Assembly (NCBI RefSeq): GCF_028747205.1
Contig: NZ_CP112880.1
Span: forward strand, 8,147,676-8,211,675
Source: Streptomyces sp. CA-278952
GTDB lineage: Bacteria > Actinomycetota > Actinomycetes > Streptomycetales > Streptomycetaceae
Length of the DNA: 64,000 bases
Direction: 5' to 3'
The notes below the pieces were generated by a model. That model was not told the DNA's origin and made no database searches. It saw only the letters and a program-made list of their open reading frames with translations. The position numbers were made by a program, and so were the translations under genes. Shown here piece after piece: positions 1 to 64,000 of this stretch. Each line of letters starts with the position of its first letter. The first letter of the stretch is position 1.

Positions 1-579
1 CGCCTCGACGTCGCGCTGCGGGAGAAGGCGCAGTGGAAAATGCTCTACGAGTCCGCCGCACGGGCCGACGAGGTGCTGTGCCTGAACGTGGAAGACCTGT
101 ACCAGCAGGACAAGCGCGGCAGGATCACCGCCAAGGGCGGGGCGACCGAGTGGATTCACTGGCAGTCCGGCACCGCCCAGATCCTGCCCCGCCTCATCGG
201 CCGCCGCACCCGCAACCCGCTGTTCCTTACCGACCGCAAGGCCCCCGCCGGAACACCTACGCTCGACGTGTGTCCGGAGACCGGCCGGGCCCGGCTCTCC
301 TACCGACGCGCTGAAGAGATCTTCGAGGAGAACACGCGGCTGCTGGCCAACCCCCTCGCCTCACCCGACGACATCGAGGATCTGGACGGCTGGACGCTTC
401 ACCGGCTACGTCACAGTGCCCTCACGCACGACGCGGAAGACGGCACCTCCACCCCGATGCTGCTGGCCCGCTCCCGCCACGCCTCCGTTCGCTCCCTGGA
501 GTGATACGCACGGCCCGGCGTCGACTCGGTCGCTCGGCACGCCGCCGAGCGCGACCCCGCTGCACGTCGCCGCACGTAG
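1..579 (+). pseudogene. Tyrosine site-specific recombinase, C-terminal part, nonsense-interrupted
   Basis: Phage/ICE-type tyrosine integrase that enters from beyond the window start. The catalytic domain is readable: an ESAARADEVL segment carries the first active-site arginine, and HRLRHSALTH matches the HxxR box. The frame then reaches LLARSRHASVRSLE and stops at TGA (502-504). Reading through the stop gives YARPGVDSVARHAAERDPA and a natural stop at 577-579. The family normally has R-Y here, so TGA replaces an expected CGA and lies immediately before the nucleophilic tyrosine. The product would lack that tyrosine and could not cleave DNA. The identification is secure; inactivation is inferred. 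Confidence 0.85.
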
Positions 580-711
580 ATCCGAGCGGATCAGGGCTTC
601 AAGATCATCCCGTTGCCCCTTTGGCGCATATCTCGGTCACATCGGTCACACCCCGTGAACGCCTCAGCCGTGATCGCCCTGGGTTTCCCGGGCCGCCCCT
701 GGGCCCGCGGC

Positions 712-1350
712 TCAGAGCCGCTTCTCCTCGTAGCACTTCCACTGCTCGTCGACGTCGTCCTTCCGCCCCACCGCATCGCGGGACTGGTAGTGCCAGCTGC
801 ATACCAGTGTCGGATCGACAGCAGTACGGCAAATCCACTTGTGCGGCGGACTGGACAGGGCCTTGACCTTGTGAGTCTGCTTGTACTTCTCGCGGCAGTA
901 CTCTGGCAGGTTGTCGACGCCAATCTCCGTATTACGCCCGGAAGCCGTGACGCACACGCCGGTGTTCGGGTCGTCGGGCTCGGTGAACTTCATGGTGTCG
1001 CCGTCCCTGTCGAATCGTTTGTCGCAGGCATCTCCCAGGTCGATCAGGGATTGGCAGCCCATCCCCTGGGTTCCCTTGAATCCGTACGAGGTGCAGTAGC
1101 CGCTCAGGTCTACGCCACCCAACTCCTCTGTCACGGTTGTCCGTTGGGCCAGCAGGTACCCGCTGATCGCGAGCCCCGTGGCGACCGCGCCCACCACCAC
1201 GAAGACCAGGATCGCCTTCCACCATTTCTTGCCTGAGATCCAGGCCGGCCAATGGATCCGCCGCGCCTCCAGAATAATGGTGATGATTCCGGCGACTATG
1301 CCGACCAATACCCCTATTGTGCCGAGTGTCGCGATCGTGAGGTCAAACAC
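712..1350 (-). CDS. Membrane protein with cysteine-rich exterior domain
   Basis: 212 residues. Two hydrophobic helices (about residues 5-27 and 45-67) flank a short basic linker with HWPAWISGKKWW. A hydrophilic C-terminal domain of about 140 residues follows, with eight or so cysteines that could form disulfides outside the cell. Codon use is typical Streptomyces. The opposite-strand frame over the same bases has no recognisable content. I do not recognise a named family. It may be a small envelope protein of the adjacent integrase-bearing element. Confidence 0.7.
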   Translation of the reverse strand: MFDLTIATLGTIGVLVGIVAGIITIILEARRIHWPAWISGKKWWKAILVFVVVGAVATGLAISGYLLAQRTTVTEELGGVDLSGYCTSYGFKGTQGMGCQSLIDLGDACDKRFDRDGDTMKFTEPDDPNTGVCVTASGRNTEIGVDNLPEYCREKYKQTHKVKALSSPPHKWICRTAVDPTLVCSWHYQSRDAVGRKDDVDEQWKCYEEKRL

Positions 1351-1741
1351 CCCGTTACCCCCCGCAGTAGCACCAGCGTCCGATGCGGTGCCCCACTCTC
1401 TTACTGAGTCAGTGCTGCGGCGTCAAGGTATCGAGCAAACATCGGAACGCAGGGGCTGGGACAGCGTTCCGGCGTCGGACCGTCCGCGCCACTGCCGTCC
1501 CCACCACTGCCGTCCCCACCATGGAGGGGTGTGGGGTGATTCGCGTAGCGGCGGTTTTCGTGGGCCCCCTGGGGGACCACCGATGGCAGAGGGCTTCCGA
1601 TGCCACCGCATGAGGGGCAGTTGGTGTTCCAGGTCCGGGTGTTCCCCTAGGGCACGGTGCACACCTTCTCCAGGCGCTCGAAGACCGACTACCGGGCTCA
1701 CCCCTGGCGCAGTGCCCTCGAATGAGCCGCTCGTTCAGCTC
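1351..1741. other. Intergenic stretch with a short tandem repeat
   Basis: I see no supported gene here. The segment holds about 2.3 copies of a 15-base unit (CCACCACTGCCGTCC) at roughly 1486-1521 and otherwise random-looking open frames. The start of the DUF6233 gene that follows may have been lost within this stretch. Confidence 0.5.
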
Positions 1742-2140
1742 GCTGATCTGCCCCAGAAAGGTGCTCAACCAAGACCCTCGACAGCGTCAGGTACTCACGA
1801 GCTGGACCAGCCGTACCGGGAGCCGACCCCGCTGGAGAAAAACCGGGCCGTAGTTGAGTGGCTGGAGTATCAGCTACGGCAGGCGCGGCAGCGGGTGCAG
1901 CAGCTCGAAGCCCAGGAGGCGGAGGAATGCGTGCGCCGCCAGCAGGCGCACGCCGGGCTCCGGTGGAAGCTCCAGCCCGAGCGGCCTGCCGCCGCAGCGC
2001 TGCTCCACCGCGGCGACTGCGCCACGTACCCGGTGGTCGGCGGATACATCGACCGGGACGATGCGCTGATCGCGCTGGGGATGCCGGAGGTGGAGTCGTG
2101 CCGGGTCTGCCGGCCGGAGATTGGGCTCACTCGCCGGTAG
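1742..2140 (+). pseudogene. DUF6233 family protein, start not identifiable
   Basis: The C-terminal part fits DUF6233, a Streptomyces family of unknown function. An amphipathic N-terminal helix (EKNRAVVEWLEYQLRQARQR) is followed by the signature LHRGDCATYPVVGG and the CRVCRPE metal-like CxxC motif near the end. The open frame extends far upstream, but no ATG or GTG with a ribosome site sits near the expected first residues. The gene is therefore 5' truncated or uses an unusual start. A second, complete member lies near 46.3 kb. Confidence 0.65.
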
Positions 2141-2511
2141 GCGTCACGGCTCACGGGGCGCCGAGCGTTCGCCGGGGGCCGGTCGGACGGTGCGTACCGC
2201 GCCGCCGCGCTTCGCTTTGGCCGCTTTCACTCGTTCGTGGCGAGAAGTCGACCAAGACCGGACCATCGCAAACATGGCCCCCGTCTCACGGGATTCGCCA
2301 CTCCATTCCCCGCAGACCCTTCGGCCGCGCTCATCATCACCCCGGGTCAGGGAGGTGCACCGTGGGTAGTGAAGCGACGGTGCGGGGTTAGTTGATCTCC
2401 GTACGTCATATTCGTGCGGGTGTGCATGCGCGTTCGGCTGATTCGGCCGGTTGAGTGGTTCCCGACGGCACCCGTTACCAAGGGTCAACTCAGCCTCAAC
2501 GAAGAGGATCC
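2141..2511. other. Intergenic, no gene seen
   Basis: I find no convincing coding frame. This is presumably the promoter and leader region of the sigma-factor pseudogene downstream. A GAAGAGGATCC ribosome-site-like stretch precedes the ATG at 2512. Confidence 0.4.
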
Positions 2512-3015
2512 ATGACCGACGACGTACGCGAGGAGTCCGGCCACACCCCGGTGGCCGAGGTCCCCCGCTCCCGATTCCCCTGGAGCTTGAGGCCTACTAC
2601 CTCTCCAACCAGGACGCGTTCCACGAGTTCGCCCTGGCCATCCTGAAGACGAACGATCTCGCCGAAGAGGCCGTGCACCGGGCCTTCATCGAGATCAAGC
2701 GGCAGTGGGACAGCCTGCTCACCGAGCCCGACCTGCCCGAGCAGGCCTGGAACATCATGCGCCGCACCGTTCTCGACGAGGTCCTCGGGACGTTCCGCGA
2801 GAGCCTGCCGTTCATGGACAGCGACATCGGCCTCTACCCGGCGATGTGCAAGCTGTCCCCGCGCCAGTACGACGCGGTCGTGCTCAAGGCCATCGGCAAG
2901 TACGACACCAAGCACATCGCCTGGTATAGGCCTCACCCCCCCCAGCACGGTCACCCACCACTAGCGCAAGGCCCAGGAACGCCTGGCCCCCATCCACCGC
3001 CGCGCCACACGCCCG
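2512..3015 (+). pseudogene. Sigma-70-like RNA polymerase sigma factor, frameshifted
   Basis: It begins MTDDVREESGHTPVAEVP and must change frame near 2570 to reach LELEAYYLSNQDAFHEFALA. It then runs through an alpha-helical sigma-like region to LSPRQYDAVVLKAIGKYDTK, a region-4-type helix. After HIAWY the frame breaks again. The rest of the helix-turn-helix (STV..., RKAQERLAPIHRR) lies in another frame with an internal TAG. At least two frameshifts and one stop are needed, so the factor is probably dead. It forms a unit with the next gene. Confidence 0.65.
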
Positions 3016-3035
3016 ATCCACCGGAGGGGCGCCAC

Positions 3036-3745
3036 GTGAACACCACGCCCTGGGAGCAGCTCCTCGCGGACGCCGGCCGGCGCGAGCTCCGTCGGCCCTT
3101 CGACGTCGGCGCCGGGCTCCGGCGCCTGGCCCATGACGACGGCCGCACCCCGGCCGCCGCACGGGGCTCCACGGGCCCCAACGCCCGGCGCGGTCTGGGC
3201 GCCTGGGCGCAGTGCGTCGTCAACCATCCCGGGGCGGCGGCCCACGTGGAGCGGCTGACCGCGCTGCTCGGCCACAGCGACGAGAGGGAGGGCGTCACCG
3301 AGTTCGACGGTTGGACCGGCGGCGTCGACATCGACGGCGTGCAGGCCTTCGCGTGCCACGTTCTACCTCGCCCATCACCCCGCAAGCGCCAGGTTCTGGT
3401 GGCGGTTCGCCGCCGGCGCCGGACACAACGGTGCCGCGTACTGCCTCTACCTGGACCACCTCGGTCTCGGTGAAGACCGCGAGGCCCGGTTCTGGAGGAA
3501 GCAGGTCACCACGACACTGTTCCGGTCCGGTCCGGTCCGGCCCGAGCCCCGATCCGGAGGAGTTCCTGCATGCCCTGAACTCCCTGACCGGGTACTTCGT
3601 CCGCAATCCCACCTGCCGGGCCGTCACCACCGGGCGCCTGGAGGCCGATGCCGAGCGCGTGGTCGACCGGTTCACCGACGGCCTGGTCTGCCGCCCCGAC
3701 GCCTGGATCGCCGACCACATTCACACCCTGGTCGGCCGCCCCTGA
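3036..3745 (+). pseudogene. Partner protein of the sigma-like gene, two frameshifts
   Basis: It starts at GTG 3036 behind a GGAGGGG ribosome site. Three frames must be joined: VNTTPWEQLLADAGRRELRR... to about 3350, then TFYLAHHPASARFWWRFAAG and AYCLYLDHLGLGEDREARFW, then DPEEFLHALNSLTGYFVRNP through HTLVGRP to the stop. The second shift coincides with a run of the 5-base repeat CCGGT near 3525-3545, a slippage-prone tract. The function is unknown. Its position suggests it worked with the preceding sigma-like factor. Confidence 0.55.
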
Positions 3746-3767
3746 CCAGAGAACCAGCGGGGCCGAA

Positions 3768-3950
3768 GGTTCCACTAACCGCCGCCCCAACCCCCCGGAC
3801 GAACCCCCGCAGAAACGACCCGTACGCACCTGGCTGGTCCGCCGCCGCCGCGCCCTGCTCTCCAGCGCTCTGCGCAGCGCCGCCTACGCCACCGGGGCCG
3901 GCACCGTCGGCCTCGCCTTCTGGCTGATCCAGCAGCGCCTGCAGAGCTAG
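3768..3950 (+). CDS. Small single-helix membrane protein (start unresolved)
   Basis: A proline-rich, positively charged stretch (DEPPQKRPVRTWLVRRRRAL) leads into one hydrophobic helix (about AYATGAGTVGLAFWLIQQRL) and a stop at 3948-3950. The coding bias is good, but no ATG or GTG lies in frame just upstream. Either the start is beyond a frameshift or the gene is a remnant. It lies directly behind the decayed sigma-partner gene and may once have been its membrane companion. Confidence 0.4.
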   Translation, partial: GSTNRRPNPPDEPPQKRPVRTWLVRRRRALLSSALRSAAYATGAGTVGLAFWLIQQRLQS

Positions 3951-3966
3951 GGTGTAGGCTCCGGCC

Positions 3967-4038
3967 ATGACACCTACCTCAGCCTTCGCGGACCGTCAGG
4001 AACTGGGTCCCGGCTGGGGCCTCACCACCGCACTCTGA
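3967..4038 (+). CDS. Very short ORF before a terminator hairpin
   Basis: A 23-codon ATG frame (MTPTSAFADRQELGPGWGLT...) ends 9 bases before a perfect 10-bp hairpin. It could be a leader peptide or the N-terminal stub of a deleted gene. No ribosome site is obvious. The support is positional only. Confidence 0.25.
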   Translation: MTPTSAFADRQELGPGWGLTTAL

Positions 4039-4047
4039 ACAGCAGGG

Positions 4048-4073
4048 GGCCCTCACCGATCGTGGTGAGGGCC
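4048..4073. terminator. Perfect 10-bp hairpin
   Basis: GGCCCTCACC, a 6-base loop, then GGTGAGGGCC. The same stem sequence recurs in the longer palindrome at 22386-22415. Confidence 0.6.
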
Positions 4074-4378
4074 TCCCGCTGCGCCACGTCGGGTCGGCGG
4101 CCGTCCCGGCCGGTACGGACGGCCGCCGGGCCGTGGGGCAGGGTGGTGTCAGTCGCCGGTCTCGTGAGGGAGGCCGGCGTCCAGGACGATGCGGATGGTC
4201 GGGCCTTCTCCGTCGACGGCCCCAAGACGATGCGCCGGTCAGGGTTGCCCTGGCCAAGTGCTTGGCGCGCCCTCGGCACCTGACTCCTCCAAGATCCACG
4301 GCAAAGTCAAGGCAGCCGGAGGGGGCTCGCGTCCGGCCGCCCTCGCGCCGGTCCCGCCGTTGGTTCCTCCAGGGTGGG
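4074..4378. other. Intergenic, no supported gene
   Basis: Several frames are open on both strands, but none has a recognisable protein or ribosome site. It is probably remnant sequence. Confidence 0.4.
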
Positions 4379-4585
4379 CTATGCGGCCCGGTCGTAGTGG
4401 GTGGGTTCTTCGGGTGAGGAGGGGTCACCTTGCCCGTCCTCGTCTTCGGCGGCCCGTCGGAGGAGCTTCTTCTGGGCGGCTCGGAGAAGGGCCCAGGTGA
4501 TGAACAGGGTTGCGGTCGCTGCCCAGGTGACGGCCCACCAGTTGGTAGGCGACCGGAGCATGGCCTCGGCGGCGGTCAGGGCCAT
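4379..4585 (-). CDS. Small membrane protein, 68 aa
   Basis: One hydrophobic helix (WWAVTWAATATLFITWALL) is followed by a basic then acidic tail (KKLLRRAAEDEDGQGDPSS), a layout typical of small Streptomyces inner-membrane proteins. No strong ribosome site precedes the ATG. It is not assigned to a family. Confidence 0.4.
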   Translation of the reverse strand: MALTAAEAMLRSPTNWWAVTWAATATLFITWALLRAAQKKLLRRAAEDEDGQGDPSSPEEPTHYDRAA

Positions 4586-4992
4586 GGCGGCCGCGTGAGC
4601 CCAGCACAGCAGGATGCCGGCCTAGCGTCGCGCGGTCGACTCCGTGGATGCGGTGCTTCGCTCGACGGCCGTCCTGCTCCATGATCCCCCTGCCTGGCAC
4701 GTTCTTCTTTGCCCGACCTTGACTGTTCATGCGTTCGGGCGCGAGGAGCGGCGCGACTCGCGGCCGGTTTTCAGCCCCGATTCTGTTGACGTTGAAACAG
4801 TTGCCACAAGGCAAGAGAGGTTTCAGTAGGGGCCGTTCCGGGGCGAATCGGGTGCTGAAGTCGGCTTGTTCCGGCCCGTTTGCGTGTTCTTGGTCGAGAA
4901 GGTGTTCGCGCCTTGTGATGGAGCCGTGGCAGCGTGTGGGGCTCCGGTGGCTTCAGTGGCCACCGCGTCTACGTATCCCGTGGGGGGATTGC
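4586..4992. other. Upstream region of the RHS gene
   Basis: The RHS frame is open back to about 4729, but the encoded residues before 4993 do not look like an RHS protein and lie before a clear signal peptide. I treat this as promoter and leader sequence. No specific promoter was identified. Confidence 0.4.
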
Positions 4993-7900
4993 ATGGTTTC
5001 GCGTGCTTCCGGCATGCCGTTTCGGCGTGCCCGTACATCCCGCAGAAGTGCTCTGACAGCAGCCTTGGTGGTGGCCGCGCTGGGGGCAACCGCGCTCCCG
5101 GCACTGGCCGCTCCGGCCGACGCTCCCACCGCCGACGGCGCGGCGGCCTCCGCGTGGGGCCCGGGCGGGCCGAAGGCGGAGATACCGCCGGTCAAGGTCG
5201 GCTCCAACAAGCCGGCCGGCAACCTGGCGGAGGCAGCCCCGACGCCGGAGAAGGCCACTTGGCTGGAGGCGGAGAAGGGGCGGGCCGGGACCGGCACACC
5301 GCCCGCACCGTCCCGGAAGGCGGCCCGCGGTTCGACGGCCGCCGCGCCGTCCGCGTACGTCCCGCAGGGGCAGGGTTCGGTGCCCTGGCATCAGATATCC
5401 GACTTCCGGGTCACCGATTCGCTGGTGGCGCGGGTGAATTACTCCACGGGCAACCTGATGCTGGCGGGGACGGACTTCGAGGTCGCGGGGGTGGGGCAGA
5501 AGCTGCGGCTGGCCCGTACGTACAACTCGCTCGACGCCCCGTGGGGCAAGGTGTCACAGCGGTGGTGGCAGGAGTACGAGCGCTACCTGAACCTGGCGAA
5601 CGCGGACGAGGTCGTCCTGTACGACGCCACCGGGGCCGCCGTCCGCTTCACCAAGGAGGCCGACGGGGCGCTCACGACCCCGAAGGGCTACTCCCAGGAC
5701 CTGAAGAGAAACGCTGACGGCACGTACACGCTGACCGACCGCAAGTCGGGCTCCAAGGACACCTACAACGAGCACGGCACGCTGACGAAGGTGACCGACA
5801 AGAACAACGGTGCCATCACCGTCACCCAGCACAACACGGGTTCCGAGCACAAGGGCTTCAAGCTCACCGAGACCCGCTCCGGCCGCTGGGTCGACCTGGT
5901 CAAGACGTACCCGAACCAGTGGCAGGCCAAGGACCACACCGGCCGCACCGCCGTCTTCGACCTCAACCCCGCCGGCGACCTGGCGAGGACGACGGACACC
6001 GAGGGCAAGCACACCGTCTTTGGCTACGACTCCTCCCGCCGCCTCACGAAGATCACCACCCCCAAGGGCCGGGTCACGGTCTTCACCTACGACGACCAGA
6101 ACCGCGTCACCTCCATGCTCCGCGCCACCGAGCTGAACGGCTCCGGCCACACCGGCCCGACCTGGACCTACACCTACTCCGCCACCACCCCGTCGGCGGC
6201 AGGCAGGACGACGGTCACCGACCCCGAGCAGCAGTCCACGAAGTACGACTACGACGCCGACGGCCAGGTCACGAAGGTCACCGACGCGCTGGAGCGGTCG
6301 CGCTCCAAGAAGTACGACGCGAACCGCAACGTGCAGGAGGCCGCGGACGCCATGGGCGCGGGTGGCGTCTCCGGGAACGTCACGAAGTACGGGTGGGACT
6401 CCCGCAACAACCTCACTTCGTCCGAGCTTCCCACCGGCGCGGCGGCCACAATGGGGGGCTACCAGACGATCGCCGGTGCGGACCTGCCCGAGACGCTGAC
6501 GACGGCGGACGACGAGAAGACGAAGTACACCTACGACACGGCGGGCAACACCAAGTCCGTCGCGGTCCAGGGCGCGGGCGGCGGCAATCAGTCCTTCGAC
6601 TACAACCCCGCCACCCCGACCTGTGGTGGTTTCGAGGGACAGGTCTGCAAGGTCACCACGAAGATGACGGCCTCGAAGTCGGTCTCCACCACCTTCACCT
6701 ATGACGCCCAGGGCAACCTGAAGACGGTCAAGGCCCCGGCCCCGCTCGGCACCACCACCTACACCTACGACGCGCTGGGCCGTCCTGAGACGGTGAAGGA
6801 CGCCCGCGGCGTCACGGTCCTCTACACCTACGACAACCGCGACCGCGTCAAGAAGGTCGACTCCTCCAACTACCTGGCCGTCACCTACGAGTACGACGGC
6901 GACGGCAACCTCACCCAGCGCTCGGACGGCACCGGGGTCATCACGTACGAGTTCGATCCGCTCTCCCGGGAGACGGTCCGCACTCTGCAGAACGGCTCGC
7001 AGACGGTGCTGGCCTACACCCCGGCGGGCAACGTCGACACGTACAAGGACCCGGCGGGCCTGACCGACTACACCTGGAACGAGGTCAACAAGCTCAAGGA
7101 GCTGAAGGACCCCCAGAGCAAGATCACGAAGTACGAGTACAACAGGAACGACGTCCGCACCAAGACCACCTACCCCGGCAGCACTGTGCAGGAGGTTACC
7201 CCGGACAAGTCCGGCCGCCCCGAGAAGATCAAGGCCACCAGCCCCAAGGGCACCCTCGTCGACCTCGCCTACACCTACGCCAAGGAAGACGGCAAGGACG
7301 GCGGCAAGATCCGCACCAACACCGACGCGGTCGCGGGAACGAAGACGAGCTACGAGTACGACACGGCGGGCAGGTTCGCGTACGCGGCGGAGAACAAGGG
7401 CACCACGCTGAAAGCCTCCTGGCAGTACTGCTACGACCTGGCCGGGAACCTCACCTCGCAGGGCGTCGACAAGGGCTGCCCGCGGGGCACCACCTACACC
7501 ATCAACGACGCCCAGCAGATCACCGCGAAGGACGGCTCGACCACGAACTGGTCCTACGACAAGATCGGCAACGAGACCGCCGGCACCTCCACCCCCGAGG
7601 GCACCCGCACCGGCGTCAAGTGGTCGGACTACTCGCAGATGACGTCGATCACCACCGGCGGCAAGACCTACGCGGGCCAGTACGGCTCCACCGACCAGTC
7701 CGAGCGGATCAAGCTCGGCGACACCTTCTTCCACAACGGACCCCTCGGCCTGTCCGCCACCTCAACGGCCGGAGTGGACACGGGATTCAACCGCGAGCCC
7801 GGGGGCACGCTGAACTCCATGACCCGCGGGGGGAAGAACCACTACTACCTGACCGACGCACTCGGCAGCGTCGTCGCCCTGGCCGACGAGACCGGCACCA

Positions 7901-8361
7901 AGGCCAACACCTACGCCTACAGCCCCCGCGGCGTGCAGCGCACCACCACGGAACAGGTTCCGCAGCCGTACCGCTTCGCCGGCGGCTACCAGGACCCCAC
8001 CGGCCTCTACCACTACGCGGCCCGCTACTACGACCCCAACATCGGCCGCTTCACCACCCCCGACCCCTCCGGCCAGGAAAAGAACCCCTACCTCTACGCC
8101 GCAGGCGACCCCGTCAACAACATCGACCCTTCGGGCCTTGGATGGCTTCAGAAAGCAGGAGACTTCCTGAGCGATCACGAAAATAAGGTGGGAGCTGCTG
8201 TCGGCTGCATTAGCGGAATTGGTGCCGCAGCCGAAACGGGAGTCATCCAGGCCGCAAGCGTTTTCGGTGGACCCCTCGGGACGGTAGGCGCGGTAGCTGC
8301 GAGCTGCGCGGTTGGTGGCGCAATGGGCTACGCAGGCATGGACATCATCAGCTACGGGTGA
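4993..8361 (+). CDS. Secreted RHS/YD-repeat protein with short hydrophobic tip
   Basis: About 1,122 residues. The start at ATG 4993 (GGGGG upstream) gives an n-region rich in arginine, a hydrophobic core (ALTAALVVAALGATALPALA) and a cleavage site near residue 39. A DUF6531-like segment (YSTGNLMLAGTDFEVAG) precedes about twenty YD repeats (for example YTYDALGR, YEYDGDGNL, YEYDTAGR). The RHS core ends with GLYHYAARYYDPNIGRFTTP and YLYAAGDPVNNIDPSG. The C-terminal tip is only about 70 residues and very rich in Gly and Ala, with two hydrophobic helices, so it may be membrane-active. In the polymorphic-toxin model the tip is the toxin and the next small gene the immunity protein. That role is inferred. 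Confidence 0.85.
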   Translation: MVSRASGMPFRRARTSRRSALTAALVVAALGATALPALAAPADAPTADGAAASAWGPGGPKAEIPPVKVGSNKPAGNLAEAAPTPEKATWLEAEKGRAGTGTPPAPSRKAARGSTAAAPSAYVPQGQGSVPWHQISDFRVTDSLVARVNYSTGNLMLAGTDFEVAGVGQKLRLARTYNSLDAPWGKVSQRWWQEYERYLNLANADEVVLYDATGAAVRFTKEADGALTTPKGYSQDLKRNADGTYTLTDRKSGSKDTYNEHGTLTKVTDKNNGAITVTQHNTGSEHKGFKLTETRSGRWVDLVKTYPNQWQAKDHTGRTAVFDLNPAGDLARTTDTEGKHTVFGYDSSRRLTKITTPKGRVTVFTYDDQNRVTSMLRATELNGSGHTGPTWTYTYSATTPSAAGRTTVTDPEQQSTKYDYDADGQVTKVTDALERSRSKKYDANRNVQEAADAMGAGGVSGNVTKYGWDSRNNLTSSELPTGAAATMGGYQTIAGADLPETLTTADDEKTKYTYDTAGNTKSVAVQGAGGGNQSFDYNPATPTCGGFEGQVCKVTTKMTASKSVSTTFTYDAQGNLKTVKAPAPLGTTTYTYDALGRPETVKDARGVTVLYTYDNRDRVKKVDSSNYLAVTYEYDGDGNLTQRSDGTGVITYEFDPLSRETVRTLQNGSQTVLAYTPAGNVDTYKDPAGLTDYTWNEVNKLKELKDPQSKITKYEYNRNDVRTKTTYPGSTVQEVTPDKSGRPEKIKATSPKGTLVDLAYTYAKEDGKDGGKIRTNTDAVAGTKTSYEYDTAGRFAYAAENKGTTLKASWQYCYDLAGNLTSQGVDKGCPRGTTYTINDAQQITAKDGSTTNWSYDKIGNETAGTSTPEGTRTGVKWSDYSQMTSITTGGKTYAGQYGSTDQSERIKLGDTFFHNGPLGLSATSTAGVDTGFNREPGGTLNSMTRGGKNHYYLTDALGSVVALADETGTKANTYAYSPRGVQRTTTEQVPQPYRFAGGYQDPTGLYHYAARYYDPNIGRFTTPDPSGQEKNPYLYAAGDPVNNIDPSGLGWLQKAGDFLSDHENKVGAAVGCISGIGAAAETGVIQAASVFGGPLGTVGAVAASCAVGGAMGYAGMDIISYG

Positions 8362-8400
8362 TTATGTGGTGGTGCCGATAGCTCGTTAGCCACAAACTCT

Positions 8401-8432
8401 GTCGCGGCAACGGATTCATCCGTTGCCGCGAC
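8401..8432. terminator. Perfect 15-bp stem, 2-nt loop
   Basis: GTCGCGGCAACGGAT, loop TC, then the exact reverse complement. It lies between the RHS stop and the small membrane gene, so it may terminate the RHS transcript or protect its end. Confidence 0.7.
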
Positions 8433-8465
8433 TAAGGGTAAGCATGCAAGAATATGGAGTTCAGG

Positions 8466-8645
8466 GTGAACGATAAGGTCAAGCTGCAAGTATTCTCTGT
8501 CGTTTGCGTTGTAATATCTATCGCGGCATTGGTGGCTGGATTGCAGACAGGTGACGGGATGTATCTTTTCTTGGGGGGCATGGGACTGCTAGGGATTGCT
8601 CTGCTTGCCTTCGCGGTAATACGCAAAGGGAAACGTAGTTCTTGA
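8466..8645 (+). CDS. Small two-helix membrane protein, candidate RHS immunity
   Basis: About 59 residues from GTG 8466, which has GGAG six bases upstream. An ATG at 8454 would add four residues. There are two hydrophobic helices (LQVFSVVCVVISIAALVAG and LFLGGMGLLGIALLAFAVI) and a basic tail KGKRSS. Placement directly behind an RHS gene with a hydrophobic tip suggests membrane immunity, but no family match is claimed. Its GC content is lower than its neighbours', a sign of separate origin. Confidence 0.6.
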   Translation: MNDKVKLQVFSVVCVVISIAALVAGLQTGDGMYLFLGGMGLLGIALLAFAVIRKGKRSS

Positions 8646-8754
8646 TCCGCGAGATAGCCGGTCGCCGCAGGTCGGCGGGGGTGGGTCAGCGGGTCCGGGA
8701 AGCCGACGCCTCTTTCTCCGCTACAGCCGGGGCAGAGGGCCCTGCGCATTCATA

Positions 8755-8946
8755 CGAGGCGGTTGTCGGGTCCGCTGGCTGCCGGGGTTGCCGTCCACGT
8801 CGACCGGGTCATTGCCGGGCTTCCGGACGACGCCAACGCCCATGCGGAAGGGGGAGGTGTACGTCCGTGTCGACACCGGGCTGGTCGTCGAGGTGCTGGC
8901 CGGGTCGGGCCGACACGCCACGCTGACTATTGTGCGGGTCCGCTGA
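8755..8946 (+). pseudogene. ATP-dependent DNA ligase, C-terminal remnant
   Basis: In one frame the bases read VRVDTGLVVEVLAGSGRHAT then LTIVRVR and stop, closely matching the end of the ligase near 59.7 kb (LVLEVLAGSGRHGTLTVARI). In another frame upstream, GPLAAGVAVHVDRVIAGLPD resembles the ligase segment before it. Only the tail survives, and it is frameshifted. Confidence 0.55.
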
Positions 8947-9154
8947 CCTCGTTCCGGGCCGGCAGGTTCCTCCAGCGTCGGCGCTGAGCAGGACGTATGC
9001 ACGGCCGATCATCGCCCGGTAGCCCGCCCCGACGCGCTCCTGGTAGGGGTGTCGCCGGTCCAGTCCCACCGGTCGGAGTCGTCGGGCCGGGCCTTGAGTC
9101 GGACCGGCCGCCGGGCCCGTACAGGCCGTGATTGCTGATCAGGAGCGCACCGTC

Positions 9155-9225
9155 GGCGCGCTCCTCGGCAGTGTCGTCGCCCTGGCCGACGAGATCAGAA
9201 CCAAGGTCAACACCTACGCTCCCAC
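9155..9225 (+). pseudogene. RHS core fragment (orphan)
   Basis: The sequence encodes LGSVVALADEIRTKVNTYA, matching LGSVVALADETGTKANTYA in the complete RHS gene (bases about 7861-7917). The nucleotide match ends abruptly on both sides. This is the kind of short core remnant left when RHS tip-immunity cassettes are swapped by recombination. Confidence 0.65.
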
Positions 9226-9246
9226 CCGACTGAAAGGACGAGCCTC

Positions 9247-9378
9247 ATGTGGCTCCTTTCATCCGAAGGTAAAGGGTCTTGGATTCCAGATGGCTGGCAA
9301 ATACCCATCTTCCTCATCAGCATTTCCTGCGTTGCGATCACCACGCTGATCATCAGGAAATGGAATTCAAAGAAGTAA
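9247..9378 (+). CDS. 43-residue single-helix membrane peptide
   Basis: ATG 9247 has AAAGGA eight bases upstream. The peptide begins MWLLSSEGKGSWIPDGWQIP, continues with one hydrophobic helix (IFLISISCVAITTLIIRK) and ends in a lysine-rich tail. It directly follows the orphan RHS fragment and sits 27 bases before another small membrane gene. It may be the immunity protein or tip remnant of a displaced RHS cassette. Confidence 0.5.
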   Translation: MWLLSSEGKGSWIPDGWQIPIFLISISCVAITTLIIRKWNSKK

Positions 9379-9405
9379 GAGAAAGTGCATTTTTCGAGGG
9401 GGTCA

Positions 9406-9582
9406 ATGAGCAGGAAGAGAATCGCAAAAACCCTGGCAGTAGCGGTTGGTGTCGCCATCTGCTTCCTGTGGGGAGCTGCGGGCTGGCTACGGTACGGATC
9501 CATTGCCATAGGGGGGCCACTCATCTTCTTCGGTATCATTCTCTTGCGCGCAGACCGTGCGGGCGATAATGACTCCGCCTAA
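9406..9582 (+). CDS. Small two-helix membrane protein
   Basis: ATG 9406 lies 5 bases after GAGGGGG. 58 residues: MSRKRIAKTLAVAVGVAICF begins a basic n-region and first helix, and a second helix covers YGSIAIGGPLIFFGIILL. The architecture resembles the product of 8466-8645 (two helices, similar length), although the sequences differ. Candidate immunity protein of an orphan RHS cassette, inferred from context. Confidence 0.55.
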   Translation: MSRKRIAKTLAVAVGVAICFLWGAAGWLRYGSIAIGGPLIFFGIILLRADRAGDNDSA

Positions 9583-9659
9583 GGGTTTTCCGGTAATCAG
9601 TGGTCTGCTTTCGAGCCACTGAATCACAGAAACCGCTTCGGTGGCAGTCCTCACGGAAA

Positions 9660-9692
9660 CAGCCCCGGCGGCCGTGGGGTCTGCCGGGGCTG
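9660..9692. terminator. 10-bp hairpin
   Basis: CAGCCCCGGC and GCCGGGGCTG are separated by 13 bases, about 80 bases after the preceding small gene. Likely terminator. Confidence 0.5.
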
Positions 9693-9963
9693 CTGCGAAC
9701 CCGGTCGTACTCCATCCCAGGACCAAGCCTGTAAGGCACCGAGCCTGACCCACATACTCCATGTCGGTGCGGTCTGCGGGCGAGCCTATTTCACCGACGG
9801 AATTTCATCGCAGGCGTTCGAGAAGTGAGCACCACGGCTCCGCCTGGCACTGCGACGTCTCACCGCTAACCGTGCACGAGGTCGTTAGGTGCCACAGCCG
9901 GGTGTTATGCAATGTCCTGGAGCTCAGAGCGAATAGCTTCCAATCTCGTAAGCGGATAGATGC
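9693..9963. other. Intergenic, no supported gene
   Basis: No coding frame here is convincing. It lies between two strong hairpins and probably contains the promoter of the next small gene. Confidence 0.35.
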
Positions 9964-10004
9964 AATCCGGGAGGGAAAGGCTTTCAGCCTTTCCCTCCCG
10001 GATT
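9964..10004. terminator. Perfect 19-bp stem, 3-nt loop
   Basis: The arms 9964-9982 and 9986-10004 are exact reverse complements around TTC. The hairpin ends only about 10 bases before the AAGGAG ribosome site of the gene at 10026. It could act as a terminator, an attenuator or an mRNA 5' structure for that gene. Confidence 0.7.
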
Positions 10005-10025
10005 ACGAAAAAGAAGGAGAATCAT

Positions 10026-10235
10026 ATGCCTCGCGTCGGATGGTCCATGGAGCAGCGGGCGCTCGTCAAGAGGTATGCCCAGTTCACCGTCGCCCTTTCG
10101 GTTACAGGGGTGGCCTTGTCTATTTTCCTTATCGTCATTGGCAATAACGGAGGCTGGGGGCTTCTGGTTCTCATTGCGTGCATCTTGATGGTGTCCTACT
10201 ATTTCACCCAAAAGGGAAAAAGTGGTCAGCCTTAG
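10026..10235 (+). CDS. Small two-helix membrane protein
   Basis: 69 residues. ATG 10026 has AAGGAG seven bases upstream. A charged start (MPRVGWSMEQRALVKRYAQF) leads to two hydrophobic helices (TVALSVTGVALSIFLIVIG and WGLLVLIACILMVSYYF) and a basic tail. It is the third small two-helix protein in 1.8 kb after the RHS gene, again following a strong hairpin. Candidate orphan immunity protein, by context only. Confidence 0.6.
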   Translation: MPRVGWSMEQRALVKRYAQFTVALSVTGVALSIFLIVIGNNGGWGLLVLIACILMVSYYFTQKGKSGQP

Positions 10236-10346
10236 ACGTCGTCTTGATTGGCTGAGACGAGACGGGAGTGGGGAGGATGAACCCGTGTGCTTCCTTGATT
10301 CTCGGCCGGATTGTGTCGGCAGCGCCGGGTAGACGATCATGAGCCA

Positions 10347-10919
10347 ATGGACATGGACATGGACATGAACGGTTGGGCGGTGCTCGAGGACTCGAAGCGA
10401 GAGCAGTGGGGTTATGTTCCGCGTCAGTTGGTTGGTCCCCTGGTCTTCGGAGTCGATCGACGTGAAGCGGTGGCGGTCATGGCGGGACATGGCTTCGCTG
10501 CCGAGGAGCGCGAGATTGACCGGTGGAGTCCGCAGAGGGCTCAGTGGCGCGTGGAGTTCGGCAGGATGGGGTCGGACAAGCATCGACCTGCAGTGAAGTC
10601 CTACTTCGTCGAGGGCGTGGGATTGACTTGTGTGCTTGTTGATGGGATCCGCGGTCCCCAAGTCACCTGCGAGGGGATCCGCCTGATCGGCCGCGTGCCG
10701 TCGGAGCTGGACTCGGAGATGGAAGCGTGTGCTGTCGAACGTGGCCTCGGCATCACGTATTGCCTCTCCGGTGACCTTTGCTGGCCCGGCTTCGAGTTCG
10801 ATCGAGGCGGGCAGCGCGCGGGCGATGCGGTCGTGAGCTGGGCATCGTTCTTCAACACAGGAGAGATCGCCGGTACCTCTTGGGACATCACTCCTGCGGA
10901 AGTCTGGCGTCACCAGTAG
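10347..10919 (+). CDS. Hypothetical soluble protein after RHS cassette
   Basis: About 190 residues. The N-terminus contains a threefold ATGGAC repeat (MDMDMDMNGWAVLEDS), and an upstream ATG at 10311 would add 12 residues. No membrane helix or catalytic motif is recognised. A mixed alpha/beta composition with VKSYFVEGVGLTCVLVD resembles, in a general way, the immunity-type proteins that close RHS loci. The function is not known. It ends 20 bases before degenerate sequence leading into an IS copy. Confidence 0.6.
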   Translation: MDMDMDMNGWAVLEDSKREQWGYVPRQLVGPLVFGVDRREAVAVMAGHGFAAEEREIDRWSPQRAQWRVEFGRMGSDKHRPAVKSYFVEGVGLTCVLVDGIRGPQVTCEGIRLIGRVPSELDSEMEACAVERGLGITYCLSGDLCWPGFEFDRGGQRAGDAVVSWASFFNTGEIAGTSWDITPAEVWRHQ

Positions 10920-10961
10920 GCCGCTGAGTTTCCGGCGCCGAGCCGCGGAAGGCGGCCAATC

Positions 10962-11764
10962 TCATCGGATGAGTCGGCGGAAGCAGATGAGGGTGCTGGC
11001 AATGCCAACGAAGGCTAGGAAATGCTCGGCCTTGCGCTCGTAGCGTCGGTGCAGGCGGCGGCAGCCGTTCAGCCAGGACATCGTCCTCTCGACCACCCAG
11101 CGGTGCCGGCCGAGACGGTCGGAGGGTTCGATGCCGCGGCGGGCAATGCGCGGCACGATCTGCCGACGCCGAAGCCATCCGCGTAGGTGGTCGAAGTCGT
11201 ATCCCTTGTCAGCATGGAGCTTGGCCGGGCGGCGACGCCGTGGCCCGAAGCGGGAGCGGATCGGCGGGATACCGCGCATCAGCGGGACCAACGCCTGGCT
11301 GTCATGGAGGTTGGCGCCGGAGATACCCACTGAGATCGGTAGCCCGTTGCGGTCACAGACGACGTGCATCTTCGATCCGAGCTTGCCGCGATCGGTCGGA
11401 TTCGGTCCGGTCAGAGGCCCCCTTTGACCGCTCGGACGCTGGCCGAGTCGATCGCGCAGCGCGACCAGTCCAGCTCACCGTTCCTGCCGAGCTGGTCAAG
11501 GACCACACGGTGCAACTTTGCCCAGACCCTCGCCGTGGACCAATCGGTGAAGCGGCGGTGGACCGTCTGCCAGGAAGCTCCGAAGACTGGTGGCACTTGC
11601 CGCCAGGTGCAGCCCGACGTGGCGACGAAGATGATCGCGGCCAGCACTGCACGATCGTCACATCTCCGGCGGCCTCCGCCTTGGGCGCGTACCGGAGGCT
11701 CCGGCACCACATCCTGAAAGATCTCCCACAGCCTGTCCGGCACCAGGCGCAGAACTATGTCCAT
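10962..11764 (-). CDS. IS5-family transposase, two frames joined by -1 frameshift
   Basis: The first frame starts at 11764 (MDIVLRLVPDRLWEIFQDVV) and contains the DUF4096-type region with GCTWRQVPP and the first catalytic aspartate in CAIDSASVRAVKGGL, then stops at 11411. The second frame, entered by -1 slippage at AAAGGGGG, gives LTGPNPTDRGKLGSK, ADKGYDFDHLR (second Asp) and RRWVVERTMSWLNGCRRL-type residues (catalytic Glu). The layout matches IS5 relatives that use programmed frameshifting. I could not find matching terminal repeats, so the exact ends are unknown. It has split the adjacent regulator gene. Confidence 0.8.
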
Positions 11765-11809
11765 GCCGGGAGCAACGATCCAGCACCAATCGAAACACCG
11801 TCTTAACGT

Positions 11810-12301
11810 CTCGCAACACAACGGTCGCTCTGCGCCGCCGTCAGGTCGTCGAAGACCGTCGAGAGCGGCAGCGATCCGGCGGACTTCGTCCTGGAGGTAT
11901 CCGAGGGTCTCGTCGCCCAGTTGTCCTTGCTCAGCACCCAAGGCGAAGTCCCGTGCTCGTCGTGCGGCCATGGCAGCCCCTCTTCTCATCTCGTGCAGAT
12001 CGGCACCCTCACGGTCGAGGGCGCCGCCTCGTGACGCGACGGCGGCTTCAGGTGTCTGAGCCCATAACCGCTCGATGCTGTGCCCGAACCAGGCCATCAG
12101 CACTCGGCGGGCATCGCGGTTCGGCAGCCGCTGCCCGTAGTACCAGGCCTCGAACGTCGAAACAGCCGGCTCCAGCGTCGCCAGACGCATGTCCCCGTCC
12201 CGCTCGGCCAGGAGCCGGGCCTGCTCCGCGAACCGCGGCAGAAACGCCCGCGGATCCCGGAGCTCCTGCTCATCGATGAGCCGTCGGAACAACGTCCTCA
12301 T
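11810..12301 (-). pseudogene. Regulator N-terminal half, cut by IS insertion
   Basis: It starts at 12301 with MRTLFRRLIDEQELRDPRAF and continues helically (FAEQARLLAERDGDMRLATL, VSTFEAWYYGQRLPNRDARR) to about DEVRRIAAALDGL. This matches the N-terminus of a Streptomyces regulator family with an XRE-like/tetratricopeptide layout, as far as I can judge. The frame then runs into the IS5 copy, so the C-terminal sensing part is missing and no second half was found on the other side. Confidence 0.6.
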
Positions 12302-12543
12302 GGGCGAAGCCCTCCGTCCGGTCGTCACGTCACAGCGCCGACGGTAGATCCCAACACCCCTACACGTTCCCGCAATCCGGGCACCGCAGTGAGGCCGATG
12401 AAAAGCCGGTGCGACGGCGAGGCGAAGCCGATGCAGTTCACCCCCGATCCGAGGTGAGCCCGATGCCGGAACAGGGGTGGAGATGCCACCGCTCCTTGCG
12501 CGAACCTGTCCACCCGGGACAGGGAAGCCAGAGGAGCAGAGCG

Positions 12544-13146
12544 ATGGACCTACAAGCGGCAACGGCCCCGCTGAACCAACGGGACCTCGACACGGTGCAG
12601 CAGGACATCGACCACGCGTTCTCCCGCCGCGTCACGCTTCCTCCGCGCAGCGTCATCGACGCCGGAACGGACGCCATGGTCCAGCACCTTCGGACGTTCA
12701 TCAGCCACCTGAACGGGCCGGACGCAAGGACGAGCCGAAACGTCGACGTGCCCAACCTGATGCGCGCCGCCGAACGGAACCTGGACGTCCCCGTGCGGCC
12801 CACCCCGCAGTCCACGCGCCGCGACGCGTACGTCTACTGGCACACCGTCGCCACCCTCACCACCGCGTTCCGCGACCTCTACCTCGCCCACAATGGCCAG
12901 GAGCCTCGGCATGACGCCCACCGCCCAGACCCCGACGCCCCGCACCGGACTCCCGGGCGTGGACCTGGAGCATCAGTCGAGAAGGCCAAGGGCTGGCGAT
13001 GCGCTCTGTGCCACCCCTCTCACTGCCGACCGCACCCTCGGCACCTTCACCGCCGAGACGGGACTCCTCACCGGCGCGGCATCGGTCTTCTCCGTACGCG
13101 ACGGGCACCCACGCCCCATGTCGGCGACAAGGACAACCTCGCGTAG
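12544..13146 (+). CDS. Hypothetical helical protein, C-terminus doubtful
   Basis: ATG 12544 follows an AGAGGAGC ribosome site. The first about 125 residues look genuine (MDLQAATAPLNQRDLDTVQQ, SVIDAGTDAMVQHLRTFISH, VRPTPQSTRRDAYVYWHTVA). After HNGQEPRHDA the composition changes to arginine- and histidine-rich, as expected for an out-of-frame tail, while another frame starting at ATG 12911 (MTPTAQTPTPRTGLPGVDLE) becomes the better coding candidate. A lost stop or frameshift near 12,920 is likely, with a second short gene following. No family is recognised. Confidence 0.5.
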   Translation: MDLQAATAPLNQRDLDTVQQDIDHAFSRRVTLPPRSVIDAGTDAMVQHLRTFISHLNGPDARTSRNVDVPNLMRAAERNLDVPVRPTPQSTRRDAYVYWHTVATLTTAFRDLYLAHNGQEPRHDAHRPDPDAPHRTPGRGPGASVEKAKGWRCALCHPSHCRPHPRHLHRRDGTPHRRGIGLLRTRRAPTPHVGDKDNLA

Positions 13147-13336
13147 TGCGGGCCTCGGGAAACCTTGGTCGATGAACGGGCGACTGCGTGGGCGTCGACC
13201 TGCGGCAGTCGCCAATGTGCGTCCAGCCGGGAAAACCGTGGAACATCCACGGTCATGCCGCCCCCGTCCAGCAGGTGGCCGCGACGGGTCGGACGCCCTG
13301 GAATCCAAATAGTATCCGTCTGGGTATGCTGGCGTT

Positions 13337-13570
13337 ATGGCTGATACAACCGTCAAGATTGACATGGAAACGCGGGACCGGTTCGCCGCCGTCGCCGCCG
13401 CTCGCGGACAGACCGTCAAGGGGTATCTCGCCGCATTGGCGATAGAGGAGGAGAACCAGCTCGCGCTGAGGCGCGCGACGGGCTCGTTCCGGGCGGCCGT
13501 GACACGTCCGGGGTTCGCGGAAGCCTTCGACCGCGATTTCGGCGGCCTCCCCCAGCACCGGGTGGCCTGA
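13337..13570 (+). CDS. RHH-like antitoxin
   Basis: 77 residues beginning MADTTVKIDMETRDRFAAVA, a short beta strand followed by two helices, as in ribbon-helix-helix antitoxins. The C-terminal FRAAVTRPGFAEAFDRDFGG would wrap the toxin. It ends 4 bases before the toxin gene. A TATGCT box just upstream of the ATG may be the promoter -10, which would give a very short leader. Antitoxins of this type usually repress their own operon. Confidence 0.75.
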   Translation: MADTTVKIDMETRDRFAAVAAARGQTVKGYLAALAIEEENQLALRRATGSFRAAVTRPGFAEAFDRDFGGLPQHRVA

Positions 13571-13574
13571 CGTC

Positions 13575-13964
13575 TTGGACCTCCACGTCGACATCCGCTG
13601 GCTCCTCGACCGCCAGGAGGAACTCCTCGGCAAAGAACTGAGCGTGCGGGACTACTCCGCCCTGGTCGCCGCCGTCGCCCGCCACCGGGTCAACACACCC
13701 AGCCTGGACGAGACCGCCCCCGACGCCTTCTGGCGGGCCGCAGCCCTCCTGGAACAGATCGTGCTGCTGCGCCCGCTCCCGGTCCGCAGCGAGCTGTTCG
13801 GGTACGGCGTCGCCACCGCCTACATCGAGGCCTCCGGCGAATCGGTGGACGCGGCCTACGGGCCCTGGCGCGACCTGATCATGGACATCCAGGCCCTGCG
13901 CCTGACCGTCTACGACGTAGCCGACCGGCTGCGCTCCTGGCGTACTCCCGGAGAAACGAACTGA
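13575..13964 (+). CDS. Doc/Fic-like toxin with degenerate active site
   Basis: 129 residues from TTG 13575, 4 bases after the antitoxin stop. LDLHVDIRWLLDRQEELLGK, VRDYSALVAAVARHRVNTPS and AAALLEQIVLLRPLP match Streptomyces Doc-like toxins, which are Fic-fold enzymes that modify elongation factor EF-Tu. The Fic signature (HPFxxGNKR) should follow LLEQIVLL, but here the bases encode RPLPVRSELFGYGVATAY. The catalytic histidine and the GNxR residues are absent. It may be a divergent toxin, or inactive. The pairing with the antitoxin supports the TA assignment. Confidence 0.65.
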   Translation: MDLHVDIRWLLDRQEELLGKELSVRDYSALVAAVARHRVNTPSLDETAPDAFWRAAALLEQIVLLRPLPVRSELFGYGVATAYIEASGESVDAAYGPWRDLIMDIQALRLTVYDVADRLRSWRTPGETN

Positions 13965-14292
13965 CATGCCGTGTTCGGTGCGATGGTCCTGGCTGCGGCC
14001 GCCGTGTGAGCTGCGGTCTCCTGGCTCGCCGCGCACGGATGGGCCCGTTCCCGCTCGGGGCGGCCGCCAGCAGGCCCGGCCGCTCCTCGAGCTGGACGCT
14101 CTGCACCACCGCGAGTTCGAGTACGCGATCCGCGACCTGAGCTTGTTCTTTTTCTTCCGGCCTCGAACTGCGTCCCGAACTTGATCGCTCAGGAGGGAGT
14201 TCGGCGGACGTAGGGGCGGCCTTGGCGTGATCCTTCGTGCTGACCAGAGCGCGAGTTTCACCACGTCGTAAGACGTCCCAAGGCCGCCGGGG

Positions 14293-15739
14293 GTGAGTCT
14301 GCTGCATCACGATGTCCGGCAGGAAGCGTTCGCGGAAGCGTCACGCTTCCGGGGAGAGTTCTACGAGTGCCTGACGGCCCGACGGGCATGGGTTGTTCGA
14401 GCTGACCGACGCCGTGTTGTGTGTCGACGGTCCGGTCACCTCGCCGGTGGAGTTGACGCTGGTACCCGAACACCGTCGTGGTCACGGCGCGTTGTACGGA
14501 GCCCTCAACCGCGGCCGGATCGACGTCGACCGGCTGCGGACGGTGCTCGCCGGGCTGCCGCTGCCCCGGTTTGAGGGCGGGCGCCTGGTGCTCGCGGTCG
14601 ATGTGTCACCTTGGCTGCGCTCGGACGCGCCGTGCTCGGACCAGCGGCTGTTCTGTCATGTCTACGGGCGGGCGAAGTCCGCCTCCCAGTTCGTCCCGGG
14701 GTGGCCGTACTCCTTCGTCGCCGTCCTGGAGCCCGGGGCCACCTCGTGGACGTCGATCCTGGACGTGGTGCGGCTCGGGCCCGAGGATGATGCGACCGCC
14801 CTCACTGCCGCCCAGCTGAGGGCCGTGGTCGAGCGGCTCGTCGCGGTCGGCCAGTGGATGCCCGGCGACCCGGACATCACGATCGTCATGGACGCCGGTT
14901 ACGACGTCACCCGTCTGGCCTGGGTCTTGCGCGATCTGCCCGTCGAGGTGGTCGGGCGGATCCGTGGCGACCGGGTGATGCGCTGTCCGGCGCCTTCGCG
15001 CGAGGAGTTTCATCGAGCCCATCCCCGCGGCGGTCACCCGCCCAAGCACGGGCCGGAGTTCCGCTTCAACAAGCCCGAACCGGCGATCACCACGGGCACC
15101 GACACCACCAACTACGGCAGGGCCGAAGCTCAGGCGTGGGACCGGGTCCACCCGCGCCTCACCCACCGCTCGGCCTGGCTTGAGCACGACGGTGAACTCC
15201 CCATCGTCGAGGGCACCCTGGTCCGCCTCAAAGTCGAGCACCTCTCCAAGGACCGGGAGGCACCACCGGTATGGCTGTGGTCCTCAAGGACCGGAGCCGC
15301 CCCGGCCGACGTGGACCGCTGCTGGCAGGGATTCTTGCGCCGCTTCGACCTGGAACACACCTTCAGGTTCACAAAACAGACACTCGGCTGGACCACCCCG
15401 AAGATCCGTACGCCCGAGGCGGCGAACCGCTGGACCTGGCTCCTGGTCGTCGCCCACACCCAGCTCCGCCTCGCCCGACCGCTCGCCGCAGACCTCCGCC
15501 GCCCCTGGGAGAAGCCGGCCAAGCCCGAACGCCTCACCCCGGCCCGGGTGCGCCGGGGGTTTCGGAACATCCGAGCCCACCTGCTCTGCCCCACCCGTGT
15601 TCCCCAACCTCGGGGCACCGGCCCCGGACGGCCGCCCGGAAGCAAGAACCGCCGCCCCGCACCCCGCTACGACGTCGACAAGACCGTCAAACGCCCCGAG
15701 ACCCTCAAGGCCATCGGCAAACTCGGTAGATCATGGTAG
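14293..15739 (+). pseudogene. Transposase of the 35.8-kb type, frameshifted copy
   Basis: It begins GTG AGT CTG CTG CAT CAC (MSLLHHDVRQEAFAEASRFR), is shifted near 14385, and then continues in another frame from LFELTDAVLCVDGPVTSPVE to the end. Most residues align with the intact copy at 35786-37258: VLAVDVSPWLR, VMDAGYDVTRLAW, DVDRCWQGFLRRFDLEHTFR, FTKQTLGW. Left-end GAACTTGATC (about 14175) and right-end GATCAAGCTC (about 15768) are weak inverted repeats. The single frameshift should inactivate it. Confidence 0.75.
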
Positions 15740-15980
15740 ATACCGACCACGCGACGCCGAGAGTAAAGATCAAGCTCACCAGACGATGACATTGAGCCTT
15801 TTCCAACCTCAGGTTGAGGCGTCGTGAAGGACGAGAACGGTCTTCACGATGGCGGTGATTTGGTCGGTGCTGCAGCGGAGCTTTCGCAGGAGGCGCGTAC
15901 TGGCAGGCGGCCGCGCCCGTGCGGAGACGACGGGCCGTTCCCGGTGACGTGCACTGGGGACACTGTGCTTGCCCGTTCGT
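15740..15980. other. IS junction sequence
   Basis: This contains the probable right end of the preceding transposase unit and the left inverted repeat (15793-15809) of the next element. There is no gene. Confidence 0.4.
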
Positions 15981-16373
15981 TCAGGAAGCCCGGATCGCCC
16001 GGTCGATCTCCGCGCCAGTACGGGCCACGACGACGGGCCACTCCTCCCTGAGGGAGGCGGGCAGAAGCTCGCGGTCCTCGTCCCGCTGGATCATGGTCGG
16101 CCCGCCCGGAACCACGAGTACGGCATCCAGCCGTCGGAGTAGGACGGCCAGGAGGTCCATGATCCCGTCCCCTCCGAAGCGGTTGAAGGTGATGCCGGTC
16201 GGATGGTTGAAGTACACACCCGCCTCCTCCCCCTCCGCCGTACTGACCAGCAGGAAGTCCGTCTCGGGGCCCCGCACCACCGCATAGGGGTCGAGGACCT
16301 CGTGCGCGGCACTCATGTCCAGCGTCGCTGGCTCACCGTTCTGGAACCGGCACACGAAGATGTCAAAACTCAT
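15981..16373 (-). CDS. Hypothetical passenger protein, 130 aa
   Basis: ATG 16373 gives MSFDIFVCRFQNGEPATLDM, then LDPYAVVRGPETDFLLVSTA and FNRFGGDGIMDLLAVLLRRL, ending GAEIDRAIRAS. It is an alpha/beta protein of a family I have seen repeatedly in Streptomyces without a known function. The reading frame is open upstream into the transposase half, so a fusion of 284 residues is possible, but the internal ATG with AGAAAGGAC upstream is the more natural start. Confidence 0.6.
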   Translation of the reverse strand: MSFDIFVCRFQNGEPATLDMSAAHEVLDPYAVVRGPETDFLLVSTAEGEEAGVYFNHPTGITFNRFGGDGIMDLLAVLLRRLDAVLVVPGGPTMIQRDEDRELLPASLREEWPVVVARTGAEIDRAIRAS

Positions 16374-16383
16374 GGAGTCCTTT

Positions 16384-16835
16384 CTAACCTCTGGTTGAGG
16401 CGTGGTGTGTTTTCCGGAGTAGTACGGGGTGTCGGCGGCGACCCGGTCGATCGGCAGCAGGGTGCCGTCCAGAATCACGAAGGCTTTCGCCTGTACGGTC
16501 TTCATCGCCTCGGCCAGGGTCGGCGCGGCGGCGGCCAGGACGTCGATCGCCTCGCGTATGTACCGGTACACGGTAGCGACGCCGATGCCGAACCTGGCAG
16601 CGAGCCGCGCGTAGGTGTCCCCACACCGCAGGTGGGCGAGTACAAGCAGGGCCTGACGGCTGACAGACAGCCGTCGCCACCGGGTCCCGATCTCTCGCTG
16701 CCGGGCACGGAGCCGCGTGGTCAGGTAGCGCAGGGTGCTGCTGGACAGGTCGATCGACGATGGGTAGACAAGCACGCGAAGCTCCTGGCGGACACGGGTG
16801 ATCTTGGTCGAGAACCCGTCTACCAGGAGCTTCAT
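16384..16835 (-). pseudogene. Transposase N-terminal half (DDE_4/IS5-like)
   Basis: It starts at 16835: MKLLVDGFSTKITRVRQELR, then SRQALLVLAHLRCGDTYARL, a helix-turn-helix (ARFGIGVATVYRYIREAIDV) and the first catalytic aspartate in FVILDGTLLPIDRVAADTPY. At YYSGKH the transposase sequence ends and passenger DNA begins, so the second Asp and the Glu are missing. It cannot transpose by itself. Confidence 0.7.
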
Positions 16836-17058
16836 CGATCCGTACAGCTGGCACCCTCCAACGCCTCACCGCCGCAGTCAGGTTGGAAAAGGCTCATTGC
16901 CGCCTTCGGCTGTGGTGTGTACGGAGGCGGCAACGATTGTTGAGAAGCCGTCCAGCATCTGCTGTGAGTACGGGCTAGTGCCGTGGCTGGAAAGGTTCGC
17001 CGGGTTGGCGAGCACAGTCCTTTCCTGGTGCATCCACCCTCGGATACCGTCCGTCCTT

Positions 17059-17706
17059 GTGCCCGTAAACCTGAGCCTGGTCGTCGGATTTCTGACTCTG
17101 TCGGCAGTGCTGTCGGTGATCCCGGGGCCATCTGTCTTGCTTGAGACCAGTCGCGCCATCACCGTGGGGCGTCGGTCGGCGATGTGGATCGTCCTGGGGA
17201 ATGCTTTGGGCGGTCTTGTGCTCCTGGCGCTCGTGCTCGCCGACCTTGGAGTAATCGTCGCAGCATCGGCCGAACTCTTCGTGGCGATCAAGGTGGTCGG
17301 TGCGTGCTATCTGTTCTGGCTGGGCTTTAGTGCCCTGCGCGCCGCCCGGTCCAGCTCGGTGAACGAGACCTTCGCCGCAGCCGATGCCCCGGACAGGACG
17401 TCGTGGGCTCGATCGGTACGGCAGGGCCTTCTTATCGGTGTCGCCAACCCGAAGAGCATCGTTTCGCTGATGGCCGTCCTGCCCCAGTTCGTTGACCACT
17501 CGCGCGGAAACCTCGTTCTCCAGATGTTGGTCCTCGGACTCGCTGGAGGCGTGGTCCAAACAGTTATTGAAACCACCTGGGTCTGTGCCGCTGGATCCAT
17601 GCGGAATTGGTTTCTGGGGAAAACCCGTCGCATCCGGGTCCTGAAAGCAAGCGGCGGAGTCACCATGATCGCGTTTGCCAGCAAGCTCGCAAACGAAAGC
17701 CCGTAG
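17059..17706 (+). CDS. LysE/RhtB family amino-acid exporter
   Basis: 215 residues from GTG 17059. Six hydrophobic segments fit the family. The N-terminus LSLVVGFLTLSAVLSVIPGP contains the PGP-type motif, and LGNALGGLVLLALVLADLGV, VVGACYLFWLGFSALRAARS and QGLLIGVANPKSIVSLMAVL (NPK motif) are characteristic. Members export amino acids or homoserine lactone-like compounds across the inner membrane. No regulator is adjacent. No clear ribosome site precedes the GTG, so the start could be somewhat upstream. Confidence 0.85.
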   Translation: MPVNLSLVVGFLTLSAVLSVIPGPSVLLETSRAITVGRRSAMWIVLGNALGGLVLLALVLADLGVIVAASAELFVAIKVVGACYLFWLGFSALRAARSSSVNETFAAADAPDRTSWARSVRQGLLIGVANPKSIVSLMAVLPQFVDHSRGNLVLQMLVLGLAGGVVQTVIETTWVCAAGSMRNWFLGKTRRIRVLKASGGVTMIAFASKLANESP

Positions 17707-18106
17707 ATTCATCGCTGTCATGCCCCGTCGGCCAGTCGGTACGTCACGGCGTGCCTGCCGCGATGCCGCAGGGTCAGTCGCTTCGTACTGGGCGCCCACC
17801 CCAGCGAATGCCTTTCTCGCTGCGGATGTGGGCGCGCTCGCGACGCTGGGCGGCCAGCACATCGGGATGGCGAAGCGGGACGGCTCTTGAAGCATTCGGT
17901 GACGTACCTCCGTGTCGTAACCGCTGACTTCACCAAGGTGATACAACTGCGGGCGTATCGCTCCCCACTCGACCAGGAAGGCATCGACCTTCCTCGGCTC
18001 GGCCTGAGGGCTGTCCGTCACGCAGAGCCACCAGAGTGCCGAAGTTGTGCCGAATTGCTGCCCTGTGTGCCAGCCGTGGCGCGGTAGCTGCAATCCAGCC
18101 GGCTCG
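17707..18106. other. Intergenic, possible remnant, no supported gene
   Basis: A minus-strand open frame reads residues such as WGAIRPQLYHLGEVSGYDTE, which look protein-like. It has no credible start and does not match a family I know. Treated as decayed sequence. Confidence 0.35.
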
Positions 18107-18622
18107 ATGGCAGACCCCGAGGTCGAGGCGTACCTCGCCTGCGACGGCGAGTTCGACCTCACGCGGACCGACCCCATCGAGTCGATCGCCCTGTCGGCCG
18201 GTCTCCCGGTGGAGCCCGTGGCCGGCTGCAACGCGGGAGGCACCCACTACCTCTGCGGCCCGGCCGGCTCCGACCGCGTCCGCCCCGTCCTCTACACCGA
18301 TTCCGAGGGCCAGGCTTCCCTCATCGCGGAGTCCCTCGCCGAGGCCTTGACCCTGGCCATCGTCCTCCCCTCCTGGCACGACGCCCTGGCCGGCTTCCGT
18401 CCCCCCGCGCTCAACGCCGACTACCTTGAGGACAACCCGGACCACCCCGAGGCCCGCGATCGCCTCCTCGCCGCCCTCCGCCTCCCCCCGGCCACCGAGC
18501 CCGAGGTCCTGGCCCGCCTCCTCACCACGGCCGCCCGCACCGTCCCGGACGGCTTCTTCCCCTCGGTCGAGGGCGAGGAGGACGCGGCCTTCGAACCGAT
18601 GCCCCGTCTGCCGACCGAGTAG
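18107..18622 (+). CDS. Hypothetical protein, SUKH-like features
   Basis: 171 residues from ATG 18107. ACDGEFDLTRTDPIESIALS, GGTHYLCGPAGS and RPVLYTDSEGQASLIAESLA followed by LPSWHDALAG resemble Streptomyces SMI1/KNR4 (SUKH)-type proteins, in which a GGT-Y-LCG strand and a later Y-DSEGQA segment recur. Such proteins often act as immunity proteins. No toxin gene is adjacent. The assignment is from general resemblance only. Confidence 0.6.
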   Translation: MADPEVEAYLACDGEFDLTRTDPIESIALSAGLPVEPVAGCNAGGTHYLCGPAGSDRVRPVLYTDSEGQASLIAESLAEALTLAIVLPSWHDALAGFRPPALNADYLEDNPDHPEARDRLLAALRLPPATEPEVLARLLTTAARTVPDGFFPSVEGEEDAAFEPMPRLPTE

Positions 18623-18676
18623 GACAGCCCCGCCGCGCGCCGCCTTCCGGACCCGACGTACCGCTACGGGGAAGCC

Positions 18677-18835
18677 ATGACCGCACTGCCCGACTGGATG
18701 CGCCCGCCCCGCGCGGAGGGCTGTTCGCGGAGGACGCGGAAGGCTTCCCCGAGGTTCGGCCCGGCGCATGCCGGATCTTCGGCAGGAGACTTTGGGGTGA
18801 TCGACCTCAAGGACCTGTGACGCCTGGAACATCCG
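18677..18835 (+). pseudogene. Uma2-family endonuclease N-terminal fragment
   Basis: ATG 18677 gives MTALPDWMRPPRAEG, the usual Uma2 start. The next bases need one inserted G to read WFAEDAEGFPEVRPGACRI. The gene then dissolves before any catalytic motif. It is a remnant only. Confidence 0.5.
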
Positions 18836-19022
18836 AACAGCCCGACCGACATAGGTAAGGACGTCGTTGTGATGCCCGGTGACGACCCATCCCTCCACGT
18901 CCCCCCGGGCGGACTGGAGAGCCTCAAGATTGTGTTGGCGTGCTCGCCGGATTTCGGCCACACAAGCGATCAGCCCGACTCGCCCTCGGCGGAGGGCCGC
19001 CCTTGATCGATAGGCTCAAGCT

Positions 19023-20231
19023 GTGACGACAGAGCAGTCTTTGGCAACCCTTCAGCGCTCGCTGGGCGATCCCACGGTCTGCTACCCGTTGCGGCCACCG
19101 ATGACCAGCGGATGCCCGCGCACCAGCACCGACGAGATCTCCTATCCCGTCGAAGTCGACTACGCCTACGACCGGGTCGACCCTGCCATGTTCGCCACGA
19201 CCACGGAGCGGAGCGGCTGGCTGGACCGCTGGGCGCCGCTGCTGCCGCCACTCGCCGCACCGGGGCTGGGTGAAGGCGGCACGCCGCTGATCGAGGTTGA
19301 GACCGGGGTCTTCATCAAGGATGAGTCTCGCAACCCCACCTGGAGCCACAAGGACCGGATGAACCGGTGCACCGTCAGCGCTGCCGTCGCCGCCGAAGCC
19401 CCGGGAATCGTCGTGGCGTCGTCCGGCAACCATGGGGCCTCCGCGGCCGCCTACGCTGCCCGCGCCGGCCTGCGCTGCGTGGTCATCGCAGGCCCGGAGC
19501 TGTCGCCCGCCGTCGACTCTTTCCTGAACGCCTACGAGCCGGTGGTCCTGTCTGTGCCCTGGGAAGCGAGGTGGCCGTTGATGCGCCGGATCGTTGACCG
19601 GACGGGCCTACACCCGGTCAGCAGCCTCACCACCACCCACACCGGCCACGCCTTTGGTCCCGAGGGATACAAGACCATCGCCTACGAGATCCACCAGGAC
19701 CTCGGCGTCCCCGCAGCCGTGTTCGTTCCCACGTCGTACGGCGAACTCCTCTTCGGCATCTGGAAGGGATTCACCGAACTCCGGCGCCTCGGCCTGACCG
19801 ATCGGCTGCCGCAGATGTACGCGTGCCAGCCGACCGCGGCCGCGCCGCTCGCCGAGGCCATGCGGCGCGGAGTGCCTGCGGCCCACGTCACGGTGGGGCA
19901 GACCGAGGCATACTCGATCGTCTCCCCGGTCAGCGGCTACCGCGGCGTTGTCACCATCAAGGACAGCGGCGGACAGGTTTTCGAACTCAGTGACGCACAA
20001 CTCGAGGCCGCCCAGCAGGAGCTCGTCCGAGTCGGCCTGTGGACCGAACTCTCCAGCGCCGCCGGACTCGCAGGGCTGCGTACCGGCCACGACTTCGACG
20101 GCCCCGTGGTCTGCATCTCCACCTCCAGTGGCTTCAAGAACCGCAGCGTCGGCTTCCGCCAAACCAAAATGATCGCCCCGGATTGGGACAACGTGCGCAG
20201 CAGACTGCACGCGGCGGGAATCCGCGACTGA
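19023..20231 (+). CDS. PLP-dependent threonine-synthase-like lyase
   Basis: 402 residues from GTG 19023. Fold-type II PLP enzyme: GEGGTPLIEVETGVFIKDES leads to the substrate loop, the PLP lysine lies in NPTWSHKDRMNRCTV, and SSGNHGASAAAYAARAG is the asparagine loop that binds PLP. The glycine-rich phosphate loop expected later is less clear (PTSYGELLFGIWKG). It is related to threonine synthase and cysteate- or diaminopropionate-type enzymes. A specific substrate cannot be assigned. The next gene encodes a sugar deacetylase, but a 230-base gap with an inverted repeat argues against a tight operon. Confidence 0.8.
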   Translation: MTTEQSLATLQRSLGDPTVCYPLRPPMTSGCPRTSTDEISYPVEVDYAYDRVDPAMFATTTERSGWLDRWAPLLPPLAAPGLGEGGTPLIEVETGVFIKDESRNPTWSHKDRMNRCTVSAAVAAEAPGIVVASSGNHGASAAAYAARAGLRCVVIAGPELSPAVDSFLNAYEPVVLSVPWEARWPLMRRIVDRTGLHPVSSLTTTHTGHAFGPEGYKTIAYEIHQDLGVPAAVFVPTSYGELLFGIWKGFTELRRLGLTDRLPQMYACQPTAAAPLAEAMRRGVPAAHVTVGQTEAYSIVSPVSGYRGVVTIKDSGGQVFELSDAQLEAAQQELVRVGLWTELSSAAGLAGLRTGHDFDGPVVCISTSSGFKNRSVGFRQTKMIAPDWDNVRSRLHAAGIRD

Positions 20232-20293
20232 CGCACCAGCTCCCCGACCCGCGTAAGTGAACGGCGACAGGCCCGGGTGCTGTCCGAAGTGCT

Positions 20294-20341
20294 GAACAAA
20301 CGCTGTCTGGCTTCGTTCACGTTCAGCAGCAGCGTTTGTTC
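20294..20341. promoter_or_regulatory. Inverted repeat GAACAAACGCTG / CAGCGTTTGTTC
   Basis: Exact 12-bp arms at 20294-20305 and 20330-20341 between the PLP enzyme and the deacetylase. It could be a terminator for the first gene or an operator for the second. There is no run of T after it. Confidence 0.4.
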
Positions 20342-20464
20342 GCTGGTTGTGGCAGCAGTTGGTGATCAGCAGGCTCGTAGATGTTCACGAGAAATGACGG
20401 TGCTGTCGCTTCGCAGCATCAAAATTGCCGTGCGGAGGTCCTGGCCAGGGCTCACACTGCGGGC

Positions 20465-21400
20465 ATGGATGAAGCCAGCGCTCCCGCGTCCGTCGTATCT
20501 TCTGGGCTGTCGAGCGAGTTACTGGGGTATCCCCCCGATGCCCGGTTGCTGATCGTCAACTGCGATGACTTCGGGATGTATCCAGCGGTCAACGCCGCAG
20601 TGATCGAGTCGATCGAAGAGGGCGTCGCCAGCTCGTGCAGCCTGATGGTCCCGTGTCCTGGGGCGCCGCAGGCCATGGGACTGCTCGGCAGGAGGCCGCA
20701 GGTCCCGTTCGGTATCCACCTGACTCTGGTGTGCGAGATGCCCGGCATCCGGTGGGGCCCGTTGATCTCCGCAGAACGGGTTCCCTCACTGCTGGACCCC
20801 GCGGGGAAGCTGTTCTCTCCGACCCCTGACGGCCTGGCGGCCTTGCTCGCCCAGGCTCGGCTCGATGAGATCGAACTTGAGTTCCGCGCCCAGATCGATG
20901 CCGTCGCCGACGCCGGGCTCACGCCGACCCATCTGGATTTTCATTGCCTGGCTGATGGCGGCCGCGACGACATCCTCGAACTGACCGTAGCGCTGGCAGC
21001 GGAGTACGGCCTCGGGGTCCGGGTCTGGCTCGAACCCGGGCGCCAAGCGATGCGGAGACGCGGGTTGCCGGTCACCGACAACGACTTCCTGGACAGCTTC
21101 TCCCTTGACATCGAGGGCAAGGCGGCCCGATATGCTCAGATGCTGCGTGACCTGCCCGCCGGGCTCAACGAATGGGCGGTCCATCCCGGTCTGGGCGACG
21201 AGCAGTCGCAGGCCGTCGACGATGGCTGGCTCGTGCGGCGGACGGACTACGAGTTCCTGGCATCGTCGCAGGCCCGTGAGGTTCTCCAGCAGGAAGACAT
21301 AGCCGTGATCGACTACCGACGATTCAGCGAGTCTGGTTCCAGAGCGTCCGCCCTCGATGACTGCCCGGGCCCGTCGTCCCTGCGGACGACGGGCCGCTGA
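20465..21400 (+). CDS. ChbG/YdjC-like carbohydrate deacetylase
   Basis: 311 residues from ATG 20465. RLLIVNCDDFGMYPAVNAAV carries the DD metal-binding motif, VPFGIHLTLVCEMPGIRWGP supplies a metal histidine, and LTPTHLDFHCLADGGRDD contains a second HxxxH-like cluster. These are the hallmarks of the YdjC/ChbG family, which deacetylates oligosaccharides. The last about 25 residues (ESGSRASALDDCPGPSS...) do not look native. They appear to come from IS-flanking DNA, so the C-terminus was probably replaced when the adjacent IS21-type fragment arrived. Confidence 0.75.
   Translation: MDEASAPASVVSSGLSSELLGYPPDARLLIVNCDDFGMYPAVNAAVIESIEEGVASSCSLMVPCPGAPQAMGLLGRRPQVPFGIHLTLVCEMPGIRWGPLISAERVPSLLDPAGKLFSPTPDGLAALLAQARLDEIELEFRAQIDAVADAGLTPTHLDFHCLADGGRDDILELTVALAAEYGLGVRVWLEPGRQAMRRRGLPVTDNDFLDSFSLDIEGKAARYAQMLRDLPAGLNEWAVHPGLGDEQSQAVDDGWLVRRTDYEFLASSQAREVLQQEDIAVIDYRRFSESGSRASALDDCPGPSSLRTTGR
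21369..21394. terminator. 11-bp hairpin
   Basis: GCCCGTCGTCC, loop CTGC, GGACGACGGGC. It lies inside the last codons of the deacetylase frame and 20 bases before the end of the IstB remnant. Suitable as a bidirectional terminator between the converging genes. Confidence 0.55.
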
Positions 21401-21414
21401 GCTGACTGTGGAGG

Positions 21415-21985
21415 TCAGCCTGCGACGGCCGGTTGTTCGGCCCGCGCGCGGGTGGTGGCCAGGCGGTAGGAGTCGGTGCCGGTCTCGATGATCGTGCCGT
21501 TGAAGGTGAGACGGTCGACGATCGCGGCGCAGAGACGGGGATCGGTGAAGGTCTGGTCCACCCTCCGAACGACTCGTTGGAGGCGATGGCGACGTTGTTC
21601 TTCTCCTCGCGCTCGGTCAGCACCTGGAAGAGGAGTTCAGCACCGTGCCGGTCGAGTTCCATGTAGCCGAGTTCGTCGATGCAGAGCAGATCGACGCGGC
21701 CGTAGCGGGCGATGGTCTTGTTCAGTTGCTTCTCGTCGGCGGCCTCGACCAGCTCGTTCACCAGCTTGGTGGCGAGGGTGTAGCGGACGCGGTAGCCCTT
21801 CATGGCTGCCTCGGTGCCCAGGGCGATGAGCATGTGGGACTTGCCGGTGCCGGAGTCGCCGATCAGGCAGAGGGGCTGGCTCTTCTTGATCCATTCGCAG
21901 CTGGCCAGCGTGTGGATCGTAGCGGCGTCGATGTTGGGGTTGGCGTCGAAGTCGAAGGCCCGCAGGGACTTCTCCGCTGGGCCTG
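21415..21985 (-). pseudogene. IstB-like ATPase (IS21 helper), N-terminally truncated and frameshifted
   Basis: The frame reads FDFDANPNIDAATIHTLASC, LIGDSGTGKSHMLIALGTEA (Walker A), YTLATKLVNELVEAADEKQL, VDLLCIDELGYMELDRHGAE (Walker B) and ASNESFGGW. A shift near 21,555 is then needed to reach FTDPRLCAAIVDRLTFNGTI and the normal end AEQPAVAG. The first about 65 residues are missing. The partner transposase IstA is absent. IstB loads and regulates the IS21 transposase, so the element is dead. Confidence 0.8.
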
Positions 21986-22241
21986 GGCACTATCCGCGCG
22001 GGCCTTGTCTCCAAGCGGGACCTTTCGGTCGGTGTACCAGTCGGCGGTCCGGCCCAGGCGCTGCTGACCGGCAACGAGCTGGGCGTCCAGCGCGTTGCGC
22101 AGCCTGATCTCCAGGTGGCCGATCGGTTCGAAGAACGCCGCGGCAACGGCGCTGTTCCACCGGTTCAGCGCGAGCGCCGCGGCGTGGTCGCTGGCGCACG
22201 CGGTCAGGTAAGGGGTCAGCCGGTCGGGACTGAGCAGCTAG
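21986..22241 (-). pseudogene. Abi-like protein fragment
   Basis: Minus-strand residues LSPDRLTPYLTACASDHAAA, NRWNSAVAAAFFEPIGHLEI and RLRNALDAQLVAG followed by GRTADWY match the N-terminal half of actinobacterial Abi-family (abortive infection) proteins, including the RN of the conserved helix. A TAG precedes the fragment in frame, and it joins the IstB sequence abruptly at about 21,985 in a different frame. The rest of the gene is lost. Confidence 0.55.
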
Positions 22242-22385
22242 ACGACGGCCTTGCTGTCGAGCGGCTCGATGCCGGGGGCGGCGTGCTGTGCACGGTAATC
22301 GTAGGTATGGTGGGCGGCGAAGACCCTGGAAACGTCCCTGGTAGTCCACGAAAGCGGGCAGGCCACACCCCAGGGTTCAGCCTTT

Positions 22386-22415
22386 GAAGGCCCTCACCGA
22401 TCGGTGAGGGCCTTC
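22386..22415. terminator. Perfect 30-bp palindrome
   Basis: GAAGGCCCTCACCGA is followed immediately by its exact reverse complement, then TTCATTTG. The core stem also occurs at 4048-4073. Probably a bidirectional terminator between flanking minus- and plus-strand transcripts. Confidence 0.65.
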
Positions 22416-22482
22416 TTCATTTGCTGGACCGGCGTAGTGCCGGACGATGGACCGGCCCGATCAAGCAGGTCCGCGCCCAGCC

Positions 22483-22956
22483 TCACCGCGAAGCCGGCGG
22501 TGGCGGCACAGCCCCGGAGCCGGCTCCGGGGCTGCGGACGAGCGGCGAGCCCATCACACTCGGGCGGGCCCGGTTGTCGATCGTGACGATGACGGAGTCG
22601 CCTTCACCGGACCAGGACCAGGCCGTGCTGAGGGCCCGGGCGGTGGCGTAGTAGACCTGGGAGGCCATGGCCCAGTCGGCGTAGGCGACCAGTTCCTCGA
22701 GGTCTTCGCCGTCCGGCCTGCGGGTGGAGGCAATGGCCACACGGTAGAGGGCCAGGAGCAGGAGCATGGCGACCAGGGGCCGACCGGAGAGGACCCCCGC
22801 CACGAGGCCGTTCTCGCATCCCTCCAGGGTGGGGTGCGGAGGTGCGGGTGGATGGAACTCCGGGCACAGCTGGCCGGCTTCGACCGGCTCGTCCTCGCCC
22901 GTGAGAGCTCCGGGGCGTGGCAGTGGCACGGGAGGGGCAGCAACAGCCCCGATCAC
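22483..22956 (-). CDS. Hypothetical protein with one hydrophobic segment
   Basis: 157 residues. A proline-rich N-terminus leads to a hydrophobic stretch (LVAMLLLLALYRVAIAS) and a mixed region with DGEDLEELVAYADWAMASQV and ARALSTAWSWSGEGDSVIVT. The coding bias favours this strand over the opposite one. The start is uncertain because no good ribosome site was seen. No family is recognised. It lies 41 bases after the serine hydrolase and could be the last gene of that transcription unit. Confidence 0.4.
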   Translation of the reverse strand: MIGAVAAPPVPLPRPGALTGEDEPVEAGQLCPEFHPPAPPHPTLEGCENGLVAGVLSGRPLVAMLLLLALYRVAIASTRRPDGEDLEELVAYADWAMASQVYYATARALSTAWSWSGEGDSVIVTIDNRARPSVMGSPLVRSPGAGSGAVPPPPASR

Positions 22957-22997
22957 GCCTTACGGTCCACCAGTAGGTCGTCGGTAAGCTTTTCTGC

Positions 22998-23843
22998 TCA
23001 GGTTTCGCCGGGCGATCCAGTCACCGCGTCTCTCAAGACCCGGGCGGCCGTCTCCTCCGTTGGCAGTGCGTGTCCAGAGAGGCGGTGGACCATGACCCAG
23101 GTGCCGTCGTCCATGGCACCCGCGAAGACAGAGGCGCCTCGGGTGGCACCGTCGTGCCAGCGGAGCCGTCCGGTCGTCTGCCAGGAGGGGGCAGGCTCGC
23201 CCAGGCGTCGTTCGACGAGCAGCCTGGTGACGAGGTGGGCGGTATCACGAGGGGTGGCCCACAGCCCTCCCGCCGGCAGAATCGCGCCGCTCATGGTCCA
23301 GGGGCGTAAGCGCCGGCCCAGGAAGCCGCGTCCAGCCAGTTGGTTGTCCGGTGGTGGGTTCGAGGTGATCGCGGTGAGGCCCAGGGGCGCGAGTACATGC
23401 TCATGGAGCAGTTCCTCGTACGTCGATCCTGCTCCCGAGGCGAGGGCGGCGCCCAGGAGGGCGTAGCCGAGGTTGGAGTACTCCGCTTCCCGGCCCGGGC
23501 TGCCTGTGGTGAAGGAGTCGAGGTTTCGTACTACCGAGTCCAGGGCTCCGGCGTCGAAGTCGGCGTAGGGGTCGGTTCTGCGTAGGCGGGGTGGGATGCG
23601 GGGCAGGGCCGCGGTGTGCTCCGCGAGGTGTCGCAGGGTGATGCCGGTCCCGGCGGGGGCGGGTAGGAACTCTTCGAGGGCGTCGTCCAGCTGGAGGGTT
23701 CCGGTGGAGGCCAACTGGACGAGGAGGGTTCCGGTCAGTGGCTTGGTGAGCGAGCCGATCTGGACGAAACGGTCGAGGTCGTGGCCGTGGCTGACCTGCG
23801 GCGCGTGGGAACTGCTGAATATGCAGACGGGTACTTGGAGCAT
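22998..23843 (-). CDS. Serine hydrolase of the class C beta-lactamase fold
   Basis: 281 residues. FVQIGSLTKPLTGTLLVQLA contains the SxxK nucleophile/lysine pair, EAEYSNLGYALLGAALASGA supplies the Tyr-x-Asn box, and GAILPAGGLWATPRDTAHLV fits the conserved GG segment. No signal peptide is evident. The N-terminus looks slightly short for the fold. Members include esterases and peptidases as well as beta-lactamases, so the substrate is unknown. It lies 16 bases after the DCC gene on the same strand and is probably cotranscribed. Confidence 0.8.
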   Translation of the reverse strand: MLQVPVCIFSSSHAPQVSHGHDLDRFVQIGSLTKPLTGTLLVQLASTGTLQLDDALEEFLPAPAGTGITLRHLAEHTAALPRIPPRLRRTDPYADFDAGALDSVVRNLDSFTTGSPGREAEYSNLGYALLGAALASGAGSTYEELLHEHVLAPLGLTAITSNPPPDNQLAGRGFLGRRLRPWTMSGAILPAGGLWATPRDTAHLVTRLLVERRLGEPAPSWQTTGRLRWHDGATRGASVFAGAMDDGTWVMVHRLSGHALPTEETAARVLRDAVTGSPGET

Positions 23844-23859
23844 GGGGGTGCTTGTGCTT

Positions 23860-24267
23860 TCAGTTGTGGGGGTGGGGCACCGCGCAGGCCGCAGTACCGC
23901 CGGGCATCCGCTGCCGGTTCCTGGCCACCCAGCGGTGGATCAGGTTCGCCGCCGGGCGGATCAGGGGCAGCCGCAGGAACCCTCCGACGCCCCGGTAGGC
24001 GCGGGCCGGGGAGGATCCGAGAAGACCGGCCAGGGCGGCGACCCCGCCGCCGCGTACTCGGTCTCCGTCGAAGAGGAGAACTTCCCGGTCCAAGCGTTCC
24101 AGGTGCCGTTCGGTCAGCTCTGGTGGAAGCATCTGCCAGGCGACCGCCGCCGTGCGGGGCTTGGCTCGCAGCTGGATCTGCCGGACAGCGGCCTGGCAGA
24201 AGCCGCAGTCACCGTCGAAGGCAAGCACGGTGCGTCCTTCTGCGTCACTGGTCGCGGTGTCGTTCAT
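23860..24267 (-). CDS. DCC family thiol-disulfide oxidoreductase (DUF393)
   Basis: About 135 residues from ATG 24267. The family name-giving motif is present as VLAFDGDCGFCQAAVRQIQL (DxDCxFC), a thioredoxin-like CxxC arrangement. LPPELTERHLERLDREVLLF and GGVAALAGLL follow the usual pattern, and IRPAANLIHRWVARNRQRM closes it. From memory, DCC proteins are often encoded beside or fused to HTTM-domain membrane proteins, and an HTTM gene lies upstream on this same strand, now separated by an IS. A role in oxidising or reducing a secreted peptide is inferred. Confidence 0.85.
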   Translation of the reverse strand: MNDTATSDAEGRTVLAFDGDCGFCQAAVRQIQLRAKPRTAAVAWQMLPPELTERHLERLDREVLLFDGDRVRGGGVAALAGLLGSSPARAYRGVGGFLRLPLIRPAANLIHRWVARNRQRMPGGTAACAVPHPHN

Positions 24268-24328
24268 GACGTGCTCTCCATCGCTGGGCCGTTCTCGGAG
24301 TGGGGAAGTGCCGACGGACACGTGGGTC

Positions 24329-24832
24329 TCACATCAAGGGTGACATCCAGTCTCCGAGGACTGCTTCGCGCTCATGCGAGTGCAGGACGTCGGACGGCTG
24401 ATTGTCCTGCCACCACTGCGTCAGCAGGGCCGGTGAGGCGCCGCCCCGCACGAAGTGGGAGAGCAGACCGAGCGAGAGGTCGACCTCTCGCTGGGTGTAC
24501 GCGGTGGCCGCGCCGGAGAAGACCGGCGTTTCGTCGCGCTGGCCGTCCCGGGCGCACACCACTGCGGTCATCATCGACGGACCACCGGGGCCCCAGGCGT
24601 TCAGCGCTGCGGCGACGACGCTCGTCACCCGGGTCGCCCACCGGGCAGCGGATGATCGGACCGGAACATCCAGGACTCGCAGGTCTGCGATATCGGTCCA
24701 GGACCACGCTTGTTGCTGGACGCCTTCACCGATCGAGAGCCGGGCCGGGAAGAGGAATACACCGGGATCCTCCTCGGTAGGAGGTGAGCCCAGGCATACC
24801 CTGTCCTGTTCTATCCAGAACAGGCCGATCAT
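24329..24832 (-). CDS. Hypothetical protein of the DCC gene cluster
   Basis: About 167 residues from ATG 24832 (an upstream ATG at 24880 adds 16). MIGLFWIEQDRVCLGSPPTE, then WSWTDIADLRVLDVPV and TSVVAAALNAWGPGGPSMMT suggest a small beta-rich domain followed by a helix. QREVDLSLGLLSHFVRGGAS and LLTQWWQDNQ close it. The layout resembles Streptomyces proteins of unknown function. It precedes the DCC and hydrolase genes at short spacing, so the three probably form one operon. Confidence 0.65.
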   Translation of the reverse strand: MIGLFWIEQDRVCLGSPPTEEDPGVFLFPARLSIGEGVQQQAWSWTDIADLRVLDVPVRSSAARWATRVTSVVAAALNAWGPGGPSMMTAVVCARDGQRDETPVFSGAATAYTQREVDLSLGLLSHFVRGGASPALLTQWWQDNQPSDVLHSHEREAVLGDWMSPLM

Positions 24833-25040
24833 ACATCCTTGCCGGTTGGGCCCGCCGTCCTGGGGCGATGGCGTTTCCATTCTTCAGCTCCGTTTCTCGG
24901 TCATGGGACGCGGGTGTGTCATCATCGGCGGCGGATCGCCGTCCGAGGAGACCGAACGCCGGTGGCTCCTCTTCGCCGGCCGGAATCGCTCGGCTGTCAG
25001 GTGAACCAGCGTTCGGTCCCGCGTTTTGGACCGACACTAA

Positions 25041-25927
25041 CTGATCGTTTCAGAATGAGATCGGTGTGGTGGCTTGGCAGTTGGGAGTTGGGTCGGCAGG
25101 ATCTGTTGGGTGTCTGCTGATCTTGTGCCTGATGACCTGTGGGAACGCATAGCCCCGCTGCTGCCGGTTCGACCGCCTCGACGACACCGGTATCCCGGGC
25201 GGCTGCCGGCCGATGACCGTGCTGCTCTGCGGGGCATCGTCTACGTGCTGCGCAAGAGTGTGAGCTGGCGCGACGTTCCCGCAGAGCTGGTGGGCTGCAG
25301 CGGCGTGACAGCCTGGCGGCGCCTGCGGGACTGGACCGAGGCCGGAGTGTGGCCCCGCCTGCATGAGGTTCTTCTGGCGGAACTGCGTAAAGAGGGCCTG
25401 CTGGAGATGGACGACGCCGCGATCGACGGCTCGCACGTCAGGGCTCTCAAAGGGGGGCTCACACCGGACCTTCGCCGGTCGACCGGGCCCGGCCCGGCAG
25501 CAAGCACCACCTGATCGTCGACCGGCACGGAACCCCGCTCGCCGTTTCTCTGACCAGCGGAAACCGTCACGATGTTACCCAGCTCATGCCTCTGCTGGAC
25601 GCCATACCCCGCATCCGCGGCCTGCGGGGCCGGCCACGCCAGCGGCCCCGGCGACTGTTCGCCGACCGCGGGTACGACTACGACAAGTACCGGCGTCTCG
25701 TCCGCGCCCGTGGGATCACACCCAAGATCGCCCGACGCGGCACCCCGCACGGCTCGGGACTGGGCAAGACACGCTGGGTCGTCGAGCGGACCTTCGCCTG
25801 GCTCCACCAGTTCAAACGACTGCGCATCCGCTACGAGATACGAGCCGACCTCCACCTCGCACTACTCCAACTCGCCTGCAGCATCATCTGCTTGAGACGA
25901 CTCCGTACCTCATTCTGAAACGATCAG
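25041..25927 (+). mobile_element. IS5-family insertion sequence with TAA target duplication
   Basis: 887 bp. The ends CTGATCGTTTCAGAATGAG (25041-25059) and the exact reverse complement (25909-25927) are flanked on both sides by TAA (25038-25040 and 25928-25930), a 3-bp target duplication. One transposase in two overlapping frames fills it. It has inserted between the HTTM gene and the DCC operon, all of which run on the minus strand. It looks young because the repeats and duplication are intact. Confidence 0.9.
25110..25918 (+). CDS. IS5-family transposase with -1 frameshift
   Basis: The first frame from GTG 25110 (VSADLVPDDLWERIAPLLPV) carries VSWRDVPAELVGCSGVTAWR and the first Asp in DDAAIDGSHVRALKGGLT. 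After -1 slippage at AAAGGGGGG the second frame reads AHTGPSPVDRARPGSKHHLI, FADRGYDYDKYRRLVRARGI (second Asp) and GKTRWVVERTFAWLHQFKRL (Glu). The heptamer position matches that of the IS near 11.4 kb, as expected for programmed frameshifting. Product about 270 residues. Confidence 0.88.
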
Positions 25928-26014
25928 TAAGCAGCCCGCATAACCGTGTGACCTCATTCTGGCCACGCAGGGCAGGGGGCAACCAAGGCAGGTTCTGAGG
26001 TGCCAGGCAGTTGG

Positions 26015-27030
26015 CTACCCCGCTTTCCCGGACGCGACAGGCTCCGAGGCGGGGTGTTCTCCGCTCATGGGCCTTCCGCCGGCCGGCGGCTGTTCGAGCC
26101 TGCGGGAGCGGGCCTTCTGGAGCCGCCCGGCCCCGTAGGTGACGGCCTCGTCAAGCCCTCTGCTCAGGAAAATCAGATCGCAGGCCACCATGGTCAGGGC
26201 GAAGCCGGTCAGCCCCATGAGCATTCCGAAACCGAGGTGGAACCCGATGGACATGACCGCAGCCCAAGGCCGTAGGGCAGGCACCAGTATTCCCAGCGGG
26301 AAGTAGACGAGGAAGAGCACTGTCACGTAGGTCCCGGAGAAGACCAGGAAATCGTTCTCGTACACAAAGTGCGACAGTGAGGGGAAGCTGAACTCCGGAA
26401 CCCTGAGGACGTAGAAGAGGGCGGTGCCATCCTGCCACATTTTCCCTTGGACCTTGTAGAGGCCGCTGACCACGTAAACCAGACATATCTGGAGTGCGAT
26501 GGCAAGCACGCCGAGGTTGTGCAGCGGCGTCGCTGTGCACGAATCTGTTCGGGGAGGCGGTCTACTATTTTTGCACCTATCCCACTGGGAAAGGAGAAGC
26601 GGTCGTAGCAGCGTGTCAGAAGGAGCATAGGGATGACGAGGTAGGCAAGGTTGTCCCCGCCATCCAGCAAGACCGTCTGACGCTCATATATTGACCACAG
26701 AAAAACCCAGTGGACGGCCAGACCTATCCGTCCCCCCACCCCGAGCATGACAAGAAGTGCGGCGATGATCCCCAGATGGAACACGATCTGGAACCAGGCG
26801 TCGGAAGAACTGACGGCGTAAAGACTGAAGGAGCCGTTCTCAGCGACTCGGCCAGTAAATTCCTGCCTCGGCAGAACACTATCGAGACCGAACAGAAATT
26901 CGCGGTCACCGTACTGACTGATGTAGTACATGAGGCCGACGAACCCGAGAAGAACCCGGGCACCCGATGCACCAACCACACTGACCGGACTCGACGACCA
27001 CCCGTCGACCTTTGTGAGGATCCTCCTCAT
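26015..27030 (-). pseudogene. HTTM-domain (SdpB/VKGC-like) membrane protein, frameshifted
   Basis: ATG 27030 overlaps the preceding stop (ATGA). The first part, MRRILTKVDGWSSSPVSVVG, continues through several membrane helices (GARVLLGFVGLMYYISQYGD, FHLGIIAALLVMLGVGGRIG, DNLAYLVIPMLLLTRCYDRF) to about 26,540. The continuation PLHNLGVLAIALQICLVYVV, GLYKVQGKMWQDGTALFYVL and VLFLVYFPLGILVPALRPWA is in another frame and ends at 26015. The lQICLVY..GLyK.QG.mW..GTAL block is the HTTM signature shared with SdpB. One indel near 26,525-26,545 breaks it. This may be decay or a sequencing error. Confidence 0.8.
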
Positions 27031-27665
27031 GTGAGAGTTCCAACCTCTCTCCAGGACAGGTCCTGATATTTGGTAGACCCCTTGGCTGATTCGTTCTTCC
27101 GCTGGGACCACGGCGGCAGCTCATGCACGTAGACACGCACCTGTACGGCAGCAGGGCGGCCGGCGCACACACCTGGCATCTGCGTCAGGGAGTACCTGCT
27201 CAGGAACCTTTCAGCCTGTTCCCGGGACGTCTTCTCGTACGGCAGGAGCGGGAGCTGCTTCTTCTTCGCTTCCTTTTCGGTGTCCCGCAGCCGCTGGAGG
27301 ACCGGGTCACTGCTGTCCAGCTGCATAACGGCCCCACTGACCAGCCGGTTTATACGTGACGGGAAGAAGCGGTCGCCCTGGACCTTCTGAACGTACGGGC
27401 CGGTGACATCATAGAAATCAGTCACCGCGCCGTCGGCGCATCGGGCACGGGACAAAATTCCGCGCTCGTCCGAGAGCGGGTCCGGGGCAAACAGCATCCA
27501 GTTCTGAGCCAGATAGGGCTGCATTACGTCGTTGACCTGGCTGTAATACTTCACCTTCATCGGAGTCAGAGGCATCTGAGAGAAGGAAGCGAACAGAAAA
27601 TAGATGCCCAGGAGGGCAGCGCCGACAATCAGCGCCGCCCTCCGGACCATGAGATGTTGTGTCAC
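27027..27665 (-). CDS. DUF5819 / SdpA-like membrane-anchored protein
   Basis: 212 residues from GTG 27665, which overlaps the upstream stop as GTGA. One N-terminal helix (ALIVGAALLGIYFLFASFSQ) anchors the protein. The outer domain has YSQVNDVMQPYLAQNWMLFA followed by PDPLSDERGILSRARC, the W-x-x-FAPDP signature of DUF5819 and SdpA-type proteins. The C-terminus includes CAGRPAAVQVRVYVHELPPW. SdpA and SdpB together are needed to produce active SDP toxin from SdpC in Bacillus, a Firmicute precedent. The same job here is inferred from order and coupling. Confidence 0.8.
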   Translation of the reverse strand: MTQHLMVRRAALIVGAALLGIYFLFASFSQMPLTPMKVKYYSQVNDVMQPYLAQNWMLFAPDPLSDERGILSRARCADGAVTDFYDVTGPYVQKVQGDRFFPSRINRLVSGAVMQLDSSDPVLQRLRDTEKEAKKKQLPLLPYEKTSREQAERFLSRYSLTQMPGVCAGRPAAVQVRVYVHELPPWSQRKNESAKGSTKYQDLSWREVGTLT

Positions 27666-27994
27666 TTGTCGAAGACCGTGTCGATCGCCTCGGCGTTGCC
27701 GATCTTGTCAGCCGGCGCGACAGACCCGCCGAGGAAGTTGCCCGCGACCTCCCCGGCCGCCTTCCCGACGGACGAGCACGCGGCCTTGGCGTGCACGTAC
27801 GCCTTGCCCGCCGCCTTGCCCGCTGCCTTGACAAGGCCGCTGAGCGCCTGCGGGCGGACGTCGTCGGTCTGCTGGGCGGAGGTCTGGGCGGAGACCTGGG
27901 CAGCCGGAACCGAAGCCTGCGCGGAACCCTGCGTGCTGATCACCAGGGCGACGCCGCCCAGAGCAATGCCGGCCGCTGCAACAAACTTCTTCAT
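27662..27994 (-). CDS. Small secreted Ala/Gly-rich helical peptide precursor
   Basis: 110 residues from ATG 27994, seven bases after AAGGAG. A longer in-frame start at 28021 lacks such a site. Signal peptide MKKFVAAAGIALGGVALVIS ends near AQA-S. The mature part has a Gln/Ala/Ser linker, then an amphipathic run SGLVKAAGKAAGKAYVHAKA followed by one cysteine and VGKAAGEVAGNFLGG. KxxGxAxG-type spacing suggests a membrane-active helix, as in bacteriocins. It is the first gene of a coupled three-gene operon (GTGA, then ATGA) with DUF5819 and HTTM proteins, so it is the candidate toxin, analogous to SdpC but not recognisably homologous. Confidence 0.75.
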   Translation of the reverse strand: MKKFVAAAGIALGGVALVISTQGSAQASVPAAQVSAQTSAQQTDDVRPQALSGLVKAAGKAAGKAYVHAKAACSSVGKAAGEVAGNFLGGSVAPADKIGNAEAIDTVFDK

Positions 27995-28021
27995 TTTCTT
28001 CTCCTTTGCGTCACTGGCCAA

Positions 28022-28494
28022 CGCCAGAGACGCTTAATTGATAGTTGATTCTTCTCGTCGGAGTCATTCGGCACAGCAATTCGCTATGCGATGCGCATGC
28101 AACACCGCACATACGCGAGATCCGAGCCCGCAACACGAAGATTTCTCTTTACGGAAACCGTCGCCCCGCTTCGCATCGAACACATTTCGAAACCCCTGCT
28201 GCTTCCGACAGGCATGACCGTTTCACGAGCGGGATCCTGTTGTCCACGCGGTTCACATTTTCCTTGGCTTCCAAATAACACTCTTGCCTCAACGCCTCAA
28301 TTGATGGACTCGGGCAGGTGAAAATGCAGACAAAATCGACAAAAGAGTCACCGGAGCGCTGGCTTGCTGATGGAATACCTACCTCCACTCATCCGGCCTG
28401 TCCGAGCGGGAGCCAGCTTTCAAGTCAAAGTCCCGGGACGGGCGAATAGGTGATCCGATCAAGATGGCTTGATCCGACCCGAATGACGTGAGGA
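28022..28494. other. Upstream region of the peptide operon, no gene seen
   Basis: It is AT-richer than its surroundings, with no supported coding frame on either strand. It should contain the promoter of the peptide operon. I could not single out a promoter with confidence. Confidence 0.4.
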
Positions 28495-29037
28495 TCACCA
28501 CGTGCCAGGAAATTCATGTAAGCGCGCGGGCCGAAAAGTGAATGCCGAAAAGGAACCAACGAGTCGGTCCACGCCAAATAGGGGCTTGATTTCACGCATG
28601 AATGAACTCCTTCGCGCAGGATGCCGAAGCACCGCACAGGACCAGCAGCCCCGGCGACGCCCCGCAGAGCCGGGGGACGGCTGCATCGCCCCGCTGTGCT
28701 CCAGCCGCCGGAGAACGGAAACTCGAACCGGCGAATAATCGTCCGTGTGAGAAATCTGCAGTAATACGCAAAATCTGCGAGTGATCGCAGCAATATGCGT
28801 TCCTGTGTCAGATTCTGAAAGTCGCGTGCTGACTCTCGTGCGCCCGGCTCCGGCCTCGGCGGTCGTGATGGACCCGGCCGACGTGTCGGTGGAGACCATG
28901 AGGCCGCGGGTGCACTTGGCGCCGCTGTCGGCCTCGGTCCCCCGCAGGTTCGTGATCTCGCCGATGTGACCGAGCTGGCCGGGCCCGTTCTCCGGTGTGT
29001 AGTACTCGGGGCCTTCAGGTGATACGCACCGGATCAC
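28495..29037 (-). CDS. Hypothetical protein, partly coding-like
   Basis: The first about 90 codons look protein-like (YYTPENGPGQLGHIGEITNL, GTEADSGAKCTRGLMVSTDT, then TTAEAGAGRTRVSTRLSE). The second half becomes arginine- and serine-rich and is doubtful. It starts at GTG 29037. There is no recognisable family or membrane segment. It could be the remnant of a larger surface protein. Kept at low confidence. Confidence 0.35.
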   Translation of the reverse strand: MIRCVSPEGPEYYTPENGPGQLGHIGEITNLRGTEADSGAKCTRGLMVSTDTSAGSITTAEAGAGRTRVSTRLSESDTGTHIAAITRRFCVLLQISHTDDYSPVRVSVLRRLEHSGAMQPSPGSAGRRRGCWSCAVLRHPARRSSFMREIKPLFGVDRLVGSFSAFTFRPARLHEFPGTW

Positions 29038-29043
29038 GAGACA

Positions 29044-29985
29044 CTAGCCCTGCCGGTCCAGCCATTCTGAGATCACGCGGTTGGTTTCTTCGGGCATTTC
29101 CCCCTGGATCCAGTGACCGCAGTCCAGGCCGACCACTTCCACGTTGGGCACGAACTCCGCCAGTCTTTCGAACCTCGGGACCGCCACGTCCTGGTCGCCG
29201 TAGATCATGAGGATGGGCTGCTTGATGATCGGGTCGGCGTCCGCCAGCTGGTGCCAGTTACGGTCGAGGTTCCTGTACCAGTTGATGCCGCCGGTGAATC
29301 CCGACGTCTCGAACGCGGAGATGATGACGGCCAGGTCGCTCTCGGTCATGGCGGGCTCGCCGAGCGGTGCTTTCGCCTTGGCGAGGTTGATGAATGCCAT
29401 GCCCGGCTCAGGGGGTGCGGGGGGCACGTTCTTCCGGTAGAGGTTGCGGAGGAACTGGGAGGTGTTGGCGTCGAGCACGGCGTCCGCGACGCCCGGCTGC
29501 CGGTTGAAGTGGACGAAGTAGAAGTCGCCGCCGAGGAAGGTTTCCATGGCCTCAATCCACGGTGTTTCTCCGCGTTCCATGTAAGGCAGGCTCAGGTTGA
29601 TCAGTTTGTTCACCCGGTCGGGGTGCAACTGGGCCAGGCTCCAGACGACGAACGCGCCCCAGTCGTGGCCGATGAAGGTGGCGTCGCCGTAGCCATAGTG
29701 GTCCAGGAGCGCGACGAGGTCGCCCGTCAGGTGTTCGATGTCGTATTCGGTCACCTCGGCCGGGCAAGAGGAGTTGCCATATCCCCGCTGGTTCGGCGCG
29801 ATGACGTGGTAGCCGGCCGCGGCGAGGACCGGCATCTGGCGACGCCAGGTGACGGCGTGCTCCGGCCAGCCGTGGCAGAGCACGATGGGCTTGCCCTTGT
29901 TCTCCCGGCCCGCCTCAAAGACTTCGAGCTCCACACCGTTGACCTGGATGAGGGTGGGCTCGGGAAATTCTGCTTGGTTGGACAC
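29044..29985 (-). CDS. Alpha/beta hydrolase, epoxide-hydrolase type
   Basis: 313 residues from GTG 29985 with AGAGGAAA upstream. KPIVLCHGWPEHAVTWRRQM supplies the HGxP oxyanion motif and ATFIGHDWGAFVVWSLAQLH the D nucleophile elbow (GHDWG). A cap segment with NLSLPYMERGE, a later acidic residue region PILMIYGDQDVAVPRFERL, and the catalytic histidine in VVGLDCGHWIQGEMPEETNR complete the triad. These features match soluble epoxide hydrolases. It is divergently transcribed from the WYL regulator with a perfect operator between them, so the regulator probably controls it. Confidence 0.88.
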   Translation of the reverse strand: MSNQAEFPEPTLIQVNGVELEVFEAGRENKGKPIVLCHGWPEHAVTWRRQMPVLAAAGYHVIAPNQRGYGNSSCPAEVTEYDIEHLTGDLVALLDHYGYGDATFIGHDWGAFVVWSLAQLHPDRVNKLINLSLPYMERGETPWIEAMETFLGGDFYFVHFNRQPGVADAVLDANTSQFLRNLYRKNVPPAPPEPGMAFINLAKAKAPLGEPAMTESDLAVIISAFETSGFTGGINWYRNLDRNWHQLADADPIIKQPILMIYGDQDVAVPRFERLAEFVPNVEVVGLDCGHWIQGEMPEETNRVISEWLDRQG

Positions 29986-30057
29986 TGCGTTTCCTCTCTG
30001 AGGGCGCTCGCTGGCGGTTGACCTCCTCGATGAGGTCATGTCGCCACCTTGCTCCCT

Positions 30058-30082
30058 AAACCGGTCACCTTGTGACCGGTTT
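30058..30082. promoter_or_regulatory. Perfect operator AAACCGGTCAC-CTT-GTGACCGGTTT
   Basis: 11-bp arms with a 3-bp spacer lie between the divergent hydrolase and WYL-regulator genes, about 20 bases before the regulator ATG. The position and symmetry fit binding by a dimer of the regulator, controlling both genes. Confidence 0.75.
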
Positions 30083-30101
30083 TTATGAGAGTTTTGTCTG
30101 T

Positions 30102-31082
30102 ATGCGATCCGATCGGCTGGTGGCCATACTCCTGTTGCTCCAACGGCGCGAGCAGGTGACAGCCGCGGAGGTCTCCCGGGAGCTGGACGTCTCGGAGCGC
30201 ACCGCCCGCCGTGACCTCGACGCCCTGGCCATGGCCGGGGTGCCCGTGTACTCCGTGCAGGGCCGAGGCGGCGGCTGGCGCTTGGTGGGCGGTGCTCGTA
30301 CCGACCTGTCCGGGTTGACCGCCAGTGAAGCCCGCGCCCTGTTCCTGGCCGTCGGCCCGACCTCGGATGCGACGCCGGCGATGAAGGCAGCTCTGCGCAA
30401 GCTCGTCCATGCTCTACCGAAGCCCTTCCAGGTGCAGGCTGAGGCAGCGGCGTCGTCCCTGGTCGTAGACCCGCAGCGATGGGGGGCGAGCCGGATCGAG
30501 CACCGGCCGCCTCGCTTCCTCGACGAACTCCAGGACGCGGTGATCAGCGGCGTCCAGGTATCGCTCGGCTACGTCGACAGCAAAGGCGTCGAAACCCGGA
30601 GAACCGTCCACCCGCTGGGCATCGTCGCCAAAGGTCCTGTGTGGTACCTCGTCTCCAACACCGAGACCGGCCGACGGGTCTTCCGGATCGACCGCGTGTC
30701 GTCCGCCGACCCCACCGGCGACCCTGTGCACCGACCTGGGGACTTCGACCTTGCCGAGAGCTGGAATGAGATCGCCGAAGAGGTCGATCGCAAACGAACG
30801 CCGCTGGAGGTCCGGGCGGTATGCGCACCCGACGGGGTAGGCATCCTCCAGATGGCGCTCGGCGACCGGCTCGACGTGGGAGGCTCCACGACCGACGGCC
30901 GCATCGAGGTCGTGATCCGCGGCCCCAACGAGTACATCCTCGCCGGCGAGCTCTCCGGACTGGTCGAATGGGTCGAGGTGACCGGCCCTCCGAGTGTCCG
31001 AGACCGCCTGGCCTCGATCGGCAACGCCCTCGTCGAACGATACGGCCGGCCGCATACCAGCGGAGACCTTCACCCGTCTTGA
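30102..31082 (+). CDS. YafY/WYL-family transcriptional regulator
   Basis: 326 residues from ATG 30102 (an ATG at 30072 would overlap the operator). The N-terminal HTH_11 domain is MRSDRLVAILLLLQRREQVT through AAEVSRELDVSERTARRDLD. The wing follows in GVPVYSVQGRGGGWRLVGGA. The WYL domain has GYVDSKGVETRRTVHPLGIV followed by AKGPVWYLVSN (WYL) and FRIDRVSSA. A C-terminal extension ends SGLVEWVEVTGPPSVRDRLA. WYL domains sense nucleic-acid or nucleotide ligands in several systems. The ligand here is unknown. Divergent from the hydrolase. Confidence 0.9.
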   Translation: MRSDRLVAILLLLQRREQVTAAEVSRELDVSERTARRDLDALAMAGVPVYSVQGRGGGWRLVGGARTDLSGLTASEARALFLAVGPTSDATPAMKAALRKLVHALPKPFQVQAEAAASSLVVDPQRWGASRIEHRPPRFLDELQDAVISGVQVSLGYVDSKGVETRRTVHPLGIVAKGPVWYLVSNTETGRRVFRIDRVSSADPTGDPVHRPGDFDLAESWNEIAEEVDRKRTPLEVRAVCAPDGVGILQMALGDRLDVGGSTTDGRIEVVIRGPNEYILAGELSGLVEWVEVTGPPSVRDRLASIGNALVERYGRPHTSGDLHPS

Positions 31083-31414
31083 AGCGAACAAGGCAGGACT
31101 TCGAGAACAGTTCCGCTCAATAACGTGGTTCTGTCCGTTCCGGCAGACGCCTGGTCACGAGTCGGCCTGTACGCTGGCCTGGCTCGCCGCGGGTGGGCCC
31201 TCTCGTGCCGGGCCGGCATCGTCACGCGCTCGGCGAGCTTCCGGGGTCGAGGTCGCGGCGGGCGGTGGAGGCTGTGGTGACGGCTGGCGCCTCGTGGGCG
31301 GCGGTGTCGATCGCTGCGCTTGGGCGACGAAAGGGCAAGCCCGACGGGTTCCTGGAACGGCAGGTCCCGCGCTGGACGGCTACGCGCTCGCGCTCGGCCC
31401 CTTCGAGAGGGCCC
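31083..31414. other. Intergenic, no supported gene
   Basis: A short stretch near 31,270 repeats codons like those for GWRLVGG in the WYL gene, which may be a relic of a related regulator. Nothing else is readable. Confidence 0.35.
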
Positions 31415-31937
31415 TCAGGTTCCCGGCCGCCGGAACTGCTTGAGCCGCACCCCCTCCAGGCTGTCGGCGATCAGCTGGTCCAACCGCCGCTCGCGAGTCT
31501 CGTCCCGCTTGGCACTGATCACATAGTGGATAGCCGACTTGCGGTAGGACGGCGCCCGCTGAACCACTCCCACGCCCGCAGCTCCGCCTGGAAGCGAGCC
31601 AGCTGCGCCGCCTCGAACTCCCAGACCGGCTTCTCCTCGCACTCCCGGTCACGGGCTTCGAACAACAACCTCCGCAAGATCGAGAAGCTGACCGCGCAGG
31701 GGCTGATGCGGCCGGCCGGCATCGCGGTTGGATCGACCAGGAGAAGTCGTCGACCGGCCTCTGCCGGCCGTCGATCCAGCCGTAGCACAGGGCCTGGTCG
31801 ACTGCCTCCGACCAGCTCAGGGCGGGCTTGCCCGTTCCCTTCTTCCACATGCCCACCCGGCATTCGGAGGCAGTCGCGTGGTGCTCCTCCAGCCAGTCCC
31901 GGAACTCCCCAGGACTTGAGAAGAAGATTGACTCCAT
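31415..31937 (-). pseudogene. YdeI/OmpD-associated family protein, frameshifted
   Basis: The start at 31937 reads MESIFFSSPGEFRDWLEEHH, KGTGKPALSWSEAVDQALCY and GWIDGRQRPVDDFSW, all typical of the family. Two further frames supply FEARDRECEEKPVWEFEAAQ and the C-terminal SYRKSAIHYVISAKRDETRE with RRLDQLIADSLEGVRLKQF. At least two frameshifts separate these pieces, and the segment containing RFTPRRP is lost. The product would be non-functional. Confidence 0.7.
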
Positions 31938-32421
31938 GCGCGCTGCTCCTGTCGGTCGTCTCGCCGGCTCCATTGAACCTGTCGGATACGGCAATCCGAG
32001 AGTCTCACCGCGCCACCCGGAATCTGCGCCGGGGTGTCATCACCACCATGACAGGCAGGCAACCACAGGAGCCGAGCGGGGACGGAGCGGCCGCAGGCCC
32101 CTCGTTCGAGGAGCGCAAGAGCCGCAGGCCTCGCCAACACGAGTGGACAGCCCAGCTCACGTGCGCCGACAATTGCTTCCTCATCCTCCGAAGTCGGCGC
32201 ATTCGGATCGCGAGACAAGCTGTTGATCAACTTCGCGACCGCTGCGCCGACACGACCTGGCGCAGGTTGGTCTCCAGCACGCCAGAGCGCCCGATGCGCG
32301 GAGCGATCCGTCAGACCCTCAGGCCGAAGATCATGCCCGAACCCGCGCGCGCGTCAACGCCAGGGCGTCGATTCCGATCCGGTTCGGGCCGTACCACGTC
32401 CGAGAATCCACGAACTCACGC
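31938..32421. other. Intergenic, no supported gene
   Basis: Open frames exist on both strands, but none has family content or a good start. The 3' part may be the degraded N-terminal half of the ligase that follows. Confidence 0.35.
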
Positions 32422-33022
32422 GCTTCGCTCTTCGATGTCGTGCACCCCGGCGGCCGCCCCGTGACCGGCCTGCCGTACGCGGAGCGGCGCGGACTCCTGG
32501 AAGGTCTCGGACTGGTCGGAGCGGCCTGGTCGACGCCCGCGGCGATCGTCGGGCACGGTGCCCAGGCCTGGGAAATGGTCCGGGACGCCGGGCTGGAAGG
32601 CCTGCTTGCGAAGCGGCTCACGTCCCGGTACGAGTCGGGGGTGCGGTCGAAGGCGTGGATCAAGATCCGTTTCGTGCGTACCGCCGACGTCGTGGTCGGC
32701 GGGTGGGTGCCCGGGCGCGGCCGGCTCACCGGACTGCCCGGCGCCGTCCTGGTCGGCGAGCAGCTCGGTGGGCAACTGCACTACGCGGGCAGCGTCGGAA
32801 CCGGCTGGAGCCGGGCCGAACGCACCCGCCTCGCTGGCCTTCTCCACGTCGCAGCCATCGACACCTGCCCATTCGCCGAGATTCCGCCGGTGGCCGGGGC
32901 CCGGTGGGTGCGCCCCCGTCTGGTCGGCGAGGTCGGCTACGCGACCCGCACCCGCCGGACGTCTGCGCCACCCCTCCTGGCACCGGCTGCGCCCCGACCT
33001 CACCCCGGGCGACCTCACCTGA
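32422..33022 (+). pseudogene. ATP-dependent DNA ligase, C-terminal half
   Basis: FDVVHPGGRPVTGLPYAERR is the family's FDVL..dGr..t.lPY.eRR motif. GLEGLLAKRLTSRYESGVRS contains motif IV (EG-AK), SKAWIKIRFVRTADVVVGGW contains motif V (K-K), and an OB-fold part follows with QLHYAGSVGTGWSRAERTRL. A frameshift near 32,950 is needed to reach WHRLRPDLTPGDLT at the end. The adenylation lysine region (motif I) and everything upstream are missing. Confidence 0.75.
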
Positions 33023-33093
33023 TCCCGCGGAGGCGCCGCGCGGGCCGCATTCCGGTCCGTTCCGGGCCGGATGCGTCTCCGCCCGGCAGCGCA

Positions 33094-33453
33094 CTAAGCC
33101 GCCTCGCCCCCGGGCTGGTCGTCCACGTGCTTTAGCTGCATCCGGCCGGAGACGACGTTGCCGGGGTCCAACGTCTGCCAGAAGGGATGGGTGCTCACCT
33201 GGGCGCTGAGCTCCAGCAGAAGCTTCCGGTAGCCGGCGACCTGCTGGTGCTGCTCCTCGGTGTAGCCGGGGCTGTCCGGCTTGGCGGGCCGGTAGTCGGA
33301 GTGGAGCTGCTTGTCCGACTGCCAGCCGGGCATCGGCTCGGCCGACCAGGGCAGCGTCCGTACGCACTGGTCGTACTCGGACTGGGCCTGGTGCAGAGCA
33401 ATCTGGGCGTCGCGCAGATCCTGGGGAAAGTCGTACCTCGTCGCACCAGAATG
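33094..33453 (-). pseudogene. Hypothetical protein, N-terminally truncated
   Basis: The frame is open from 33453 with no start codon and begins SGATRYDFPQDLRDAQIALH, then YDQCVRTLPWSAEPMPGWQS and SDYRPAKPDSPGYTEEQHQQ. It ends QLKHVDDQPGGEAA. Using the ATG at 33333 would delete the conserved-looking first 40 residues. I know it as a recurring Streptomyces protein of unknown function. Probably 5' truncated. Confidence 0.5.
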
Positions 33454-33581
33454 CTACGCATGTTCGAATACTGGAAGCGAGCGGCACACGGCAGGACAAC
33501 CTCACATCTCGCGCTCATTCATCCGGGTGGCGCACGCTCCGGCCGTGAACCGGAACCGGCGGCTGCGGCGTCGCATCGGGC

Positions 33582-33854
33582 ATGGATTCCGTCATCGATG
33601 CCCGCCACGTCAGCGAGCCCGGGCTCGTCGTACTCGACATCACCGCCGCCGACGAGGAGACCGCCCTCCTCCTGATGGACGAGCTGCAACAGCTCTGGGC
33701 CACCTCCGGCATCACCGCGATCCGACGTGACCACGCCCAGCCCGGCGTCCACGCCCGGGTGCACGCGGACACCCGGCGCACCAACCTCGGCGGCGAAGCC
33801 TCCCTCCCGCGGGGTGGGAGGGACAGGCCGCGACGGCCGACCAGTGACGGGTGA
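33582..33854 (+). CDS. DUF6207 family protein
   Basis: 90 residues. MDSVIDARHVSEPGLVVLDI followed by TAADEETALLLMDELQQLWA and QPGVHARVHADTRRTN match DUF6207, a short Streptomyces family with the HVSEPGLVV and QPGVR-R-Y-D-R motifs. The C-terminus after about residue 72 (GGEASLPRGGRDRPRRPTSDG region) is longer than usual and may be an extension into non-native sequence. Function unknown. Confidence 0.7.
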   Translation: MDSVIDARHVSEPGLVVLDITAADEETALLLMDELQQLWATSGITAIRRDHAQPGVHARVHADTRRTNLGGEASLPRGGRDRPRRPTSDG

Positions 33855-34094
33855 GAGCTCTTTTCGAAGGACGTCCGGCATGCCACCACCCGCCGGGCGG
33901 CCGGACGGTACCGTGCGGAAACGGGGGCCGTCCGGGCACCCTTCGCACGTCGACCGGGCGAGGCAACCACGGCGGCTGACGCCCTGCTGGGCTGCCCTCG
34001 GTCTATACCGTCCGGCCACCCGGATCTGTTCCTCGTGGCTCCGGCCAGGTCGCCGGTCACTGAGACACCAGCAGAAGCACTCAGGTGAAAGTGA
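33855..34094. other. Intergenic, no gene seen
   Basis: No supported frame. It ends at the left inverted repeat of the next element. Confidence 0.35.
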
Positions 34095-34145
34095 GCTGAA
34101 AGAGCGTTCTGTCCTGGCGGGAGTGTTTGGGAACGCAGTGCTGTC

Positions 34146-34562
34146 GTGGATGATTGCGGGGTGTTGGTCCAGGTAGAAGCGGTGGGGGAGATCGCAGACG
34201 GGCGCGCGATGGTTCGGGTCCGCTCGAAGGTGGGTGCCGCTGCGGCGTTGTGGTGCGGCGGTCCGACGGGAGTGGGCCGCGAACATCACGTGGAGTGGAC
34301 TGTTGAAGAGGACGCGGCCTGGGGCGGCAACACTCGACCGGCCACTTCATTTTCACCCGGGGTGGATGAGGAGGAAGGCGGTCGGATCGTCTTTCGGGGG
34401 CGGCTGGGCCTGACGGTCGATGGCGGAGCCATGTTGGAAGTAGCTGGAACCCATATTCTGTTCGACCTCGCCGACCCGCCGCCGTCGACTGCTGTCGATG
34501 GAACGTGGGTCGAGATCAGTGTGGAGCGGAACAGCGTCAGCCTGTGGCCCTACCTGCTGTGA
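34146..34562 (+). CDS. Hypothetical beta-rich passenger protein
   Basis: 138 residues from ATG 34146; a GTG at 34161 is an alternative start. VQVEAVGEIADGRAMVRVRS begins alternating strands, later FRGRLGLTVDGGAMLEVAGT and STAVDGTWVEISVERNSVSL. The acidic pI and strand pattern suggest a small beta-barrel. No family is recognised. Its location inside the inverted repeats of an IS-type unit suggests it travels with that unit. Confidence 0.55.
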   Translation: MDDCGVLVQVEAVGEIADGRAMVRVRSKVGAAAALWCGGPTGVGREHHVEWTVEEDAAWGGNTRPATSFSPGVDEEEGGRIVFRGRLGLTVDGGAMLEVAGTHILFDLADPPPSTAVDGTWVEISVERNSVSLWPYLL

Positions 34563-34589
34563 TTCACAGGAGCCCGACGCTGCCGCCGT

Positions 34590-35432
34590 TCAGCTGTCGC
34601 GCCAGTTGTGGGTCGATTCGCGGGTGAGTCTGCGGCTCATGAGGTCGATCATCGCTATGTTGATCATGGCTTCGGAGCGGTGGGGGTGGGTTTCGTAGTC
34701 GCGGGCGAGGCGGCGGCGGTGCATGAGCCAGCCGAAGGTCCGCTCGACGACCCAGCGCCGCGGGATCACCTTGAAGCCCTTCTGGGCGGGGTCGCGGCGG
34801 GTGACTTCGACGTCGATGCCCAGGCGGGCGCCGTGGTCGATGGCCTTGGTGCGGTAGCCGCTGTCGGCCCACGCCTTCGTGACGCGGGGGTGGCCTTCGG
34901 CGATGTTCGAGAGCAGGCGGATTCCGCCGGCGTTGTCGGAGACGCTGGCGGCGGTGACCAGCACGGCCAGGAGGAGGCCGGCGGTGTCGACGCCGATGTG
35001 CCGTTTGCGGCCCGCGATCTTCTTGCCCGCGTCGATGCCCTGGCCGGCCGCGGGCACGTTGGCCGAGGTCTTGATGCTCTGGGCGTCGAGGATGCAGGCG
35101 CTGGGCTCGGCGTCTCGGCCCTCGGCCTTCCGGACCAGCCGTCGCAGGAGTCCGTTGAGCTGGTCGAAGACGCCGTCCTTCTGCCAGGCGGCGAAGTATC
35201 CGTAGACGGTTTCCCACGGGGCGAAGTCGTGTGGGAGGTAGCGCCAGGGGATGCCGGTCCGGTCGACGTAGAGGATGGCGTCCATGATCCGGCGCAGGTC
35301 GTGTTCGGGTGGCCGCCCGATGTCCAGGCCGGTCCCTCTGCGTTCTGCTCGCCAGGCTGTCAGGGTTGGTTCGAGCAGTTCCCAACGGGCGTCGGACAGG
35401 TCACTCGGGTACGGCCGCTGTCGGCGAGGCAT
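34590..35432 (-). CDS. IS5-family transposase (intact)
   Basis: 280 residues from ATG 35432 (MPRRQRPYPSDLSDARWELL). DRTGIPWRYLPHDFAPWETV is the DUF4096 block. The DDE residues lie in SACILDAQSIKTSANVPAAG (Asp), TKAWADSGYRTKAIDHGARL (Asp) and RRWVVERTFGWLMHRRRLAR (Glu). One continuous frame, no frameshift, so it differs from the two-frame IS5 copies near 11 and 25 kb. Likely functional. Confidence 0.88.
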   Translation of the reverse strand: MPRRQRPYPSDLSDARWELLEPTLTAWRAERRGTGLDIGRPPEHDLRRIMDAILYVDRTGIPWRYLPHDFAPWETVYGYFAAWQKDGVFDQLNGLLRRLVRKAEGRDAEPSACILDAQSIKTSANVPAAGQGIDAGKKIAGRKRHIGVDTAGLLLAVLVTAASVSDNAGGIRLLSNIAEGHPRVTKAWADSGYRTKAIDHGARLGIDVEVTRRDPAQKGFKVIPRRWVVERTFGWLMHRRRLARDYETHPHRSEAMINIAMIDLMSRRLTRESTHNWRDS

Positions 35433-35785
35433 GTTTCCGTAGTACCGATGGCCGCCGTCCGGCCACAGGGCGCAAACAGGCGCGACCGGGGGCGTGTTGG
35501 GATCAGACAGGAGCGAAGGGACCGAAACGGGCTCTCGAAGGCTGCCACCCGCCCCATCTGCCACAACAAGCGTCTACCGCCTCAGCCGGCCCGAAGCGGC
35601 CTGCCACCTGAACTGCAACGAAGCACCCCTGTCAGGACAAAACGCTCTTTGAGCTTGTCTTTTAACATGCGACATCGAACGCGGCTCGAACTTGATCAGT
35701 GTTTTCGCAGTTCGGCGGACGTGTAGGCGGCCTTCGTCTGATCCTGTGCTCCGTCACAGAGTGGATCAGCGCGAAGGCCGTGGTC

Positions 35786-37258
35786 GTGAGTTTGGTGCAT
35801 CAGGATGTCCTGCGGGATGCGTTCGCGGAAGTGTCACACTTCCGGTCGGAGCTGTACGCGTGTCTGACCGTGCGGGGCGATGCCTTGTTCGAGTTGTGCG
35901 ACGCGCTGCTGTGCACGGACGGGCCGGTACGGACGCTGGTCGATCTCGCGCTCGCGCCCGAACACCGCCGTGGTCACGGAGCTCTGTACGGCGGACTCAA
36001 CCAGGGACGGATCGACGTCGCCCGGCTGCGTCGTGCCCTGACCGGGGTCCCGCTGCCGAGGGGGGCGGACGGCCGGCTCGTACTGGCCGTCGATGTCTCG
36101 CCGTGGCTGCGACCGGACGCCAACACGTCTGCGGACCGGGCCTTTTGTCACACCTTCGGCCGGGGCGAGGGCAAGCATCAGATGGTGCCCGGCTGGCCGT
36201 ACTCGGTGGTGGCCGCGCTGGAGAGTGGCCGCACGTCCTGGACGGCGGTGCTGGACGCCGTCCGCCTGAAGCCCGGCGCCGACGTCGCCGCGGTGACCAC
36301 GATGCAGATCCGCGAGGTCATCGAGCGGCTGGTCGCCGCCGGCCAGTGGCAACCGGGTGACCCGGAGGCCCTGGTCGTGCTGGACGCCGGATACGACGCC
36401 CCGCGCATCGCTCACCTGCTGGCCGACCTGCCCGTCGAGATTCTCGGCCGGCTCCGTTCAGACCGGGTGATGCGGCGTCCGACGCCCACTCGCGAAGAGT
36501 TCCACCTGTCCAACCCCAAGGGTGGCCGGCCGCCCAAGCACGGCGGCGAGTTCGTGTTCGGTGACCCCACGACCTGGGGCGTCGAGCAGGCCGTGACGGT
36601 CACGGACACCCGGCTCTATGGGAAGGCGACCGCGCAGGCATGGGACCGGCTGCACCCGCGGCTGACCCGCCGGGCCGCATGGCTCGACCACGACGGGCCG
36701 CTGCCCATCATCGAGGGCACCGTCATCCGCCTGGCCGTGGAGAAGCTGCCCGGCGGCGGAGTCAACAAGCCGGTGTGGCTGTGGTCGCGTACCGGCGCCA
36801 ACGAGGCGGACGTGGACCGCTGCTGGCAGTCCTTCCTCCGCCGTTTCGACATCGAGCACACGTTCCGCCTGTTCAAGCAGACCCTCGGGTGGACCAAGCC
36901 CCGGCTCCGCAGCTCGGAAGCGGCCGACCGGTGGACCTGGCTCGTGATCGCCGCCTATGCCCAGCTCCGCCTCGCCCGCCCGCTGGCCACCGACCTCCGC
37001 AGGCCCTGGGAGAAGCCGACCGAGCCGAACAGACTGACACCCGCCCGCGTCCGCAGGGGGTTCAGAAACCTGCACGCGAAGACCGGCTCACCCGTCGGCG
37101 CACCGAAACCCTCCCGTCCCGGCCCAGGCCGACCGCCCGGCTCGAAGAACCGCTATCCGGCTATCCGTCATGACGTGGGACGCGTCCTCGCCACCGGCGA
37201 GGCATACAACCGTCCCGCCCACCACAAGGTGGGCACCAAACCCCGCAGGACAGGCTGA
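35786..37258 (+). CDS. Transposase, intact reference copy of a family repeated here
   Basis: About 490 residues from GTG 35786, chosen because the same GTGAGT-T/C-TG context opens the copy at 14293. FAEVSHFRSELYACLTVRGD starts the N-terminal domain; RLVLAVDVSPWLRPDANTSA and VVLDAGYDAPRIAHLLADLP carry acidic catalytic residues; DRCWQSFLRRFDIEHTFRLF contains the Glu. The family is the putative transposase I know as NF041680. Left-end GAACTTGATC is at about 35687. The right end was not found. It is the only complete copy of three in the window. Confidence 0.85.
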   Translation: MSLVHQDVLRDAFAEVSHFRSELYACLTVRGDALFELCDALLCTDGPVRTLVDLALAPEHRRGHGALYGGLNQGRIDVARLRRALTGVPLPRGADGRLVLAVDVSPWLRPDANTSADRAFCHTFGRGEGKHQMVPGWPYSVVAALESGRTSWTAVLDAVRLKPGADVAAVTTMQIREVIERLVAAGQWQPGDPEALVVLDAGYDAPRIAHLLADLPVEILGRLRSDRVMRRPTPTREEFHLSNPKGGRPPKHGGEFVFGDPTTWGVEQAVTVTDTRLYGKATAQAWDRLHPRLTRRAAWLDHDGPLPIIEGTVIRLAVEKLPGGGVNKPVWLWSRTGANEADVDRCWQSFLRRFDIEHTFRLFKQTLGWTKPRLRSSEAADRWTWLVIAAYAQLRLARPLATDLRRPWEKPTEPNRLTPARVRRGFRNLHAKTGSPVGAPKPSRPGPGRPPGSKNRYPAIRHDVGRVLATGEAYNRPAHHKVGTKPRRTG

Positions 37259-37290
37259 CGAGCGACACAGAGGACCAGCACACTGAGCGC

Positions 37291-37557
37291 ATGCGCTATG
37301 AGGAGAGAGCCAAGCTCACGGTCATGAAAGTCCTGGTCCCGCTGGCCGTCCTTGTCGCCTCACCAGTGCTGCTGATAGCAGGAGCGCCGCTCCGCCGCCG
37401 CTATCTCCGCTACGTCTACCGCGATGAGGCCACGCAGATCCTGGACAAGGAGCGAGGTTGGGTCAGCGCCCACTACTTCGTGGTCACCGACCCACTCCTG
37501 CACTGGCTCTGCTGGCCCACAGAATCACTCGCCCGTCTCATCGAGCGCCGAGGTTAA
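37291..37557 (+). CDS. Small membrane protein, 88 aa
   Basis: MRYEERAKLTVMKVLVPLAV leads into a hydrophobic helix (LVPLAVLVASPVLLIAGAPL), then basic RRRYLRYVYRDEATQILDKE and a second weaker hydrophobic segment near the end. No ribosome site is strong. It lies just behind the transposase and may be unrelated DNA past its right end. Function unknown. Confidence 0.5.
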   Translation: MRYEERAKLTVMKVLVPLAVLVASPVLLIAGAPLRRRYLRYVYRDEATQILDKERGWVSAHYFVVTDPLLHWLCWPTESLARLIERRG

Positions 37558-37641
37558 ACGACAAGCTGAGCGGGGCCCCTTGAGGTCTAAGCGGAGTTGG
37601 TGAAGTCAATTGCGTCGGGTGGGTGTCCTTGACGAGGGGCC

Positions 37642-37788
37642 GTGCCGAACATTCTCCGAGTCGCGCTGTCTGACGGGCAACGTCGTGACCTGCACGCACT
37701 GCTGGCCTGCCGTGATCTGACCCGGTTCACACGGCAGCGCGGCGAGAACGCTTGTCTTCTCGACCAGGAGGGGCCGGTTGATTGCTGA
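37642..37788 (+). pseudogene. IS630-like transposase N-terminal remnant
   Basis: GTG 37642 opens VPNILRVALSDGQRRDLHAL followed by RDLTRFTRQRGENACLL and a stop. The layout resembles the winged-helix start of IS630-family transposases. Only 48 residues remain. The remaining bases from 37,558 to 37,920 contain nothing else I can support. Confidence 0.4.
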
Positions 37789-37920
37789 GGTCGGGGGCGT
37801 GCCAGCGTTCCATTCGGTCGGGGCCCGAGCTGCTGCCCACCGGTTCGACGATCATCCGCGTATACCGCGCCTACCGACGGGGTGTGCCGCATTGTCAGTG
37901 GTGGCTCCTACTCTTTCCCG

Positions 37921-39348
37921 GTGAACATTGATGATCTTGAGTGGCAGGCGGACCGGATAGGAGGAGTCCCTCCGCGGGTAGTGGACTCTCTTCTTGAGCA
38001 CGGGCACGTGGATCTGGTGGCCCGGGCGGCAGCCGAGCGGGGCGACTGGTTCTGCGCGCAGGGCGCCGTGCGCGCGCTGCAGGCGGCGGGTGAGTTCGAG
38101 CGGGCGTGGGCGGTGATGAAGCCGTTCGCGGAGACCGGCTGGCTCCCGGCCGTATCTGCGGGTGTGGATATTCTGCTCGCGTCGGGCCGGGTGGAGGAGG
38201 CATTGGCGTTGACGCGTCCCGTAGGGGAGGAGTCCTCCTTGGGCGCGTGTGAGGTCTACGCCGAAACCCTGGTGAAGTGCGGGCGTGTCGACGAGGCGAT
38301 CACGTTTCTCGAACCGCATCTGCGGGACCGGTGGACGATGCGCTGCCTGGTCGCGATGACGGAGGGGCAGGGGAGGGACGCCCGCGTGCTGGAGCTCCTG
38401 GTGCCGCTTGCCGACGAGGCACGCCATCACCAGACGCAGGGCTGTTCCCACCCGCTCTGGGAGGCGTTGGACCTCCAGGCGGAGGTCCTGGAGCGGTCGG
38501 GTCAGGTCGAGGAGGCGATCCGGGTGCTCGGCGGCGATGTGGCCGCGCGCCGGTACGGCCCGCAGAACACCGTCCAGTCGTACGCGCAGCTGCTCGCCCG
38601 GCACGGACGGGTCGAGGAACTGCAGCAAGCGGCCACGGGCGGCCATGCGCGCGAAGCCTTCCGCCCTCTGATGCAGGCATTTACGGCGGCGGGACGCGCG
38701 CAGGATGCAGAGGAGGTCCTGCGCAGGCACATCGCCACTGCCAGGTATCCGAGCAGTCAGCAGGGGCTCCTCATGGAGTTCCTCATCGAGCAAGGCCGGT
38801 TCGAGGAAGCCATCACCGTGGGGCGGCCTACCTTCGAAGACCCGTGGGAAAGCCCTCTGCAAGGGGTGGTCTTCCTGCTCGCTGAGAAGGGGCTCCACGA
38901 CAGGGCGCTGCAGCTCCTGGACGAGTGCAGTCCGGAGTTCGTTGCGGAGCGTGGGGACTGGATTCCGTCCAACCGGTGGTGGCTGATGGGAGAACTGGGA
39001 CGCTGCCGCGAAGCCATCACCGAAATCGAAGCCACACCCGAACTGGACGCCGAGGAACGAGCCTGCACGATCGCCGGACTGATGGCCCGGGACAGCCGAC
39101 TTGCCGAGGCCATCAGCCTGCTCGCGGAACACCCTGGACGGAACGCCACCGCAGACCGCGCGCACCTGCTGGCACGCCAGAACCGCCCCCTGGAAGCACT
39201 TGCCGCCATCCCCAGCGTTGCCGCTCAACGCGAGGAACACGAACAGCGGTGGGGAACCCGCAAGGACTGGGTCGCCGGCGCGGAGGACAACGACGGCGGG
39301 AGCAGCAAGGAAGACCATGAGGGACACGTCGAGGACCCGCCGTTCTAG
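37921..39348 (+). CDS. TPR-like repeat protein
   Basis: 475 residues from GTG 37921; an upstream ATG at 37882 would add 13. Helical hairpin repeats run throughout: AAGEFERAWAVMKPFAETGW, ASGRVEEALALTRPVGEESS, KCGRVDEAITFLEPHLRDRW, RSGQVEEAIRVLGGDVAARR, EQGRFEEAITVGRPTFEDPW. The G-x-x-E/D-E-A-I pattern is a TPR-type scaffold that usually binds protein partners. There is no signal peptide or enzymatic domain. It stands alone, followed by a transposase remnant. Confidence 0.85.
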   Translation: MNIDDLEWQADRIGGVPPRVVDSLLEHGHVDLVARAAAERGDWFCAQGAVRALQAAGEFERAWAVMKPFAETGWLPAVSAGVDILLASGRVEEALALTRPVGEESSLGACEVYAETLVKCGRVDEAITFLEPHLRDRWTMRCLVAMTEGQGRDARVLELLVPLADEARHHQTQGCSHPLWEALDLQAEVLERSGQVEEAIRVLGGDVAARRYGPQNTVQSYAQLLARHGRVEELQQAATGGHAREAFRPLMQAFTAAGRAQDAEEVLRRHIATARYPSSQQGLLMEFLIEQGRFEEAITVGRPTFEDPWESPLQGVVFLLAEKGLHDRALQLLDECSPEFVAERGDWIPSNRWWLMGELGRCREAITEIEATPELDAEERACTIAGLMARDSRLAEAISLLAEHPGRNATADRAHLLARQNRPLEALAAIPSVAAQREEHEQRWGTRKDWVAGAEDNDGGSSKEDHEGHVEDPPF

Positions 39349-39518
39349 GGCAGTACCCGCGTACCGGCGGCACCTCCTCGACCGGGCTCCCTACCCGGAG
39401 CCCAAAACGGTACGACGACGCTGAGCGCCGTCGAAGAAGTCCAGGTCGAAGGCGCTCAGCATAGGATCGCCGTACGTGCCTACTGGGTCCCCCAACGTCT
39501 TCCCACACAGTCAGACCT

Positions 39519-39915
39519 TCTGGAGCACACGTTTCGCCTGTTCAAGCAGACACCCGGCTTGACCAGGCCCCGGCTTCGCAGCTCGGAAGCGGCCGACCGG
39601 TGGACCTGGCTCGTGATCGCCGCCTATGCCCAGCTCCGGCTCGCCCGTCCACTGGCCACCGACCTCCGAAGGCCGTGGGAGAAACCATCCGAGCCGAACA
39701 AACTCACACCAGCCCGCGTCCGCAGGGGGTTCAGAAACCTGCACGCGAAGACCGGCTCACCAGCCGGTGCACCGAAACCGCCCCGGCCCGGGCCCGGCCG
39801 GCCACCGGGTTCGCAGGACCTCCGCCCCGCCACCCGTCACGACGTGGGCAGAGTCCTCGCCACCGGCGAGGCATATAGCCGCCCCGCCCACCACAGGGCC
39901 GGCACCAAACCGGGT
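39519..39915 (+). pseudogene. Transposase 3' fragment, third copy of the 35.8-kb family
   Basis: It begins abruptly at LEHTFRLFKQTPGLTRPRLR and continues ADRWTWLVIAAYAQLRLARP, then RVRRGFRNLHAKTGSPAGAP to AYSRPAHHRAGTKPGRQ. Identity with the intact copy is high. Everything before the catalytic Glu region is missing. Confidence 0.75.
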
Positions 39916-40095
39916 CGCCAATCTGTCGCTGAGAGTTGGCAGTTGTTGTCGGTGAGCGCGGTCATCGCCTGTGGTTGGGTGGGAGGGGTGCCGCTGGGAT
40001 TCGGGCGGCGGTGCAGGTTTGCAGTGGAAGCGCGAGTGTGCTTCGTGGGTGATGAGGGGGCCGCGATGTCGTCGCAGTCCAGGATCGGGGGGACC

Positions 40096-40425
40096 ATGAC
40101 CAGACGTTGGTACACACCACTCGGAATCAATCTACTACTGGGCATCCCAGCCCTCGTGCCCATGCTGATGCTCTGGATTCTGCTATCGAACTGGCCGCTC
40201 GCCGACATGGGGCTGACGACAAGAATCCCGAACAACGAGCAAGACGACAGTCCGAATGCGGCACTTCTCTTCTTCGGCCCCATGATCACTGCGAGCGCCG
40301 TCCTCTGGTGGATCGCCAACCGCCCCCTCGCCCGCCGAACCCAACTCACCGCACCCCGCTACTGGCTCCTCTCCCTCACGTGCGCTCTCATCCCAACCGC
40401 CGTCGCCATCACAGTTTGGCCCTAA
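40096..40425 (+). CDS. Small three-helix membrane protein
   Basis: 109 residues from ATG 40096, with GGGGGGA upstream. The frame is open from the transposase fragment, but this start fits better. Hydrophobic helices are at LGINLLLGIPALVPMLMLWI, LLFFGPMITASAVLWWIANR and WLLSLTCALIPTAVAITVWP. The N-terminus is basic (MTRRWYTP). Function unknown. Confidence 0.6.
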   Translation: MTRRWYTPLGINLLLGIPALVPMLMLWILLSNWPLADMGLTTRIPNNEQDDSPNAALLFFGPMITASAVLWWIANRPLARRTQLTAPRYWLLSLTCALIPTAVAITVWP

Positions 40426-40547
40426 AGCATCCGCTGCTGTTGTCAGCAGTCATCTGCAGAGCCAGGTGGGGTTTAAAAAGCAAGCTCAGCCAACGGCACG
40501 GGAACGGCCCACCGACTTTGTCGGCGGACCGTCACGAAATTTTGAGG

Positions 40548-41168
40548 TTACCTCCCGGGGAGTTGCCTTGATCTCAACATATGAAGCCGCCAGCGACTGG
40601 CTGCGGTTGTTCCCAGGCCCGCGCAGAGAGACAGCGCAGCGAGGGCCCAGCTGTGCAGACTGGACGGAGGGGCGGCCGTCCAGTCCCACCACGCTGGTCC
40701 AAACCAGATCAAGGGGAAGACGGAGACTAGCGGGATGATCCAGCCGAGCTGGTTTCCGAAGAGCCTCACCGATACGAGAGCGAGTCCGAACCAGAGCAGT
40801 AGGGAGCGGACATACACGATCGCTGCTTCATGCCCCACAGCTAGCGCTTCGGTGACGAAGGAGATTCCGCAGGCGAGGGCAATGAGACTGCTTACGTAGC
40901 CAGCGTGGACACGGTGCACTCTGCGTGTGCCAGTCTCCTCCTGGGTGGCCATGGCTCCCCCGAAGGCTGCTGTGAGAAACACGGCGGACAGTATAGGAAG
41001 TTCGCGGCGATAGGGGATTCCCGTCGAGTAACCCGAGTTGCCGAAGGAGGGTACTGCGATACGTGTGCCGCCGAACAAGGCCGACAGGATTGCAACCGCG
41101 GTGACACCGATCAGCACTGCCGTTGCACGATGAACTCGTGCGTATCGCAGCAGGTCAGTCGCGCGCAT
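40548..41168 (-). CDS. ABC transporter membrane subunit 2
   Basis: 206 residues from 41168, overlapping the end of the larger permease by 14 bases. About five hydrophobic helices, for example AVLIGVTAVAILSALFGGTR, ILSAVFLTAAFGGAMATQEE and LLLWFGLALVSVRLFGNQLG. It is the last gene of a coupled minus-strand operon: secreted peptide, ATPase, permease, permease. Confidence 0.75.
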   Translation of the reverse strand: MRATDLLRYARVHRATAVLIGVTAVAILSALFGGTRIAVPSFGNSGYSTGIPYRRELPILSAVFLTAAFGGAMATQEETGTRRVHRVHAGYVSSLIALACGISFVTEALAVGHEAAIVYVRSLLLWFGLALVSVRLFGNQLGWIIPLVSVFPLIWFGPAWWDWTAAPPSSLHSWALAALSLCAGLGTTAASRWRLHMLRSRQLPGR

Positions 41169-42450
41169 CAGGCTCGCACCATTCTTCTGTGTTCAGGTGC
41201 TTGGTCTGCTGCGTCAGCCACGCTTGCTGCTCGGATGGTGACTTGCGTGTCACCTCGGCAGCCGTGCGCTGGGCCTCGTCTACACCGACGAGGTTCAAAC
41301 CCTCGTCAGCCGCGGCAGGGTCCTGGCCCATGGCCTGGTATTCCAGCCAGAGGTGGATGTTATCCATCGCCTGCCACACCCGGCGTTCCTCACGTGGTGG
41401 CCGGCAGCGGCCTACAGATGTAACGAACGTCCGATGCGCCATAGCGATCGCGGCAGTACGCACGTGGCCCTCAGCGATGTCGAAGCCTCCGTCCCCGAGC
41501 TGGTGGCGCCGCAGTCCGTACTCGTAGAACGTGTCGGGAGCCTTACCCCAGTCTTGGCTTCCCAGCCGCTCAGCCATTTTGTTCAGCTCCGGGAGATACT
41601 TTCGGTGCTCGGGCCACACGCACACACGTGGCGCGGTCATGTTGGCTTCGGCGCACAGCATCTGGCTGGCGGATGCAGACCGCTCTGTCTTCAGCTCTCC
41701 TGCCGCTGGTAGGGCAAGCAGAGCGACGACGGTGAGGGCTATTGCACCGAAGACCGCCGGGCGAGTGTGTCGAGGCAGGAATCGTTTGGCAGGTGCCTTC
41801 TGGCCAGCCCGGCTCCATGGAGCCGGGATTGCGACCGCGAGTATGGTCACAGCGACTGCTAGGAGGAGACGTGCGGCGACTGGCGCGATGCTGAGCTGAA
41901 CGTCCGGCGGCCCGGCAAGAACGTAGAACCTGAAGGGTGTGCCGAGCAGGACGATAAATCCGCCGAGCGCGCAGATCACTGGAGTGAATGCGGCGGACGG
42001 CCACAAGCGGCCGGCCAGGTGCCCCCCTGCTGCGAACATCAGGAGAGTTGATGCACCGAGAAGCAGGTAAGAAGGCCAAAGGAATCCGGGGCCCGCCTCG
42101 CGCCACGAGACGGCGGCGGCGGTGAGGCAGCCGATAGCGTAAGCCAGGAACCCGAGGGTGAGGGTGGCGCCCAGGCGCGCGGCTTCGGTGCGCCAGCTCC
42201 GGCGGGCGGCACCCAGGAGGATCTCCGACATCCCTGCGCGCGATGCGCGGCCCGCCTGCCACGCGGATACGCCTGCAAGTACCGGCCCGAGGAACAAGGT
42301 GACGATCTGGGCGGCTACCGTTGCTTCGGGCCAGACACCTATCCAATGCCGAGACCGTCCGAAGAGGACGACAAGATCCACCAGGAGCATCAAAGGGAAA
42401 GCGGTAAGCAGGGGAGAGCGTCGAAGCTCGATGCTGTACGTGTTCAGCAC
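41155..42450 (-). CDS. ABC transporter membrane subunit 1 with soluble C-terminal domain
   Basis: 431 residues from ATG 42450, overlapping the ATPase stop by 7 bases. Six helices in the first 260 residues (LLTAFPLMLLVDLVVLFGRS, QIVTLFLGPVLAGVSAWQAG, LGATLTLGFLAYAIGCLTAA) end at VVALLALPAAGE. The remaining 170 residues are soluble, with cysteines in SQMLCAEANMTAPRVCVWPE, as in DUF7224-type permeases from my memory. The outer domain could recognise or process the secreted peptide of the same operon. That role is inferred. Confidence 0.75.
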   Translation of the reverse strand: MLNTYSIELRRSPLLTAFPLMLLVDLVVLFGRSRHWIGVWPEATVAAQIVTLFLGPVLAGVSAWQAGRASRAGMSEILLGAARRSWRTEAARLGATLTLGFLAYAIGCLTAAAVSWREAGPGFLWPSYLLLGASTLLMFAAGGHLAGRLWPSAAFTPVICALGGFIVLLGTPFRFYVLAGPPDVQLSIAPVAARLLLAVAVTILAVAIPAPWSRAGQKAPAKRFLPRHTRPAVFGAIALTVVALLALPAAGELKTERSASASQMLCAEANMTAPRVCVWPEHRKYLPELNKMAERLGSQDWGKAPDTFYEYGLRRHQLGDGGFDIAEGHVRTAAIAMAHRTFVTSVGRCRPPREERRVWQAMDNIHLWLEYQAMGQDPAAADEGLNLVGVDEAQRTAAEVTRKSPSEQQAWLTQQTKHLNTEEWCEPDARD

Positions 42451-43220
42451 GTAGTCTCCCGGGCGGGCTCACGGTTCGCGAGGACCGTCATGTAGCCGCG
42501 CTCCAGCGGACTGTCTCCTGGAGCAGATGGCGTGGCTTGTCGAGCCAGGTCCTGAGGGCTTCCGCTGCTGACGATCTGCCCGTCTTGGAGAACGAGGACT
42601 GTCTGGCAGGACGCTCCTACGTCCTCGACGAGATGGGTGCTGAGGACGATGGCAACGCCTTCGCGCGCGAGCGAGCGGATGAGTTCCCGGAAGTCGAGAC
42701 GCTGTGCGGGGTCGAGTCCGACGGTGGGCTCGTCGAGCAGAACCAGGGAGGGTGAGCCGACGATAGCGGCGGCAATCCCGGCACGGCGCAGCATGCCGCC
42801 GGAAAGTGACTTCATCCGGTGCCCGGCGCGATCTGTCAGCCCAACTGCTTCGAGCGCCTTCAAAGTTGCTGGTCCGGCGGCCTTGTCGGGGACCTCACGT
42901 AGCCATGCGCAGTAGCGTACGAAATCTTTGACGGAGAATGATGGGTAGTATCCGAAGTCCTGAGGAAGATAGCCGATCATCCTGCGTGCTCGGCGCGCGT
43001 CCCGCTCAGTCCGGATCACCTGTCCGAAAATTTCCAGAAATCCCGCTTGCGGGGGAGTAATGGTCGCGAGTGTTCGCAGCAGTGTCGTTTTTCCTGCCCC
43101 GTTGGGTCCAAGCAGGCCGGTTACCCCGGGCTTAAGGTGAAGGTCAAGATTTTCAATGATAGGTCGATTTCTGTAGCCCTGCGAAAGGCCAACCGTTCGG
43201 ACGGCAGGAACCGGCGGCAT
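42444..43220 (-). CDS. ABC transporter ATP-binding protein
   Basis: 258 residues from ATG 43220 with AAAGGA upstream. Walker A GVTGLLGPNGAGKTTLLRTL, Q-loop YLPQDFGYYPSFSVKDFVRY, signature MKSLSGGMLRRAGIAAAIVG, Walker B SLVLLDEPTVGLDPAQRLDF, H-loop VAIVLSTHLVEDVGASC. All catalytic motifs are present. Its family resembles ATPases of peptide or bacteriocin self-protection exporters. It is coupled to two permease genes and follows a secreted cysteine-containing peptide gene by 70 bases. Confidence 0.92.
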   Translation of the reverse strand: MPPVPAVRTVGLSQGYRNRPIIENLDLHLKPGVTGLLGPNGAGKTTLLRTLATITPPQAGFLEIFGQVIRTERDARRARRMIGYLPQDFGYYPSFSVKDFVRYCAWLREVPDKAAGPATLKALEAVGLTDRAGHRMKSLSGGMLRRAGIAAAIVGSPSLVLLDEPTVGLDPAQRLDFRELIRSLAREGVAIVLSTHLVEDVGASCQTVLVLQDGQIVSSGSPQDLARQATPSAPGDSPLERGYMTVLANREPARETTC

Positions 43221-43290
43221 GAGAATTTCCTTTGAAATGTGCTGTGGGCCCGCGCCACTGGCGCGGACCCACAGAACTGAAGAGCTAGTA

Positions 43291-43632
43291 CTAGGAGACC
43301 CGAGTGCCGTTGATCTTAAAGGTGCACTCGTAGGTCGACATCTTGCCTTCGTATCCGCGGCCCGGGTTCCTCCAGTGCTGCTTATCCACCTCATTGTTGC
43401 AGTTGTAGTTGATTTGGTAGCCAAAGCCAGTATTGGACTGACGCAGGGCGTCGTAGCAGTAGGCGTGACCCGAGGTGCTGTACCAGTAGCCCCGACAGCC
43501 GGCCGTCCAGTTCGACTCGTTGGCCGCACTGGACATCGGGGCAGCAAGCCCGATAGCGGCAGCCGAGAGCGCAGCAACCACGCCCGCCTTGCCAGCCTTG
43601 GTGCCCGTTATTCGCTTAATGAAAGAAGTCAT
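43291..43632 (-). CDS. Small secreted cysteine-containing protein
   Basis: 113 residues with GGGGGGG as a ribosome site. Signal peptide: basic MTSFIKRITGTKAGKAGVVA, hydrophobic AALSAAAIGLAAPMSSA, cleavage near SSA-AN. The mature part of about 76 residues is aromatic and contains four cysteines (TAGCRGYW, AYCYDALRQ, NYNCNNEVD, TYECTFKI), suggesting two disulfides. No enzyme motif was found. Being first in a coupled ABC operon, it is a candidate secreted bacteriocin or signal with its exporter/immunity pump. It is not a clear lactococcin 972 match. Confidence 0.65.
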   Translation of the reverse strand: MTSFIKRITGTKAGKAGVVAALSAAAIGLAAPMSSAANESNWTAGCRGYWYSTSGHAYCYDALRQSNTGFGYQINYNCNNEVDKQHWRNPGRGYEGKMSTYECTFKINGTRVS

Positions 43633-44051
43633 GTTCCCCCCCCAGGGGTTTTCTGTTTTGAGCTCGCATCCACTCGTTCTTGCATGTCAGCGAGCGCGGG
43701 CTTAAGCCTGCTTATGTAATGCCGTCGAGTCTCTTGAAGCACCCTTGGACACGCAAGCACTGGCTGATCATAACCGTGCAATCACCGACGGTCAACGACG
43801 CGTTAAATTGGTATCAATCTTCGATAAAAGCCTCATTTGTCATGGTCGACTTCCAGACCTGATTGGCCAATTTACGTCAACTTCACCTGCGTGCGACATA
43901 ACCGAGACGGGCTACTTGGTGGCGCACGACGGTCGTCAGGAAACTACTTACGGCGTCCAGCTGTCGGACTTGTTGTTCTTGGATGCGCAGAGCCGGGGGC
44001 TTCTTGTCAAGGCGCCTGTGTTGGGGTTGGGGTGATGTTGTCTTGCTCGGG
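43633..44051. other. Promoter region of the peptide/ABC operon
   Basis: No supported gene. AT-rich compared with the surroundings. Probably holds the minus-strand promoter for 43632 and remnant DNA. Confidence 0.4.
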
Positions 44052-44190
44052 TCACGCGGCGAGCTCGATGTCCGCGGGTGTGCGGGACTCGTAGAAGGTG
44101 CCGTCGCGGAGCATGGCGAACAGGACGCTGATGCGTTGGCGGGCGAGGCGCCAGCATTCCAGTGCTTGAAGGACGAGCGGGTGTAGCCGG
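44052..44190 (-). pseudogene. IS110-like transposase C-terminal remnant
   Basis: Minus-strand residues LQALECWRLARQRISVLFAM, then LRDGTFYESRTPADIELAA and a stop. This is the usual end of Streptomyces IS110-type transposases. All upstream domains are missing. Confidence 0.55.
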
Positions 44191-44505
44191 ATCGGTCTAC
44201 CGGTACCAGGTCGACCGCGCCGGCCAGCGTCGTCACCTCACCCAGTGGGGCGGTCCGCACCACCGCGGGTACGGGCGACGCGGTGGCGGGGCAATCGGGG
44301 CCAGTGCGACGGCGGCCAGCCCCATCGGTGCCTTCGTGGAGGTGGGTCGGGGCAAAAGTGGGCATGCTGGCCCCAAGCAAGTGTTTGTGTGGAGTCCCGG
44401 GGGTTGTCGACGAAGGCGTGCATCACGCTGAAGTGACCCGCCCGGCGAGCGGCCTTGCCCGGCCTTGCGCCGTGACGGTGCGGGAGTGGATTCAGTTAGC
44501 GAGGT
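44191..44505. other. Intergenic, no supported gene
   Basis: Open frames on both strands lack family content. The sequence may be a remnant of the IS110 copy and its target. Confidence 0.35.
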
Positions 44506-45008
44506 ATGACGATCTCGTATCTGCCTGTCCCTGCCCCCGCCGGTCCGTCGTGCGAGCCGTGGGAGGGGGGAGCCTGAGGTTCTGGCCGGGGCTGCGGAGG
44601 CCAGCCAGCGGGCGGCGGCGTGGATGCGGGCGCTGCCCGTGCCGGCGGCGGGTGGGAGGTTGGAGAGGTGGGTTGTCGGCGAGCTGGCTGACGCGGTCGA
44701 GAGGGCCATGGGTGCGCTGGACCCGGGGGGCTGCGACCGGATGGACCGGGACGGTGCGGCCGTCGACGGCGGGGGCGGTGTCGACGCGGCAGCCGTGGCG
44801 GACCTGGCTGGGCTTCCCTTCGCGCTGCTGGAGGTCGCGGGCTGGCTCTCGAGTGGTCAGCAGGTCCGGCTTCTGGCCGCGGTCGGCACGGTCACCGCGA
44901 TTGTGCGGCTCCTCGCGAACGACCCGGGCTCCGCGATCGAGCACGGTGAGCTGTCGCGGATGTGCGCCATCCTCGCCTACGCCGCCCGCCCGGACGGTGT
45001 CGCGTTGG
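44506..45008 (+). pseudogene. Hypothetical gene disrupted by the methyltransferase cassette
   Basis: ATG 44506 gives MTISYLPVPAPAGPSCEPWE, then a frameshift near 44,575 leads to EVLAGAAEASQRAAAWMRAL and AVADLAGLPFALLEVAGWLS, GQQVRLLAAVGTVTAIVRLL, ending YAARPDGVAL at the cassette. Joining base 45008 directly to 45988 restores DRLGTGRGR and a stop, so the cassette interrupted the last codons. The function of this helical protein is unknown. Confidence 0.5.
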
Positions 45009-45987
45009 TGTCCTGTGCCATTGAACTTTGAGCATGTGCCATCGAAGTTTGAGTGGCGTGGATCACTGCGTCAGGGGCGTCGTGCGAGGAAGACGAACTC
45101 TCTGCCTGGCCGGTCAGGCGCATCGCGCACGTCGTGCACCACGTAGCCGTGGGCGACCAGATCCGTCTCGACCTCGTCGCGCTCCCGGAAGCGCAGCGTC
45201 GAGTCCGAGGTGAGCACCTGTCCGTCCGTGGCGAAGACGTAGGTCCAGCGGAAGGTCACCAGGGGCCGACTCACGTCGATCAGCTGGACCCAGCTCTCCA
45301 CAGTGCCGGCGCCCGGGATCCGTGTCACGCGGTAGGAGTGCTCGCGGGTCCACTCTTCCCACGCACGTCTGGCCGGATCTCGGGTCTCGAACACCAGGTG
45401 CCCGCCCGGCCGTAGCGCTTCGCAGGCTCCCTGGAGCGTCTTCTGCCAGGTGTCCGGATCAACGATCTCCTGGGCGACATTCGCTGTCATCGTTGCGAGG
45501 TCGACCTGCAGCGGCGGGAGGGCTGTCGCGTCACCGCAGATCCAGCGCACTCGCTCACTGCCCGGTTTGGCCCGGGCGACGTCGACGGATGCCTGGGCGG
45601 GATCGATACCGACGACGTCGACCCCGCGGCCGGCCAGGAGAAGTGCGAACACCCCGGTACCGCAGCCGATGTCCAGCACCCGGCGCGCCCTCAGCTCTCG
45701 CGCTATCCGGAGGTAGGCATCGAGATTGCTGCGGTCGGGGTCGAGTGGGTCGTAGATCCCGGCGAGTCGTGGATGCCCGAAGCAGTCGTCAGCCATGGGG
45801 CCGAACGTATGCAGAGCCGGGCGCGAAGGGCTATCGAGTTTCGCCGGTCCCGGTTGATTGTGCTTCTTGGGCGAAGGCCCCGCCATCGCCCTGGCCACCC
45901 GCACCGTGCACTGATCAAACTTCGATGGCACGAACCTGCAGATGATCAAGGTTCGATGGCAAAGATCAAACTTCAATGGCACAGGAC
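45009..45987. mobile_element. 979-bp TG...CA inverted-repeat cassette carrying a methyltransferase
   Basis: The left end TGTCCTGTGCCATTGAACTT (45009 on) and right end (reverse complement TGTCCTGTGCCATTGAAGTT, ending 45987) form about 22 bp of repeat with two mismatches. Both ends carry extra sub-terminal copies of the TGCCAT-Y-GAA motif, a pattern typical of IS21-like ends. No transposase lies inside, only a methyltransferase gene. No target duplication was found. It resembles a mobile insertion cassette moved by a transposase in trans. Confidence 0.7.
45071..45796 (-). CDS. Class I SAM-dependent methyltransferase
   Basis: 241 residues from ATG 45796. LRARRVLDIGCGTGVFALLL is motif I, GVDVVGIDPAQASVDVARAK motif II, RVRWICGDATALPPLQVDLA motif III and ALRPGGHLVFETRDPARRAW the post-motif strand. 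The start MADDCFGHPRLAGIYDPLDP and ending VVHDVRDAPDRPGREFVFLA match small-molecule methyltransferases common in Streptomyces. The substrate is unknown. It is the only gene inside the inverted-repeat cassette. Confidence 0.9.
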   Translation of the reverse strand: MADDCFGHPRLAGIYDPLDPDRSNLDAYLRIARELRARRVLDIGCGTGVFALLLAGRGVDVVGIDPAQASVDVARAKPGSERVRWICGDATALPPLQVDLATMTANVAQEIVDPDTWQKTLQGACEALRPGGHLVFETRDPARRAWEEWTREHSYRVTRIPGAGTVESWVQLIDVSRPLVTFRWTYVFATDGQVLTSDSTLRFRERDEVETDLVAHGYVVHDVRDAPDRPGREFVFLARRP

Positions 45988-46037
45988 AATCGCCTGGGCA
46001 CCGGCCGGGGCCGGTGAGCCCGGAGTGGCATCAGAAT

Positions 46038-46052
46038 TCGAACACATGTTCT
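46038..46052. promoter_or_regulatory. LexA/SOS-box-like site
   Basis: TCGAACACATGTTCT resembles the actinobacterial SOS box (TCGAAC-N4-GTTCGA), with one deviation in the right arm. It ends 10 bases before the ATG at 46062, a typical repressor position. Confidence 0.5.
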
Positions 46053-46061
46053 GATGAGGGG

Positions 46062-46301
46062 ATGGATCGCTTTCCCTTCCCCGACGACCTGATGCGCGCC
46101 CAGCAGGAGTGGCACGGCACCTACCGCGCGCTCGCCGTGCCGCGTCCGCGCCGTGCTACCGAGCTGCGCCGCCGTCTGCTCATGCTGTCGACCCGGATCG
46201 AGTGGCATCCGTTCTGGTCCACTCCGGCCGGCTGGACGCCCGCGGCCCGGGTGGAGCTCCGGCGGCTCACCGGCGGGGACCGGCGTACGGACGCGGCGTG
46301 A
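46062..46301 (+). CDS. Small hypothetical protein, possibly SOS-controlled
   Basis: 79 residues. MDRFPFPDDLMRAQQEWHGT and RATELRRRLLMLSTRIEWHP with FWSTPAGWTPAARVELRRL. GAGGGG lies immediately before the ATG. The family recurs on Streptomyces mobile elements and has no known role. The SOS-box-like site upstream suggests induction on DNA damage. 29 bases separate it from the DUF6233 gene. Confidence 0.65.
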   Translation: MDRFPFPDDLMRAQQEWHGTYRALAVPRPRRATELRRRLLMLSTRIEWHPFWSTPAGWTPAARVELRRLTGGDRRTDAA

Positions 46302-46330
46302 GCCGGCTGCCTGCAAGGGGCTGATCGGTC

Positions 46331-46825
46331 ATGGGTGATCTGCCGCCTGACCTGGAGCGGCTCCGGACGCTGGAAACGTGGCTGGTCCTCTCCCTGAAGC
46401 GGGTCCGGGAGCAGATCGCGGCTGTCGAGCGGCTGGCACAGTCCCAGCGCGCACCGCAGCCCTCCATGGGCGATCTGCCGCCTGACGTGGTTCGGCTGCG
46501 GACGCTGGAAACGTGGCTGGCTCTCTCTCTGGACCGGGTGCGTGAGCAGATCGCGGCTGTCGAGCGGCCGGTACAACCTCAGCGCGCACGGTGGCCGTCG
46601 GCCGCCGCCCGGTCCGCCGTGCCGCCCCGCGCGCCGACGCCTGACTGGGGCATCTCTTCTGCCGGTATCGGGAGGTCTGTCGCTGAGGTCCACCGGGGCG
46701 ACTGCTTCACCGGGGGCAACCGGATGATGCTGCCGATCAGTGCGGAGCGTGCCCGTGCGGAGCTGGCCGGCGGTGTCCAGGCCTGCGGGGTGTGCCGCCC
46801 GGACAACGTGCTCAACCGGCTGTGA
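46331..46825 (+). CDS. DUF6233 protein with duplicated N-terminus
   Basis: 164 residues. The first 45 residues (MGDLPPDLERLRTLETWLVL...) are repeated almost exactly at 46-90 (MGDLPPDVVRLRTLETWLAL...), a 135-bp tandem duplication. DUF6233 normally has one such helix. The C-terminal signature is present: VAEVHRGDCFTGGNRMMLPI and AGGVQACGVCRPDNVLNRL with CxxC. The function of the family is unknown. Confidence 0.85.
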   Translation: MGDLPPDLERLRTLETWLVLSLKRVREQIAAVERLAQSQRAPQPSMGDLPPDVVRLRTLETWLALSLDRVREQIAAVERPVQPQRARWPSAAARSAVPPRAPTPDWGISSAGIGRSVAEVHRGDCFTGGNRMMLPISAERARAELAGGVQACGVCRPDNVLNRL

Positions 46826-46847
46826 CCGCCTGGCGGGCTGGATAGGG

Positions 46848-46945
46848 TCAGGGGTAGTCCGTGCCGTATGGGTGTGCGGGTCAGGGCGGGTCTTTCGGAG
46901 TACGGCCCGAACCGACGGTGCCGGTGGCGGAAGCCACCGGCACCG
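46848..46945. repeat. Intergenic repeat with bidirectional terminator
   Basis: A segment containing GTGCCGTATGGGTGTGCGGG recurs at 56345-56460. It ends in a perfect 13-bp hairpin (CGGTGCCGGTGGC, loop GGAA, 46916-46945) between the converging DUF6233 and helicase genes, so it should terminate both. Confidence 0.75.
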
Positions 46946-46966
46946 GACCCCGCCCCTGCGGGTGGG

Positions 46967-49669
46967 TCAGGTCGCTGTCGCCCAGTCGATGCCGAGCGTG
47001 GCGAGCTGCTCGCGCTGCTCGGTGCTCAGCTTGTCCCGCCGGGTGCGGGTGTTGCTGATCCAGGTGCCCAGCCGGACCGCTCCGTGGGGTGTCTCCTCGA
47101 TGTGGGTCCTCGGTACGACGACCCGCCCTTCCCGCGCCGTGTACTGGGTGAGCGCGACGATGCCTCGCTCGAACGCCCCGGCCCCCCTCTCTTTCCCGGC
47201 CGGGGTGGCCCGGGGGGTGAGGCCGAGTGCTTCCAGGCGCTCGGACTGTTCGGGCAGCAGGGTGTTCCAGATGGAGGGGTCGGTCTGCTTGGCGATCCAG
47301 GTGCCGACGTCGATGCCGTTCACGGTGACGCCGGGCAGGACATCGGCCGGGCCCTGTTCCTCGCCGAGGAGGATGCGGGCGGCGGCGTAGTGGCGCTGCC
47401 ATTCGACGGGCCACTGCGGGTTCCAGTCCGGGTCGATCGCTTCCAGTGCCCGGCGTCGTTCGTCGGCCCGTACCGGGTCGCTGCCGAGTCCGCCCGGCTT
47501 GCGGAGATTGGCGACCCACTGGCCCACCGCGACCCCGTCCATCACCGCGCTCCTCGGGCAGGCCAGAGTGGAGTGGACGGCGTAGTAGGCGCGGGCCGCA
47601 CCGAGGTTCTTCCAGAACGCCGCGTCGCCGACCGACCAGACCATGCCCACCTCGTTCAGCAGGTCGGTGCGCCACGCCTTGAGGGTCCCGGCGCGGAACG
47701 CGCGGCGCTGCTCGGTGACCCAGCTGCCCAGCCCGTACGTGCCGCCGTCGTCGCCCAGCTCGACGGTGGTCTCGCTGGGGACCTGCGCGTGCCCGTGCTC
47801 GTCGACGAAGGCGCGCAGGGCGCTGTACCCGGTGAGCCAGACCTCGGAGTCGGGCCGCAGGACGCGGGTTCGGAGGAACAGGGCAATGGACTGCGGGTCG
47901 CGGGGGAGGGAGAACCGCAGCAGCGGCGTGCTGGTGCCCGCGATGCCCGGGGCCGCGCCGGTCTCCTCGCCGCCCTCGCCCTCGTCGTCCTGGTGCTCGT
48001 CGGTGTCGGCGTCGTCCTGGTCGTCGTCGCCGGGGCCGGCGGCCACGCTTTCGTCGGGGACGTCCTCCTGGCCCTCGCCCTGGTCGCCGTTCTCGTCGGC
48101 CGTGGCTTCCTGCGGGTCGAGGGCGAGGACGGAGGTGATCTGTCCGCGTGCGGTGGTGGTGGGCAGCGCCATGCGCTCGATGACCCGGTCATCGTGTGCA
48201 CGCAGGCCCTGGAGGATCGCGACAAGCCCGGTATAGCTGGGGGAGGCCATCATGTCGCCGGGGTCCTCCCCGGGCTGAAGGAAGACCGGGACGATGATCC
48301 TGCTGACCTTGCCGTCGCCGGGCTCTTGGCGCAGCGCCCGCCCGATGATCTGCACGACCTCGACCGGGCTGCTGCGGGTGTCGGCGAAGACGACCGCCTG
48401 CACTCCCCGCTTGCCCCTGATGTCGACGCCTTCCCCGAGGACCCGGCAACTGGCCAGGAACGACAGCTCGCAGACCCATCCATCCGCGTCGAGGCCGTCC
48501 GCGTACCGGGCGAGGACGTCGCGCCGGTGGGTGGCGGGGTGTTCGCCGGACAGCCAGTCCGCGCCGACCCGGCCCGGGTAGGCGGCGGGGTCGGCGTGGT
48601 GGAGGCGGGCGGCGGTCTCCGGCATCGCACGGGCGAAGCTCATCGCGTCCAGGGTGCGGGAGTGGAACGTCATGTAGGAGCGGACGCCGGTCTCGTCGGC
48701 GTGCTTGAGGAGCGCGGCCTGTAGGGCGGCGAGCCGCCGGCCGCGCCGTTCCTCCAGTGACGCGTCGTCGGCGAGGGGTGAGGGGTCGCGGATCTCCAGG
48801 ACGTCGATCTCGAACCGGGCGAGGACGCCGCGCTCCACACTCTCCATGAGGCCGGTCTCGTGGAGGACCGGCCCGTACAGCTCGGTGTCGTCCATCGAGG
48901 CGACGAGCCGTCCGCCCAGCGCCTCACCGCCGTTCTGCGGGACGGTCCCGGCCGGGGCGGACATCTCCGGGTCGGCGTCGACGTCCTCCTTCTCCGCGAC
49001 GTCCGCCGCAGCGGGTCCCGCTTCCCACAGGCGCGGGGTCGCCGTCATGTACAGGCGCCGCATCGCCGGGATGCGGGTCTGGTCGTGCACGCACGCCCAG
49101 GCCTTCGCGGCGCTGCCGGACGAGCGATGGGCCTCGTCCACGACCAATAGGTCGAAGGGCGCCATTTTCTGCCCGTAGGAGCCGCGCAGCGCCTGTTCCA
49201 GGACGCCGGGGGCGGCGGTGTCCGGGGCGTCGTCGTTCTGGTCGTCGGCCAGGCCCTGCGGGGCGAGGGAGGCGTACGTCGCGAACACCAGCACCGGCCC
49301 GTCGCTTGCCCACAGGGCGAGTTGGGTCGGGTTGGTCGTGCACCGCACCCCGAGGGCTTCCAGCAGCGGGTCCGCCCCGAGGGAGCACACCGCGACCGCC
49401 GGGCCGGTGTGCCCGGCCCGGCGCCATGCCTCGATCGTCTGCGTCAGCAGATCCAGGGTCGGGACCAGGACGCCGATCACTCCGTTCGGGCACAGCTTGA
49501 GCGCGGCCATCGCCGCGGTGACGGTCTTGCCGGTGCCGGTGGCCATGTGGACCTGGCCGCGCAGCCCGCCCACGGGCAGCGTCCTGTCGGCCGGGAGGGA
49601 CAGGCCGCGCACGATCGCGTCAACCGCCTCAACCTGATGCGGCCGCAGCGTGATCCCCTGCATGCTCAT
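46967..49669 (-). CDS. Superfamily 2 DEAD/DEAH helicase with helicase-associated repeats
   Basis: 900 residues from ATG 49669. HMATGTGKTVTAAMAALKLC (Walker A, about 45), FDLLVVDEAHRSSGSAAKAW (DEAH, about 178), RRLYMTATPRLWEAGP (motif III) and VVQIIGRALRQEPGDGKVSR (motif VI). A long acidic linker rich in Asp, Glu and Gln lies around residues 535-600. Three helicase-associated domains follow, seen as GLGSWVTEQRRAFRAGTLKA, GIDVGTWIAKQTDPSI and RLGTWISNTRTRRDKLSTEQ. Such helicases occur on Streptomyces linear plasmids and ICEs and are thought to assist replication or transfer. Its start overlaps the upstream stop (ATGA). Confidence 0.92.
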   Translation of the reverse strand: MSMQGITLRPHQVEAVDAIVRGLSLPADRTLPVGGLRGQVHMATGTGKTVTAAMAALKLCPNGVIGVLVPTLDLLTQTIEAWRRAGHTGPAVAVCSLGADPLLEALGVRCTTNPTQLALWASDGPVLVFATYASLAPQGLADDQNDDAPDTAAPGVLEQALRGSYGQKMAPFDLLVVDEAHRSSGSAAKAWACVHDQTRIPAMRRLYMTATPRLWEAGPAAADVAEKEDVDADPEMSAPAGTVPQNGGEALGGRLVASMDDTELYGPVLHETGLMESVERGVLARFEIDVLEIRDPSPLADDASLEERRGRRLAALQAALLKHADETGVRSYMTFHSRTLDAMSFARAMPETAARLHHADPAAYPGRVGADWLSGEHPATHRRDVLARYADGLDADGWVCELSFLASCRVLGEGVDIRGKRGVQAVVFADTRSSPVEVVQIIGRALRQEPGDGKVSRIIVPVFLQPGEDPGDMMASPSYTGLVAILQGLRAHDDRVIERMALPTTTARGQITSVLALDPQEATADENGDQGEGQEDVPDESVAAGPGDDDQDDADTDEHQDDEGEGGEETGAAPGIAGTSTPLLRFSLPRDPQSIALFLRTRVLRPDSEVWLTGYSALRAFVDEHGHAQVPSETTVELGDDGGTYGLGSWVTEQRRAFRAGTLKAWRTDLLNEVGMVWSVGDAAFWKNLGAARAYYAVHSTLACPRSAVMDGVAVGQWVANLRKPGGLGSDPVRADERRRALEAIDPDWNPQWPVEWQRHYAAARILLGEEQGPADVLPGVTVNGIDVGTWIAKQTDPSIWNTLLPEQSERLEALGLTPRATPAGKERGAGAFERGIVALTQYTAREGRVVVPRTHIEETPHGAVRLGTWISNTRTRRDKLSTEQREQLATLGIDWATAT

Positions 49670-50226
49670 CGCTCCTCACTCAGCCCGGCGGTCCGGCCCG
49701 GGGTGAACGGGGCGACGGACACCACCCCGTCATCATCGACGCTCACCCGCTCGACGAGCTGGACCAGTACCTCGTTCGGGGTCAGCCCGGCCCGCGCCGC
49801 CACCGCACGGACCCGCCGCCCGGCAGCCGCGCCCAGCCACACCTCGGCACACAGCTCGTCCCGCTTCTCCCGCTGCTGCTCCGTCCACGCGGCATGGGTC
49901 CGCAGCGCCGTGGTGCGCCGCTCCTCCCGCTCCCGCGCCCAGGCGCTGCCCTTCTCGTCCAGGTCGCCGTCGTAGACGCCGGCACCGGATGCGGCGAGGT
50001 GGGCGGCGACCCGCTGCCATTCGGTGAGCAGGGCCGCCCACCGGTCGGCCAGCTCCTGCGGATCCGCCGCGAACTCCCGGACCGCCACCGGGGAGCGCAG
50101 CTCCTGGCGGGTCTCGCGCACCCGCACCACGGCCGTGTCCACGGCCTGGTCCACCTGCGCCCCGGTCATGCCCGCCGCCTGACGGCGCACCTGATCACGT
50201 GCCACGTCCTCCGGAGTCCAGATCAT
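49666..50226 (-). CDS. Hypothetical protein coupled to the helicase
   Basis: 186 residues from ATG 50226, ending in an ATGA overlap with the helicase start. MIWTPEDVARDQVRRQAAGM, VVRVRETRQELRSPVAVREF, RTHAAWTEQQREKRDELCAE and VRAVAARAGLTPNEVLVQLV, the last resembling a helix-turn-helix. Mostly helical and charged. It is divergent from the Tap-like gene. A regulatory or helicase-loading role is plausible but unproven. Confidence 0.7.
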   Translation of the reverse strand: MIWTPEDVARDQVRRQAAGMTGAQVDQAVDTAVVRVRETRQELRSPVAVREFAADPQELADRWAALLTEWQRVAAHLAASGAGVYDGDLDEKGSAWAREREERRTTALRTHAAWTEQQREKRDELCAEVWLGAAAGRRVRAVAARAGLTPNEVLVQLVERVSVDDDGVVSVAPFTPGRTAGLSEER

Positions 50227-50292
50227 CGTGCTCCTCACCCTGCCATCGCCAACACACGTACAACTGCTGCGCAATCTAGCACTAATAGTTGT

Positions 50293-50309
50293 GTAAGTGC
50301 GGTACAGTT
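50293..50309 (+). promoter_or_regulatory. Shared promoter motif of the plasmid-function genes, leaderless Tap
   Basis: GTAAGTG, 2 bases, GTACAGTT, ending 5 bases before ATG 50315. A -10-like TACAGT at this distance implies a leaderless mRNA. The same motif precedes 55938, 60355 and 62178. Confidence 0.55.
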
Positions 50310-50314
50310 CTCGT

Positions 50315-51931
50315 ATGAGTGAAGGAACCAGCGTGGAAGCGCTGCTCGAAGAGGCCCGGCTGAACGCCGCGATCCCCCCGCCGGAGGAGCGCCTGCGGCT
50401 CCGCGAGGCAGCCGGCCTCTCCCGCGCCCAGGTCGCCGCGGCGGTCGGGGTCCAGCGCGGCACCGTCGCGAACTGGGAGACCGGAGCCTCCAGCCCCGTC
50501 CCGCCCGCCCGCCTGCCCTACCTGCGCCTGCTGAAGGGCCTCGCCGAAATCCACCCCACCCCCACCCCGTCGTCCCCGGACCCGGTCGCCGCGCTGTTCA
50601 CCGAGGAGCCCGCCCCGGCCTCGATGGCCTCTGCCCCGGTGCCTGCGGCGTTCACCGGCCTGGAAACCCTGCGAGGCCCGGACGGCCGCGCGATCGAGGG
50701 CGACCCGGGCCCCTGTGTCCGGTGCGGTGTCGAGACGACCTACCAGTCCACCGACGGCCGCCCGCTCCACTCCGGCGCCCTGTGCCAGCCCACCACCACC
50801 GCCCCGGCCCCGGCCGTCACCACCACCGCCCCGGCCCCGGCCCCGACCGCCACCGCGCCCGCACCGGCCGCACCCGCACCGGCTCCGGTCTCGCCGGTCC
50901 CGGCCCCGGTGCCGACCCGCCCGCAGCGCCGGTCGAAGTCCGCCGAGCGCGCCGAGGCGGATCTGATGGCGCTGATCCGGGGTGCGGTCGAGCAGGAGGC
51001 GGAGCGCGCCGGCGGGGACGAGGACGCCGCGCTCAAGGCGCTGATCAACAGGGCGATCCCGGACGTCATGCACCTCTTCAACGAGACCCGGGCCACGGCC
51101 CGTTACGAGTACACCGCCTATCCGGCGCTGCCGGACATCCTGCACAAGCCGTCGAAGAAGGAGCCGGATCAGATCTGGGAGGCCCGGCCCGCCTACAACA
51201 ACCCCGCCTACTCCCTCCGCGCCCCCCACGCGGACCTGCGGGTGACCGCCCTGGACGTCAACGCCGCCTACCTGTCCGCGCTGAAGGTGTGGCTCCCGAT
51301 CGGGAAGCTGGAGCACACCACCGGCACGGACGGCGTCGGCCCGAAGCGCTCCGGCGTCCACCTGATCACCCCCGCCGAGTGGACCCACCCCCACCTGCCC
51401 AACCCGCTCGGGGACCGCGACGAACCCGGCGCCCTCTGGATCACCGACGCCACCCTGCGCCTCCTGCTGCGCCTGTCCGGCCCGAAGTGGGGCCTGACCG
51501 GAGCCCCGACCGTCCACGAGTCCTGGACGTCCGGCGCGACCGAGAACTTCCTCGACGCCCTGCGCAAGCTCCTGACGTCCGCCCGTTCGGAGGCGATCAC
51601 CGCCGGAGACACGCTGATGATCGAGTACGTCAAAGCGATGTACAGCAAGTTCGTCAGCACCATGGGGGAGTCGATCCACAACCGCGAGATGGTCCGCCCC
51701 GACTGGATGCACAACATCCACAGCCAGGCGTACGCCCTGCACTGCGGCCGCGCCTACAAGGCCCACCAGGCCGGACTGGACGTCGTCGCGCTCAAGCACA
51801 CCGACGAACTCCACGTGATCGGGGACTGGCGGCAGGTGTTCACCGAGGGCCGGGGCGTGGCCGAACTGAAGATCAAGACCGGTGACGGCAAGGCTTCCGG
51901 TGAGTACCTGGTCGGGAAGGTGGGCGGCTGA
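50315..51931 (+). CDS. Tap-like telomere-associated protein
   Basis: 538 residues from ATG 50315. N-terminal HTH: PPEERLRLREAAGLSRAQVA, AVGVQRGTVANWETGASSPV. A linker follows that is extremely rich in Pro, Ala and Thr. The C-terminal domain has VTALDVNAAYLSALKVWLPI, then GKLEHTTGTDGV, WTHPHLPNPLGDRDEPGALW and ALKHTDELHVIGDWRQVFTE. This matches the layout of Streptomyces Tap: HTH plus a domain reminiscent of DNA polymerase or DnaQ, containing the D-N-A-Y signature. Tap binds telomeric 3' overhangs and recruits Tpg. Sequence identity is not measured, so this is a divergent member. Confidence 0.7.
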   Translation: MSEGTSVEALLEEARLNAAIPPPEERLRLREAAGLSRAQVAAAVGVQRGTVANWETGASSPVPPARLPYLRLLKGLAEIHPTPTPSSPDPVAALFTEEPAPASMASAPVPAAFTGLETLRGPDGRAIEGDPGPCVRCGVETTYQSTDGRPLHSGALCQPTTTAPAPAVTTTAPAPAPTATAPAPAAPAPAPVSPVPAPVPTRPQRRSKSAERAEADLMALIRGAVEQEAERAGGDEDAALKALINRAIPDVMHLFNETRATARYEYTAYPALPDILHKPSKKEPDQIWEARPAYNNPAYSLRAPHADLRVTALDVNAAYLSALKVWLPIGKLEHTTGTDGVGPKRSGVHLITPAEWTHPHLPNPLGDRDEPGALWITDATLRLLLRLSGPKWGLTGAPTVHESWTSGATENFLDALRKLLTSARSEAITAGDTLMIEYVKAMYSKFVSTMGESIHNREMVRPDWMHNIHSQAYALHCGRAYKAHQAGLDVVALKHTDELHVIGDWRQVFTEGRGVAELKIKTGDGKASGEYLVGKVGG

Positions 51932-52506
51932 TGGCCGGACGCTGGAAGGACTTCGGCAAGTACGGCGCGGACGGCGCGCCCGGGGCCGAAGCCCTCGGCA
52001 TCGCCATGGAGGGGATGGTGCGCGGTGTCGCCTCACCGGTCGACAGCGACCGCGGCCTCGCCGCCCGCCTGAACTACCTCACCAAGTCCGACGCCGGATA
52101 CGAGGCGATGGACCGCGCCGGCGTCCACGTCTCCCCGCGCACCCTGATGGCGTGGCTCGCCGAGGAGCGCACCCCGAACAAAGCGAACCTCGCCCGCCTG
52201 GACGCGGCGTACTGGGACTTGCGCCGCCGCAACGTCGCCACCGACCTCAAGCACCGGCTCAACAACGGGGGCCGGGGGACCCGGGTGGAGATCAACCCGG
52301 TCAACCAGACCGGGGTGGACGACAGGTACCGGCGGGACCTGGCCCCCCGCAGCATCAACGTCCGGGGGGTCTGGGACCGTGCCGTGGACGCGTGGATGGA
52401 CGACGACCTGGACGAGCTGGACGCGGTCTGGGATGAGGTCCTGGACCTGATCGGCTCGGACTACGACGGGTACAGCTACGTGTCCTCGATCGGCTGGGCC
52501 GCCTGA
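51931..52506 (+). CDS. Tpg-like terminal protein candidate
   Basis: 191 residues, TGATG overlap with the Tap-like gene. MAGRWKDFGKYGADGAPGAE, LAARLNYLTKSDAGYEAMDR, a helix-turn-helix with VSPRTLMAWLAEERTPNKAN and ARLDAAYWDLRRRNVATDLK, then NNGGRGTRVEINPVNQTGVD. The C-terminus is acidic and ends SDYDGYSYVSSIGWAA. The length (Tpg about 185 aa), HTH placement and operon order equal tap-tpg of Streptomyces linear replicons, but the sequence is far from canonical Tpg. A Tpg covalently caps telomere 5' ends. That role is inferred. Confidence 0.6.
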   Translation: MAGRWKDFGKYGADGAPGAEALGIAMEGMVRGVASPVDSDRGLAARLNYLTKSDAGYEAMDRAGVHVSPRTLMAWLAEERTPNKANLARLDAAYWDLRRRNVATDLKHRLNNGGRGTRVEINPVNQTGVDDRYRRDLAPRSINVRGVWDRAVDAWMDDDLDELDAVWDEVLDLIGSDYDGYSYVSSIGWAA

Positions 52507-52548
52507 CCGGGCCGGCGGGGCGAACTGAATCGGCTCTCGAATGATTTT

Positions 52549-52621
52549 TTGCAGAGTTAGTTACGCCTAGCCGGGGCGGTCTTGCAGAGTTAGTTACACC
52601 CAGGCGTAACTAACTCTGCAA
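52549..52621. promoter_or_regulatory. AbiE operator: two inverted and one direct repeat
   Basis: TTGCAGAGTTAGTTACGCCT at 52549-52568 is the exact reverse complement of 52602-52621. A 16-base direct copy lies at 52582-52597. These precede the abiEi-like start by about 13 bases. AbiEi antitoxins bind such repeats and repress the operon. Confidence 0.8.
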
Positions 52622-52633
52622 GATTCTAGAATC

Positions 52634-54007
52634 ATGTGTAACTATGGCTGCATGGACCGTGGAGAGCAGCTGAGGCGCGTCGCCGAGCACGCCTCCGACC
52701 AATGGGGACTTGTAACCGCTGCCCAAGCGAAGCGGATCGGCCTGACCGCCGTGCAGATCCTTCGGCTAGCCGAAGCAGGACTGATCGAGAACGTTGGCAG
52801 AGGCGTCTATCTCCTTCAAGCGGCGGGCTTCCCCTTGCACCTGGAGCTCAAGGTTGCCTGGCTGCGCCTGCAACCCGCGGTCTTCGCCTCGGAGCGCCCG
52901 CTGGGGGGCAAGGACTCCGGTGTCGTCTCCCACGCCTCCGCGTGCCAGCTCCACGGTTTGGGAGACATTCCCGCTCCGAAGACCGAGATCAGCGTGCCCC
53001 GACGACGGACGACCACCGAGCCATTCGTCCACCTGCGCACTGTGCAACTGGAGCCGGACGACATCACGCTCGTTCAAGGGCTGCCCGTCACTACAGCCCG
53101 CCGCACCATTCTCGACCTGCTCCGCAGCAAAACCGACGGCGGCCACCTCGGCGGAGTCATCGCCGACGCGGAACGTCTCGACCTCATCGAGATCCAAGAC
53201 CTCCAGGAATCCGCCCAGCCCTTTACCCGCACCTACGGCCTTCCCGCCCAGGCCACAGGGCAGGAACTCATCGAGCACCTGGTCGACCAAGCCGGCAAGC
53301 ACCTGAGATCCCAAGAAGTCGCCAGAGCCAGCACAGAAGGCTTCGCCACTGCCCTCGAACTAATGACTCGAGAGGCCTACCAACCTAGCCCTGCCATCCG
53401 CCAGTCAATCCAGGCCATCCAGCGGATGCACGAGCAGACGGTTCTGCCGAACAGCGCTCTGCAGGAGAGTGTGCGGCGGATTGGTGAGCAGCTTGCGGCG
53501 ACGAGTGCTCCTCTGCAGGAAACCATGCGGCGGATGAATGAGCAGATGGCGTTGCCGGACAGCGCTCTGCAGGAGACCTTGCGGCGGATTGCTGAGATGA
53601 GTGCGGCGACGAACGCTCCTCTGCAGGAGGCCATGCGGCGGATTGGTGAGCAGCTTGCGGCGACGAGTGCTCCTCTGCAGGAAACCATGCGGCGGATGAA
53701 TGAGCAGATGGCGTTGCCGGACAGCGCTCTGCAGGAGACCTTGCGGCGGATTGCTGAGATGAGTGCGGCGACGAACGCTCCTCTGCAGGCCATGCGGCGG
53801 ATACACGAGCAGACCGCGAATCCCCGAGCTCTCGAACAAGGAAGCGGCGCCGCAACTGTCGAAAGCCGTCCTGCGATCGAGCAACAAGACTCATCAAGCG
53901 GCCGGGCAGCTCACGAGACCTCTACCGAGCACACAGTCCAGCACCAGGTCACGGACGATGTTCAAAAAAGCGCGGGCGGCAAACCGGACTCCGAGTACGA
54001 TCAGTGA
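52634..54007 (+). CDS. AbiEi-like antitoxin with repeat-rich C-terminal tail
   Basis: 457 residues; ATG 52634, or ATG 52652 as alternative. The N-terminal winged helix (QWGLVTAAQAKRIGLTAVQI, ENVGRGVYLLQAAGFPLHLE) and the AbiEi core (VVSHASACQLHGLGDIPAPK, EISVPRRRTTTEPFVHLRTV, DDITLVQGLPVTTARRTILD, GGVIADAERLDLI) are typical. Family members are usually shorter, about 200-300 aa. The extra tail (about 275-395) consists of six 18-residue repeats of the type SALQETLRRIAEMSAATNAP, likely coiled-coil, then a disordered end. It should counteract AbiEii and repress the operon. Confidence 0.85.
   Translation: MCNYGCMDRGEQLRRVAEHASDQWGLVTAAQAKRIGLTAVQILRLAEAGLIENVGRGVYLLQAAGFPLHLELKVAWLRLQPAVFASERPLGGKDSGVVSHASACQLHGLGDIPAPKTEISVPRRRTTTEPFVHLRTVQLEPDDITLVQGLPVTTARRTILDLLRSKTDGGHLGGVIADAERLDLIEIQDLQESAQPFTRTYGLPAQATGQELIEHLVDQAGKHLRSQEVARASTEGFATALELMTREAYQPSPAIRQSIQAIQRMHEQTVLPNSALQESVRRIGEQLAATSAPLQETMRRMNEQMALPDSALQETLRRIAEMSAATNAPLQEAMRRIGEQLAATSAPLQETMRRMNEQMALPDSALQETLRRIAEMSAATNAPLQAMRRIHEQTANPRALEQGSGAATVESRPAIEQQDSSSGRAAHETSTEHTVQHQVTDDVQKSAGGKPDSEYDQ
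53479..53802 (+). repeat. 162-bp near-perfect tandem duplication in abiEi
   Basis: Bases 53479-53640 recur at 53641-53802 except for a 3-bp deletion near the end. Each copy contains three 54-bp (18-aa) sub-repeats. Recent duplication or a long-read assembly artefact are both possible. Confidence 0.8.
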
Positions 54008-54034
54008 TCCAACTGACTGCCCGGGGATGTCCAC

Positions 54035-54928
54035 TTGCAGAAGACCTACGCCACCCCTAGAGCCTTCCAAACGGCTCTGGGAAATTCGGCACGCAAGATG
54101 TCCCTGAAGACAGGCATGAGCGTCACCGACCTCATGAAGATCTTCTACTTCAACCGGCTAGCCGCCCGCGTGTTCACCAAGGACCCGGACGGCTGGCTCA
54201 TCAAAGGCGGACAAGCCCTCCTCGTCCGCTACCGAGGCGCCGCCCGTCTCAGCCAGGACATCGACCTTCAGAGCACGAACCTCGACCTCACGGCTAGTGA
54301 AGTCCGGCAACTGGTCATCGACGCAGCCGCCTTCGACCTCGACGACTTTCTTCGCTACGCACCCACCAAATACAGCGGCGCCGCAGAGGACGGACGCGGC
54401 GGAGCCCAGTACTTCAAGGTCTACCTCGGATCCGCCGAAGTGATGACCATCAAGGTCGACCTCGTCGTCGGCCGCCCGCTCACAGGGACTGTCGAAGTAC
54501 GCACGCTCAAGTCTGCCGTCGACCTCGAATGGCCCGTCGACTGGCCCGAGGTTCGCCTGTACCCGGTCGTCGACCACGTCGCCGACAAGATCTGCGCCAT
54601 GTACGAACGACATGGCGCAAGCGGCCAGCACGGATCCAACCGCTACCGCGACCTCGCGGACCTTCTCCTCATCGGCCAACAGGAGACGGTCCCCAGCCAA
54701 GCTGCGCTCCAAGCTCTGCAACGCGAAGCCGACAGACGCCGCGACTGCGGCACGCACCTGCCCCTCCCCGACACCTTCCAGATACCCGGATCCAACTGGC
54801 ACGAGGGCTACCCCAAACAGGCCAAACTGGTCGTGGGACTGAACGGCTGCGCGACGCTCTCCGAGGCAGCTGCTCTCGCTGCCGCCTTCGTCGACCCTCT
54901 GCTGAGTGGCACCGCCAGCGGCACCTGA
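54035..54928 (+). CDS. AbiEii-like nucleotidyltransferase toxin
   Basis: 297 residues from TTG 54035, after the abiEi stop. The nucleotidyltransferase motif is seen in GWLIKGGQALLVRYRGAARL then SQDIDLQSTNLDLTASEVRQ (G-G...D-x-D). MTIKVDLVVGRPLTGTVEVR, VRLYPVVDHVADKICAMYER and NRYRDLADLLLIGQQETVPS supply the later motifs (D, K, D). AbiEii/MenT enzymes modify tRNA 3' ends and halt growth. With AbiEi it forms a type IV toxin-antitoxin or phage-defence pair. All residues I expect are present, so it appears active. Confidence 0.88.
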   Translation: MQKTYATPRAFQTALGNSARKMSLKTGMSVTDLMKIFYFNRLAARVFTKDPDGWLIKGGQALLVRYRGAARLSQDIDLQSTNLDLTASEVRQLVIDAAAFDLDDFLRYAPTKYSGAAEDGRGGAQYFKVYLGSAEVMTIKVDLVVGRPLTGTVEVRTLKSAVDLEWPVDWPEVRLYPVVDHVADKICAMYERHGASGQHGSNRYRDLADLLLIGQQETVPSQAALQALQREADRRRDCGTHLPLPDTFQIPGSNWHEGYPKQAKLVVGLNGCATLSEAAALAAAFVDPLLSGTASGT

Positions 54929-54992
54929 AGCCCGAGTTCCACGGCCTGGCTTTAGAGCCTCAGCTCGCCTCTGACCGCCATCCGGTACGTCG

Positions 54993-55189
54993 TTGGGGCC
55001 CTGGCTTTGTGCACGAGAACCGGCTCTGGCTCAACTTCTGTGGTCCTGCTCCTTGCGCTCCGTCCCCACGCCGGACCGCTCTTCTGACCTGCCGCTTTCC
55101 CTGGAGCGCCGACCAGATTCGCTGACCGCCGACCAGCACCACAGAAGTTGAGCCAGAGCCGGTTCTCGTGGACAAAGCCAGGGCCCCAA
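54993..55189. repeat. 51-bp inverted repeat enclosing 95 bp
   Basis: The left arm starts TTGGGGCCCTGGCTTTGTGC at 54993; the right arm is its reverse complement ending at 55189 with one mismatch over about 51 bp. No gene lies inside. A MITE-like unit or a strong hairpin that would terminate both flanking genes. Confidence 0.75.
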
Positions 55190-55213
55190 TATGGATGTGA
55201 GTGGTAGCACCGC

Positions 55214-55783
55214 TCAGTGGCCGGGGCGTGGTGCTGCGCGCATGGATTCGCGTGACGCGTCCAGGAATGCCCTCCGCGCCTCCTCTGCATTCCTGCACAT
55301 GTCTTGGTACATGTTGTAGTTGGGCCAGTCCGGGGTTCCGGAGTTCGAGCGCACCGACGATCCCAGGACCTCCAGCGCTTCGGCAAGGTTGATGCACGCT
55401 CTGTCCACAGCTTCCGGGCCGAGAAGCAACACCCGCTCCAGGGGGCGCTGCACGCCTTCAGAGATTCGATCCACCTGGGTCGCCGTACTCGCCTCGTGGT
55501 CCTCCCAAAAGCTGGGGCCGCTCTGCGATTCCACATGCGCCGCTACTTCCTCGAAGTGCTCTCCCGGGTCGATCTCCCTTTGAAGTCCCTTCACTGCGGT
55601 ATCCCAGGCATCGAGGAGCGCAATGTACGCGTCCTGACGCTGTCCACGGAGCCACTGGCCATGCTCGACCGCAGCTTGATCCCTGACCTGCCTCCGGCCG
55701 AGAAAGAACCCGCTGGCCAACACCACCGCTCCGGCAATCACCGCTGCGACGATGGTCGCCACTTCGCTTGTCATGCCCGACAT
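55214..55783 (-). CDS. Membrane-anchored hypothetical protein
   Basis: About 189 residues from ATG 55783 (alternatives at 55786 and 55774). One N-terminal helix (EVATIVAAVIAGAVVLASGF) precedes a soluble part with FLGRRQVRDQAAVEHGQWLR, RQDAYIALLDAWDTAVKGLQ and EAVDRACINLAEALEVLGSS. The helix-then-helical-bundle shape is frequent in Streptomyces cytoplasmic membrane proteins of unknown function. It converges on the AbiE operon with the 51-bp inverted repeat between them. Confidence 0.65.
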   Translation of the reverse strand: MSGMTSEVATIVAAVIAGAVVLASGFFLGRRQVRDQAAVEHGQWLRGQRQDAYIALLDAWDTAVKGLQREIDPGEHFEEVAAHVESQSGPSFWEDHEASTATQVDRISEGVQRPLERVLLLGPEAVDRACINLAEALEVLGSSVRSNSGTPDWPNYNMYQDMCRNAEEARRAFLDASRESMRAAPRPGH

Positions 55784-55853
55784 CATCCCAAGAGCGCCGG
55801 CCCGCAGGGGCGTGGTTCGCGCTCGCCGTTCGATCATGGTGCTTTAAAGTAAG

Positions 55854-55861
55854 GTACAGTT
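55854..55861 (+). promoter_or_regulatory. Shared promoter motif, copy 2
   Basis: TAAAGTA, 2 bases, GTACAGTT (motif core 55854-55861), about 77 bases before the proposed start at 55938. Confidence 0.45.
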
Positions 55862-55937
55862 TTCTCGGCGCTGTGGGTGTCCACTGCCAGAGCGCGCCGC
55901 CCCTCTCCCACCCCGCACGACGAGACAGGAGGCCACC

Positions 55938-56294
55938 ATCAGGACGGGCCGCCAGAGCGCTGCCCTCGCCCGGCTCAGCAACGTGGAGACGTCGGCCGAA
56001 CGGACCGGCGCCGCCGCCGGCGCGGGGGAGGAGCTGGCCGTGCTCGCCCCGGCTGCAGCCGCCGCCCTAAACCTCCTCGCCGACGCCGTCCGGCGCGGCC
56101 GCGCGGACCAGGATGGCATCGTCCAGGCCCTGAAGGACGCCCGTGTCGACGAGGCGTTCGCCCGGGTCTTCGACGCCGCTTCCGAGCGGGTCATGGAGGC
56201 CGCCGACGACCCGTACGACATCGACGTCCGGCTCGACGTGGACAACCTCTCGGGCGCGGCGACCGACATCCGGCGCACATTTGACTGGCTGTAG
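55938..56294 (+). CDS. Small helical protein with possible ATC start
   Basis: AGGAGG lies 5 bases before ATC 55938, which opens RTGRQSAALARLSNVETSAE, in frame with GEELAVLAPAAAAALNLLAD and ASERVMEAADDPYDIDVRLD to FDWL. An internal GTG at 55983 has no ribosome site. The strong Shine-Dalgarno before ATC suggests either an unusual start or a mutated ATG. About 118 residues, acidic, helical, unknown function. Confidence 0.55.
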   Translation: MRTGRQSAALARLSNVETSAERTGAAAGAGEELAVLAPAAAAALNLLADAVRRGRADQDGIVQALKDARVDEAFARVFDAASERVMEAADDPYDIDVRLDVDNLSGAATDIRRTFDWL

Positions 56295-56344
56295 CGTCCC
56301 GGCTCCACGTGCCCGCACCTCGGTGCGGGCACGTCGCCGGGCCG

Positions 56345-56460
56345 TGGTGCTGGATAGGGTCGGGCCAGTCCGTGCCGTATGGGTGTGCGGGTCAGGTCCG
56401 GTCACCGGAGTACGGCCAGGACCGCACGGTGCCGGTGGCGGCCTGTCACCGGCACCAGCC
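56345..56460. repeat. Second copy of the 46.85-kb intergenic repeat
   Basis: It shares GGATAGGGTC, GTGCCGTATGGGTGTGCGGG and a hairpin (GGTGCCGGTG...CACCGGCACC) with 46848-46945. Between them the copies differ by point changes and small indels. Confidence 0.75.
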
Positions 56461-56663
56461 CCCGCCGCCGGGAAGAACCACCAGGGCGTGAACGCGAAAA
56501 GGCCGGCGCCCTCAGTCCGCTCACAGGAGCGGGTAGCACGGGCACCGGCCAACCCAAGCGCACAACCCGTAAGGTCACGCCCTCGTACGGGCAGCGTACC
56601 CGTACGCTGGGCCAGGACACAGACACCGGTACCGTTTTATAGACGGTGAGTTGGGGAGCACCC

Positions 56664-57671
56664 GTGATCAGAGCAGGACGCCGCCACCTCGTACGCACCC
56701 TGGCGGACCTCGCCGCACAGCAGGGACTGCGCACGGAGAGGTACCTCAAGCTCAAGCCGTACGAGGCCCCCGGGTTCCCGCCGCCGGTCAGCTCACCCAA
56801 GGCCCGCACACGCCTCTACGACGGCGAACAGGTCGACGCCTACCTCCTGGGCAAGCCCGTGCCGCCGCTTCCGGACCAGGACGGCGACGATGACCTCTTG
56901 GACCGCCAGGAGTGCGCAGCTGCGATCGGCGTCACCCCCCGCACCTGGGACGGCTACAAGCGCCACCCGCTCCTGACCGAGCACGTCACCGACGTCGGCG
57001 GGGTGGAGCACTGGCCCCGCGGCATCGTCCGGCAGTACCAGACCAGCCGGCCGGGCAAGCCGACCGTGACCGGACGCCCGGAGGGCACCGGGGACCAGGT
57101 CCCCCGCGACCAGCTCCCCGCCCTCACCGCCGAACTCCTCGACGCCGACCCCACCATCAGTTCTGCCGGGGTGACCGAGGCACTCGGCATCCACCGCGAC
57201 ACCGCACAGGAAGCCCTCACCCGGCTCCGCGCCGACCGCATGGCCGACCTCATGCACACCGACCCGTCCCTGACCCCCGATCAAGCCGCGGTGGCACTCG
57301 GCTACCCGGCCGGACAGGTCCGCCGCGCCACCGCACGCGCCGACACCGTCCTGCGCGCCCGCCGGGCCGCCCCATACCTGGCCGGTGTCACCACCGCCCT
57401 GCACCGCGCCGGCTGGACCAACACCGAGGCCGCACCCGACGTCCAGTTCCCCGGCGACGACAGGGTCGTTGCCGCGCTCGTGCTCGACGGCGACCAGGCC
57501 CCGGCCCCCGCCCTGGTCTGGGACGAGCGGTACGGGTGGCGCACCGCAGCCTCCCGCCGGCACCCGCTCACCAAGGGCGCGGTCCTTCCGCCGGAGGGCG
57601 ACGGCATCCGGTACCTCGCCGGGGGTATCACCCCGCCACCCGGCGCCCTGATTGCCGCTCTCACTCGCTGA
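56664..57671 (+). CDS. DUF6292-type DNA-binding protein
   Basis: 335 residues from GTG 56664 behind GGGGAGC. The N-terminal half has a possible helix-turn-helix (LTEHVTDVGGVEHWPRGIVR region, DLLDRQECAAAIGVTPRTWD). Mid HTH: DPTISSAGVTEALGIHRDTA, QEALTRLRADRMADLMHTDP. The C-terminal segment AAPYLAGVTTALHRAGWTNT and PALVWDERYGWRTAASRRHP, ending GITPPPGALIAALTR, is DUF6292. These proteins recur on Streptomyces plasmids and are presumed regulators. A short DUF6292 tail also lies at 57872. Confidence 0.75.
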   Translation: MIRAGRRHLVRTLADLAAQQGLRTERYLKLKPYEAPGFPPPVSSPKARTRLYDGEQVDAYLLGKPVPPLPDQDGDDDLLDRQECAAAIGVTPRTWDGYKRHPLLTEHVTDVGGVEHWPRGIVRQYQTSRPGKPTVTGRPEGTGDQVPRDQLPALTAELLDADPTISSAGVTEALGIHRDTAQEALTRLRADRMADLMHTDPSLTPDQAAVALGYPAGQVRRATARADTVLRARRAAPYLAGVTTALHRAGWTNTEAAPDVQFPGDDRVVAALVLDGDQAPAPALVWDERYGWRTAASRRHPLTKGAVLPPEGDGIRYLAGGITPPPGALIAALTR

Positions 57672-57722
57672 CCGTCCACGTTCGGCGCTGACCTGAGGCC
57701 TCCCGGTACGGATCCGGCTCAT

Positions 57723-57866
57723 ATGGCCGACGGCAACCGGATCCCCGCCTCCGCCCTGCGCCGGTGGGTGCAGGAAGTCCTGCGGCTGCTGGCCGCCCGT
57801 GCCCCGCGTCTGGAACGTGCCCTGAAGAAGATCGCCAAGAAGGGTAGGGCGGTCGTTCTGCTGGAC
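57723..57866 (+). pseudogene. IS5-like transposase N-terminal fragment
   Basis: MADGNRIPASALRRWVQEVL through RLLAARAPRLERALKKIAKK to RAVVLLDGTVM is a transposase N-terminus with the first Asp. It then merges into a DUF6292 end. It has neither start context nor C-terminus. Confidence 0.5.
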
Positions 57867-57871
57867 GGCAC

Positions 57872-57943
57872 GGTGATGTCCGCTACCTGGCCGACGGCAT
57901 CACGCCACTGCCCGACGACGTCATCGCCGCCCTCACCCTCTGA
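57872..57943 (+). pseudogene. DUF6292 C-terminal remnant
   Basis: The frame GDVRYLADGITPLPDDVIAA plus LTL and a stop closely matches the end of the preceding DUF6292 protein (RYLAGGITPPPGALIAALTR). It suggests a second gene of this family, of which only the last 23 residues survive. Confidence 0.6.
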
Positions 57944-58088
57944 CTCGGCAGCCCGGAGCGGCCAGGCCCCCGTTGACCGCTCACCTGGTGATTCGCCATC
58001 GGCGGTGGGGAAGCCGGTGCCGTAACGACCACATCGAGCCGCCGGCCCCAGGAGAGAAGGGTTTCCCAACGGGGTCAAGCTCAGAGGT

Positions 58089-58676
58089 TCAGAAGAGCAC
58101 CCATTGACGCGCTTCATCATCCCAGACAAGGTCGATGATCTGCTCGTCCTTGATCGCCAGGGCGTGCCACCTGCCATCCATCCAACGCACGATCTGCGGG
58201 TAGTCGCCCATGTTCGCCAAGTCGGAAAAGTCCATTGTGGGCAGAAGACTCAGCGCGTCGGTTGGGGTCCCCGAACCGATGTGGATCTTCGGACCCTCAA
58301 TCAAGGAGAGGGTCGCGGGGCTGGGATTGGTTGGTAGCCCTGAAGGAGGCTGAACACCCGTTCCCCGGCTCACCAAGATGGCCATCCTCGGCAGCTTTTG
58401 CAGGAGGAGGTGAAGAGCCCGGTCAATACGCTCGCCCATCACGGTGCCCAACGACGTCGCAACCGCAGTAACGAACGGTGCGACGGCGACAACCGCGAGA
58501 ACCTCTGGAACATTGACGCCTGTGTTCTGGGTGCGGCTATAGACATAGAGGCGGGAGTCATCACTAAGGGTAACTGACGCATCCGCAGGGGCCAGCTTCG
58601 GCTTTGAGGGTTCACGGGCGGCGCACCGACCCTCGAACATCAGGTGCAACCGCTGGTGCTCGGCCAAAGACATCAT
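58089..58676 (-). CDS. Hypothetical protein
   Basis: 195 residues with GGGGGAAG upstream. Start MMSLAEHQRLHLMFEGRCAA, a mid hydrophobic stretch (VPEVLAVVAVAPFVTAVATS) and an end QIVRWMDGRWHALAIKDEQI then DLVWDDEARQWVLF. The hydrophobic run may be one membrane helix. No family is recognised. It lies between transposase relics and the ligase. Codon usage is less biased than its neighbours, suggesting recent acquisition. Confidence 0.6.
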   Translation of the reverse strand: MMSLAEHQRLHLMFEGRCAAREPSKPKLAPADASVTLSDDSRLYVYSRTQNTGVNVPEVLAVVAVAPFVTAVATSLGTVMGERIDRALHLLLQKLPRMAILVSRGTGVQPPSGLPTNPSPATLSLIEGPKIHIGSGTPTDALSLLPTMDFSDLANMGDYPQIVRWMDGRWHALAIKDEQIIDLVWDDEARQWVLF

Positions 58677-58878
58677 GTTCTTCCCCCGGTCTCCCGCTGA
58701 CCATGAAGATTAGTTGACTCCCCATCGGCTGTACTGAGTTTCCACAGCGGTGCCCCATCCGGACTTTAGGTCATCCAAACGCCGTGTCCTGGACCAGTCG
58801 CCCATGCGCCCGCGGTGGCCCCGGCCGGGCCCCGGAACCCGAGGTGCGGTGCGGGCCGGGACGGGGCAGGGTCGGGGT

Positions 58879-59746
58879 GTGGAGTACCCGATCCGGCCCG
58901 CACTGGCGCGCGGTACCGATGCTGCCGACCGGCCCCGGGTGGCATTTCGAGGTCAAGGTCGATGGGCACCGGATGATGCTCCGGCGCACCGGGGACGGGG
59001 TGATCTGCTACTCCCGCACGGGCCGGGTCGTCACCTCGCACTGGATGGACCTCGCCGTCCCTGCCATGGCGTTGCCCCCGGGAACCGTGCTGTCCGGGGA
59101 GGCGGTCATCTGGCACGGGGGCCGGATCGATTTCGGGGCGGTCCAGGCCCGCGCCGCGTCCTCGCTGGACCGGGCCCGCGCCCTGGCCGCCCGTCACCCG
59201 GCCTCCTACGCCGCGTTCGACGTCCTGGAGCACCCCGACCACGGCCCCGTCGCCGCCCGCCCCTACACCGTCCGCCGCGCCCTCCTGGCCGACCTCCTCA
59301 AGGACGTCGGCCCCCCGGTCCAGGCCACCCCGACCACGGACAGCCGGACACTCGCCCTTCAGTCGTACGACGTCCTCCGGGCGCAGGGCGTGGAAGGGAT
59401 CGTGGCCAAGCCCGCCCGCTCCCCGTACCCGTTCGGCCGCCGCACGGCATGGGTGAAGATCCGGCACGCGGACACGGTCGACGCCCGCGTGGTCGGCGCC
59501 ACCGGCCCCCGCGGCCGGCCCCGCGCGCTCGCGCTCCTCCTGCCCGGATCGACCCGGCCCCGCCTCTCCGCGCGCCTGGCCCCCGCGCTCGCCGCACGCA
59601 TCGGATCCGCACTCGCCGGCGCACCCGCCACGGGGGAGCACCGCGCGGGCGACGAGACGTACACGGCACTCAGCACCGAGCTGGTGCTGGAAGTGCTCGC
59701 CGGGTCCGGCCGCCACGGCACACTCACCGTCGCCCGCATCCGCTGA
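58879..59746 (+). pseudogene. ATP-dependent DNA ligase, frameshifted near the start
   Basis: GTG 58879 opens VEYPIRPALAR in one frame, then the gene continues as MLPTGPGWHFEVKVDGHRMM (motif I K-x-D-G) only after a net 2-base loss near 58,910. The rest is intact: TVLSGEAVIWHGGRIDFGAV, ASYAAFDVLEHPDHGPV, GVEGIVAKPARSPYPFGRRT (motif IV), AWVKIRHADTVDARVVGATG (motif V). LVLEVLAGSGRHGTLTVARI ends it. Translation could also begin at ATG 58919 and keep motif I, so partial activity is conceivable. Ligases of this type seal nicks in DNA repair or plasmid replication. Confidence 0.8.
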
Positions 59747-59856
59747 CAGGACGGGGCGCAGCAAGGTACGAAGAGCGCGGCGGCGTCGTGGCCGAACGGG
59801 GCGCAGCAAGGCACAAAGGGGGCGGGAGCCTGACGGCCCGGGCGCGCCGCGCCTGA

Positions 59857-60320
59857 CGGCCCGAACCTCTGTGGAGTCACCGGCGGCGGGTGTTGACGTG
59901 CCGCCGCCTGTGGGGGTGATCCGCTGCGCTCCTCACCCCCACAGGGCGTGCCGGTCCGCTGCGCTCCTCGGACCGAGCGCTCCGCGCTCTCACGCCCGAG
60001 GATGCCGGGGCCGCCGGTCCGCTCCGCTCCCCGGCCGCGCGCTCCGCGCTCTCGACCCCGCCCCACCGGCCGCTGGGTGCGCTCCGCGCCCCACGGCGGT
60101 GCCGTCCGGCCAAGCGGGACAGCGCTGCGCGCCGCCCCGAGCGCTGCGCGCTGCCGGACGGCGTCCCCGCCGCTCCGCTCCGGGGACAGCGGCGACACGA
60201 CAACACCCGCCGCCGGTGTCTCCATATGGGTTGACCTGCGGAAACGTCCTCAGAACCACCCTCGCGCGGCATGTAAGTGATGTAAGGTTGTCTTGTTGGT
60301 CGGCAGTAGCAGCCGCCCAA
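59857..60320. repeat. Direct repeat A (about 460 bp), GC-rich and hairpin-rich
   Basis: Nearly identical to 61673-62138, same orientation. Contains hairpins such as GGGGGTGA...TCACCCCC, CGGTCCG...CGGACCG and GAGCGCTCCGCGCTC, and ends with the shared promoter motif and GTTGTCTTGTTGGTCGGCAG. There is no convincing gene in it. Confidence 0.8.
60273..60289 (+). promoter_or_regulatory. Shared promoter motif, copy 3
   Basis: GTAAGTG, 2 bases, GTAAGGTT, followed by a 65-base leader to the clamp ATG at 60355. Confidence 0.5.
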
Positions 60321-60354
60321 CGAACCCAAGCGCAACCCAACCCAAGGGAGAAGC

Positions 60355-61608
60355 ATGTCCGAGCAGCCCACCACCCAGCCCACCCGCCAGGAAGCCGCAC
60401 ACACCGCACAGTTCACCGCGCCGTACGGCCCGGTCGCGGACGCACTCGCCATCACCGAACTCGGAGTCCAGGCCGGTACGGGATCGTCCCCCGCCCAATG
60501 CGGTGTCCTGCTCACCACAGCCCGCCGCATCCTGACCTTGACCACGCACGACACCGAGACCGCCGTCACGGTGACGCTCCCCGTGGACACCACGGCCACG
60601 GGCTCATCGCTCCTGCAACACAGCCAGTTGAAGAAGGCACTGGCCGCCATGGTCACGGGGGAGAGCAAGGCGGCAGCGGCCCGGACTGCCGTCTCTCTCA
60701 CCGGTGACCTCCTGGCCACCCCGCACCTCAGCCTCCCGGTCCCCGCACTCGACCGCGACGAGTTCATCGACCCGCCGCACCCCGCGCCCACCGTCGCCAC
60801 CGTGGACGTCCGTCAGTTCCTCGACCAGGCCCTGCGAGTTCTGCCGGCCGCTGGCACCGACGACACCCTCCCCGCACTTACCGGCGTCCGCATCACCGTC
60901 GACTGCCAGAGCGTCACACTCTCGGCCACCGACCGCTACCGCTTCGCCGTGGCCGATGTGCCCGCCGTCGTCGACACCACCCCGCCGCAGGAGGCGAACT
61001 CCGCCCTGATCCCTGCCACGGTTCTCGCCCGACTGGCCAAGCGCCTCAAGGACCACCAGGGACGCGCCCGCATCGGTATCAGCGCGCACGGCACACCCCG
61101 AATCACCCTGACCACGGGCACCACCACCATCACGATCCGACAGCTGGAGGGCGCCCAGATCAGGCACAGCGCCCTCTTCCCGAAGACCACCGACTGCTCC
61201 ATCGCCCTGCCCCGGACCCCCACCCAGCGGGCCCTGAAGAAGTGCCACGCCCTGATCAAGGCCCTGGGGGAGACCCAAGCGCCCGTGAGCCTCATGTGGG
61301 CGGCGGATGGCAGCCTCACGCTCGCCCCCATCCTCGGCACGACCGAGGACCGGGACCGGACCAAGGGCATGGCGCTCGCATCCACCACCACCGCCGGAAC
61401 CACCCCCCGCGACCGGGCAGTGTCCCTCAACCCGAAGTTCCTCGCCGACGCCCTGACCGCGTTCGACGGCGAGACGATCACCCTGCACCTCCGCGACGAG
61501 GAAGCGGGCAAGCCGCTCAAGCCCGTACTGCTCACCGCAGGACCCGACATCACCGAAGAGGACTACCGGCATCTGCTGATGCCCGTCCGGCTCGGCCAGG
61601 ACGCCTAG
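60355..61608 (+). CDS. DnaN-like sliding clamp homologue
   Basis: 417 residues. TPSADs are absent, but the clamp topology is readable: LPALTGVRITVDCQSVTLSA then TDRYRFAVADVPAVVDTTPP (the L-x-G-V-x-i...L-x-A-TD-R-y motif of DnaN), ANSALIPATVLARLAKRLKD, RTPTQRALKKCHALIKALGE, VSLNPKFLADALTAFDGETI and the C-terminal YRHLLMPVRL resembling the DnaN end Y-l-iMP-R. It would encircle DNA and tether a polymerase. The first domain is degenerate. A plasmid-borne clamp next to a ligase and Tap/Tpg-like genes suggests replicon-encoded replication factors. Confidence 0.8.
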   Translation: MSEQPTTQPTRQEAAHTAQFTAPYGPVADALAITELGVQAGTGSSPAQCGVLLTTARRILTLTTHDTETAVTVTLPVDTTATGSSLLQHSQLKKALAAMVTGESKAAAARTAVSLTGDLLATPHLSLPVPALDRDEFIDPPHPAPTVATVDVRQFLDQALRVLPAAGTDDTLPALTGVRITVDCQSVTLSATDRYRFAVADVPAVVDTTPPQEANSALIPATVLARLAKRLKDHQGRARIGISAHGTPRITLTTGTTTITIRQLEGAQIRHSALFPKTTDCSIALPRTPTQRALKKCHALIKALGETQAPVSLMWAADGSLTLAPILGTTEDRDRTKGMALASTTTAGTTPRDRAVSLNPKFLADALTAFDGETITLHLRDEEAGKPLKPVLLTAGPDITEEDYRHLLMPVRLGQDA

Positions 61609-61672
61609 CCACCCCGGGGGCGCAGCGAAGTACGGGGCGCAGCAAGGCACGAGAGGCGCAGCACAGCACGGC

Positions 61673-62138
61673 CGGGCCTGACGGCCCGCGTTCTCTGGAG
61701 TCGCCGGGGCGGGGTGTTGACGTGCCGCCGCGTGGGGGGTGATCCGCTGCGCTCCTCACCCCCCACGGCGTGCCGGTCCGCTGCGCTCCCCGGACCGAGC
61801 GCTCCGCGCTCTCACGCCAACGGTGGGGCGGGGCCGCCGGTCCGCTCCGCTCCCCGGCCGCGCGCTCCGCGCTCTCGACCCCGCCCCACCGGCCGCCGGG
61901 TGCGCTCCGCGCCCCACGGCGGTGCCGTCCGGCCAAGCGGGACAGCGCTGCGCGCCGCCCCGAGCGCTCCGCGCTGCCGGACGGCGTCCCCGCCGCTCCG
62001 CTCCGGGGACAGCGGCGACACGACAACACCCCGTCCCGGCGTCTCCATATGGGTTGACCTGGGGAAACGCCCTCGAAATCACCCGGTACGGCATGCAAGT
62101 GCAGTACCGTTGTCTTGTTGGTCGGCAGTAGCAGCCGG
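61673..62138. repeat. Direct repeat B (about 460 bp)
   Basis: Second copy of the 59857-60320 repeat, about 90% identical by eye. It follows the clamp gene as copy A follows the ligase gene, and ends with the promoter and leader of the next gene. Confidence 0.8.
62094..62111 (+). promoter_or_regulatory. Shared promoter motif, copy 4
   Basis: GCAAGTG, 2 bases, GTACCGTT, before the start at 62178. Confidence 0.5.
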
Positions 62139-62177
62139 TCAGCAACCCAAGCCCAATCAGCCCGAAAGGCACCCAAA

Positions 62178-62423
62178 GTGACCGACGCTCAGCGCTTCGC
62201 CCTGGCCCTCTACGCCGACGGCACGTCAACGGCTCGCCGGTCAACGTGGGGGCCACGGCCCTCTACGCCGCCCACCGGCCGCCCCACCAGCTCTACCACG
62301 GCACCGCCATCATCACCGGCGGCACCGACCGCCACGGCGACCGCACCAGGCAGGTCCCCCGCCTCACGGCGACGGCGGATCGTGGACCGGCTCACACCGC
62401 ACGCGGCGGCAGCCTCCCGCTGA
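62178..62423 (+). pseudogene. Short plasmid-type gene, frameshifted
   Basis: GTG 62178 follows GAAAGGC. VTDAQRFALALYADGT is followed in another frame by VNGSPVNVGATALYAAHRPP and HQLYHGTAIITGGTDRHGDR, so one indel is needed near 62,225. The 3' end is replaced by the fragment below. Unknown function. It shares the clamp-gene promoter. Confidence 0.45.
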
Positions 62424-62443
62424 GTCAGCATCGGACGCTTCAT
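62350..62443 (-). pseudogene. HTH (excisionase/MerR-like) N-terminal fragment
   Basis: Minus-strand ATG 62443 gives MKRPMLTQREAAAACGVSRS then TIRRRREAGDLPGAV, the usual start of small Streptomyces DNA-binding proteins with a helix-turn-helix. After about 30 residues the frame becomes low-complexity, so the gene is truncated by the preceding plus-strand unit. Confidence 0.5.
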
Positions 62444-62685
62444 CCCCCTATCCTCCACGCCCCGACCTGCACCGCCCGCCGCGCCTGCCGGTCCGGTCGG
62501 GTGACCCCCAGCTGGCTCTGTACACGAGGACGGGAAGCGCCCATCAACGATCAGGATTCACGGCGAGAAGCTCTGCCGTTTAATCACTACCGATGAGTTC
62601 AGAGGTCGCTGCGGACGCTCGGTGGTACGAGGATCCCCCTCGACAAAGCGTGCTGGGCCCAGGGCAGCGGCGTGTGGTGCGCGCC

Positions 62686-63822
62686 TCACTCGTCGGCCGA
62701 TGCGTGGCTGGTGCGGTGTTCGGGATCGTGCTGCGCGCGCCTTGTGGCGGCATCGGCGAGTGCCTCTCGACGATGGGTGAGTTCCCGGTCGAGCGTCTGC
62801 AGGGCGTTCTTGGTGAGCCCATTATCGGTCATTTGCCAAAAGTGCGGCTCGTAAGGCCGGCGGACGCGAGTCGGCTGGGGGAAGAGCGCCGTTATCGCGG
62901 GATCGCCGAGCGCTTCCAAGGAAGCTGCTAGTCCCTCGGGCAGTTGGGCGTGGCGGATGAGGCCGAATTCGAGAAGGCGCCGACAGCCGTCCTCCCAGGC
63001 GTCGTCACGCAGGCCGAAGCCCTGCATGCGGGGCCGCGTGGTGAGGAAGACGCCCGACACGCTGTGCTTCCTGGGCGCCCACTGGCTCAGCATCCTCAGG
63101 ATGAGCCACGTGGCGACCTCGGAAGGATTGAGCACCTGGATCCAGCCCTTCAGGAAGAAATCCTTGGGGAGCGTGATCGTCTTGGCCGTTGTCCAGCTAC
63201 GGACGGGGACGGAGTAGACGTCCGGGGTTGGCATATCGCCCCGCCCGCCTTCCCCCATGAGCGAGAAGTCCTCGTACAACCGCTGTCCACGCACGCCCCG
63301 AGGAATAGAGACCAAGGAGTCTTCCTGGCCGAGTTCCTCCAGAGTTCTCAAAGCTCCTTTAACCTGCCGAAGCTCCAGATCCTCCAACTTCCTCGTGCGC
63401 CACCGCTCCTCCGCGCGCGCACTACCACGGAGCTCCGGAGGCATGCTCTCCAACGCGGCGTCATACGCCCCCGACGCTGTGTCGTACGCACCGTCGATGG
63501 CAACGAGGGTGGACCACGAGTCGGCTCCCTTGAGAGGGCGACCGTTCTGCCAGAGGTCTCCTGTGTCCAGTCGGCACTGCGCCTCGAAGACCGCCAACAG
63601 GTAGAAGCGCAGCGCCAACCCCCGAGGAAGGACTAGCTTGGTGAGTCTCGACCGCTCCCCGTCGGCCCGCAGCAAAACGCTGCGCAGGACGATCGAATCC
63701 GGTTCCTTCCCGGCCTTCCATATCTTGTCCAGGGCCTCAGACGCCTTCGCGACCGAGTCGGCCCTCCGCATCTGCTGCAGCCGACGCAGTCTGCGCTCGT
63801 TCGTCTCCCGTGCGTCAGCCAC
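62686..63822 (-). CDS. Possible replication/partition-type protein, winged-helix-like
   Basis: 378 residues from GTG 63822, overlapping the small upstream frame by 8 bases. A basic start (MADARETNERRLRRLQQMRR) precedes a helical domain, then DVYSVPVRSWTTAKTITLPK, DFFLKGWIQVLNPSEVATWL and LRDDAWEDGCRRLLEFGLIR, which look like winged-helix elements, and a helical tail (DRELTHRREALADAATRRAQ). Such an arrangement would suit a DNA-binding initiator. I do not recognise the family. A 21-bp perfect inverted repeat lies 30 bases upstream. Confidence 0.55.
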   Translation of the reverse strand: MADARETNERRLRRLQQMRRADSVAKASEALDKIWKAGKEPDSIVLRSVLLRADGERSRLTKLVLPRGLALRFYLLAVFEAQCRLDTGDLWQNGRPLKGADSWSTLVAIDGAYDTASGAYDAALESMPPELRGSARAEERWRTRKLEDLELRQVKGALRTLEELGQEDSLVSIPRGVRGQRLYEDFSLMGEGGRGDMPTPDVYSVPVRSWTTAKTITLPKDFFLKGWIQVLNPSEVATWLILRMLSQWAPRKHSVSGVFLTTRPRMQGFGLRDDAWEDGCRRLLEFGLIRHAQLPEGLAASLEALGDPAITALFPQPTRVRRPYEPHFWQMTDNGLTKNALQTLDRELTHRREALADAATRRAQHDPEHRTSHASADE

Positions 63823-63979
63823 GAAGGAAGATTAGCGTTTTGATCCCGTCGTTTTGATCCGGGTTAAGAACTCTAAGCTTCTTAACCCGGATCAAAACGT
63901 TGATCACGTCCTTGATGAGCACACTTTCAGACGCCTCACCATGGACTTCAGGCCCGCTCAACGCAGGCTCGGCGGCCAT
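63815..63979 (-). CDS. Small ORF coupled to the downstream gene
   Basis: 54 residues from ATG 63979 (or part of a longer gene from beyond the window): MAAEPALSGPEVHGEASESV, IKDVINVLIRVKKLRVLNPD. It ends GTGGCTGA, overlapping the GTG start of the next gene. The perfect inverted repeat 63850-63899 falls inside it. It may be the real C-terminus of an upstream gene, or the repeat may be regulatory and the ORF accidental. Confidence 0.35.
   Translation of the reverse strand: MAAEPALSGPEVHGEASESVLIKDVINVLIRVKKLRVLNPDQNDGIKTLIFLRG
63836..63899. promoter_or_regulatory. 21-bp perfect inverted repeat plus direct half-repeat
   Basis: CGTTTTGATCCGGGTTAAGA (arm 63850-63870), loop CTCTAAGC, exact reverse complement at 63879-63899. 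A further direct copy of CGTTTTGATCC lies at 63836-63846. This could be an operator, partition site or origin-binding site for the gene at 63822. Confidence 0.65.
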
Positions 63980-64000
63980 GTCGTTCGTATAGACGCGAAC

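Follow-up and report, generated by a model that had tools for sequence, protein, structure and literature searches.

A decayed Streptomyces gene cassette suggests an SDP-like system for C-terminally tagged, probably antibacterial peptides

Three coupled minus-strand genes of Streptomyces sp. CA-278952 encode a small secreted peptide, a DUF5819 protein and an HTTM membrane protein (Table 1). Do they form a killing-peptide system comparable to SDP, where processing of SdpC requires SdpA and SdpB (PMC6818787)? The initial annotation of the window (the whole stretch of 64,000 nucleotides that was analyzed) considered them to be the SdpC/SdpA/SdpB gene set. Our analysis leads to a modified answer: the locus is best read as a degraded copy of a mobile cassette, and this cassette as an SDP-like system in which the DUF5819 and HTTM proteins mature a C-terminally tagged, probably membrane-active antibacterial peptide, whose killing activity we infer. 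We give this joint reading a probability of roughly 0.6.

Table 1. Features of the cassette in the window.
Feature	Coordinates	Strand	Remarks
Precursor peptide gene, 110 aa	27662..27994	(-)	intact frame; precursor family homology
DUF5819 protein gene, 212 aa	27027..27665	(-)	intact frame; PF19136 92.7 bits (cut-off 27.1)
HTTM (SdpB-like) gene, 5' half	26527..27030	(-)	TIGR04033 24.7 bits; stops at frameshift
HTTM (SdpB-like) gene, 3' half	26015..26509	(-)	other reading frame; TIGR04033 50.6 bits, PF05090 25.6 bits
IS5-type insertion sequence	25040..25928		outer ends of its inverted repeats; between HTTM and downstream genes
Hypothetical protein gene, 183 aa	24329..24880	(-)	found in some related cassettes
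DCC1-like thiol-disulfide oxidoreductase gene	23860..24267	(-)	PF04134 42.3 bits (cut-off 27.8)
Beta-lactamase-fold serine hydrolase gene, 281 aa	22998..23843	(-)	PF00144 119.8 bits (cut-off 27)

The coordinates of the three genes and their overlaps were re-found, the DUF5819 gene starting within the end of the precursor gene (GTGA) and the HTTM gene starting at 27030 within the end of the DUF5819 gene (ATGA). The gene set, the overlaps and the insertion sequence (IS) first described are thus real, but the HTTM gene is frameshifted, which the initial annotation did not mention. In the frame that opens at 27030, HTTM homology ends at about 26.5 kb, and it resumes in another frame (26509-26015); aligned to a single intact HTTM protein, that of Streptomyces parvus, the two halves fall one after the other, with 85% identity to its residues 1-164 and 80% to its residues 175-347. 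The cassette should therefore be silent as a producer in this strain. An IS5-type element with inverted ends separates the HTTM gene from those of the hypothetical protein, the DCC protein and the hydrolase. Its description as young agrees with the five chromosomal places where it occurs, including the window (886 bp, 25046-25931), all listed at 100% identity; many of its plasmid relatives are annotated as IS5 family (transposase). The proposal that the three genes past the IS belong to the same cassette as HTTM is borne out by their contiguity in genome G115 (locus L042, where the cassette start is missing) and in the uninterrupted syntenic cassette of Streptomyces parvus plasmid pG-2_2 (L150).

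The precursor comprises a Sec-type signal (residues 1 to about 28), a spacer, VRPQ at 46-49, an Ala/Gly/Lys-rich core and a C-terminal DTVFDK. It gave no match in Pfam and no credible match in NCBIfam. Homologs at E ≤ 0.001 numbered 23. Of 199 Streptomyces genomes searched, 10 were precursor-positive, and in 9 of these the DUF5819 gene comes immediately after the match, the same 9/10 adjacency holding for the genomes with a DUF5819 match above 200 bits. The ten include G191, although its ORF lacks the FD end. This look-alike (L056), which matches residues 1-87 only and ends in YVKK, was rejected, as was a second ORF in L045 (residues 2-77, the same YVKK end, no FD). With these homologs and this synteny, the small secreted Ala/Gly-rich ORF initially proposed proved to be a real member of a conserved family. 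The single cysteine and the KAAG repeats pointed out at the same time are present here, but they are marks of one branch, and the cysteine is absent from many relatives.

In the 23 Streptomyces-type precursors, conservation is highest over the last six residues (mean top-residue frequency 0.83), followed by the signal (0.77), the core (0.57), VxPQ (0.53), the spacer (0.40) and the tail (0.35). The precursors close with an almost invariant hydrophobic residue plus FD(K/R). A conserved proline, often as P-Q, stands ahead of the Ala/Gly-rich core; P-Q was not kept as a fixed motif, only P being fixed (Q in 11/24 precursors of alignment A1 and 15/24 of A4, where lengths range between 91 and 134 aa). 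Tandem precursors occur in L066, L087, L107 and plasmid L152, and those of L107 differ at one position in their last ten residues while the middle diverges. For the core of the window's peptide, 0.08 of shuffled sequences reach its amphipathicity, which is not clearly above shuffle; the same holds for several other precursors, whereas many Streptomyces members lie above it. Given this mixed result, an amphipathic helix was not retained as proof of antimicrobial nature. A weak NCBIfam match of one Bacillota precursor (residues 1-39, E 0.075) to the JUQZ-1/BLB8 bacteriocin was also set aside; the available passages on this 12 kDa protein describe no DUF5819 or HTTM link (PMC11747845).

Related loci, 80 taken in named genomes from at least 473 relatives, were cut by similarity rank into three tiers (19, 27 and 34 loci) before counting. 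Among these 80, a small secreted ORF ending in FD(K/R/Q/N) lies at most 800 nt upstream in 19/19 loci of the closest tier, in 12/27 of the intermediate tier (15/27 being without) and in 0/34 of the remote tier; the control for this end was 8/1357 mechanical control ORFs. A related motif (a hydrophobic residue, S or T before FD, at most 4 residues after) was found in 43/6690 ORFs, 33 of which are on the same strand within 1200 nt before DUF5819. Some precursor ends vary (..IFNK in L100, ..LLDPAR in L086, ..EFGR in L096, ..EFAR in L154); three plasmids carry an FD-ending precursor, and a fourth, L154, has this variant end. The motif was first noticed in the same loci that were later counted, and the partly independent set consists of the plasmid records only (3/8 with FD). 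The tiers also overlap in part with the Streptomyces genus sample, as some loci come from the same genomes (L068 = G175, L069 and L080 = G157, L112 = G120). The neighborhood search extends the synteny of precursor, DUF5819 and HTTM across phyla, presumably four, judging by the record titles. That the motif is a coincidence and the small ORF, although conserved, is untranslated or unrelated appears highly improbable, in view of the 23 homologs, the conserved ends, the high GC3 of the gene (0.87), its overlap with the next start codon and this recurrence.

The toxin interpretation had been tied to a conserved small secreted ORF beside DUF5819+HTTM pairs. Such an ORF is present near this clade, but the motif test found it beside none of the 34 remote pairs, and the toxin link is therefore not general to these pairs. 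Could the peptide then be no toxin, with DUF5819 and HTTM a general maturation pair for exported proteins that here serves a small peptide with a signaling, surface-active or redox-cofactor role? We consider this unlikely. Conserved ends around a variable core, precursor copies in tandem and location on plasmids, all found here, are typical of bacteriocins, and in NCBIfam the seven HTTM relatives scanned match SdpB best. The remote loci do speak for it, and ice-binding family proteins precede two remote-type plasmid pairs; both observations make it probable that the pair has further clients. The vitamin-K-dependent carboxylase contains HTTM as well (PMC5343777), and an HTTM protein occurs in a linaridin cluster (PMC9927463).

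The SDP-like reading leaves the question of how closely the cassette is related to SdpABC of Bacillus subtilis. The two share a secreted precursor, a small TM-anchored partner and an HTTM/SdpB-family membrane protein, and the precursor-A-B gene order is equal to that of a Streptomyces SdpC-SdpA-HTTM set (L062). The DUF5819 protein passes PF19136 (Table 1), carries an N-terminal TM-like helix and the QxWxLFAPxP motif (alignments A2/A6), and its AF2 model has a pLDDT of 88; DUF5819 is named in no paper of the open-licence full-text literature searched. It had been called DUF5819/SdpA-like, of which the first half holds, but the protein gave no match at E up to 1 to the SdpA models PF17418 and TIGR04034, nor did ten relatives to PF17418 at the same limit. 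Its likeness to SdpA is only remote: a profile comparison gave 25-27% probability, the alignment of the two keeps its register across the TM and QxWxxF stretch, and their predicted structural elements follow a similar order. The precursor and ten relatives had no match to the SdpC model TIGR04032 at that limit either, and short precursors with an FD tail (91-134 aa in A1 and A4) contrast with the 222 aa SdpC of L062, which has no FD end. In this control locus, SdpA reached 123.7 bits with TIGR04034 and SdpC 92.5 bits with TIGR04032, just under the cut-off of 99.2.

The HTTM gene lies downstream of DUF5819 in 79 of the same 80 loci, and in the 80th (L097) the sequence ends 58 bases after the DUF5819 ORF. 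Against the SdpB model TIGR04033 (cut-off 178.4), seven intact relatives scored 66-86 bits and the window's halves still lower (Table 1); with PF05090, the 3' half stays under the cut-off of 27.7 and the 5' half gives no match, while plasmid relatives are annotated as HTTM domain-containing. "HTTM/SdpB-like" is thus right as to kinship, though the scores are below the SdpB cut-off and the gene is broken here. A true but divergent member of the SdpABC family, which gene order, HTTM kinship and the in-register alignment would suit, seems quite unlikely to us given these missing matches and low HTTM scores. The profile searches suggested at the outset found DUF5819 and DCC and neither SdpA nor SdpC, true genes of which occur separately in Streptomyces (L062). 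The claim that this is the SdpC/SdpA/SdpB gene set is not supported; for toxin maturation as such, the conserved precursor, the synteny and the SdpB kinship remain.

Other systems offer partial parallels. The YIT toxin of YitPOM is an SDP paralog whose processed C-terminal region differs in sequence, YitP and YitO being about 50% similar to SdpA and SdpB (PMC6818787); the window's DUF5819 protein, in contrast, matches no SdpA model. SDP-like clusters of the actinobacterium Brevibacterium, likened here from their description as weak sdpABC homologs, lie on a genomic island (PMC5719810). Linaridin clusters (corynaridin) also combine the precursor of a ribosomal peptide with neighboring genes for an HTTM protein and a hydrolase, but have a LinL protein, a PxxxTP leader and an SDR, and DUF5819 is unmentioned in the available passages (PMC9927463). 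By eye, no PxxxTP was seen in the window's precursor.

DCC and an acyl-enzyme type hydrolase, often present as the last members of the cassette, are a further difference from SdpABC. Their families, proposed initially, were confirmed by PF04134 and PF00144; the hydrolase carries SxxK and YxN motifs (SLTK at 31, YSN at 122), and its nearest solved structures are a D-Ala carboxypeptidase and a D-peptidase. Does this part serve maturation or self-protection? Hydrolase matches above 200 bits occur in 39/199 Streptomyces genomes, DUF5819 at the same level in 10/199, all within the 39, and the hypothetical protein in 44/199 (37 of them below 100 bits). Being widespread without other cassette genes, the hydrolase may act in immunity rather than maturation. 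Among 20 orphan hydrolase regions, from the 29 genomes without such a DUF5819 match, 0/20 have DUF5819, and in 5/20 DCC immediately precedes the hydrolase; in L221 the hypothetical-DCC-hydrolase trio stands beside an HTTM remnant. Plasmid regions L158-L160 (L158 and L222 being the same plasmid) keep this trio without DUF5819 by the profile test; in L160, part of an HTTM lies about 3.6 kb ahead of it, and the precursor profile gives only a weak match (E 2e-3), on the opposite strand. In the window, too, these genes are intact behind a broken HTTM. Against self-protection, the hydrolase follows HTTM in 14/14 loci (L042-L055) and 19/19 loci (L063-L081, among the 80 of at least 473), and transglutaminase-like (L082, L084, L085, L087, L092) or other beta-lactamase-fold proteins (L100, L101) downstream in Bacillota and a Chloroflexota MAG fit processing. 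Also, the orphan hydrolase of L158 is itself split, and 15/20 orphan hydrolases have no adjoining DCC and may be unrelated housekeeping genes. DCC is adjacent to HTTM in some loci and fused with it in L084 and plasmid L152 (the latter shown by profile), which ties DCC to maturation. That all three genes are the self-protection half is a serious possibility, to which we would give somewhat less than even odds.

The SDP-like reading can be put as a sequence of steps. The precursor would leave the cell through Sec; DUF5819, anchored in the membrane, would recognize the FD tail and pass the peptide on to the membrane enzyme HTTM, and DCC would support this step with thiol redox power or by exchanging disulfides. 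Removal of the pro-part and of the acidic tail would free the core peptide, which would attack the membranes of competing bacteria; the hydrolase would either trim the precursor or shield the producer. The 3' half of the window's HTTM carries a SGLYK..G..WQ.GTAL stretch, and the K of SGLYK, invariant in the HTTM alignment, is what we take, by analogy with the vitamin-K-dependent gamma-carboxylase (GGCX), to be a candidate catalytic lysine; this lysine is not named in the available passages of PMC5343777. "HTTM domain" is named in two papers of the open-licence literature searched, and no mechanism for SdpA/SdpB was found in the available passages. GGCX likewise combines an HTTM domain with a substrate recognized via a separate peptide signal, but it consists of one polypeptide that includes a lumenal part, and carboxylation would be conjectural for the proteins studied here. 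We propose, tentatively and with more doubt than confidence, a cross-phylum class of ribosomal peptides with a C-terminal tag, DUF5819 binding, modification or cleavage by an HTTM enzyme of the vitamin-K-carboxylase superfamily, a DCC thiol partner and an antibacterial client, which would make the system a split bacterial analog of the carboxylase.

If this is true, separate genes would share the work: DUF5819 for recognition, HTTM for catalysis in the membrane and DCC for redox supply. The short FD tail shared across the four phyla makes the recognition step open to test by residue replacement, and it also offers a criterion by which to find small precursors presently called "hypothetical protein" or left without annotation.

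The cassette belongs to a Streptomyces chromosome of 8.21 Mb and lies within its final 64 kb, with 36,006 bases between the precursor start and the chromosome end. The initial annotation described coupled minus-strand genes with GTGA and ATGA overlaps, and the coordinates bear this out as a real cassette. In the sequence, the precursor ATG is preceded by an AAGGAG site, and its GC3 was 0.87, computed on the longer ORF. The HTTM gene carries a frameshift near 26.5 kb that the first reading missed; its two halves align, one after the other, to an intact HTTM encoded on a plasmid. Between the HTTM gene and the hypothetical, DCC and serine hydrolase genes lies an IS, whose five chromosomal copies are listed as 100% identical over 886 bases. 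A second DUF5819-like stretch of weak similarity (22.7 bits) was seen in the same genome (G000:C1:4064036-4064272, locus L002).

Cassette genes in the window
Feature	Coordinates	Strand	Remark
Precursor gene	27994-27662	-	GTGA overlap with DUF5819 gene
DUF5819 gene	27665-27027	-	ATGA overlap with HTTM start
HTTM gene	27030 (start)	-	Overlaps DUF5819 gene end as ATGA

The precursor had 23 homologs at E ≤ 0.001, and all those bearing a name were Streptomyces. Among 199 Streptomyces genomes, 10 contained a precursor match and 10 a DUF5819 match above 200 bits (169 with matches of any strength, mostly weak); both were present, adjoining each other, in nine. Genome G191 presented a precursor-like match without strong DUF5819, and G115 a DUF5819 gene without precursor and without about its first 28 residues. 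In the fetched regions the order was precursor, DUF5819, HTTM, sometimes a 183-aa protein, sometimes DCC, then serine hydrolase. The hydrolase followed in 14/14 loci L042-L055, including two without precursor (L042, L054); the same search found no hydrolase of this type in the six remaining regions L056-L061. Two secreted-type proteins (L056:7125-7484, L045:11354-11692), precursor-like in their N-terminal part and ending in YVKK without FD (C-terminal Phe-Asp), perhaps form a separate small family.

The SDP-like kind proposed at first was a good lead, but the identity with SdpA and SdpC was overstated; the models for these proteins did not recognise DUF5819 where tested. Genome G013 has genuine SdpC and SdpA genes side by side with an HTTM gene behind them (L062:571-2885), and this set served as control: its SdpA reached 123.7 bits (TIGR04034), its SdpC 92.5 bits (TIGR04032, just below the cut-off of 99.2), and G013 was the one genome of 21 where PF17418 was found. 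Profile comparison of DUF5819 with SdpA aligned the TM, PxN and QxWxxF stretches with one another, with a probability of 25-27% (unrelated control, 0.3%), and the predicted element orders are alike; fold searches with either protein gave no convincing match. The cassette is best described as SDP-like rather than as SdpABC. In SDP, processing depends on both SdpA and SdpB, and the product makes the proton motive force collapse (PMC6818787).

Scanning genome contigs gave 80 loci, from at least 473 relatives, and DUF5819 was followed by HTTM in 79 of them. An FD-ending ORF was present within 800 nt upstream in 19/19 closest (L063-L081), 12/27 intermediate (L082-L108) and 0/34 remote loci (L109-L142), against 6/362, 0/269 and 2/726 mechanical control ORFs (≥200 aa) in the same tier order; as the motif was discovered in part of the counted loci, it is the contrast that serves as evidence, rather than a P value. 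Alignment of the Streptomyces-type precursors left M1, P48, F108 and D109 without variation, and in Streptomyces cassettes that have diverged (their DUF5819 shares 36-41% identity with that of the window) the precursors differ and the FD end is kept. Upstream small ORFs end in VFDQ in Virgibacillus and Halobacillus, VFDN in Anoxybacillus and Brevibacillus, and VFDR in Viridibacillus; two in tandem end in AFDY/LFDY in a Chloroflexota MAG and in SSFDK in Hymenobacter. Of 24 diverse precursors, all keep D, 23 keep F and 22 keep P; this alignment illustrates the motif without testing it, because its members were chosen for ending in or near FD. No credible Pfam or NCBIfam match emerged for ten diverse precursors. 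The Chloroflexota precursor L087:5267-5566 has KNWIW in its core, like the KNWFW of the Streptomyces SdpC in L062, possibly by chance.

Eight plasmid records provided a sample partly independent of the loci where the motif was noticed. FD-ending precursors occurred in three (L150, L151 and L152, the last with two), and a variant end (..EFAR) in one (L154). Annotated ice-binding family proteins preceded the pair in two (L155, L156), a 711-aa protein with a membrane-anchor-like C-terminal end in one, and one had no candidate precursor upstream. The pair on a B. subtilis plasmid (L153, CP123774.1) had no recognisable precursor upstream. Several remote chromosomal pairs (L109-L142) were preceded by large secreted-type proteins. 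From gene order, these ice-binding and large secreted-type proteins may represent another client of DUF5819 and HTTM. Phytoactinopolyspora and relatives (L091, L095, L106, L108, L113, L137) have two pairs per locus, and in the first four one pair is preceded by a secreted-type protein of 582-666 aa that carries LPDTG at its end.

Within the same 80 loci of at least 473 relatives, DCC belonged to the cassette in 5 of the 19 closest. In L084 it forms a C-terminal fusion with HTTM (residues 338-443), and a 446-aa Virgibacillus plasmid gene is also an HTTM and DCC fusion, both profiles matching the single ORF. The pairs in L082, L084, L085, L087 and L092 have transglutaminase-like proteins downstream (in L092 beyond other genes), and those in L100 and L101 have beta-lactamase-2 family proteins there. 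Among PDB entries, the window's serine hydrolase, which carries the motifs SxxK and YxN, resembles D-Ala carboxypeptidases and D-peptidases. Matches to it above 200 bits were counted from the listing in 39/199 genomes, ten being the strong-DUF5819 genomes. For the other 29, 20 regions were fetched: DUF5819 was found in none, an HTTM remnant in one, DCC immediately upstream in five and the 183-aa protein in three. Likewise, the downstream genes remain in three plasmid regions that lack DUF5819; in one of these a partial HTTM stands about 3.6 kb ahead of them. That the hydrolase and downstream genes occur without DUF5819 weakens a purely maturation role and agrees with a role in immunity or with an independent gene.

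The features seen at the sequence level are an export-type signal, conserved ends, a variable core and conserved partners. In the HTTM alignment (14 sequences), SG.YKV.G..WQ.GTAL is invariant, and its lysine may be comparable to the base of vitamin-K-dependent gamma-carboxylase (GGCX). In the proposed mechanism, DUF5819 would recognise the precursor tail, HTTM would perform chemistry on the precursor, which would be trimmed, and the product may kill. New here is an FD tag at the C-terminus that precursors from different phyla have in common.
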